This document shows, piece by piece, positions 1 through 36,264 of a stretch of 36,264 bases of DNA. The position numbers and the translations under genes were made by a program. The notes beneath the pieces were generated by a model. It searched no databases and had not been told where the DNA came from. It saw only the letters and a program-made list of their open reading frames with translations. Position 1 is the stretch's first letter. Each line of letters starts with the position of its first letter. Origin of the DNA: Sulfurospirillaceae bacterium (lineage in GTDB: Bacteria; Campylobacterota; Campylobacteria; Campylobacterales; Sulfurospirillaceae); contig JAQUVE010000010.1 in NCBI GenBank assembly GCA_028693565.1, forward strand, positions 1 to 36,264, read 5' to 3'.

Positions 1-633
1 AATGAAATAGAGATGAAGCTAATGGGAAGTTATCCGATTATTGAGTCTGTTGATAAATTTCCACGTTTCCTCTCACACATTATTCCCGAAGACAATACGA
101 GAATTCTTGATAGCTCAAAAGTGCGTATGGGAGCTCAATTAGCAGCGGGTACAACGATTATGCCAGGGGCTAGTTATGTTAATTTCAATGCAGGTACGAC
201 GGGTGCTGTGATGGTGGAAGGACGTATTAGCTCTTCCGTTGTTGTTGGCAAGGGTAGTGATGTTGGTGGAGGTGCAAGTATCTTAGGCGTACTCAGTGGC
301 ACCAATGGAAATCCTGTAAGCATTGGTGAGAATACACTGCTTGGTGCTAACTCTGTAACAGGTATTCCTTTAGGTGATGCATGTATCGTTGATGCGGGCA
401 TTGCTATTTTAGAAGGAACTAAAATCGGTATTTTACAGGCGGAATGGTCAAAAATTATTGAAGCTAATCCGAATAAGAAACTTAAAAAAGCAACCAAAGA
501 AGAGGTTCAATTTCATAAAGGCTTAGAGCTTGCAGGACTCAATGGACTTCATTTTCGTCAAAATAGCGTTAACGGTATGATTATGGCATACCGTAGTAAA
601 AGAGAAATTAAACTTAATAGCGAATTGCATTAA
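1..633 (+). CDS. dapD: Tetrahydrodipicolinate N-succinyltransferase, C-terminal part
   Basis: This enzyme of the lysine/diaminopimelate pathway transfers succinyl from succinyl-CoA to tetrahydrodipicolinate in the cytoplasm. The reading frame is open to the left edge (codons before the first ATG at 13 read N-E-I-E), so the gene starts outside the window and about 210 C-terminal residues are present; I expect roughly 390 for the long DapD form of this group. The visible part is a left-handed beta-helix of hexapeptide repeats, with FNAGTTGAVMVEGRIS and VVVGKGSDVGGGASILGVLS as typical DapD stretches. The C-terminal tail is charged. It ends in TAA at 631-633, and a hairpin lies between it and the convergent small gene. 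Identification is from conserved segments and is secure; only the missing N-terminus is unseen. Confidence 0.93.
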   Translation, partial: NEIEMKLMGSYPIIESVDKFPRFLSHIIPEDNTRILDSSKVRMGAQLAAGTTIMPGASYVNFNAGTTGAVMVEGRISSSVVVGKGSDVGGGASILGVLSGTNGNPVSIGENTLLGANSVTGIPLGDACIVDAGIAILEGTKIGILQAEWSKIIEANPNKKLKKATKEEVQFHKGLELAGLNGLHFRQNSVNGMIMAYRSKREIKLNSELH

Positions 634-647
634 GGTTGAAAAATAAA

Positions 648-667
648 GGGTAGACTTTGGTCTATCC
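648..667 (-). terminator. Hairpin plus T-rich tract ending the small Cys gene
   Basis: An 8-bp stem (648-655 with 660-667, one G-T wobble) closes a 4-base loop. Read on the minus strand it is followed by CCCTTTATTTTTC, a T-rich tract typical of intrinsic termination. It overlaps the TAG stop of the minus-strand gene and could also serve the convergent dapD transcript. Confidence 0.6.
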
Positions 668-877
668 TCTCAAATGTGCTTTGTTAAAAGCTTCGGCCCA
701 TTGTAACGATACTTTCTGATACGTTTTTTGTGCTACTTCGTTATCTTTTAAAATCCAATTTCCACATGTTGAACATTTTGTTGCATAGTGTTCGAGTGTT
801 TCCAAATCCATAGAGGCAACTTCAATGAGTCTAGCTTTACATTCTGCGATGGTACATAAAAGTTCATTTTGGGTCAT
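662..877 (-). CDS. Small hypothetical protein with a CxxC pair (71 aa)
   Basis: I do not recognise this family. The protein is 71 residues, mostly helical by composition and charged, with one CSTCGNW segment (Cys-x-x-Cys) near residue 35 and another Cys near the N-terminus (LLCTIAEC). The Cys pair could bind metal or be redox active, but one pair alone does not define a zinc site. A good ribosome binding site (AAGGAG, about 7 bases before ATG) supports the start. The gene stands alone between dapD (convergent) and the diguanylate cyclase gene upstream on the same strand, which it follows after about 60 bases. It ends in TAG inside an intrinsic terminator. Confidence 0.6.
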   Translation of the reverse strand: MTQNELLCTIAECKARLIEVASMDLETLEHYATKCSTCGNWILKDNEVAQKTYQKVSLQWAEAFNKAHLRG

Positions 878-937
878 TTGGACTCCTTGTTGTGAAGTGA
901 TTGACGAAAAATATATGGTATTCTATATAAAATACTA

Positions 938-2164
938 TTATAAAGCAATAAGGCAGTTTCTGCCACTTTCCTTGGCTTTATATAAAGCTGTATCTGCTAC
1001 TTTAATAATCTCTTCAGGACTTTTTCCTTTGATGCTACAAGCCATACCAATACTCACACTTAACCGCTCTTTTTTAGCCGGTTTTTTTTCTACTTTTTTT
1101 GGTGTTTTATTAGGGCGCTCTTTATCTCTGATGACAAAGCCTCTTTTAAAAATACTCTCTCTAATGGCTTCAAGTGCTAAAATGCAATCTTCTTTTTTCT
1201 TGCCTCGAAAAACAATGGTAAACTCTTCGCCTCCATACCGAAAGACTTTTCCACCATTTTTAATATAACTCAGTTCTTTGGCGATAAGCTTAAGGACATC
1301 ATCACCGATATCGTGTCCAAATTTATCATTAAATTTTTTAAAAAAATCAATATCTACCATGGCAAGAACATAATGTGAACCTAATCGTAAAAATGTCTCC
1401 TCAAGGGCACGTCTTCCGGGAACTCCTGTAAGTGTATCGATATAAGCCATACGGTACGCATCGTGTGCCAGAGCTGCAATAGCGATCAGTGATGTGATAA
1501 GCGAAAAAAGAATAAAGCTGTTTTTATCATGCAAAAATAAAAAGCTAATGAGTTGTGCAACAAGCATCCAAAAAGGTGCTTTCTGACTTTTTGTTTCAAA
1601 CAATAAAGAGATAAGAAAGATAAAAAGAAGTGCGACCATAGCGATAATAGTTACAAAATCACTTGCTTTTGTAAGGTGGCTTAGGCTTGTGGGTAAGAGG
1701 CTTGTACTTAGCGCTTTTTGCATTTCAGGAGAGAAATTTTTTAAGCTAAAATAGGCAACGAGCAGAAAAGCAATTCCAAGGCCACTTCGCAATAAGCCAA
1801 AAGAGCTAAAAAGTCCTCTCTCTTGTAAAGCGTAAATAAAAAGAAAGCCAAGAGCGGTACACAATGGCGCAATATGCCAAAAAGCTGTTACACTAAGTTT
1901 GACGAAGAAAGTTGTTGGAAAGGCCAGTGCTAAATTGAAAAAAAATGGGAAAAGTAGCAAAACGAAAAGTTTACTTTTATTAAAATATATACTTAAAGCG
2001 ATAGCTAATAGTAAAAAGACAAAAGTACTTTGCCATAAAAAATAGTATGCATAGGTTGGAATTAATTGAGTGATAAAAGTAATCCACCCAATCAGTATGA
2101 GCCCAAAACAGAGCATTTGAAAGGAGTAGAATTTATCTTTAAGAAAAGGCATTAAAAATCCCAT
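938..2164 (-). CDS. Membrane diguanylate cyclase (multi-TM + GGDEF)
   Basis: This is predicted to make cyclic di-GMP from two GTP at the inner membrane. The first ~230 residues hold about seven hydrophobic segments and no recognisable periplasmic domain, so the sensor may be the membrane bundle itself. The GGDEF domain follows, beginning with DTLTGVPGRRALEE and carrying an intact RYGGEEF active site. The RxxD inhibitory site expected just before the active site is absent (KNGG there). A Lys/Pro-rich insertion (PNKTPKKVEKKPAKKER) interrupts the domain before SVSIGMA. ATG at 2164 has no clear Shine-Dalgarno; an ATG four codons later is the alternative. The gene sits 12 bases after the ThiF-like gene, but a good -10 element overlaps that gene's stop, so it may have its own promoter. 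Confidence 0.88.
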   Translation of the reverse strand: MGFLMPFLKDKFYSFQMLCFGLILIGWITFITQLIPTYAYYFLWQSTFVFLLLAIALSIYFNKSKLFVLLLFPFFFNLALAFPTTFFVKLSVTAFWHIAPLCTALGFLFIYALQERGLFSSFGLLRSGLGIAFLLVAYFSLKNFSPEMQKALSTSLLPTSLSHLTKASDFVTIIAMVALLFIFLISLLFETKSQKAPFWMLVAQLISFLFLHDKNSFILFSLITSLIAIAALAHDAYRMAYIDTLTGVPGRRALEETFLRLGSHYVLAMVDIDFFKKFNDKFGHDIGDDVLKLIAKELSYIKNGGKVFRYGGEEFTIVFRGKKKEDCILALEAIRESIFKRGFVIRDKERPNKTPKKVEKKPAKKERLSVSIGMACSIKGKSPEEIIKVADTALYKAKESGRNCLIAL

Positions 2165-2175
2165 GTTTTTTTGCG

Positions 2176-2181
2176 ATTATA
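2176..2181 (-). promoter_or_regulatory. Extended -10 element TGC-TATAAT for the diguanylate cyclase
   Basis: On the minus strand TGCTATAATCGC lies over the TAA stop of the ThiF-like gene. A start about 7 bases downstream would give an mRNA with only a few bases before the ATG at 2164, so either translation is leaderless or the second ATG (2152) is used. There is no obvious -35, as is usual for sigma70 promoters in this phylum. Confidence 0.5.
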
Positions 2182-2962
2182 GCAGATTAAACTCATATTC
2201 CCATAAATCTGCTCTTAGAGGTACGTCTAAATGAGGTTTATTTAATAAGAGTTTTATGACTTCGGTACTTTGTATTGCAGCGGCAAAGGCTACTGTAAAA
2301 GAGGGGTTACCGTATGTTTTTTCAGCACCATCTCCTTCTTGCATATAAAGGTCATCAATAAGACGAGAAGTGCAAAATTGAGCACTATAACCAGCGATGG
2401 CTGCATGGACAAATGCTTGATTATGCCGTTTACAATGGCTCGCAAGAGAAGCTTTGAGTGTTGGATTATCCAAAGCATCTACAACAACATCGGCATTTTC
2501 GAGCAGTGAAGCATGTTTATCCAATTCAAAAAAAGAAGGGATACTTGTAATATGTACGGCAGGGTTAATCGCTTCAAGTGCACTTTTAACAACAGCACTT
2601 TTTGAAGAGCCTAGTGCTTTTATCGAAGAGAAGTTTTGGCGATTGAGGTTATGTTCTTCAAAGATGTCCCCATCCATTAAGATAAGGTTTCCCACACCAA
2701 TGCGTGTTAAAAATTCACTCACAAAACCACCCAATCCCCCGCATCCCAGGATAAAGACAGTGGCATTAAAAAGTTGATACTGCTCTTGCACGCTAATAGT
2801 CTTTTGGTTGCGCTTATAACGAAGTGGAGTTATATTGTTTTCAAGTGCTATTTGCTCAATTTCACGAAAGCTACATTGAAAAGTTTCCATTGCCTTAGCG
2901 TATACTTTTAGGGGTAAAAAACCATCTTCTACATAGGTTTGTAAAAAGGTTAAAAGTTTCAT
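2177..2962 (-). CDS. ThiF/HesA/MoeB-family adenylyltransferase (E1-like)
   Basis: This family adenylates the C-terminal glycine of a ubiquitin-like sulfur carrier (MoaD or ThiS type). A helical N-terminal extension of ~65 residues precedes the Rossmann ATP-binding motif (ILGCGGLGG), the acidic residues of LILMDGD and the NLNRQ arginine motif. DALDNPT follows as in MoeB/ThiF. The paired CxxC zinc motifs that I would expect in the C-terminal half of MoeB are not present, so it is a short HesA-like form. Two ubiquitin-like genes lie next door, one with a C-terminal GGG that is the obvious substrate, and beyond them the AOR gene. I infer a role in making or sulfurating the pterin cofactor for that enzyme. 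It is divergent from the 95-residue ubiquitin-like gene, with 36 bases between starts. Confidence 0.85.
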   Translation of the reverse strand: MKLLTFLQTYVEDGFLPLKVYAKAMETFQCSFREIEQIALENNITPLRYKRNQKTISVQEQYQLFNATVFILGCGGLGGFVSEFLTRIGVGNLILMDGDIFEEHNLNRQNFSSIKALGSSKSAVVKSALEAINPAVHITSIPSFFELDKHASLLENADVVVDALDNPTLKASLASHCKRHNQAFVHAAIAGYSAQFCTSRLIDDLYMQEGDGAEKTYGNPSFTVAFAAAIQSTEVIKLLLNKPHLDVPLRADLWEYEFNLL

Positions 2963-2978
2963 TTTGCCTCTTTTGATG

Positions 2979-2984
2979 TATAAT
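2979..2984 (+). promoter_or_regulatory. -10 element for the 95-aa ubiquitin-like gene
   Basis: TATAAT at this position is followed after 6 bases by AAAAGGAT, a ribosome binding site, and then the ATG at 2999. The implied leader is very short. It lies in the 36-base divergent gap shared with the ThiF-like gene. Confidence 0.45.
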
Positions 2985-2998
2985 TTTTAAAAGGATAT

Positions 2999-3286
2999 AT
3001 GATGCAAATTATACTAAATGCTTTCTCATTTTTGCGGGAGAAACTTGCTGAGCGAAATATTGCCTATCTTAATGCGCCCATGAATGTGCCTGAAAAAATG
3101 AGTATTTTAGGTTTAATAGATTCAATAGGTTTAGATCAAAAAAGCGTTGAAGCTGTTTTTGTCAATCACAAAGTGATGCCCAAAGAGACTATTATACACG
3201 ATGGAGATCGAATCGCTTTAATTCCTCCGGGAACTCCTGGGTCGTATCGTTTGATGCTTGGTATGAAAAAAATGGGGGAGGATTAA
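2999..3286 (+). CDS. Ubiquitin-like (MoaD/ThiS-fold) protein without a terminal GG
   Basis: A 95-residue protein that looks like a beta-grasp sulfur-carrier relative: a central VFVNHKVMPKETIIHDGDRIALIPPG segment (residues ~58-80, shown in part: VNHKVMP, HDGDRIALIPPG) matches the MoaD/ThiS layout where the last strand leads into the carrier tail. Instead of ending in GG it reads GTPGSYRLMLGMKKMGED, so it runs about 15 residues past the usual end and has no diglycine. It may therefore not be a sulfur donor, unless it is processed. It lies on the opposite strand to its neighbours, between the ThiF-like gene and the GGG-ending carrier, within the AOR locus. Its TAA and the TAA of the convergent carrier gene share the 4-base TTAA at 3283-3286. 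ATG codons at 2999 and 3002 are both possible starts. Confidence 0.7.
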   Translation: MMQIILNAFSFLREKLAERNIAYLNAPMNVPEKMSILGLIDSIGLDQKSVEAVFVNHKVMPKETIIHDGDRIALIPPGTPGSYRLMLGMKKMGED

Positions 3287-3522
3287 CCTCCTCCAACTTT
3301 AGGAAAGAGGGCGAGAGTATCGCCTTCTCTTAAGATATAGTCTTCTTTTTCATGGCGTGAGTTAACCATCAAGACACCCAAAGGGAGTTCTTGAGTAACG
3401 CCTAATTCTTTGATGATATCACCCGTTGTAACCCCTTCAGTATAGATTCTTTGTTCTACTTTGAAACGGCCTTCTCGGTATTGCGCGAAAAGTTTAAGGG
3501 TGATATGAATCTGCTTAGACAT
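3283..3522 (-). CDS. MoaD/ThiS-like sulfur carrier ending in GGG
   Basis: A 79-residue ubiquitin-like protein. The C-terminus (REGDTLALFPKVGGG) has the acidic-hydrophobic strand and the glycine tail that ThiF/MoeB enzymes adenylate and thiocarboxylate. It probably carries sulfur for the dithiolene of the molybdo/tungsto-pterin. The ATG overlaps the TAA of the AOR gene by one base (TAATG at 3524-3520), which suggests translational coupling and a dedicated role for the AOR enzyme rather than general MoaD function. The E1-like partner is 320 bases away on the same strand, past the oppositely oriented second ubiquitin-like gene. Whether it serves general molybdopterin synthesis too cannot be told from here. 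Confidence 0.85.
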   Translation of the reverse strand: MSKQIHITLKLFAQYREGRFKVEQRIYTEGVTTGDIIKELGVTQELPLGVLMVNSRHEKEDYILREGDTLALFPKVGGG

Positions 3523-5258
3523 TAAAAATTCCAGAACTCATCAATTTCTTCATTTGTAAAATCCCATGTTACATTATGTGGTGGAAGAGCTTCATATTTC
3601 ATGAACTCAGGCATTCTATCATCAGCCTTACTAAAACCAGCTTTGATATTAAATTCATGTTCTATTTTAAGAATATTTTTACCAAGATTAACGACATCAT
3701 CACCCGTAATATTAATGCCAAAGCGTGCATTGATCATGTCAATAAGTGCAGGTAGACATTTTGGATCATCTAGGGCTGGGAATGCAACAAAGATACACAT
3801 ACCCGTACTATCAACGGCAGCTGAAGCAATTTGTAAATTACGTGATAATTCAACTTGTCCCTCTTTTTTGAGCGGGTCAACATAACCACCACTATTTAAA
3901 ATGTTGGTTGCTACGGCATAACCTGCCGTGTGGTCAGCTCCCATCGGAGTAGTAACATATGTAACGCCTTGACCTTTAACTGCACGAGGATCATACGCAG
4001 GGATGCCTTGTCCTTTAACGGTTGGAACTCTTACAAGGCCATATAATTTTCCAAGTAGATGTGTACCACCACCAATGATACGGCCTAGAGGTGTTCCATT
4101 TGCAAGTTCTTCGGCGATTAATTCATAAGCTCTTTGTCCATCACCATATTTTAATATGCCTGCATCTACAGCAAGTCCTAAACAAACACTGGTTTCAATT
4201 GAATCTAATCCTAAATCATCCATTAATCCATCTATCTTTGCGATAATGTCTAAATCTTCAATACCTAAATTAGCTCCCAATGCCCAAATTGTCTCATACT
4301 CAAAACCCGAAGTAAGATATTTTCCATCTTTATCATTATAAACTTGTGAACATTGAATGACACAACCTGCATGACAACCATGGGTAGTTTTGCCTCCACG
4401 TGCTTTAATGTTTTCAGCCATTGTCTCACCACAAATATTTTCAGCATGCTCCCATGAACCTGCTCTAAAGTTTTGTGTTGGTAAACCACCTGCTTCATTG
4501 AGGATATTGACAAGAACGTTTGTTCCAAACGCTGGTAATCCTTGACCACTGATTGGGTTATCTTTCAGTGCTTGTGTAAAAATCTTACTGGCTTCTTTAA
4601 ATTTCTCAGGCTCTGCAATGGTAACTTCTTTATAATTTTCTGCATCCACTGTGATACACTTGATTTTTTTAGAACCCATAACTGCACCAAGGCCACCACG
4701 TCCATGGCTTCTTAATTTTCCACTAGGATCTTTAACTGAAATATTAGAGGTTAGCATTTTCATCTCACCTGGACGAGCAATACTCATAACCGCAACTTTT
4801 TTATCATATTTTTCTAACATAGCATCCAGTACAAAATAGTTGTCTTTACCAACAAGTTCAGGTACTTCGATAAAGGCTACATGATCTTTAGTGATATGAA
4901 GCTGATAAAATTTAGAGTCATCTTTTGGAAGTCCTTCAATAATAAGAGCTTTAATACCAAGTTTTGAAAAAATACCTGCGCTTGTGCCACCGACATTAGA
5001 CTCTTTAATACCTCCTGTAAGTGGACTTTTGGCACCGCAAGAGTTTCTACCACTATTAGAAGCGCTTGTTCCAGAGAGCAATCCTGGAGCAAATACAAGT
5101 TTATTATTTGGCCCTAAAGGGTGACACTCAGGATCCACTTCAGCAGCAACGATTGTAGATGTCAATCCACGACCACCTAATCCCATCCAGGCCGATGGAA
5201 CTTCCTCAATTTGAAAACTCATGTTACTCATGTTAACACGATAAATTTTATCAGCCAT
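3522..5258 (-). CDS. Aldehyde ferredoxin oxidoreductase family protein
   Basis: AOR-family enzymes use a tungsten (or molybdenum) bis-pterin and one 4Fe-4S cluster to interconvert aldehydes and carboxylic acids. The N-terminal region has the family GGRGL motif (~28-32) and RGGLGAVMGSKKIK (pterin-binding region). Cysteines at 295, 299, 303 (GCHAGCVIQC) and 488 (DSTGMC) fit the cluster ligands; the first spacing is CX3C where the archaeal archetype has CX2C. Length is 578 residues, near the usual ~600. I start at ATG 5258 (MADKIYRVN), which has a GGAG ribosome binding site 7 bases upstream; an in-frame ATG 15 codons earlier has none. It is the first gene of a unit with the GGG carrier. No ferredoxin-like or NAD-binding partner subunit gene is in the window, so the electron acceptor is unknown. 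Confidence 0.9.
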   Translation of the reverse strand: MADKIYRVNMSNMSFQIEEVPSAWMGLGGRGLTSTIVAAEVDPECHPLGPNNKLVFAPGLLSGTSASNSGRNSCGAKSPLTGGIKESNVGGTSAGIFSKLGIKALIIEGLPKDDSKFYQLHITKDHVAFIEVPELVGKDNYFVLDAMLEKYDKKVAVMSIARPGEMKMLTSNISVKDPSGKLRSHGRGGLGAVMGSKKIKCITVDAENYKEVTIAEPEKFKEASKIFTQALKDNPISGQGLPAFGTNVLVNILNEAGGLPTQNFRAGSWEHAENICGETMAENIKARGGKTTHGCHAGCVIQCSQVYNDKDGKYLTSGFEYETIWALGANLGIEDLDIIAKIDGLMDDLGLDSIETSVCLGLAVDAGILKYGDGQRAYELIAEELANGTPLGRIIGGGTHLLGKLYGLVRVPTVKGQGIPAYDPRAVKGQGVTYVTTPMGADHTAGYAVATNILNSGGYVDPLKKEGQVELSRNLQIASAAVDSTGMCIFVAFPALDDPKCLPALIDMINARFGINITGDDVVNLGKNILKIEHEFNIKAGFSKADDRMPEFMKYEALPPHNVTWDFTNEEIDEFWNF

Positions 5259-5307
5259 AACAGACTCCTTTATAAATTTTGTTGTTCTAATGTTATGGTA
5301 CATGATG

Positions 5308-5313
5308 TTTATA
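5308..5313 (-). promoter_or_regulatory. Possible -10 element for the AOR gene
   Basis: On the minus strand GCGCTATAAAC occurs 50 bases before the AOR start, at a distance fitting a ~40-base leader. The gap 5259-5471 is otherwise AT-rich and shows no riboswitch-like structure that I can recognise. Confidence 0.3.
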
Positions 5314-5433
5314 GCGCGAAAATAGCCTCATGTATGTTTTTTTGAAACAAAATCTTCATAAAGCGCCCTATTTTTACCTCTAAAATAGAATGCATTGCAA
5401 TCATGGTGCTATTTGTATGCTATAAATACAGAA

Positions 5434-5439
5434 TATAAT
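5434..5439 (+). promoter_or_regulatory. -10 element for the FIST chemoreceptor
   Basis: GAATATAATG precedes the gene by about 32 bases and is followed by the strong ribosome binding site AGGAGG at 5460-5465. A TATAAA 10 bases upstream is an alternative. Confidence 0.45.
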
Positions 5440-5471
5440 GATTGAAGTTTTAACTTATAGGAGGTCATAGT

Positions 5472-7475
5472 ATGTTCGGATTTTCACAAAAAAAGATAAC
5501 GCAGGAAAAAAATGCGAGAGATTTATCAACGGCGATATTAAGCATTGTTCTAAAGGAATCAGAAATTAGTAATGGTAAGTTGCAAAATCTTACAATGACC
5601 CCTAAAGTAGTTTTAGGTTTTGTCTCACCATCGTTAGATTTTTCAAGTATTTCCTCACGCTTAAAGCAAGCATTACCTTCAACGACAACACTTATACTTT
5701 CAACAACAGCAGGAGAGCTTTGCAGCTTTGATAAAACAACACCTTTGACACATCTTTATTCACAAGCTGGGGCAGGCGAGGGCGATAACATTGTTTTAAT
5801 GCTTTTTGATGAGACAATGGTTAGTGATGTTTTTGTTGCCGCTATTCCTCTTAAAAGTGAAGACATGGCGATAAGCTCGCGTACAGCTACTCAAAGAATT
5901 GAGGCAATTTCAGAAGAGCTTCGTAGAGTGCGCGTACCTTTTAAGATGAATCATGAAGATACTTTAGGGTACACCTTGATAGATGGTCTTTCTGCAAGTG
6001 AAAGTTTTTTTATGGAAGCGGTTTATAATGTTGGGTGCTTCCCTTGTCTGCTTCTTGGTGGGAGTGCTGGTGGAAAGCTGGATTTTAAAGATACTTACCT
6101 TTATGATGGAAAACGTACTTTACGCCATCACGCACTTATTACATTTATTAAGTTTACGCCACAATTTCGTTTTGCTGTATTTAAAAGTCAAAATTTTAAA
6201 AAGACAGCGAGTCAATTTTCCATTCTTGAAGCTGACCCAATCAAACGGACAGTTACGGCTTTTCTCGATACAAAAACCAATAAACATATTAATATCGTTG
6301 AAGCTTTATGTATCCATTTTGCATGTACTCCTGAACAGCTTGACGCAAAATTGACCAATTTTACATTTGGTATTGAGATAGATGGTGAGATTTACATACG
6401 CTCCGTTGCTGGAATTGATAAAGTGAATAAAAAGGTTTCATTTTATTGTGACTTAGAAGCGGGAGAGGAGCTTTTTCTTTTAGAAAAAACAGATTTTGTT
6501 AAGACTACAAGTGATAATTATAGTGAATTTTGCCGCAATAAGCCTAAACCTATTGGTGCTATATTTAATGATTGTATTTTAAGACGCCTTTTCAATAGTC
6601 AAGTTCTGAATAATCTTTCTATTTTTAAAGAAGTCCCTATTGTAGGATTTTCAACTTTTGGTGAACTTTTAGGAATTAACATCAATCAAACTTTAACAGC
6701 GGTCTTTTTTTATGAGATAGCAGCTAATGAGTCTTTAGAGGGAGAATATATTAGTCACTTCGTGCAAAAGTATGCTGGATTTAAAAGCTATTTTCTATTG
6801 CGAAAGATTAATCGACAAATGATGATTGGCAATATCAATAAAGCAATGTTGGTACAAATGAAAGAGAGCATGCCCGTTATTCAAACCATTGGAAATGCTC
6901 TCTCAAATGCTATTGAGTCGATTAATAAGATTGAAAATCAGTTAAGTACAGTTAAAAATCAATTTTCTATTTTTTCAACCAACATGGGCAATAGTAGTGA
7001 AAGAAATGCCGACCTTCTTGTTGAAGCCGAAAATCTTACAACATATGTTCGTGATATTCGCTCTGTTTTAGGAATTATCTCAGATATTGCTGATCAAACA
7101 AATCTTTTGGCATTAAATGCTGCCATTGAAGCCGCTCGTGCGGGTGAACATGGACGAGGATTTGCTGTTGTTGCTGATGAAGTACGAAAATTAGCTGAAC
7201 GTACTCAAAAAAGTCTCAATGAAACAAATGTTTCAGTTACAACGATTGTTCAGGCAGTTGAGCATATTAGTGGTGTCATGAATGATATGAGTAAAGGACT
7301 TTTGGAGATGTCAAATAATGGCATTCATCTGTCTTGTGAGATGGAAGAATTGTCTGAAAAAAGTCATATTATCTCTAATGAATTACAATCGCAATCACTA
7401 CTAACAGAACAACTCAATCAAGAGTTAACCAAACTTATTGTTTATGAAAATACGCTGGATATTCTAAACCACTAA
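5472..7475 (+). CDS. Soluble FIST-domain methyl-accepting chemotaxis protein
   Basis: A 667-residue chemoreceptor with no membrane segment or signal peptide, so cytoplasmic. Residues ~45-245 form a FIST_N-type domain ([25 protein letters not shown]) and ~245-400 FIST_C ([10 protein letters not shown]-like [14 protein letters not shown]). FIST domains were proposed to bind small ligands such as amino acids. From ~470 a coiled-coil signalling domain carries the conserved hairpin tip ([20 protein letters not shown], then [18 protein letters not shown]) that contacts CheA and CheW. I see no C-terminal receptor-methylation tether. The start at ATG 5472 has AGGAGG in front. It is convergent with a second FIST protein, a kinase, 58 bases from that unit's last gene, suggesting one ligand read by both chemotaxis and gene regulation. 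Confidence 0.92.
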
Positions 7476-7500
7476 TGTGAGGGCTTTTAAGCCCTCACAT
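7475..7500. terminator. Perfect 26-base palindrome between convergent FIST units
   Basis: ATGTGAGGGCTT (7475-7486) is repeated inverted at 7489-7500, giving a 10-12 bp perfect stem with a small TTTTAA loop right after the chemoreceptor stop. There is no T-tract on either side, so it may be a bidirectional hairpin that blocks transcripts or protects 3' ends rather than a classical intrinsic terminator. Confidence 0.5.
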
Positions 7501-7533
7501 GATAAGGCAAAGTAAAATTTTAATGAATGTAAA

Positions 7534-8196
7534 TTAATGGTTTAGATTTTTAACCATATAGCCTATACCTCTGATATTGACGATAAAGTCTTCTTTGAGA
7601 TTCGTTTTTAAACGATTAATCTCAGCTCTTATGGTAGCATCGTCAATATCGAAATCATTCCATACCGTCTCCCTAAACATATCATAACTACAAATAAGAG
7701 CTCTATTTAGGGTTAAAAATTCAATGATTTGAAGTTGTCGTTTTGGTAAAATCTGTGGTTCTTCATGAAAATAAAGCGTCATGTTTTCACTATTAAAACT
7801 GTAAGATTTGGAAAGTCTTTTATGGCACATGTTTTTTTGTGTCGTATTTGCGATTCTTTCAATTCTGATATTGAGCTCTTTTAAATGAAAAGGTTTTTTC
7901 AAGTAATCATAGCATCCCAATTCAAATGCCCTTGAAATATCTTCAATGTCAATGAGGGTTGAAATGAAGATAACGGGTACCATCTTTTTTTGAGCATCTA
8001 ATGTTTCTAAAATGGTTAATCCATCAATATTAGGAACGTTGATATCAAAGATGAGTAAGTCAAATTTTTGCTTATCTAAAATCTTCAAACAGACATCACC
8101 ATCGCGTACCGATGTAAGTACATGCCCTACAGCAGTAAGGTACTGCGTAATAGCTTCATTGAGTAGAATGTCATCTTCGAGCAGTAAAATTTTCAT
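7534..8196 (-). CDS. OmpR-family response regulator
   Basis: A 220-residue two-component regulator. The receiver domain (1-118) has the acidic pair in LLLEDD, the phosphoacceptor Asp51 in LLIFDINVPNIDG, and the Lys of YLKKPF. Residues ~125-218 form a winged-helix DNA-binding domain of the OmpR/PhoB type (RQLQIIEFLTLNR, then DATIRAEINRLK and IRGIGYMVK). Its ATG overlaps the stop of the FIST histidine kinase by four bases (ATGA), so the two are translationally coupled and surely partners. Target genes are not evident; the neighbouring FIST chemoreceptor is a candidate. Confidence 0.93.
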   Translation of the reverse strand: MKILLLEDDILLNEAITQYLTAVGHVLTSVRDGDVCLKILDKQKFDLLIFDINVPNIDGLTILETLDAQKKMVPVIFISTLIDIEDISRAFELGCYDYLKKPFHLKELNIRIERIANTTQKNMCHKRLSKSYSFNSENMTLYFHEEPQILPKRQLQIIEFLTLNRALICSYDMFRETVWNDFDIDDATIRAEINRLKTNLKEDFIVNIRGIGYMVKNLNH

Positions 8197-10082
8197 CGTT
8201 TATCTACTTTAAATTGATACGTAAAAGATGTTAAATCTTCATCTGAATGCAAGATAATTTTGACTTTTTCTTCTTTGCAAATTCGCTTCACCAAATTAAG
8301 TCCTAATCCAAAACCATTTTGCGATTGTTCCTCACGATAATACTCTTCAAAGATTTTTTCTGGTTTTTGAATTTTTCGCGAATGAGAAGCGATGCAAAAG
8401 TCACAGTCATCGTCTTTGTGATGTAGACTTACTTGGATATTTTCTTTTTCGTAAGTATATTTTATAGCATTGGTGAGATTGTTATCAATAATGCGCTGTA
8501 ATTTTGTTTCATTAAAAAAGATATAGAATTTATCGCAATTGCTTTCAAAGATAAATTTTGACTTCGCTTTATCGGCTACTTGAGCAAAAAAGTCTATTCG
8601 GCTACGGACATAATCAACTAAATCTATCTTACGTTTAAGATAGTGAATTTGGTCTTTTTTCACTAAATAACTCAAGTCATCATAAATAGAAAAGATACTT
8701 TTGACAGCTACTTCAATATTTTCCAAATAGACACTTTTGCTAAAGTTCATTTCATGTAGTTCAATATTACTCATAATCACACTTAAAGGTGTATTCATTT
8801 CATGAACGGTATAACGTAAAAATTGCCGATGCGATAAAAGAAGGTTTTTTGAGTAATTCATCTGTTTTTCGAGTCGTTTGGACTGCTCTTCATAATCACG
8901 GCTACTTTGTTGAATCAAAGTACTCAGTGATTGAATCGTTTTAGCATAAGAAGCTTCTTCTATTGAAGGAGTACTTAAAGAGGGGGTATCATAGGTTATA
9001 TTTTGTGTTGATTCGTCTAGTGCGACCACGGTTAGTGTTTGATTTAAAAGTTCGTTGTGTCCATTATGATGAAAAAACTCAGAATAGGTAAAGAATCCCG
9101 CTGTAGTTGCTTGGTTGGAAAAAGCGTCAAGCCCAAGATTGATGTAATCGGGCATATACCGTCTACGCGCCATACACGAATAGATAAAGAATGTTTCTGC
9201 TTTCACTTGGTGAAGATTGGTTAATGCTTGGAAAGGATCTTTAAGTAGCGATTTTGCATCTCCAAAGCCGATTTTAAATTTATCTCCATTGGCTAAATTA
9301 CCGCCACAGCTAAGACTGCCATCTTCATGTTTAGCGATAACAGCGCGGGCCATTGCAACACCATTTTTTTCGATAATTAAAGGAAATTCAGTTTGCGAAA
9401 CATTGCTGCCTAGGTATTTTTCGTAAAATACAGAAGGGTTCATTCCATCAATTGTATAGATTCTATTGCCTACAACATTATCGATGACATGCTCTAACCC
9501 TATGGCTTTCCAGTCAAATTTATAATCCGTTGCAACTTTTAAAACATCAGAGTTTAAAGAGATACCAACAGCACCTTCACTTAAAAGAACGTCTTGTGAT
9601 GAGATATAGGTTTGTATAAATTGGCCATTATCGCCTGCCATGCCACCACAAATAGGTATTTTTGCATTAAACGATTCAATACCTTTTAAAAACTCCTCAG
9701 CATTCATGTGCGTACCATCGGAAAAAAGAATAAGCAATTTTGTATTTGACGTTACTAAAGCAGATGCCAAATCAACACCGCACTGAAAAGAGTCTTTGTT
9801 TTGCTGGAATGCTGTTTTAATGAGGGTATGCTCAAAAGTACTCAGTGTAATAATCGTTTTTAATGTGCTTACCGTTGCATCGCAAATTTCACCATCGGTG
9901 GTTGTACCAATGCAAATTGCTTGAGGAAGATAACCGCGAATGGTCTCAACAACATAGCGTAGTACTTCTTTATTTTGTCCGCAAAAGATCTGTATTAGAA
10001 TATTTTTTTCATCTTTAAAATGTGCAAAATCAATGATAGTTTGTAGTGGTCCAGTGGTATATTGGTAATTATATGTTTTCAT
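8193..10082 (-). CDS. Soluble FIST-domain sensor histidine kinase
   Basis: A 629-residue cytoplasmic kinase without membrane segments. FIST_N (~25-215: GTTTDGEIC, ICGGMAGDNG) and FIST_C (~220-370: FFIYSCMARRRY, GFFTYSEFF) form the sensor. A short coiled coil leads to the phosphorylation helix with the His box YTVHEMNTPLSVI (His ~425). The ATP-binding domain has the N box (NNLTNAIKYTYE) and G2 box (NGFGLGLNLVKRI). The usual DxGxG G1 box is replaced by IASHSRKI followed by IFEEYYREE, a layout I associate with epsilonproteobacterial kinases, so activity is still likely. It is the first gene of the kinase-regulator pair. The start at ATG 10082 lacks a clear Shine-Dalgarno. Confidence 0.92.
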   Translation of the reverse strand: MKTYNYQYTTGPLQTIIDFAHFKDEKNILIQIFCGQNKEVLRYVVETIRGYLPQAICIGTTTDGEICDATVSTLKTIITLSTFEHTLIKTAFQQNKDSFQCGVDLASALVTSNTKLLILFSDGTHMNAEEFLKGIESFNAKIPICGGMAGDNGQFIQTYISSQDVLLSEGAVGISLNSDVLKVATDYKFDWKAIGLEHVIDNVVGNRIYTIDGMNPSVFYEKYLGSNVSQTEFPLIIEKNGVAMARAVIAKHEDGSLSCGGNLANGDKFKIGFGDAKSLLKDPFQALTNLHQVKAETFFIYSCMARRRYMPDYINLGLDAFSNQATTAGFFTYSEFFHHNGHNELLNQTLTVVALDESTQNITYDTPSLSTPSIEEASYAKTIQSLSTLIQQSSRDYEEQSKRLEKQMNYSKNLLLSHRQFLRYTVHEMNTPLSVIMSNIELHEMNFSKSVYLENIEVAVKSIFSIYDDLSYLVKKDQIHYLKRKIDLVDYVRSRIDFFAQVADKAKSKFIFESNCDKFYIFFNETKLQRIIDNNLTNAIKYTYEKENIQVSLHHKDDDCDFCIASHSRKIQKPEKIFEEYYREEQSQNGFGLGLNLVKRICKEEKVKIILHSDEDLTSFTYQFKVDKR

Positions 10083-10122
10083 AATTTTTTAACAAAGCTA
10101 TGCCCTCAACAAATTTTACTTC

Positions 10123-10128
10123 ATTATA
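10123..10128 (-). promoter_or_regulatory. -10 element for the FIST kinase operon
   Basis: Minus-strand CCTATAATG lies 40 bases before the kinase ATG, giving a leader of about 34 bases. Confidence 0.45.
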
Positions 10129-10161
10129 GGTCAATAAAGCTTAAGTAAAAAATTAATTTTT

Positions 10162-10190
10162 AAAAAGAAAAATATGCTTTTTTTGCATAT
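10162..10190 (-). terminator. Terminator after the glucan synthase-like gene
   Basis: The 6-bp stem ATATGC/GCATAT (10172-10177 and 10185-10190) has an A7 loop on the minus strand and is followed directly by TTTTCTTTTTA. It therefore fits an intrinsic terminator ~50 bases after the stop of the minus-strand GH17-GT2 gene. On the plus strand the hairpin is followed by CTTTTTTT, so it could work in both directions. Confidence 0.6.
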
Positions 10191-10211
10191 CTTTTTTTAC
10201 ACACTTATTGC

Positions 10212-10244
10212 AAGTAAGAGGTGGCATTACGCCATCTCTTACTT
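10212..10244. repeat. 14-bp stem hairpin over the glucan synthase-like stop codon
   Basis: AAGTAAGAGGTGGC (10212-10225) and GCCATCTCTTACTT (10231-10244) pair with one wobble around a 5-base loop. On the plus strand it is followed by CTTTTT; on the minus strand, where the gene ends (TAA at 10241-10239), no T-tract follows at once. It probably acts together with the next hairpin in 3' end formation. Confidence 0.5.
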
Positions 10245-12770
10245 CTTTTTAGCAGAATTCAGTTCAATCCACCTTAAGATAATAGCAGAGTAATAAGGGA
10301 TACTTTGCACTAAAAGAGTGAAGGCAAAAACATAAATTTCCGTAATGCGTGTGAAGTTTGTGAAATAGAGTGCAAAGAAAGAGATACTTAAAAGCGTTGC
10401 CAAAATAATTTCATACTTGATAGGATTAGCTTGCACTTTTTTGGTGTTCCCCCCTTTTTCGGTGCGTTTAAAAGGAAGTCCATCTTTGACAAAACCATCG
10501 TAAACAGCTTTAAAGATAACCAATTGCAAGCTCATGGAAGCAATGGCACTGAGCATTGTTTCTCGTACACTCATCTTCACACGGGTGTGATAGAGGATAA
10601 AAGCATGCAAGATATTAACCAAAAATGCCACTAAAATAGGCAATGTTAAGGGCAGTGTAGGAATCGTAACGCCTACAAAGATAATAAATGGTACCCAAAA
10701 GATATTTAAAAAAGCAGTTAGCGCTCCAAATGCGTCAGAGAGCCAAAAGAACCATCCCGCAACAAAGTGGTATTTTTGATATTTGGTCAGTGATGTGGAT
10801 GAAGGTAAAAAATGTCGCCAGTGTTTTTTGAGAATTTGGATGGCACCATATGCCCAGCGGTGGCGCTGTGTGCGAAATGCTTCAACGGTATCAGGCAGCA
10901 ATCCCCAACCATAACGACGGTTGGTGTAGTGTTCGGTATAGCCTGCTTCAAATAAACGAAGCCCTAGCTCAGAATCTTCAACGATGCTATAAGTCGTCCA
11001 ATCACCTACTTCATGCATTGCTGAAAGTCTTGCCATGAGCATTGTACCGTGTGCAACGATAGCATTTTCCTCATTTCTCTCAACCATACCGATATCAAAG
11101 AAGCCCGCATATTCTGCATTCATGGCCTGTTTGATAAGTGAGTCTTGCCCATCTCTATGATCTTGTGGTGCTTGAACGAGAGCGACTTTTGGGTCATCAA
11201 ACAATGGTACTAAATCGATAAGCCAATCTTTGCTAATGACATAGTCTGCATCAATAACGGCTAAAATTTCTGCTTTTTCATTGGTATATTTTAATGCTTC
11301 ATTTAAAGCGCCCGCTTTAAAACCTTGACATGTAATATTTAAAAAGACAAATTTTTCACCCAGCTTAGCGCAATGCTCTTCGATAGGCTTCCAGTAGAAC
11401 TCTTCAGAGGTATTGTTGATAACGACTAAAACTTCGTAGTTAGTATATTTGAGTTTTGAAAGGGCATCAAGGGTTTCAATCAGTACGTGCGGTTGCTCTT
11501 TATAAGCAGGGACATGAATCGAAACAAAAGGCACACGATCGGATTTGAGATTAAGAGGCGCTAATCTAGCAGGGGCAATTCCCAGTGTGCACTTAAAGAG
11601 CTCATTAATTTTTGCGAGCGTGATGATGACCAGTGGGATCATGAGAAAAATCCCCATCACCCACATCACCCACATACCGAAATTCATGTAGTAGATAAAG
11701 GGGTAGGTGGCGGCCATAGCAATACCAAAACCCATCGCTTGAGCCGCGGCTGCAAAGGTTATTGAGTGTGCAAAATTAACGCGTTGATTGCGCAATCCAT
11801 AAAAAGTGAGAAGAATTCCAAAAAAGACAGACCCACCCATCTGATAACGCCACAAAGGATTAATAATCGTCTTCTTGACAAAATTAAATTTTGGCATTTG
11901 GTCGATGTCAAAAAGTCCCCAGTAAGGACCAACGCTTCCTTCATGAACGCCTTTCCATGGTTGATCAAATGCCTCAACAATGTTATAGCTCCAGTGTTCA
12001 CTTTTTGCCATTGCTAAGAAATCGGTAATGGCTTTGATCTGATTGGGAAGGGTTGCTTCTGCTTTTTCATTGTTGTAGCCACTACTTGGCCAACCAAATT
12101 CCCCAATGAGAATATGTTTTTTAGGATACAGTGCAGCGATGGCATCATACTTTTCTTTGGTGAATGCCAGTGCGTTTTGTATAGGCACTTTTTCCCAATA
12201 TGGAAGAATATGCACACAGATAAAATCGATATGTTTAGCTAACTCCGTATTGGTAAGCCAAATGTGTTGTACCTCTGCAGTGGTTACAGGAATACGTGTT
12301 CGTTTGGAGATTCTATCGATAATCGCAATTAATTCATCCGATTTTAAATCATCCCTAAGTAAAACCTCATTTCCGACAATAACAGAGGAGATTTTAGGGC
12401 TATACATACGGATGAGTTCAAGTGCTTTTTCGATTTCAGCTTCATTAGCATCTTTATTGGTAGAGAGCCATAATCCCAGGTCAACTTTGAGTTTAGTTTC
12501 CCCTAAGTTACTTAAAACTTTTTCTGCATCGGCGATTGCATAGGTTCTGACTTTACGTGAAATTTGTGAAATTGTTTCTAAATCATCAGCGACTTCTTCA
12601 TCACTCTTGAGCGCTTTTTCAAAACCTTTAAAAGGGGTATAGGAGAGTGATTCAAGTTTATCTCCAATTTGTGGAGAGATAACAAATTTATCGCCGCCTC
12701 TTGTCCAAAGAAAAATTTGTAATAAAGAACTGAGGAAAATAGCCAATAGAATGTATTTGAGGTATTTCAA
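10239..12770 (-). CDS. GH17-GT2 fusion, beta-glucan synthase-like membrane protein
   Basis: An 843-residue inner-membrane protein. After one N-terminal membrane anchor (5-25), residues ~50-300 form a GH17-like domain facing the periplasm, with the acid/base Glu in SSVIVGNEVLL and the nucleophile Glu in ILIGEFGWPSSG. Two or three membrane helices (310-390) lead to a GT2 processive transferase domain: SIHVPAYKE, the DAD of LAVIDADYV, the ED of SIVEDSELGLR, and TQRHRW (QxxRW). More helices close the protein. This order matches NdvB-type proteins that make and remodel periplasmic beta-1,3-glucans. The start is TTG at 12770 with GGAG 8 bases before it. The upstream neighbour on the same strand is a GGDEF-EAL protein 79 bases away, hinting at c-di-GMP control. 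The actual product is unproven. Confidence 0.87.
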   Translation of the reverse strand: MKYLKYILLAIFLSSLLQIFLWTRGGDKFVISPQIGDKLESLSYTPFKGFEKALKSDEEVADDLETISQISRKVRTYAIADAEKVLSNLGETKLKVDLGLWLSTNKDANEAEIEKALELIRMYSPKISSVIVGNEVLLRDDLKSDELIAIIDRISKRTRIPVTTAEVQHIWLTNTELAKHIDFICVHILPYWEKVPIQNALAFTKEKYDAIAALYPKKHILIGEFGWPSSGYNNEKAEATLPNQIKAITDFLAMAKSEHWSYNIVEAFDQPWKGVHEGSVGPYWGLFDIDQMPKFNFVKKTIINPLWRYQMGGSVFFGILLTFYGLRNQRVNFAHSITFAAAAQAMGFGIAMAATYPFIYYMNFGMWVMWVMGIFLMIPLVIITLAKINELFKCTLGIAPARLAPLNLKSDRVPFVSIHVPAYKEQPHVLIETLDALSKLKYTNYEVLVVINNTSEEFYWKPIEEHCAKLGEKFVFLNITCQGFKAGALNEALKYTNEKAEILAVIDADYVISKDWLIDLVPLFDDPKVALVQAPQDHRDGQDSLIKQAMNAEYAGFFDIGMVERNEENAIVAHGTMLMARLSAMHEVGDWTTYSIVEDSELGLRLFEAGYTEHYTNRRYGWGLLPDTVEAFRTQRHRWAYGAIQILKKHWRHFLPSSTSLTKYQKYHFVAGWFFWLSDAFGALTAFLNIFWVPFIIFVGVTIPTLPLTLPILVAFLVNILHAFILYHTRVKMSVRETMLSAIASMSLQLVIFKAVYDGFVKDGLPFKRTEKGGNTKKVQANPIKYEIILATLLSISFFALYFTNFTRITEIYVFAFTLLVQSIPYYSAIILRWIELNSAKKK

Positions 12771-12849
12771 AATAGGAACTCCAAAAAAAATTGTATGATT
12801 TTACACTAAATTTGTTTAAAAGTGTGGAGAGAAGAGTGAGAGTCCTATC

Positions 12850-15135
12850 TCAAAGAGAAGTTTTTTGTGATTGGATAAACGTGAGTAAAGATTCTTTTGA
12901 TAGAGGCTTGGCAAAATAGTATCCTTGAAATTTATTACATCCAAAAGCGTGTAGCAACTCTTTTTGCTCGATACTTTCAACCCCTTCAGCAATAATTTGC
13001 ATCTCAAAATTTTGTCCAATTGCAATAATGTTTTGAACCATTTTTTGTGACGTTAAATCCTCTACGATGTCATCTACAAAACTTTTATCGATTTTGACTT
13101 CATCAATAGGAAGTTTCTTGAGCATACTTAATGATGAGTACCCTGTCCCAAAATCATCCATGGAGATTTGGATACCCAGTGCTCTAATTTTTTCAAGTAG
13201 TGGCAAAATCAAGTTAATATCTTCAATAAAAAGATTTTCTGTTACTTCAAGGGTTAAAGCCAGTGTGTCTATATGCGTTCGCTCAATAGTGTTAATAAGA
13301 TGTGTATAAAAATCAGTATCCATCAACTGACGGACGGAAATATTAATAGAGACATGAAAAGTATGCTTGAGCGTAGTATGAAGTTCATGCATTTGCGTAC
13401 AGGCTGTTTCTAGAATAAATCGACCAATGTGTGGCATCAGCCCAAAGGTTTCAGCTAAAGGTATAAAATGGCTGGGTGGTATATGTCCAAGCGAAGGGTT
13501 GTGCCATCTTACTAATGCTTCAACCCCATAGAGTATTCCTTCGCTATTAACTTGAGGTTGATACACCATTGAGAGTTCGTTATTGGTAATCGCTTTACGT
13601 AATGCTTGCTCCATTTTGATGTTATTCAAAAAGCCGTCTTGCATAGTGTCGGCAAAAATATGAACGCTGTTTTTAATCATTTTTGACTTTGAGAGTGCAA
13701 TATCGGCCGATCTAAGCAACATATCTAAGCTTTCGCCATGATTTGGGTAAAGGGCTATGCCAACACTTGCACTGATATTAAAATTGAGTTCATTAATATT
13801 GTAAGGTTTTGAAAGTAGTTCTATGAGTTGAAAGGAAAAGATTAAGAGTGCTTGATGTTCACATAAGTTCATTAGAATGACAAATTCATCACCACCATAG
13901 CGAACAATTAAAGAGTCTTGTGGGCAAATAGATTTTAGTCGTTTGGAAATTTCTACTAAGACGTGATCACCAAATTGGTGCCCAAAACTATCGTTTATAT
14001 TTTTAAAATGATCCATGTCAACATAGATAAGGCTAAAAGGGGGCGCATTTTTATAAGACCAATAGGAGATCGCTTGTTGTAGATAACTACGATTTGGAAG
14101 TGACGTTAATGAATCATGGGTTGCTTGAAAAATAAGATCATTTTTGCGTTTTTCATCGGCTCTAGCAATTAGCCTAAAAAGAAAGAAAAACCCTATACCT
14201 GTGGTAAGATAGATTAAGAAATAGGTAAAGATAACCCATAAAAAATCGTAGATTATAGTATTCATATGTGTATGCACAATGGTCCATATTTTATAATTGT
14301 TATTAAATTTCAAAGAGGCAAGATAGTGCGTCCCATCAGCATGTTTATGAGGAAAGGAGACTAAAATTTCATTACGTTTTAGCTCGTCTGAGCTGAGGCC
14401 ATAATGATGAAAAATTGTTTCATAAATATTGTTTCGATCTTTTTCAGTAAAAGGTGTTAAATAGGCTTTTTCTAACGTATTTATGTCATTGGATAGGTAT
14501 TGCGGGTACAAATCAGAATCGCGAATTATGGCAATGAGGAGGTTCTTTTTATGGTGAATATTGGCAATGAGATTATCAAAAATTAACGTAGGGCTAAGAA
14601 GTACTGTTAAAACAACAATAGGTTGATCGTTAGAATCACGTATGGTTTTGCGTATAGGCATAACCCAGCTTTTTGTCTCTGGTGAAAAATAGGTACGCCC
14701 AAAAACCATCGAATGACTCTGCAGTGCTTCGATAAATGATAGTCTACTTGCGGGATATTTGAGCAAATTTATGATTTTGCTCGGATCTTCATTAGTGCTT
14801 CCATAGACAAAATTGCCATCAGGGCGAGTGACGCCAAAAGCAGTAACGGCAGGATTTTTTAACAGCGGTAATGCGTATTTACTAATCTTTTCAGGGTTAT
14901 TGAAGTTGTGTTTTTCCGTGGTAATACTAGTTCCTAGAATATCCATCAAACGCTCTTGGGTATCAAATAATGATTGTGTTGTATTCGCAAGTATTTCAAC
15001 AATATTTTCTTGTGCATTTTGGTACCTTAAGTAAACACTGTCCCATTTTATATAAGCAATGACGCAGAAAAGTACAGTAGAAAATAACATTAAAATGTAA
15101 AAAATAAGCCAAATATTTTTTTTGAAGAGAGCCAA
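12850..15135 (-). CDS. Membrane GGDEF-EAL protein with periplasmic sensor
   Basis: A 761-residue c-di-GMP turnover protein. A membrane helix (9-31), a ~265-residue periplasmic region of dCache-like character (GVTRPDGNFVYGST, FGRTYFSPETKSWVMPIRK) and a second helix (~297-325) precede the GGDEF domain (active site GGDEF at 414-418) and the EAL domain (EAL at 539-541). EAL metal and catalytic residues look complete: NISVRQL, EVTEN, MDDFGTGYSS, VKIDKSF, AEGVES, FQGYYFAKPL. The GGDEF motif is also intact, without an RxxD inhibitory site, so the protein could be bifunctional. It starts with TTG at 15135, with AAGG ~9 bases upstream. It is divergent from the ABC-F gene and lies upstream of the GH17-GT2 gene. 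Confidence 0.92.
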   Translation of the reverse strand: MALFKKNIWLIFYILMLFSTVLFCVIAYIKWDSVYLRYQNAQENIVEILANTTQSLFDTQERLMDILGTSITTEKHNFNNPEKISKYALPLLKNPAVTAFGVTRPDGNFVYGSTNEDPSKIINLLKYPASRLSFIEALQSHSMVFGRTYFSPETKSWVMPIRKTIRDSNDQPIVVLTVLLSPTLIFDNLIANIHHKKNLLIAIIRDSDLYPQYLSNDINTLEKAYLTPFTEKDRNNIYETIFHHYGLSSDELKRNEILVSFPHKHADGTHYLASLKFNNNYKIWTIVHTHMNTIIYDFLWVIFTYFLIYLTTGIGFFFLFRLIARADEKRKNDLIFQATHDSLTSLPNRSYLQQAISYWSYKNAPPFSLIYVDMDHFKNINDSFGHQFGDHVLVEISKRLKSICPQDSLIVRYGGDEFVILMNLCEHQALLIFSFQLIELLSKPYNINELNFNISASVGIALYPNHGESLDMLLRSADIALSKSKMIKNSVHIFADTMQDGFLNNIKMEQALRKAITNNELSMVYQPQVNSEGILYGVEALVRWHNPSLGHIPPSHFIPLAETFGLMPHIGRFILETACTQMHELHTTLKHTFHVSINISVRQLMDTDFYTHLINTIERTHIDTLALTLEVTENLFIEDINLILPLLEKIRALGIQISMDDFGTGYSSLSMLKKLPIDEVKIDKSFVDDIVEDLTSQKMVQNIIAIGQNFEMQIIAEGVESIEQKELLHAFGCNKFQGYYFAKPLSKESLLTFIQSQKTSL

Positions 15136-15169
15136 TTTAAGTTACCTTGTTAGAAAAAATGCAAATTCT

Positions 15170-15175
15170 ATTATA
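15170..15175 (-). promoter_or_regulatory. -10 element for the GGDEF-EAL gene
   Basis: Minus-strand AATGTTATAATAG lies 35 bases before the TTG start, inside the divergent gap with the ABC-F gene. Confidence 0.45.
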
Positions 15176-15249
15176 ACATTTTTTTATCAAATATTTTTTT
15201 TAAGACAAGCTAAAGATTTAAGTAAATGTGGAAACAAGCTATATGGTGC

Positions 15250-15255
15250 TATAAT
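15250..15255 (+). promoter_or_regulatory. Extended -10 element TGC-TATAAT for the ABC-F operon
   Basis: GTGCTATAATCCGCG sits 31 bases before the chosen ATG. The expected transcript start lies downstream of the longer in-frame ORF's earlier ATG (15122), which supports the start at 15287. Confidence 0.6.
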
Positions 15256-15286
15256 CCGCGAAAAACTAGAGAAGAAAAGAGTATCA

Positions 15287-16882
15287 ATGGTAGAAGTTAA
15301 TAACCTCACAATGCGTTTTTCGCAACAGCTTTTATTTGAAAATATCAATTTAAAGTTAGATAGAGGCAAACGTTATGGGCTCATTGGCGCCAATGGAGCA
15401 GGTAAAACAACCTTTTTAAAAATTTTAGCAGGACAGTTAGAACAAACCAGTGGAAATATTTCAATTGAGAATGGTTTAAGAGTTGGTGTTTTGAGCCAAA
15501 ATCAATATGCTTTTGAAGAATACACACTTAAAGATGCTGTTATGTATGGCAATAAACGGTTGTATGATGCCATTAAAGAAAAAGAGTATTTGTATGAAAA
15601 CGGCGATTTTAGTGACGATAAAGTCAATGACCGTTTAGCAGAACTCGAGATAATTTGTGCGGAAGAAGACCCTACCTATGAAGTAGATGTGACGATTGAG
15701 AAGATTTTAGCGTCCCTTGGTTTTCCTGTTGAGAACCACAATGATTTGATGAGTGAGCTTACAGGTGGTGATAAATTTAAAATTCTTTTAGCGCAAGTTC
15801 TTTATCCAAGACCCGATGTTCTTTTCTTAGACGAACCAACGAACAACCTAGACTTAGAAGCAATCTCATGGCTCGAAGAGCAGTTAATTCGCCATGAAGG
15901 GACGATGGTTGTCATCTCCCATGATAGACACTTTTTAAACTCTGTGGTAACCAATATCTTAGATGTGGATTTTAAAAAGATTCGTGAATTTACAGGTAAC
16001 TATGATGAATGGTATATGGCTGCTAATTTGATTGCTAAACAGCAAGAGATGGATAGAGATAAAAAACTGAAAGAAAAAGAGGAACTTGAAGCCTTTGTAC
16101 GACGTTTTTCTGCCAATGCATCTAAAGCGAAACAAGCAACATCCCGCCAAAGACGATTGGAAAAGTTAGAGATTGCTGATATTCAGACTTCTTCCAGACG
16201 CGATCCAAGTATTGTATTTAGAATGGGTCGAGATATTGGCAATGAAGTGCTAGAGGTCGAAGATATTGAGAAGAGTTATGGTGATGAAAAAGTGCTACAT
16301 TCGATCAGTTTTAAAGTAGAAAAAGGCGAGAAAATAGCACTTATTGGCCATAATGGTGTTGGGAAAACCACACTTTGTAATATTTTAATGGATCAATTAG
16401 AAAGTGATGCAGGAAAGGTCAAGTGGGGAGCAACCATCATTCCGAGCTATTTTCCTCAAAATACAACCGATATTATTACAGGGGATTTTCAACTGTTTGA
16501 GTGGTTACAACAATACGACGAGAAAAAAGATTTGGACGAAATTCGTAAGTGTTTAGGACGAATGCTTTTTTCTGGCGAAGAACAAAAAAAGAGTGTCGTA
16601 AAACTGAGCGGTGGTGAAAAACACCGTATGATGCTCTCTAAGATGATGCTTCAAAAAGGAAACTTTTTAGTGTTAGACGAGCCTGATAACCATCTTGATC
16701 TAGAAGCCATTATCGCTTTAGGAGAAGGTCTTTATAAATTTCCTGGCAACGTCATTTGTGTCACACACGATAGAGAGCTTATCGATGCTTTTGCTAATCG
16801 CATTATCGAATTGCATGCAGATGGAACGATGATAGATTTTAAAGGTGATTATGAATCTTTTAGAGAGACATATGGCAGGTAG
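15287..16882 (+). CDS. ABC-F ATPase, YbiT-like
   Basis: ABC-F proteins are soluble paired ATPases that act on the ribosome E site. This 531-residue protein resembles E. coli YbiT along its length (RYGLIGANGAGKTT; VVISHDRHFLN; FVRRFSANASKAKQATSR in the linker; FKGDYESF at the end). The first Walker A is GANGAGKTT and the second GHNGVGKTT. The second signature is LSGGEKHRM, while the first is the altered LTGGDKFK. Walker B of domain 1 is FLDEPTNNLD; in domain 2 the usual DEPTNHLD reads DEPDNHLD. I start at ATG 15287 (MVEVNNLTM) because the promoter lies just upstream and residues before it have no homology. The stop overlaps the SUI1-like gene by 11 bases. Confidence 0.92.
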   Translation: MVEVNNLTMRFSQQLLFENINLKLDRGKRYGLIGANGAGKTTFLKILAGQLEQTSGNISIENGLRVGVLSQNQYAFEEYTLKDAVMYGNKRLYDAIKEKEYLYENGDFSDDKVNDRLAELEIICAEEDPTYEVDVTIEKILASLGFPVENHNDLMSELTGGDKFKILLAQVLYPRPDVLFLDEPTNNLDLEAISWLEEQLIRHEGTMVVISHDRHFLNSVVTNILDVDFKKIREFTGNYDEWYMAANLIAKQQEMDRDKKLKEKEELEAFVRRFSANASKAKQATSRQRRLEKLEIADIQTSSRRDPSIVFRMGRDIGNEVLEVEDIEKSYGDEKVLHSISFKVEKGEKIALIGHNGVGKTTLCNILMDQLESDAGKVKWGATIIPSYFPQNTTDIITGDFQLFEWLQQYDEKKDLDEIRKCLGRMLFSGEEQKKSVVKLSGGEKHRMMLSKMMLQKGNFLVLDEPDNHLDLEAIIALGEGLYKFPGNVICVTHDRELIDAFANRIIELHADGTMIDFKGDYESFRETYGR

Positions 16883-17204
16883 TATACCGTTTTCACTCGG
16901 CTCAGCTCTTGATCAGACAAAAGGGTGGAGTTTAGAAGAAGATAAGGCGAATATAGTACATGAAATAAAAGAGCCAAATAAGCATCGTTTAGTATTGAAA
17001 ATGGAGAAACGAAGGGGTAAACCAGTGAGTTTGGTAGGCCCTTTTTTCCTCCATAAAGAGGTGATGGCTGAGGTTTGTTCAAAAGTTAAAAAACGTCTAG
17101 GAAGTGGCGGTACGTGCAAAGAAGAGTGGATGGAATTTCAAGGTGAATGTCGTGATAAACTTAAGCTTTTTTTAGCGGATGAGGGATTTAACTTTAAGGC
17201 TTAA
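16872..17204 (+). CDS. SUI1/YciH-like translation initiation factor
   Basis: A 110-residue protein related to eIF1/SUI1 and bacterial YciH, factors thought to monitor initiation complexes on the small ribosomal subunit. The C-terminal half has the family core: KRRGKPVSLVGPF, KKRLGSGGTCKEEWMEFQG and ECRDKLKLFLADEGF. The start is ATG 16872 (MAGSIPFSL); this ATG lies 11 bases inside the ABC-F gene, so translation is probably coupled to it. A longer frame begins nine codons earlier but has no added homology. The AEC permease gene follows with two bases between TAA and ATG. Pairing with a ribosome-acting ABC-F protein supports a translation role. Confidence 0.87.
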   Translation: MAGSIPFSLGSALDQTKGWSLEEDKANIVHEIKEPNKHRLVLKMEKRRGKPVSLVGPFFLHKEVMAEVCSKVKKRLGSGGTCKEEWMEFQGECRDKLKLFLADEGFNFKA

Positions 17205-17206
17205 GT

Positions 17207-18118
17207 ATGACACATATACTCAATTCACTCTTACCCATTTGTTTAATGATATCAACAGGCTATTTTTTTAAATACATGAAGTTTCCTTCGTTAGAATTTT
17301 GGCCTATGGCTGATAAATTCACCTATTATGTGTTAATGCCTTCTTTGCTAATTTATAAACTCTCAATAGCCAAGATTGATCTCTCCCAATCCATCAATCT
17401 TGTTGCAACAGCATTCTTAAGTATCTTGATCATTTTAGGTATTTTAATAGTACTCAATTTTATGCTGCATTTTGAATCCAAAGCATTTACATCCATTGTT
17501 CAAGGCGGAATTCGATTTAACTCTTATGTGATTTTGGCTTTTGTGGACACGGTTTATGGTGATAAAGGGTTGATTTTAGCCGCTATTGTGATGGCTTTTA
17601 CGATTCCTCTTATTAATGTTTTATGTATTTCAATTTTTGCTATCTATGTACGCCATGGTGATTTTTCTTTGAAAGCATTTTTCAAAACGATTATTAAAAA
17701 CCCTTTGATTGGAGCGTGTGTCATTGGTGGTATTATCAATGCAACGGGGATACATTTGCCTTTAGTGGTACTGAAGTATTTCTCAGTCGTTAGTAATGCA
17801 GCGCTTCCCATGGGACTTCTTTCAGTAGGAGTTGGATTAGAACTCAAGTATCTGAAAAATGCCAAAAAAGAGCTTTTAGTTTCAACAATGGTAAAATTGC
17901 TTCTTTTCCCTTTACTCTCTTATGGCATAGGAATAGCCTTGGGCTTGAGTGGATTAAGCCTGAGCGTGGCTGTTATTTATGGAGCAATGCCAACCGCCGT
18001 ATCAGGTTATATTTTAGCACGTGAGTTGGGTGGGGATGTATCGTTGATGGCTTCTATTATCACGCTTCAAACGCTTGCGTGTATGGCTACACTCTTTTTG
18101 ATTGTGCCGATTTTATAA
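17207..18118 (+). CDS. Auxin efflux carrier (AEC) family permease
   Basis: A 303-residue membrane protein with about ten hydrophobic segments, of the AEC/BASS-like transporter fold; bacterial members carry small carboxylates such as malate or malonate. The N-terminal LLPICLMISTGYFFKY, the KFTYYVLMPSLLIYKLS segment and the C-terminal YGAMPTAVSGYILARELGGD are typical. The substrate cannot be told. It begins two bases after the SUI1-like stop, so it is the third gene of the ABC-F unit, although a functional link is not obvious. It ends convergently with the RCK gene, overlapping by six bases; the TAA on the plus strand (18116-18118) and the opposing TAA (18115-18113) are adjacent. Confidence 0.88.
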   Translation: MTHILNSLLPICLMISTGYFFKYMKFPSLEFWPMADKFTYYVLMPSLLIYKLSIAKIDLSQSINLVATAFLSILIILGILIVLNFMLHFESKAFTSIVQGGIRFNSYVILAFVDTVYGDKGLILAAIVMAFTIPLINVLCISIFAIYVRHGDFSLKAFFKTIIKNPLIGACVIGGIINATGIHLPLVVLKYFSVVSNAALPMGLLSVGVGLELKYLKNAKKELLVSTMVKLLLFPLLSYGIGIALGLSGLSLSVAVIYGAMPTAVSGYILARELGGDVSLMASIITLQTLACMATLFLIVPIL

Positions 18119-18805
18119 GTTAAAATCTTTTTTATAACGCAAAATTTCTTCGGTTTGGCCGATAACGACTAAAACATCACCTGTATCAAGTTTATGATTG
18201 AATCCTTCTGTGATAAAAATAAACTCTTTTTTTAGCTCTTTATCATGGATACCCACTATCAATAGGTTATAGGCATCGTTGGGGTAAATATCGTTAATCA
18301 TACATTGATTGAGGAGTGAATTTTTGGTTATAGTGATTTGTTCCATATTAAGATCATGGTAGCCAAAAACAGTTGCATCTATAACGTTCATAACTTCAGG
18401 TTGGGTAATGAGCTTATAAATCTTTTTTCCACTGATTTGATAGGGGTCTAATATTGTACTAGCACCCGCAATTTCAAGCTTATGAATGGTATCTTTCGTA
18501 TGGGTAATAGCAATGACATGCAGTGTGGGGTCGAGTGCCTTTACGGAAAGTATTAAAAAAACGTTTTTTGCATCATCATCGAAAAGCGTAAAAATAAAAT
18601 TAACATTTTCTCCAATGCCTTCTTTGAGTAACACATCATCTGTATAATCTAGAATTTTAAGGTTAAAGCCTAATTTTTCAGCGGTAGGAATCAGTGAAGC
18701 ATCATTGTCAATGAGCGTAAAATCATACCCTTTTGCCATAAGTTGAGTGCTAATTTCAATAGCTGATTTTGTAAAGCCAAAGATGAGTATTTTTTTTGAT
18801 TTCAT
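18113..18805 (-). CDS. Stand-alone RCK (TrkA-like) protein with altered nucleotide site
   Basis: A 230-residue soluble protein with an RCK_N Rossmann fold (1-~130) and an RCK_C domain (~140-230, ending VVIGQTEEILRYKK). Such proteins gate K+ channels or transporters by binding nucleotides. The glycine motif is altered: IFGFTKSAIEI stands where GxGxxG is expected, though the acidic LIDND at the end of strand 2 is kept, so NAD(H) binding may be lost or changed. Its start overlaps the stop of the K+ channel gene by four bases (ATGA), and the channel has its own intact RCK domain. I infer that it assembles with, or regulates, that channel. Confidence 0.88.
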   Translation of the reverse strand: MKSKKILIFGFTKSAIEISTQLMAKGYDFTLIDNDASLIPTAEKLGFNLKILDYTDDVLLKEGIGENVNFIFTLFDDDAKNVFLILSVKALDPTLHVIAITHTKDTIHKLEIAGASTILDPYQISGKKIYKLITQPEVMNVIDATVFGYHDLNMEQITITKNSLLNQCMINDIYPNDAYNLLIVGIHDKELKKEFIFITEGFNHKLDTGDVLVVIGQTEEILRYKKDFNL

Positions 18806-20394
18806 TTTAAAGGCCTTTTATCACTTTGCTTTTTAAGAATATTGATATGGTGCTTTTTCCCCATGATAATCAGCATATCTTCTTGACAAATAAGAAAATC
18901 ACTTGGTGGATTAAAATAAAATATTTTATCATCAATAGTGTACGTTAAAAAATCTGTCGGTTGTATGCCTTGACGTACAATTCCAAAAAGCAATAAGCGT
19001 TTTTCTTGCAATTTTAAAACACTTAGGGGTTGGTTTACATAATAAGATTTTTCATGAATTTTAAGTGATTCAAATACAACGCCAGTATTTTCGGTAAGCA
19101 TTTCATTCAATGCTGCATATGAAATAGGCTGGTCAACATATTGTAATCCCATCAGTCCAATGGTCTCATCTGCACTAAGCGCAAAGTTCGCTCCCGCAAG
19201 TAAATATTTTTTCTTATGATGGCTTTTAACCACACGAGCAATAATATCAACATCTTTACTAAGACTTCGTGCTGTCAGTGTAATAAATACATTCATCTCG
19301 TCGCTGTTCGTAACACAGATGACTTTAGATGCACGTTTTCCTACACCTAGCTGTCCTAATAGCTTACTTTTGGAGGCATCCCCTAAAATACCGATCATGC
19401 CTCGTTGATTTGCTAATTTTATTTTTCCAGCGTCCGTATCAACAATGACAACAGCATAGCCATCATCATGAAGCATTTTAGCGACCACTTCACCGACTCT
19501 GCCATAACCGCATACGAGAATATAGTTTTTAAGTCGTTCAATATCAGCCAAGGTACGACTCTCTTTAAGTTCGACAAGTTTAGTTTGAAAAGAAGAGACA
19601 ATAATCGATGTTAGAAAAGCTAAGATGGCGACACCAAAGATAATCAGAAGCATTGAGATGACCATACCTTCAGTGGTAACGGGTACAATATCGCCATAAC
19701 CAACCGTTCCCATCGTAACAATTGACCAGTAAACAGCATCAAAAAGAGTATTGATTTTTGGATTGACGTTGGTTTCAAAAATATAAATTGCTGAACTTCC
19801 CGTAAAAATAACAAACCCAGCAAAAATCGCTAATGTAAAAAGTTCAAATTTTTTCTCTGAAATAATGGTGGTGAATGTTTTCATACTCCTTGCATAGCGA
19901 AAGAGTTTAAAAATACGAAATAAAAGAAAAATTCGTAAGAAACGAAGTGGACGGTAACTTGGTAAGATAGCTAATAAATCAATAATTGCTAACGGTGAAA
20001 AAATGTACTCTAGTTTCTTAGAAATGATACTTCGAATTGTCTGAAAGAGTGAAAATGTGACACGATTATCGAGAGCATATTCATAACGCTCAAGAAATAT
20101 TTTATGATTGTCTGAGTATATCCACAATCGTAGGAGATATTCTATTACAAATATAACCAGTGAGGCATTGATAAAAAAATCCATAAAAGGATGAAGTTCA
20201 GGGGTTTTAACTTCGTAGAGTAAAAAAAGAACGCTTAAGATAACCAATACTACCATAAAGAGGTCAAAATAAAATTTTAATTTTGACGTGGGGTGTTCAA
20301 GAAATGTTCTACAAAATTCTTTAGTACGGCGATAACGTTTTGAGCTATCTATAAAATAAGCGAAACGCACTAATAGTGATATAAAAAAATCCAC
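18802..20394 (-). CDS. Voltage-gated-type K+ channel with RCK domain (Kch-like)
   Basis: A 530-residue inner-membrane channel. Six helices are visible: S1 (~43-65), S2-S3, an arginine-rich S4 (RPLRFLRIFLLFRIFKLFRYAR, of which RFLRIFLLFRIFKLFR is the core), S5, the pore with the selectivity filter TVGYGD, and S6. An RCK_N domain follows with an intact nucleotide motif (LVCGYGRVGEVVA) and acidic VIVDTD, then RCK_C. It resembles the H. pylori potassium channel HpKchA in type. The start is GTG 20394 (GTGGATTTT) with AAAGG 6 bases upstream; an ATG two bases upstream is out of frame. A terminator separates it from the selenoprotein gene, so it is probably transcribed on its own with the second RCK gene. 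Confidence 0.9.
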   Translation of the reverse strand: MDFFISLLVRFAYFIDSSKRYRRTKEFCRTFLEHPTSKLKFYFDLFMVVLVILSVLFLLYEVKTPELHPFMDFFINASLVIFVIEYLLRLWIYSDNHKIFLERYEYALDNRVTFSLFQTIRSIISKKLEYIFSPLAIIDLLAILPSYRPLRFLRIFLLFRIFKLFRYARSMKTFTTIISEKKFELFTLAIFAGFVIFTGSSAIYIFETNVNPKINTLFDAVYWSIVTMGTVGYGDIVPVTTEGMVISMLLIIFGVAILAFLTSIIVSSFQTKLVELKESRTLADIERLKNYILVCGYGRVGEVVAKMLHDDGYAVVIVDTDAGKIKLANQRGMIGILGDASKSKLLGQLGVGKRASKVICVTNSDEMNVFITLTARSLSKDVDIIARVVKSHHKKKYLLAGANFALSADETIGLMGLQYVDQPISYAALNEMLTENTGVVFESLKIHEKSYYVNQPLSVLKLQEKRLLLFGIVRQGIQPTDFLTYTIDDKIFYFNPPSDFLICQEDMLIIMGKKHHINILKKQSDKRPLK

Positions 20395-20419
20395 ATAGAA
20401 CCTTTATACGCAAAACAAA

Positions 20420-20447
20420 CTTCACATGTAAAATTTCACATGTGAAG
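20420..20447 (-). terminator. Intrinsic terminator after the SelW-like gene
   Basis: A perfect 10-bp stem (20420-20429 with 20438-20447) closes an 8-base loop. On the minus strand it is followed by TTTGTTTTG. It lies 6 bases past the selenoprotein stop, in front of the K+ channel gene. Confidence 0.75.
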
Positions 20448-20453
20448 CTGTTA

Positions 20454-20699
20454 TTAATATCCAGCAGCTTTAAGTAAAGCCGTTATCTCACCGACTTCAG
20501 GAAAGCGCTCAACAGATGTTCCTATCTTTTCGGTTTTTGAAAAGATGAGTTTATCTTCTACTAAGACATCAAAAAAACCACCTCGTTTTGGGACGAGTGA
20601 AATGACAGCTTCAGGGAATGCACTTTGTATTTCATCTTTCGCACGGAAAGCTTTTGGCATGTATCCTCACTTAGTACAATAAAAAATAGTTATATTCAT
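20454..20699 (-). CDS. SelW-like (Rdx family) selenoprotein, CxxU motif, TGA decoded as Sec
   Basis: An 81-residue thioredoxin-like redox protein. The part after the TGA (68 residues, ATG at 20660) matches SelW/Rdx proteins: AKDEIQSAFPEAVISLVPKR, then GGFFDVLVEDKLIFSK and the end EVGEITALLKAAGY. On its own it lacks the N-terminal strand and redox motif. Reading upstream in the same frame through TGA (20669-20667) gives M-N-I-T-I-F-Y-C-T-K-U-G-Y, which is the family YCxxUGY motif with Cys8 and Sec11. ATG 20699 has AAAGGA 5-6 bases before it, and lies 9 bases after the stop of the EAL-HDOD gene. A hairpin at 20636-20650 fits a bacterial SECIS. The downstream ATG would make a protein without an active site. 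Function is likely thiol redox; the partner is unknown. Confidence 0.9.
20636..20650 (-). promoter_or_regulatory. Candidate bacterial SECIS hairpin
   Basis: On the minus strand CUUUC (20650-20646), loop CGUGC and GAAAG (20640-20636) form a perfect 5-bp stem. The loop begins 22 bases after the TGA and has G as its second base, within a GU. Known bacterial SECIS elements lie directly after the UGA with a small apical loop containing G near its start at about 16-37 bases. SelB binding itself is not shown. Confidence 0.65.
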
Positions 20700-20708
20700 G
20701 ATGATCCT

Positions 20709-21950
20709 TTAGTTTTGATAGTGATTACTCTCTTCTACAAAAAGACTTGCCCGAGTACACGCTTCTAGCAGAGCTTCTTTGCTAAAGCATGGCTTATGCC
20801 CTAGTGCATTAACGGTTGCCTCAATGTCCTTTGCATGGTTCATTTCAACGGCAATTTGTAAAAATTCCCCTAGTATACCTTTACGATATAAAATGGCATC
20901 TTGCATATCATTGTCAAGATTCAGGTCATGCAAAAAATCTTCCATTGGTATCGCCAAGTATGCGTCAATCAATGATAAACTACCCGTTAAAAACGCTTTA
21001 TTGGCTAACGGTGAGTAGCCTTCGCACATTAAAGCTAACTCTTCCATCAGTTTTGCACGAAATTTTGCACTATTAAACAGCTCTTCCCCAAATGGTTTTT
21101 TTTCAGGACTATCATAGAGAAAAAGCCCTAGCCATGAAAGTAATTTTTGTGGTCCAAGTAGGGTTATCATCTGTCTAATTTCGGTAATTTTTGATTTAAA
21201 GTGGTAGGCTCCAGAATTAAGGTGACGTAGAAGGCTATACACAAGGTCAGGACATGTGGAGAGTTTTTGAGTGAGACTACTAGGTTCATCATTTTCATGA
21301 ATACAATTAATAAGCCTGATAGCATTTTGGGCATTGGGTTCAAATCTTTTGCCACTCATAATAATAGGTTTTTCAAAAAAATAGCCTTGAAAAAATTTAA
21401 AATGTAACTTTCGACAGTGTTCATACTCTTCAAATGTTTCTATTTTTTCCGCAAGCAAATCAATAGGATAATTTTTTAATTTTTCTATCGCTCCGCTTAC
21501 GTGCTTAATACCGATAGCAAGAATATCGATTTTAATGATGTCGATATAAGGGAAAAGTGGCTCATAATTTCTCATCATTGTATCAGAACAATCAAAATCA
21601 TCTAATGAAAAGCGATATCCTAAAGAGTGCATGTATTTTCCACGCTCAATCAATGCCAAGCTTACGCGTGTGTGTTCTAAAATCTCAAAGCGAAAATTTT
21701 CTTTAGGCAATAGTAGTAGCGTATCACTAAATAAAATAGCTTCATCTACATTGATAAAGCCTATCTTTGAGCCGATAATAGGGCTCACTCCTAAATTATG
21801 TACGAGATTAACAATAACACGAGCTGTTGCTAAAGCGCTACTTTGAAATGTCGCAACATTATTGATGTCACATGAGCGGTATAAGAGCTCATATGCAAAG
21901 CATTTCGCGTTAACATTAAAAATGGGTTGTCGACCAATGTATGCTGTCAC
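20709..21950 (-). CDS. EAL-HDOD signalling protein (YuxH type)
   Basis: A 413-residue protein with an N-terminal EAL-like domain (1-~200) and a C-terminal HDOD domain (~205-400). The EAL domain keeps fold landmarks (YIGRQPIFNVNAKCFAYELL, SLDDFDC, IDIIKIDIL) but lacks several catalytic residues (for example DDFDCSD in place of DDFGTGYS), so it is probably a c-di-GMP-unresponsive or regulatory domain rather than a phosphodiesterase. HDOD domains regulate motility and signalling without the HD metal site. The start is GTG 21950 with AAAGG 5 bases before it, behind an extended -10 element. The SelW-like gene follows after 9 bases and is probably cotranscribed. Confidence 0.87.
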   Translation of the reverse strand: MTAYIGRQPIFNVNAKCFAYELLYRSCDINNVATFQSSALATARVIVNLVHNLGVSPIIGSKIGFINVDEAILFSDTLLLLPKENFRFEILEHTRVSLALIERGKYMHSLGYRFSLDDFDCSDTMMRNYEPLFPYIDIIKIDILAIGIKHVSGAIEKLKNYPIDLLAEKIETFEEYEHCRKLHFKFFQGYFFEKPIIMSGKRFEPNAQNAIRLINCIHENDEPSSLTQKLSTCPDLVYSLLRHLNSGAYHFKSKITEIRQMITLLGPQKLLSWLGLFLYDSPEKKPFGEELFNSAKFRAKLMEELALMCEGYSPLANKAFLTGSLSLIDAYLAIPMEDFLHDLNLDNDMQDAILYRKGILGEFLQIAVEMNHAKDIEATVNALGHKPCFSKEALLEACTRASLFVEESNHYQN

Positions 21951-21989
21951 GATAACCTTTCATTTTAATATTAATTTTTCCAAAAAATA

Positions 21990-21995
21990 ATTATA
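21990..21995 (-). promoter_or_regulatory. Extended -10 element for the EAL-HDOD/SelW unit
   Basis: Minus-strand TTTGATATAATTATT lies 40 bases before the GTG start at 21950. It is the only promoter-like element I see in front of the EAL-HDOD and selenoprotein genes. Confidence 0.5.
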
Positions 21996-22000
21996 TCAAA

Positions 22001-22030
22001 TTAAAAGGCAATTTCTGGAATAGCCTTTAA
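22001..22030 (-). terminator. Probable terminator after the csd4-like gene
   Basis: On the minus strand TTAAAGGC pairs with GCCTTTTAA around a 13-base loop, followed by a T-rich run (TTTTAATTTG). It lies ~45 bases after the carboxypeptidase stop and just before the next promoter. Confidence 0.45.
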
Positions 22031-22074
22031 TGACGTTTTGGCCTTGTTCAAATCCTCATTATTTTTCTTGGAAA

Positions 22075-23388
22075 CTATTTTTTCCCACTTTCAAATTTTA
22101 TATTGACCATACCACAGAATTTTTTATCTTTATAAAATTGAACCATAAATGTTTGTTCGTTTTTGTCAATTGCATAAGTTTTAATAAAGTCTTTGTGTGT
22201 GACTTTAATACCACTTTCATTGATGACTCCAGACTTTGAAAAACCGATAAGATTAATACGATAGCCTTTGATATCTTCTACCATGAAATCATGTTTTATG
22301 GTGATAAGTGAACCGATCTTTGCAGTGGTGTTTTTACCGTCAATGACGACTTTAACAGTATCTAAAGAGTTATCAAACTCGCTATATTCTGGTTTTAAGC
22401 GAGCAATAAAAATATTGCCATTCATGATTTTATAAGTCTCTTTATCTTGAATAACACTTACTAAAGGGTTGTTACTTGAATAGACCAATTTATCTTTATT
22501 CATCGGGAAATAAGCAATTGAGGATTTAAGGGTAGAAAGGTCTAGTTTGATTTTAGTGGTTGGAATTTCAAGTATCCCATCATCTGCTAAAAGGGAATCA
22601 ATGTTTTTTTGGTTGAGTTCAAATGACCTTGAAAATTTAATATTCATAAGGTTCATAAACTCTTCAATGGTCTTTAGCTGGTAAAAGACTTTTTGAGAAA
22701 GGTTGGTGATATTTTTGCTGGTTTCGATGGCAAAAGCTGGTTTGTTATTGGTGATTGAAAAGTAGGTTAAGCTTTGCTGCATCGCTTTATCTTGTTTTTT
22801 AGTGTTTGTATCTTTGACGTTAAATTCATGTACATCTTCAAGTAATTCGATGTTGGTTTCTTTGTTGACTTTTTTGGCGATTTCACCTAAGTTGCCAAAT
22901 TTTGCATTAGGAATTTGCTGTTGATCGATAATAGTTGCTTGTCCCCATGCTTTAGGATTAAAATCTTTATTAATGGTTTTTTGACGATAAAAACCCTGTC
23001 CATCGTGCAAATTAAGTGTTAAATCAACGGAAGGTGATAAAATTAATTTTTTAATATCACTCACAATTTCAAAGTCTTTATCTTTACTTTCAATTTTAGC
23101 AAACTTACGGTTCATATCACCGTATGTGCCACGTACATTTTTAGCGATACTATCAAAATTGAGATTTGGGACAATCCAAACATGACCACTTTCAATTGTA
23201 TAATATTTTGATAGCAACATAGGTGCAAAATATCCACCAGGTTCATCACCATGTATTCCGCCAATAACAAGAAGAGTACTTCCCGCTTTTTGGCTCTCTT
23301 TTTTGACCAAAGTATAATGAAGGTTTGCACTAAAGGCAGTCGTTACAAATAGGGTAGATAGGCTCATCATCAATAATTTTATATTCAT
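22075..23388 (-). CDS. csd4: Peptidoglycan DL-carboxypeptidase, Csd4/Pgp1 type
   Basis: An M14-family zinc carboxypeptidase that trims peptidoglycan stem tripeptides to dipeptides; H. pylori Csd4 and C. jejuni Pgp1 are needed for helical cell shape. A signal peptide covers residues 1-21 (cleavage after TAFSA), so it acts in the periplasm. The zinc motif GGIHGDE gives His46 and Glu49, and His128 lies in LNLHDGQG; a catalytic-type Glu222 is in AFAIETS. As I recall the Csd4 structure, its ligands have the same numbering but with Gln in place of His46. At 437 residues it matches the Csd4 length, with the C-terminal beta-rich domains. It appears to be alone in its transcript. The ribosome binding site is weak (AAAGA). 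Confidence 0.88.
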   Translation of the reverse strand: MNIKLLMMSLSTLFVTTAFSANLHYTLVKKESQKAGSTLLVIGGIHGDEPGGYFAPMLLSKYYTIESGHVWIVPNLNFDSIAKNVRGTYGDMNRKFAKIESKDKDFEIVSDIKKLILSPSVDLTLNLHDGQGFYRQKTINKDFNPKAWGQATIIDQQQIPNAKFGNLGEIAKKVNKETNIELLEDVHEFNVKDTNTKKQDKAMQQSLTYFSITNNKPAFAIETSKNITNLSQKVFYQLKTIEEFMNLMNIKFSRSFELNQKNIDSLLADDGILEIPTTKIKLDLSTLKSSIAYFPMNKDKLVYSSNNPLVSVIQDKETYKIMNGNIFIARLKPEYSEFDNSLDTVKVVIDGKNTTAKIGSLITIKHDFMVEDIKGYRINLIGFSKSGVINESGIKVTHKDFIKTYAIDKNEQTFMVQFYKDKKFCGMVNIKFESGKK

Positions 23389-23448
23389 ACAGTATCTTTA
23401 CTTTTTTTGGGAAAGCTTATCGTAAATGAAATAAATTTTACCAAAAAC

Positions 23449-23826
23449 TTAGTTTGTTTGTGAGAGTTTTTGGCAAAGTTGTAACACAAAGGAGTCAAAA
23501 GAAGCGAGCTTCAGTTTTGAGTCACGCTGTTTGATACCCCACATGGACTCTGGAAAGTGAGAATCTTCTTTAAAGCGTGCCATGACATGGATGTGTAAAT
23601 GAGGTACATAGTTGCCAAACATAGCAATATTGATTTTATCGGGATGATAGTAATCAAGCATTACTTTTTCTACTATTTGCATTGCATCAAGCATCGCTTT
23701 TTTAGTTTGTTCATCGCAATCACTGAGCTCTTTGTACGGTTTTTGAGCGAAAATTTTAACCCATGGAATGGTGGCATCTTCTTTATCAATGTAAAAATAG
23801 GTGTTTTCATAAATTCGAGTGGTCAT
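23449..23826 (-). CDS. HIT-family nucleotide-binding protein
   Basis: A 125-residue histidine-triad protein. The active motif HLHIHVMARF (HxHxH) lies near residue 85; such proteins hydrolyse or transfer nucleotide monophosphates from dinucleoside polyphosphates, AMP-lysine and similar substrates. I start at ATG 23826 (MTTRIYENTYF), which has AAGGA 7 bases upstream; an ATG 18 codons earlier lacks one. The start lies inside the end of the radical SAM gene (20-base overlap), so the two are translationally coupled. The C-terminus (KLASFDSFVLQLCQKLSQ) is family-like. The physiological substrate is unknown. Confidence 0.87.
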   Translation of the reverse strand: MTTRIYENTYFYIDKEDATIPWVKIFAQKPYKELSDCDEQTKKAMLDAMQIVEKVMLDYYHPDKINIAMFGNYVPHLHIHVMARFKEDSHFPESMWGIKQRDSKLKLASFDSFVLQLCQKLSQTN

Positions 23827-24700
23827 CGTTTTCCTTTTTAAATCGATCTTTGTAATGGCATTTTTGGCATAAAATTTCAACGGCTTTGTGTGCTTTAAAG
23901 CCTCGAATTATAGCGTTTGTTCTTGGAAAATGTAAAATTTCATCTAAGGAGCTTACGTGTAAGTTTCCAAGTTCAATGATGCCATCTTTATCCAAACAAC
24001 ACGGTACGACGACCCCATTACTCAAAATACCAAAATGTGAACGAAGTCCTTGACACGTCCCTTCGCTATAATCGTGTGAATCAAGGCTTGGCCACTCAAA
24101 ATAGTTATCAAAATGCAGAAGTGTTTTTTCTTCAAGGCGGATTGATTTGGGGCGCTCTTTGTAAATGGCATCAAGAGGTAAAGGTATATGAAACGTTTTT
24201 TCTAAAAGGCTAAATAAAGTAGCATTGAAATTTTTTTCACTTTGTGTCTCATCCATATTCCAAATACGAAGATTGATAAACAGTTCTTTACGCATTGTTT
24301 GTTTAAGCTTACAAAGTTCTAAAATGGGGCGCATATACTCTTCAAAAGAGAGGGGCATACTGTTTTTATTATAGCTGTTCAAGGAGATATTGACTTGTTG
24401 AATAGTGGGGTGCAATAAAAGATTTAAATCTCTTTTCCCCAGAAAATAGCCACTGGTGGTTAATGCGACTTTAAAACCATACTGATATGTTAGGTTTAAA
24501 TAAGCATCAAGATTAGAGAGTGTTAAGGGATCTCCTACAATATGATAGGCTAGCTCTTTTGTATAAGGTTGTAGCTGGATTAAAATTGTTTCAAAAAATG
24601 CCAGACTCATCGTTTGTGTTGGCAGTGTTTTAGGGGGACAAAAACTACACGAAAGCCCACAAATATTGGTTAGTTCGACATAGACTCTGTGAAATTTCAT
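23807..24700 (-). CDS. Radical SAM / SPASM-like protein
   Basis: A 297-residue radical SAM enzyme. The 4Fe-4S cluster that binds S-adenosylmethionine is held by Cys14, Cys18 and Cys21 (NICGLSCSFC). The core continues with VGDPLTLSNL, ALTTSGYFL and VNISLNS, as expected for the TIM-barrel strands. A SPASM-like tail has Cys residues in GTCQGLRSHFGILSNG, VVPCCLDKDG and EILCQKCHYKDR, suggesting an auxiliary cluster. The substrate is not known; SPASM proteins modify peptides, among other targets, but no precursor peptide gene is seen here. Its end overlaps the HIT gene by 20 bases. The start at ATG 24700 has AGGAT 9 bases before it. Confidence 0.87.
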   Translation of the reverse strand: MKFHRVYVELTNICGLSCSFCPPKTLPTQTMSLAFFETILIQLQPYTKELAYHIVGDPLTLSNLDAYLNLTYQYGFKVALTTSGYFLGKRDLNLLLHPTIQQVNISLNSYNKNSMPLSFEEYMRPILELCKLKQTMRKELFINLRIWNMDETQSEKNFNATLFSLLEKTFHIPLPLDAIYKERPKSIRLEEKTLLHFDNYFEWPSLDSHDYSEGTCQGLRSHFGILSNGVVVPCCLDKDGIIELGNLHVSSLDEILHFPRTNAIIRGFKAHKAVEILCQKCHYKDRFKKENDDHSNL

Positions 24701-24741
24701 AAGATCATTATCCTAACAATAATGGTATAAAAGAGGCATCA

Positions 24742-26706
24742 TCAATCAATCAAAGCTGCACGTGGTTCTGCTATGTAATAGCCTTGTGAATAGTCAATGC
24801 CTAATGCACATACCGTATCAAAAATTTCTTTACTAGAGACATATTCGGCAACCGTTTTCATATTTCGAGCTTGTGCAAAGGTGACGATGGCTTTGACAAT
24901 ATCAATTGAGCCATCATTGTTATTAATATTTTTAATAATTGAACCGTCTATTTTGATGTAAGTTGCGCCTAATTTGATGAGGTAATCAAAATTGGAATAG
25001 CCTGAGCCAAAATCATCAATTGCCAATCGGCAACCGCATGTTTTCGCGCGTTCCAAAAACATTAAAACGTTTGGATTATTTTTCATATTTTCAGATTCCA
25101 CAAGTTCTATAATAACTTGCTTATGGAGATCGTATGTGTGAATATTTTCCCATAAGCATGCTCTTGTCTCTTCACTTAAGATATCACTCATGGTTAGGTT
25201 GATCGAAAAGTCTAGTCCAGTTTGGTAAAAGGTTTTGCATGTTTTTTGGATCATTTGTTTGGTAATATCGGGGTATTGTCTGGTTTTTTTTGCAATTTCT
25301 AAAAAATAAAAAGGTGTTATAATTTCATCCCCATCAACGATTCTTGCTAAAGATTCATATTTTTCAATCACAAGTGTTTTGTTATTAAAAAGTGGTTGAA
25401 AGAATGGGGTTATGGTACTTTTGTCAATAGCTTCTTTGATTTTATTGGCCCAGTACATATTGAGTTCATACTCTTTAGCGAGTTCAATCTCTTTACGGTA
25501 TTCACAAAAGAGAGAATTTTGGCTTTTAGCGTAGTTTTTTGCGATATCAACGGTAGAAAGCAAGTCTTCTGGTTTTTCACGTGAGATTGCCATAACAACA
25601 GAAAAGAAAATTGTTTTATCATCAAGAAGCACGGCTTGGTTGTTAAGGTTGGTATGCAATTGTTCTGCCATTTTTTCAAAATCTGTTTGATGCTCTTGAT
25701 CGACTAAAATGATAAATTCATCAGCGTTGATGCGGTACAAATTTAGGTTTTCAGGAAGTAATGCTAGAAGTTGTTTTGCAAAGACTTTTAAGAGAGCATC
25801 ACCCACTCTATAACCATAAAAATCATTCACCTCACCAAAACGAACAATATCAAAAAGAATAAGATAGGGTTTATTTGCCTTTTTAATATCCAATAAGAGT
25901 TTAAAGCGGTTACCAGCACCAGTGATATAGTCCGTTTGAGCTTGTATTTTAAGATTATTTGTAGCGGTAATAAGTTCTGTAACATCATGGCGAACACCAA
26001 TATACTTTGTAATATTTCCTTGATAATCAAGTAATGGAGAGATAGAGACACTTGAATAAAAAGAGCTTCCATCTTTTCGTCTATTTTTTAAAAGGCCTTT
26101 CCACATTTTCTTATTTTGTATTGTTGCCCATAATGTTCTAAAGGTCTCTTTCTCACTATCAGGATGGCGCATAATATTATGAGGTTTTCCTAAAATTTCT
26201 TCAAGAGTATAACCAGAGTTTTTTAAAAACTCTTCATTGGCATGAATGATATTTCCATCGAGATCAGCTATTGTGATAGTATTGTTGGAATCGAGAATTT
26301 CTTTGTACGTTTCAAGCTCAATCTGTGCTGTTTTGTGGGCTGTAATGTCGTTGATAAAGCCCAGAAAATGCATAACATTGCCTTGTTGATTACGAATAAT
26401 CTGAACGTTTTTTTCGACCCAAATAATGGTTCCATCTTTATGTTTAAGACGATAAGGAGTATGTTTAAATTGTGTTACTTGTGAATGTGAAAAGAATTCT
26501 ATTTCATGTTTAAAAAGGGGTAAATCGTTTGGATAGATTAGGTCTAAACAGTAGATTGAACCACTTTCTAACTCTTCTTTAGTATATCCTAAGAGCATTT
26601 GAACATTTTGGCTTACATATAAAACGCTCCACTTTTCATCGGGTAAGCATTTAAAGAAAACAGTAGGGCTTAGGTTGAGATAATTCTCAAAATCATTCTG
26701 AATCAT
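24742..26706 (-). CDS. PAS-PAS-GGDEF-EAL protein, GGDEF degenerate, EAL likely active
   Basis: A 654-residue soluble c-di-GMP protein with no membrane segment. Two PAS domains (~5-125 and ~130-245) end in typical PAC sequences (LGFINDITAHK, YIGVRHDVTEL). The second begins ANEEFLKNSGYTLEEILGKP, like aerotaxis-type PAS domains. The GGDEF-like domain (~255-400) has NADEF (RINADEF) in place of GGDEF, so it is probably not a cyclase. The EAL domain (~410-650) keeps the signature residues: YESLAR, SINLTMSD, IELVESE, IDDFGSGYSN, YIKIDGS, VAEYVSS, YSQGYYIAEP, so it is likely a phosphodiesterase. The start at ATG 26706 has AGGA upstream. Confidence 0.91.
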   Translation of the reverse strand: MIQNDFENYLNLSPTVFFKCLPDEKWSVLYVSQNVQMLLGYTKEELESGSIYCLDLIYPNDLPLFKHEIEFFSHSQVTQFKHTPYRLKHKDGTIIWVEKNVQIIRNQQGNVMHFLGFINDITAHKTAQIELETYKEILDSNNTITIADLDGNIIHANEEFLKNSGYTLEEILGKPHNIMRHPDSEKETFRTLWATIQNKKMWKGLLKNRRKDGSSFYSSVSISPLLDYQGNITKYIGVRHDVTELITATNNLKIQAQTDYITGAGNRFKLLLDIKKANKPYLILFDIVRFGEVNDFYGYRVGDALLKVFAKQLLALLPENLNLYRINADEFIILVDQEHQTDFEKMAEQLHTNLNNQAVLLDDKTIFFSVVMAISREKPEDLLSTVDIAKNYAKSQNSLFCEYRKEIELAKEYELNMYWANKIKEAIDKSTITPFFQPLFNNKTLVIEKYESLARIVDGDEIITPFYFLEIAKKTRQYPDITKQMIQKTCKTFYQTGLDFSINLTMSDILSEETRACLWENIHTYDLHKQVIIELVESENMKNNPNVLMFLERAKTCGCRLAIDDFGSGYSNFDYLIKLGATYIKIDGSIIKNINNNDGSIDIVKAIVTFAQARNMKTVAEYVSSKEIFDTVCALGIDYSQGYYIAEPRAALID

Positions 26707-26811
26707 TACATAATTCCTAAAAGCAGTCTTTTAAAAAATTCACTACTTATTTTTTTAGTTTATATGGGATTTCTCTGTTTGTTTACTCTTCTTGCATTAC
26801 AATAAGAATAA

Positions 26812-26817
26812 ATTATA
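26812..26817 (-). promoter_or_regulatory. Extended -10 element TGG-TATAAT for the PAS-GGDEF-EAL gene
   Basis: Minus-strand TGGTATAATTT lies about 105 bases before the ATG at 26706. The gap 26707-26866 is otherwise AT-rich and shows nothing else convincing, apart from the palindrome AAAAAGCTTTTT near 26824, which could be part of a weak terminator for the upstream gene. Confidence 0.4.
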
Positions 26818-26866
26818 CCATATGAAAAAGCTTTTTTTAGTCGCTTTGAGTGATGATAGTGCACAA

Positions 26867-28694
26867 TTAAAATTCACTCTTCATCTCTACATCCTCTATC
26901 ATGGCCGGTTCAAAAATTTTGACACAATTTCGACCATTATGTTTAGCATTATAAAGTGCAATATCAGCAAATTTGATACATTTCCAAATCGAATCAGAAT
27001 CTCGAGAAAAGAGAGATGCCCCAACGCTGAGTGTTTTATAAAAGGATGAGCCATTATTGGCAGTGATTGGTGCTTTTTCAAATGCAAGGCGTATTTTATT
27101 GGCAACGGCTTCGACCATTTCCTCTTCACATTGGTACAATAAGATCAGAAATTCTTCGCCTCCAAAACGAAAAGCGGTATCAGATTCTCGAATGTTCTCC
27201 TTGAGTATTTTAGAGAGTGTTTTAATTGCTTTATCGCCTACATCATGCCCATAAGTATCATTAACCATTTTGAAAAAGTCAATATCAATCATCAAAATAC
27301 CATAGGTAATACCGTTACGCTTCGCTTGTGAAAGAGCTTTTTCAATGTATTCGTCTATATTTACGATTATAAAGTCCCGTTAATGCATCAGTCGTTGAAG
27401 AAATTTTTAAAATTTCTGTGAGATTTTTACTGACGAGTTCAGGACGTGCCGCATCAATAAAGTTTTGAATTTTTGGTAACAACGTTTTGGTATGAGCAAC
27501 CTCTTCAGGTGAATCAAGCCAAATACTAAGAAGCAGTTCAAAGTCATTGCTAATAGTATAGGGGATACACAAATGGTCATCACTGTGAGTACATACTTCA
27601 CAGATATTACGGAACTGGTCGGAATAGACAGTTTGCTTCGTGCGAAGTGCTCTGCAAGTTGGACCAACAGAGCGGTTTGTTGCTGAAGAGTTAAAGACGA
27701 TCGTAGGATGAATTGTATTTTTGCCTGATTCAATGAGTACAAAATCTTTGAGTGCAAAGTCATGCTCTAAAATACTACCAATACGTTTATAGACTTGTTC
27801 TTTATCTTCATCAAATTCTATTGTTCGTTTAAACTGGTAAATATCGGAGAGCTCATGCACAATAGCTTGCGCATCCAGTAAAAGATCAGGCTGATGGTTT
27901 GGTGAAAGTGCTAGAAATTTTTTAATGGTTAATTCAATGTCATTGAGAGAATTTTCAAGTTTGGCTAAGAGAGAATTAATCCAAAAAGTGACATTTTGAC
28001 ACTCTTTGTCTTTTCCTTCAAAACGGACACGCTTACTGTAATTGCCTTCTTGTGCTTTATTCATTACAAAGTTGATTGAATCAAAAAGATTCATTAAAGG
28101 CTTCATGGAGCGATTGATAACAAATAAAACAAAGAGCATAATTAAGACAGAAAGAATTAAAATACCCAAAGATGTCATAATACCATTTGTTCGGACTTCT
28201 CGGATATCAAAGATGATACTAATTGCACCCAATACTTCACCCTCTTTAGCATTATGACATTGCATACAGTTAGGCGAACCGTGTTCTCTGGCAATATATG
28301 GTGTAGTAATACGCAATTTTGCAATGCGGGAATTTTCTTCGCTGAGTTTTTGCACTTGTCCTGTTTTAAGCGTCTTTTCATCAACGGCATCTCGTGCAAT
28401 TTCGTTGTTAAGTCCCTTACCAAATTGATTGATAACAGAAGTACTACGCACAACCCAAAGCGCTTCGACCCCTTTTGCTGTACTGATTTTATTTAAGAAA
28501 AATTCTCTTTGATCCATCGTTCCACTTAGCATATGCGCCGTTAAACCATCTTGCACCAGATCTGCAATAATTTTTGCTTTTTCTTCGGCATTTTTAATAC
28601 CAAGATCACGAATAGAAACTGCTAAAATCACAATAAGAAGCATAAAAGAGATAAAAATTGTTCCTACAATGACCAAAGAGAGCTTTTTTTGCAT
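26867..28694 (-). pseudogene. Haem-motif sensor diguanylate cyclase, frameshifted in the GGDEF domain
   Basis: The 5' part (28694-27342, 450 codons) has a membrane helix (7-27), a periplasmic domain with a c-type haem motif (CMQCH at 143-147, Tll0287/DUF3365-like), a second helix (~176-196), a HAMP-like region and a GAF-like region. It enters the GGDEF domain at DALTGLYNRKY, then shifts into RRIH and a TGA. The rest continues in another frame as DEYIEKALSQAKRNG, MIDIDFFKMVND and FRFGGEEF, ending at 26867. The shift lies at 27354-27362 (AAATATAGACG on the minus strand) and fits loss of two bases from a codon such as TTA, or gain of one. Active site, and an RxxD (RESD), are otherwise intact. 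Either a recent pseudogene or a sequence error. Confidence 0.8.
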
Positions 28695-28723
28695 AGTATT
28701 CCTTTGTTTACGAGATACTGTAT

Positions 28724-30535
28724 TTATTCTACGGTGACACTTTTGGCAAGATTTCGAGGCATATCGACATCATTCCCAAGTCTTACGGATATTTCTAACG
28801 CTAATAGCTGCGTAATCAGCATCATCTCAAAAAATTCACCCATAGGATGATTATGAGCATTCGTTTTGATAAAATCATCTGCTAATTCAAAAACTTCAGG
28901 GCTAATCACTAGAAGGGTAGAATCGCGGGCACTAAGCTCTTCGACATTACTTTTCATTTTATCATACAAGAGTGTTTTTGGCATTAATGCGATAGTGAAA
29001 AGTTCACTATCTGCCAAAGCGATAGGACCGTGTTTCATTTCGCCAGCAGGGTAACCTTCGGCATGAAGATAGCTGATTTCTTTGAGTTTAAGAGCACCTT
29101 CTAATGCGAGTGGATAAAAAAGGTCACGCCCAATAAAGAAAAAGCCATGCCCATGCAAGTAACGTTTGGAGAGGCGACGAATTTTTTCGTGGGTTGGTTC
29201 ATGGACTTTTAACGCAAGCGGGATACGCAATAAAGCTGCAATTTCATTGTGTAAAACAGCCGCGTCTATCACCTTTTTTTGTTCACCAACAAAAAGGGAC
29301 AGTAACCATAATGTGATAATTTGTGTTGCAAAAGCTTTTGTACTAGCGACACCTTTTTCAATACCAGCACGCGTTAAAATTGTCATATCTGCCGTTCGCA
29401 CGATTGTTGAGTTATCGACGTTGCAGATTGCCAAAGTTAGCATACCTCCATTTTTTGCCATCTTAAGAGCTTCTAAAGTATCGGCAGTTTCACCGCTTTG
29501 GGAGATCACTATAAAAAGTGTTTGTTTATCTAATAAAGGTTCTTTATAACGAAATTCACTAGCGACTTCTACCGTGCATTGCATTTTTGCAAGACGCTCA
29601 AACATATAGCTAGCACATAACGCTGCGTGGTAGCTGGTTCCACATGCGCAGATTTTAATGGCATTAATATGTGATATATCTAACGTTGAGAGTTCATCTA
29701 AAACCACAGAGTTGTCTTTGATGCGTCCCATCAAAGTCTCCCCTACAACTAAAGATTGTTCGTAGATCTCTTTTTCCATAAAATAGCGAAACCCATCTTT
29801 TTGGGCGGAGAGCTTATCTTGCGTAAGTGGCTTAAAATCAAGATGCTGAGGGATTAAATTTTTCAGTAAAGTAATCTCTTGATTTTTTGCCCACCCATAT
29901 TCGCCATCTTCTAGGTATACAACCTCTTTAACCAGACCAACTAAAGGTGCATCGGATGAGCTAAGAAAGACTTCGCCATCACTATTTTTACCTAACAATA
30001 ATGCAACGGCATTTTTAGCAAAAAAGATGACATCAGGCTATTTTTTGCAGATCAGTAAAATAGCGTATGCTCCATGCAAAGCGGCAACGGTTTGCTCAAA
30101 TGCCTTAAAGCAATCACCAAGTTCTTTAACATTTTTTTCAAAAAGATGTACGGCAACTTCAGTATCTGTTTGGCTGAGAAATTTCACACCATCGTTGAGT
30201 AGTTCATTTTTGAGTTCTTTATAATTTTCGATAATGCCATTGTGGATAATATAGGAAAACTCGCCCCAGTGAGGATGTGCATTTGCTTCCGTAGGTTTTC
30301 CATGGGTTGCCCACCGTGTATGCCCAATACCGACACCAAAATCTACAGAGGTAAAATCTTTTGTTTTAGTAGCAAGGTTATTCAGTTTTCCCGTAGCTTT
30401 AAATGAAGTGATTTCGCCATCTTTTAAAACAGCAATGCCTGCAGAATCGTATCCTCGATATTCAAGTTCTTTCAGTCCATCCAATAAAAAATTTCGTTTC
30501 TCTTTAACACCAATATAGCCAACAATTCCGCACAT
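28724..30535 (-). pseudogene. glmS: glmS, glucosamine-6-phosphate synthase, split by an in-frame TAG
   Basis: GlmS makes glucosamine-6-phosphate from fructose-6-phosphate and glutamine, the first step toward peptidoglycan and LPS amino sugars. The 5' part (30535-30038) holds the N-terminal Cys2 glutaminase domain ([18 protein letters not shown]). After YAILLICKK comes TAG (30040-30038), and the same frame goes on as PDVIFFAKNAVALLLG with the two SIS isomerase domains (SQSGETADTLEALK, GHGFFFIGRD, EMKHGP) to the usual C-terminus DMPRNLAKSVTVE. The full frame is 603 codons plus the stop, the normal length. No frameshift is involved. It lies 69 bases after glnD; the start has AGAGG upstream. A nonsense mutation, a sequence error or suppression are all possible. 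Confidence 0.88.
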
Positions 30536-30604
30536 ACAAATACCTCTTTTAAGTTGATATGATTGTAACTTAAAACAATTAAAGTTAGATTTAAAAGCTT
30601 TAAG

Positions 30605-33130
30605 TTAAATAAAAAAATCTAAAATTTGTTGCTTTTTTTTACATAATCCTTCTGTTTTTTCAATCAGAAGCATATTACGGGTTCTATTTTTAATCGTTTG
30701 AATTTTAGCCGTTGCAATGTCGATGCCTTCATCATCAAACGTACTCATCACATATGCCATCAGTCCTTTTTGATTTTTAGCATTGATATGCATAGAAGCA
30801 TAACTCTTAGAATGCTCACAATTGATGGTAATCTCGCCTTCTTGAATGAGTGGTTTTTTGAGTGAGAGTTTTTTACTCATGTCAAAAGAGTTATCCACCA
30901 GCTCTTTAATATAGTCAATATCGTTTTCATCTACTTTTTCGTTAAAATCGATTTGAAAATATTTTTTGGCATCAAAGAGTTTGTGAATGTCCATATGCAC
31001 TAAATCCAAATAAGAGAGTTTGCCTAGAAGGTAGCCGATATTAAAACTCCGCCCACGGATTACAGTGATACTAAGATGCGTTTCATTGGTGATTTTAAAA
31101 CGGTACGAGTCGATAGGCGTTTCATCGGTTTCCGTAACAATTTGAATAATCTCATGGGGCTTTTGCTTGAGATAGAAAAAGTTTGATTGTACCGAGAGTG
31201 CTTTCTTCTGTAATGCTTTTGGAAGTGATAAAAAATCAGGACTTTTCTTTAATGAATTTTCTTTGCGTAAGCGTTTAGCTGCTTCATCTATAAGCTCTTC
31301 TTTATTAAACATTTCCATAGCAAAGTTATAAAATTCACGCAATAACTTAGCGCTAAATCCTGAATAAATATTTTCATTGACAGCGTTCATATCTGCATAA
31401 GTCAAAATGTAGAGCATTTTAAGAATTTGCAGTGATTGAAGTTTAGAGATAAAAGCAAGAACAATTTGCTCATTGTAGATATCTTCTCTGATGGCAGTAT
31501 TGCTCATTAACGTATGGAATTTGATTAAAATCATTCCTGTTGAGATTGCTTCTTCTGAAAACTCAAGTTTTTGAGCATAAAAACGAAAAATTCGAGCGCC
31601 TAATTCACTATGGTCTTCCTTGCGCCCTTTGCCAATATCATGCATGAACACAACCAGTTTCATCAAAGCTTTGCCCTCGGGGCAGAGGTCGTCAAATAGA
31701 GCTTTAATAAAAGGATCTCTAATATGTTCAAGGTGATATAAACTGTGCAGAGAGTGCGTGTCAACAGGGTATTTATGGTAGCCATCAAATTGGGCAAGAT
31801 TCACAATATGTTTAAAAGGTTTTATCACTTGTTGCAAGAGCGATGCCTCATACAAAAGATTAAAAATGGCATAAACATTGGGATTGAAAAGTAATGCTTT
31901 AACATAGCGGTAGGTTTTTTTTGAATTATGCTCAGGAAATCTGCTGTGTCTGATAAAATCAACATAGCTGATATCAAAGGTAATGGTCGGATTATCAAAA
32001 TGTTGCAGTTGTTCTAAAGCCGCATTGATATGTAAACTTGGTTTTTTAAATGATGCAATGATGTGATTATTAACATTATAAAGGCCATGTTCAAGGCGCC
32101 CATCCCGTAAAGATCTGACGGTTGTGAGGTCACACAATAAAGAGGCAGTAATTTTTTTAATAAAGACTTTACATGTAATATCAATGGTATGCATTGATGC
32201 CAATGTTTTTGTTGAAAGTTGTGTTTGTGCGTTTTTCAAAATTTTATTTTGAAAGCCCAATTTATTAGCAACATCAGGGATAAATTCAAGATTTAAGACA
32301 TCTTGTTTTTTTTGAGCGCTTAAATGTAAAGCAGAACGCACACGGTATAAAAACTCTAAAGCGATACGAAATTCACGAAACTCTTCTTCGTTAATAATAT
32401 TTGGCACAAGATCCCGTAAACGTATACTACCAAAGAGGATTTTACAAATCCATGCTAAGGTGTTTGCATCTCTTAGTCCGCCTACACCCTCTTTGATATT
32501 GGGCTCCATGCTCATAGGATTTTTAGCTCTTCGCTCTTCATTAGCTTGTAAAATTTGACTCGTGACATTTTTACGGTCCCATCGTTGTATCTTGAGAAGT
32601 TCCCTCTCCGTCTCCATCCATAAAAGTTTAGAGCCACATAAATAGCGAGATTCGAGCATTGCTGTTTTAATAGTGAGGTCTTGGTTACTTGCGGGAACAA
32701 GTTCATCAAGTTTATGCGTACGGTGCCCTAGCTTCATACCCGCATCCCATGCGAGGTACAGCATCGCTTGAATCATGGGCTCAATGTTGTAGCCTGGTAC
32801 ATCTTTATACACGATCATCAAATCCACATCCGAGTAGACACATAACTCTTCTCTACCATAACTTCCCATACCTACGAGTACAATGGGGATTGAATTGGCA
32901 AAAGGCATATAATTACCAAAGTATTTACGCAACGTGTAGCGGTAAATAAGAACAATAAAGTGGTCAATTTGTTTGGTATGTTTGACTAAAAAATCTTTGC
33001 CTTGATTTTCGATGAATATCTCGTTTAAAGAACCTAAATAGTTTTTAATATGTTCTTTAATGAGTTTTGAAATCTCAAAATCATCGGCATTTTGATCGAG
33101 CAAGTCTTCAATAATTTGTTCAATGTCCAT
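30605..33130 (-). CDS. glnD: Bifunctional PII uridylyltransferase/uridylyl-removing enzyme
   Basis: GlnD senses glutamine and adds UMP to, or removes it from, PII proteins to control nitrogen assimilation. The 841-residue protein has the nucleotidyltransferase domain ([17 protein letters not shown], with GS at 89-90 and acidic Asp101/Asp103), the helical GlnD linker, the HD hydrolase domain ([19 protein letters not shown] near 495) and two C-terminal ACT domains ([40 protein letters not shown]). All expected parts are present, so it is probably functional in both directions. It is divergent from trpB and precedes glmS by 69 bases. The start has GAGGAT about 6 bases upstream. Confidence 0.93.
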
Positions 33131-33155
33131 ACGTTATCCTCATAATGCTTTATGC

Positions 33156-33161
33156 TATAAT
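33156..33161 (+). promoter_or_regulatory. Extended -10 element TGC-TATAAT for trpB
   Basis: TTATGCTATAATACCGC lies in the 76-base divergent gap between glnD and trpB, and implies a leader of about 40 bases before the trpB ATG. I see no trp-type attenuator in it. Confidence 0.55.
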
Positions 33162-33206
33162 ACCGCAAAATGGCTTATGCCAACACATGATCAAAGGATA
33201 TTTTTT

Positions 33207-34415
33207 ATGCAAAAACCTTATCTAAGAGCATTTCCTGATGCGAAGGGGTATTTTGGAAAATTTGGTGGAGCGTATTTGCCTCCTGTATTGATTGAACAGT
33301 TCGAAAAAATTGAAAAAGCGTACTTGACCATCGGTAATTCACACAATTTTATCCAAGAACTGCGTGATATCCGCAAACATTATCAGGGGCGTCCAACACC
33401 TGTATATTATGCGAAACGTTTAAGTGAATACGTGGGTGGAGCTCGTATCTATCTGAAACGTGAAGACCTCAATCACACAGGGGCGCACAAACTTAACCAC
33501 TGCATGGGTGAAGCACTTTTGGCAAAGTATTTGGGCAAGAAAAAGCTTATCGCTGAGACTGGAGCAGGGCAACACGGTGTGGCATTAGCTACGGCAGCGG
33601 CGTATTTTGGGCTAGAGTGTGAAATTCATATGGGAGAAGTGGATATCGCTAAAGAGCATCCTAATGTTGTGCGAATGAGGGTTTTAGGAGCTAAAGTTGT
33701 ACCTGTGAGTTTTGGTGCACGAACCCTTAAAGAAGCGGTAGATTCAGCCTTTGAGGCGTATCTTAAAGACCCAGAAAATAGCATTTATTGTATTGGCTCC
33801 GTTGTGGGGCCACATCCATTTCCGATGATGGTGCGTGATTTTCAAAGTGTTGTCGGTATCGAAGCTAGAGAGCAATTTTTGGAGATGACGGGAAATTTAC
33901 CTGACAATTTAGTCGCCTGTGTCGGTGGGGGAAGCAATGCCATGGGGCTTTTTTCCGCTTTTATCGAAGACCCATGTGAGATGTATGGTGTCGAACCTGG
34001 AGGACGTGGCACAAAATTAGGCGATCATGCGGCGAGTTTAACGTATGGTACTGAGGGAATTTTACATGGATTTAACTCCATCATGCTCAAAAATGAGGAG
34101 GGTGAGCCTGCGGCTGTTTACTCTGTCGCCAGTGGATTAGACTATCCTTCAGTAGGGCCAGAACATGCGTATCTTAACTCTATTTCACGTACTAAAGTAG
34201 GCATCGCCAACGATGCAGAAACCATTCAAGCTTTTTATGACCTAAGCCATTATGAGGGCATCATTCCAGCGCTTGAAAGTGCCCATGCAGTGGCATTTGC
34301 CATGAAGCTAGCGAAAGAAAAACCGTATGAGTCTATCTTAGTGAACTTAAGCGGACGAGGCGATAAAGATATTGATTTTGTCGTAGAAAATTATACGCCT
34401 GAGGATTATTTGTAA
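33207..34415 (+). CDS. trpB: Tryptophan synthase beta chain
   Basis: TrpB condenses indole with serine to tryptophan with PLP. The 402-residue protein has the PLP Lys95 in [18 protein letters not shown], the GGGSNAMG phosphate loop, and typical stretches ([37 protein letters not shown]). Length is that of the common TrpB1 form. I start at ATG 33207 (MQKPYLRAF), which has AAGGA 8 bases upstream; a longer frame overlaps glnD and has no homology. There is no trpA or other trp gene nearby, so it is an orphan copy here; another trpB in an operon elsewhere is possible. The next gene, mqnE, is 108 bases further on after a hairpin. Confidence 0.94.
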
Positions 34416-34426
34416 ATCAACTATTT

Positions 34427-34450
34427 GGGTAGGAGTGCTTACTCTTACCC
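34427..34450 (+). terminator. Probable terminator after trpB
   Basis: GGGTAGGAGT and ACTCTTACCC form a 10-bp stem with one G-T wobble around GCTT. It begins 11 bases after the trpB stop. The following sequence (ATTAGAATTT) is only weakly T-rich, so it may be a hairpin rather than a strong terminator. Confidence 0.5.
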
Positions 34451-34523
34451 ATTAGAATTTAACCTCATTTTATAAAAAAAGTTGTTAGAATCTTTCTTTG
34501 ACTTCACTATATGAAAGTAACGT

Positions 34524-35588
34524 ATGAATCTTCTTGAAAAATTAGACACTAATGAGCGATTAAATTTAGAAGATGGGATGGCTTTGTATGAGCTTGACCT
34601 CTTTACACTAGGGCAATATGCTAATGCAAGGCGAAGAGCACTTCATCAGGATAAGGCTTTTTTTAATATCAATCGTCATATTAATCCTACCAATATCTGC
34701 AAAGATATTTGCAAATTTTGTGCTTTCTCAGCCAACCGCAAAAATCCCAATCCTTATACGATGAGCCATGAAGAGATTTTAGGTATTTTAGATAATTCTG
34801 TTAAAAATGGTATCACTGAAGTTCACGTAGTTTCTGCACACAATCCTGATGCTGGATTTGAGTGGTATATGGAGATTTTTTCGAAAATCAAAGCACGGTT
34901 TCCTGCTTTACACGTTAAGGCGATGACGGCTGCTGAGATTAACTTTTTGGCCACAGAATATAAGCTCAGTTTTGAAGAAGTGATTGGTAAGATGATTGAA
35001 TATGGTGTTGATTCTATGCCAGGTGGTGGGGCTGAAATTTTTGATGAAAAAGTTAGGGAATATATTTGTAAAGGCAAAGTAAGCTCTGCGGAGTGGTTGC
35101 AGATTCACGAACTTTGGCACAAGCGTGGTCATGAATCCAATGCAACGATGCTTTTTGGACATGTTGAAAAACGTGAACATCGTATTGACCATATGTTAAG
35201 GCTTCGTGATTTGCAAGATAAAACGGGTGGTTTTAATGCCTTTATCCCTTTGGTGTATCAACGCGACAATAATTATTTGCATGTGGAAGATTTTTTAAGT
35301 TCGACGGAAATTCTTAAAACGTATGCCATTAGCCGTTTGATGCTTGATAATATTGCACACATTAAGGCATATTGGGCAACATCAACGATAAATCTAGCAC
35401 TTGTAGCGCTTGAGTATGGCGCTGATGATTTAGATGGTACGATTGAAGCAGAAGCCATTCAATCGGCCGCTGGAGCGAGTAGCGCGCATGGATTAAAGCT
35501 CGAAACTTTTTTGGAATTGATTGAGACCAGCGGTTTTACTCCTGTTCAGCGAGATAGCCTTTACAATGAAATACAAATTTACAAATAA
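34524..35588 (+). CDS. mqnE: Aminofutalosine synthase
   Basis: MqnE is a radical SAM enzyme of the futalosine route to menaquinone, the route used by Campylobacterota; it joins the enolpyruvyl ether product of MqnA to the adenosyl group. The 354-residue protein has the cluster Cys59, Cys63 and Cys66 in TNICKDICKFCAFS. The segments EVHVVSAHNPD, LHVKAMTAAEINFLA and SMPGGGAEIFDEKVRE fit MqnE better than its sibling MqnC. The later segments ATMLFGHVEKREHR and QSAAGASSAHGLK are also family-like. The ribosome binding site is weak (GAAAG). The purine permease gene follows after 22 bases and may be cotranscribed. Confidence 0.9.
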   Translation: MNLLEKLDTNERLNLEDGMALYELDLFTLGQYANARRRALHQDKAFFNINRHINPTNICKDICKFCAFSANRKNPNPYTMSHEEILGILDNSVKNGITEVHVVSAHNPDAGFEWYMEIFSKIKARFPALHVKAMTAAEINFLATEYKLSFEEVIGKMIEYGVDSMPGGGAEIFDEKVREYICKGKVSSAEWLQIHELWHKRGHESNATMLFGHVEKREHRIDHMLRLRDLQDKTGGFNAFIPLVYQRDNNYLHVEDFLSSTEILKTYAISRLMLDNIAHIKAYWATSTINLALVALEYGADDLDGTIEAEAIQSAAGASSAHGLKLETFLELIETSGFTPVQRDSLYNEIQIYK

Positions 35589-35610
35589 AATTTTACACAA
35601 AGGATAGACA

Positions 35611-36264
35611 TTGGGTTTTTTTAAACTTCACGAAAATGGTACAGATGTTAAAACGGAGCTAACCGCTGGTTTTACGACATTTTTAACCATGATGTACATC
35701 GTTCCTGTCAATGCCATTATCATGAGCAAAACAGGAATGCCAATGGAGGCTTTAATCACAGCTACGGCTTTGATTACCATTTTTTCAACCGTTCTTAATG
35801 GGCTTTGGGCCAATACGCCGATTGCGATGAGTGTTGGAATGGGGCTTAACGCTTACTTTACGTTTGGTTTGGTTTTAGGTATGAAAGTGCCATGGCAAAC
35901 TGCTTTGGGTGTGGTGTTCCTCTCAGGTATTCTCTTTTTGGCTCTTTCTTTTACGCAGCTTCGTGTATGGATTATGAAAAGTGTTCCAACGGATTTAAGA
36001 CGAGCTATCAGTGCGGGTATTGGCTCTTTTATCGCTTTTATTGGGCTTAAAAGTATGGGCATGGTTATCGCTAATCCAGCTGTTTTAGTAGGTGTAGGCA
36101 ATTTTAAAAATCCGAGTGTGCTTTTAGGTGTTTTAGGACTTATTTTGGTTTTTGCTTTTTATTCATGGAAGATTAAAGGTGCTTTCATCTTAGCGGTACT
36201 TTTAACGTCAATCATTGCTTGGATTTCAGGAATTGCACCTTATCCTACAGAGTTATTTTCATTT
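35611..36264 (+). CDS. Purine permease, AzgA/NCS2-like, 5' part
   Basis: An integral membrane transporter of the AzgA (adenine/guanine/hypoxanthine) branch of NCS2. The frame begins with TTG at 35611 (M-G-F-F-K-L-H-E-N-G), with AAAGGA 6 bases upstream, and is open to the right edge: 218 codons without a stop. Typical segments are ELTAGFTTFLTMMYIVPVN, NTPIAMSVGMGLNAYFTF and PTDLRRAISAGIGSFIAFIG, the latter two near the AzgA signature. At least five membrane segments are present; the full protein is probably ~430 residues. Because it lacks an early ATG it is easily missed. It follows mqnE by 22 bases. Confidence 0.9.
   Translation, partial: MGFFKLHENGTDVKTELTAGFTTFLTMMYIVPVNAIIMSKTGMPMEALITATALITIFSTVLNGLWANTPIAMSVGMGLNAYFTFGLVLGMKVPWQTALGVVFLSGILFLALSFTQLRVWIMKSVPTDLRRAISAGIGSFIAFIGLKSMGMVIANPAVLVGVGNFKNPSVLLGVLGLILVFAFYSWKIKGAFILAVLLTSIIAWISGIAPYPTELFSF

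Follow-up and report, generated by a model that had tools for sequence, protein, structure and literature searches.

The locus described here raises the question of whether a small open frame on the minus strand, which begins at ATG 20660 and encodes 68 residues, is the whole of a protein, or whether it is the downstream part of a gene that starts 13 codons earlier and runs through an in-frame TGA read as selenocysteine (Sec). A sequence-only reading of the window (the whole stretch of 36,264 nucleotides that was analysed, from a Sulfurospirillaceae bacterium) had argued for the longer gene; its coordinates and its motif were correct, and it left unnamed the strand, which is minus. From our follow-up analysis, we conclude that the locus is almost certainly a functional SelW/Rdx selenoprotein gene of a Sulfurospirillum species (the genus taken broadly, and assigned from relatives), with Sec at the UGA and an 81-residue putative thiol/selenol oxidoreductase as its product. 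Its gene structure, its motif, the conserved bacterial Sec insertion element (SECIS), the machinery genes and the predicted fold are established by computation and are taken up in turn below.

The minus strand of the selW locus reads ...AACTAAAGGATCATCATGAATATAACTATTTTTTATTGTACTAAGTGAGGATACATGCCAAAAGCTTTCCGTGCGAAAGATG.... The reading frame is interrupted by one TGA only, and the ribosome binding site AAAGGA and an ATG that follows the preceding stop by 9 bases were both found as the sequence-only reading had described them (Table 1). With the TGA translated as U, the product is MNITIFYCTKUGYMPKAFRAKDEIQSAFPEAVISLVPKRGGFFDVLVEDKLIFSKTEKIGTSVERFPEVGEITALLKAAGY (81 aa), in which Y-C-T-K-U-G-Y occupies residues 7 to 13, directly after the strand at residues 2 to 7; the prediction that in-frame extension across the TGA restores a CxxU motif is thereby borne out.

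Table 1. Features of the selW locus and its surroundings, in coordinates of the window
Feature	Position	Strand	Basis
Coding sequence of selW: 81 codons, one of them the UGA read as Sec, and a TAA stop	20454..20699	-	Open frame with TGA read as U; Pfam Rdx, TIGR02174 and NF041051 scores
selW start codon, ATG	20699-20697	-	Sequence
selW stop codon, TAA	20456-20454	-	Sequence
In-frame TAA ahead of selW, doubling as the stop of the upstream gene	20711-20709	-	Sequence
Shine-Dalgarno sequence AAAGGA, 5 nt 5' of ATG 20699; overlaps the stop codon of the upstream gene	20705..20710	-	Sequence; sites in homologues
UGA codon, predicted to specify selenocysteine; codon and residue 11, U of CxxU	20667..20669	-	TGA in all 69 locus copies and in 37/37 genomes
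ATG expected as the start in standard annotation; here codon 14, an internal Met	20658..20660	-	M, R, K, L or Q in homologues
Predicted bacterial SECIS, apical hairpin: stem CUUUC 20650-20646 / GAAAG 20640-20636, loop CGUGC 20645-20641	20636..20650	-	Covariation
EAL + HDOD domain protein, upstream neighbour, 9 nt before the selW ATG	20709..21950	-	Pfam EAL, HDOD
K+ channel/TrkA-N protein, downstream neighbour of selW	18802-20394		
Intrinsic terminator-like hairpin with T-rich tail, just past the selW stop	20418..20449	-	14-pair stem

Even taken alone, the 68-residue frame is a SelW/Rdx homologue, as had been claimed (39.1 bits against Pfam Rdx, PF10262, over profile positions 14 to 73). Reading through the TGA raises the score to 66.8 bits and extends the match to positions 1 to 73 of 74 (cut-off, 22.6); this gain, together with the retention of the TGA in every gene-bearing genome among the relatives, upholds the view that the extension is not a product of chance. 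The read-through protein also matches TIGR02174 (SelT/SelW/SelH; 48.7 bits, cut-off 34.2) and the full 70-position profile of the Campylobacterota model NF041051 (SelTWH_Campy, an NCBIfam equivalog); its 84.9 bits against the latter fall just short of the curated cut-off of 88, as do the scores of the rest of the genus (76 bits for the window copy and 73 to 77 for other members in the genome search). The closest named protein match, from a Sulfurospirillaceae MAG, is 84% identical, and sequence comparison with proteins of solved structure picks out mouse SelW and several SelW relatives from bacteria.

AlphaFold predicted a SelW fold for the product with a pLDDT of 95.9 when given a nine-sequence alignment (the window protein and related loci); this model replaced a poor single-sequence one (pLDDT 62). 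It has strands at residues 2-7, 32-37, 43-47 and 50-54 and helices at 14-27 and 71-78. In structure alignments over the full length, six crystal structures of bacterial SelW-related proteins (2FA8, 2P0G, 2OJL, 2OBK, 2OKA and 3DEX) share the fold along the whole chain with Z scores of 13.1 to 13.6; mouse SelW (2NPB) also does so across its whole chain (Z 8.7), and thioredoxins score about 7. Identity between the window protein and these SelW-related structures, 2NPB included, is 24 to 31%. In the Agrobacterium protein (2FA8), Cys occupies the position at which the window protein would have Sec. Because the first strand and the CxxU motif are encoded upstream of ATG 20660, the standard call deletes the active site and one strand.

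The TGA is conserved among homologues. An Rdx gene is present in 37 of 100 relatives' genomes and contains exactly one in-frame TGA in all 37; a class-wide search (298 genomes) returned 98 matches in 95 genomes, with one TGA in 95 of the 98 matches. The three matches that lack it are two neighbouring second copies with CxxC and one disrupted copy. Both CxxC paralogues, which read YCSSC and YCNVC in the same motif and each adjoin a TGA-bearing copy, provide the comparison with Cys homologues that had been proposed, and they place Cys at the U position. UGA and CxxC copies thus lie side by side in two genomes (L096/G319 and L097/G223), and a third (L098, G178) carries two tandem UGA copies of SelW. 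In the disrupted copy (L095, G157), the codons preceding the Sec site and the body of the gene lie in different frames, which points to a pseudogene with a frameshift or to an error in the sequence.

The motif was, without exception, Y-C-x-x-U-x-Y at the 69 loci examined (some genes among them having been fetched twice), of which the 30 Campylobacter-side loci were chosen by a YCxx-stop pattern, so that in these the flanking Y and the start alone count as independent. Nearly all homologues have an ATG, GTG or TTG ten codons before U, with an AAGGA- or AGGAG-type site 5 to 9 nt upstream. Four Campylobacter-side loci were scored as “GTG at 8 codons” because the nearest start codon was taken; their proteins have Met ten codons before U (KMEVK...). 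What precedes the downstream ATG in homologues is therefore not unrelated sequence, as they share the start, the ribosome binding site and the CxxU motif. The ratio pN/pS was 0.46 in the nine codons before the UGA and 0.31 in the body of the gene, against 0.71 upstream of the start, a pattern that indicates constraint on both the nine codons and the body.

To the observations of the sequence-only reading, we add a covarying hairpin just downstream of the UGA, which has the characteristics of a bacterial SECIS. The putative element consists of 5 bp and a 5-nt loop and lies 16 nt downstream of the UGA. In an alignment of 45 distinct sequences from the UGA to +48, which is gap-free, 100% of the stem cells are paired and four of the five pairs show two-sided changes, the innermost being seen as C-G, A-U, U-A and G-C. 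The covariation score of 0.590 compares with 0.189 for shuffles (0 of 500) and with no more than 0.247 when the hairpin was slid along the alignment, and two G's in the loop (columns 26 and 28) are invariant. Both members of the innermost pair are third codon positions (of TTC and GCG in the window), so that constraint on the protein is not a ready explanation for it. The same hairpin is present in the single-sequence fold; the folding energy of the region was no better than that of shuffles (z 1.24), and the case for the SECIS thus rests on covariation. An Rfam scan of the window gave no match at the gathering score. Cravedi et al. described the Epsilonproteobacterial SECIS as a 5/6-bp hairpin that lies a few nucleotides past the UGA and has an invariant guanosine in its loop (PMC4607533), and the window hairpin agrees with theirs in its stem and in this guanosine.

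The genome, which comprises 2.78 Mb in 232 contigs and is 99.6% complete, also encodes the machinery for Sec, and all of the genes that had been proposed as a check, namely selA, selB, selC and selD, were found. A tRNA-SeC gene (selC) with anticodon tca lies on contig C179, and selA is at C119:139-1449 (517.8 bits, cut-off 267.9; Pfam SelA, 436.7 bits). The first 40 residues of SelB (MNYIIVGTAGHVDHGKT...) are encoded directly downstream of selA, where C119 ends, while the remaining ~550 residues (the C-terminal 548 aa), with the SelB winged-helix and beta-barrel domains, are at the end of C133; selB is thus in two pieces, split by a contig break, and selA, selC and selD are whole. The selD gene (C203:11174-12088, minus strand; 355 bits) has an in-frame TGA of its own (AAGUAAKLGPGDL), and so do two genes for FdhA (formate dehydrogenase alpha), one of which reads ...ARIUHSST.... 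Together with selW, these bring the candidate selenoprotein genes of this genome to at least four. In most members of the same genus selD is stop-free, a switch between Sec and a sense codon within one genus. SelB-wing_2 (PF09106) had no match in eight relatives; the SelB of the window genome matches SelB-wing_3 and Beta-barrel_SelB and not SelB-wing_2, so that this absence is uninformative. In one MAG (G017, loci L038/L060; rated 99% complete), selA, selD and tRNA-Sec were not found, despite a UGA-containing selW with an intact SECIS. A single missing contig could explain this, as the Sec genes lie within about 75 kb in relatives, or selW could have been orphaned.

Competing accounts of the locus have to be weighed against this evidence. 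If the true protein were the 68-residue frame, the upstream part would be a leader or a chance extension; the match of that frame to Rdx would be accommodated, and GAGGA, 3 nt before ATG 20660, offers a weak ribosome-binding-like sequence. However, this ATG is not conserved, homologues having M, R, K, L or Q as the aligned residue, whereas the upstream start and its ribosome binding site are, and the shortened protein would be without the first beta strand (residues 2-7) as well as CxxU. We have rejected the downstream start on grounds of conservation and regard it as highly improbable. Nor do we give appreciable credence to a pseudogene in which a nonsense mutation turned a Cys or Trp codon into the TGA, or to the TGA being a sequencing error. 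Standard annotation would indeed see a broken gene here, but the TGA recurs in the genomes of all 37 gene-bearing relatives and in all but three of the 98 matches across the class, purifying selection acts on the remainder of the gene, and the SECIS covaries; it was the conservation of the UGA that led us to reject this account.

Granted an intact 81-codon gene, the UGA might still be decoded otherwise than as Sec, by ordinary suppression or by insertion of Trp. Against this stand the Sec machinery genes in the genome, the SECIS hairpin, and the position of U at the family-defining redox site, where the two stop-free paralogues have Cys. We therefore consider decoding as anything other than Sec to be extremely unlikely.

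If the UGA is read as Sec, translation would start at ATG 20699, and the SECIS hairpin 16 nt past UGA 20669 would recruit SelB with Sec-tRNA(UCA), the latter made by SelA using the selenophosphate of SelD, such that Sec is inserted. We infer that this insertion takes place in the present strain. The 81-residue product would then fold into a thioredoxin-like domain whose first strand is followed by Cys8-x-x-Sec11, and it may be a small thiol/selenol oxidoreductase that alternates between a Cys8/Sec11 selenenyl-sulfide and the reduced form; it is the family, the motif and the fold that suggest this activity.

The surroundings of the gene offer one speculative lead. At each of the 16 distinct loci examined in the genus, an EAL-HDOD gene lies closely upstream of selW, and at 14 of them the K+ channel gene lies downstream; the EAL-HDOD linkage was not found at the tested loci of other genera. 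Given the terminator-like hairpin after selW, the likely transcript comprises the EAL-HDOD gene and selW. It is conceivable that the EAL-HDOD protein encoded directly upstream has Sulfurospirillum SelW as its redox partner or sensor, but gene linkage is no proof of a functional link, and we think the idea a long shot. If it were true, the selenol would feed a signalling protein and not serve as a general reductant.

SelW itself is not new to the class. The protein of C. jejuni was predicted in 2005 (PMC1242214), and translation through its UGA was shown in 2025 by Ribo-seq, termination-site profiling and proteomics (PMC11955535). C. jejuni SelW (CJnc60, 80 aa) is of the same family and size as the window protein, and its UGA is read by tRNA-Sec (PMC11955535); the two differ in genus, and the window gene is preceded by one for an EAL-HDOD protein. 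Identity to the window protein is 41% for a named Campylobacter homologue (L064), a figure that does not refer to the C. jejuni protein itself. More widely, bacterial SelW-like selenoproteins were reported to have hardly any Cys homologues, or none, in organisms that contain Sec (PMC1794560) and to be among the most widespread selenoproteins of ocean samples (PMC2398784). A literature search on Sulfurospirillum selenoproteins turned up nothing specific, and the name Sulfurospirillum is absent from the main text of PMC4607533. As SelW has already been predicted, described and shown to be translated in the class, the present locus is an additional and solidly supported member; to call it hidden, as the sequence-only reading did, is apt for this locus and not for its kind.

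The expectation that standard annotation would truncate the protein to 68 residues or call a pseudogene is one that we accept; according to Cravedi et al. (2015), Epsilonproteobacterial SelW genes are often missed entirely by annotation (PMC4607533). What the analysis yields is, in the first place, a corrected gene model, the standard 68-aa call being one that loses the active-site residue and the first strand. It also yields a clean comparative data set for the family, with a covarying SECIS inside the coding region and a redox position that, in this class, is nearly always Sec and rarely Cys.
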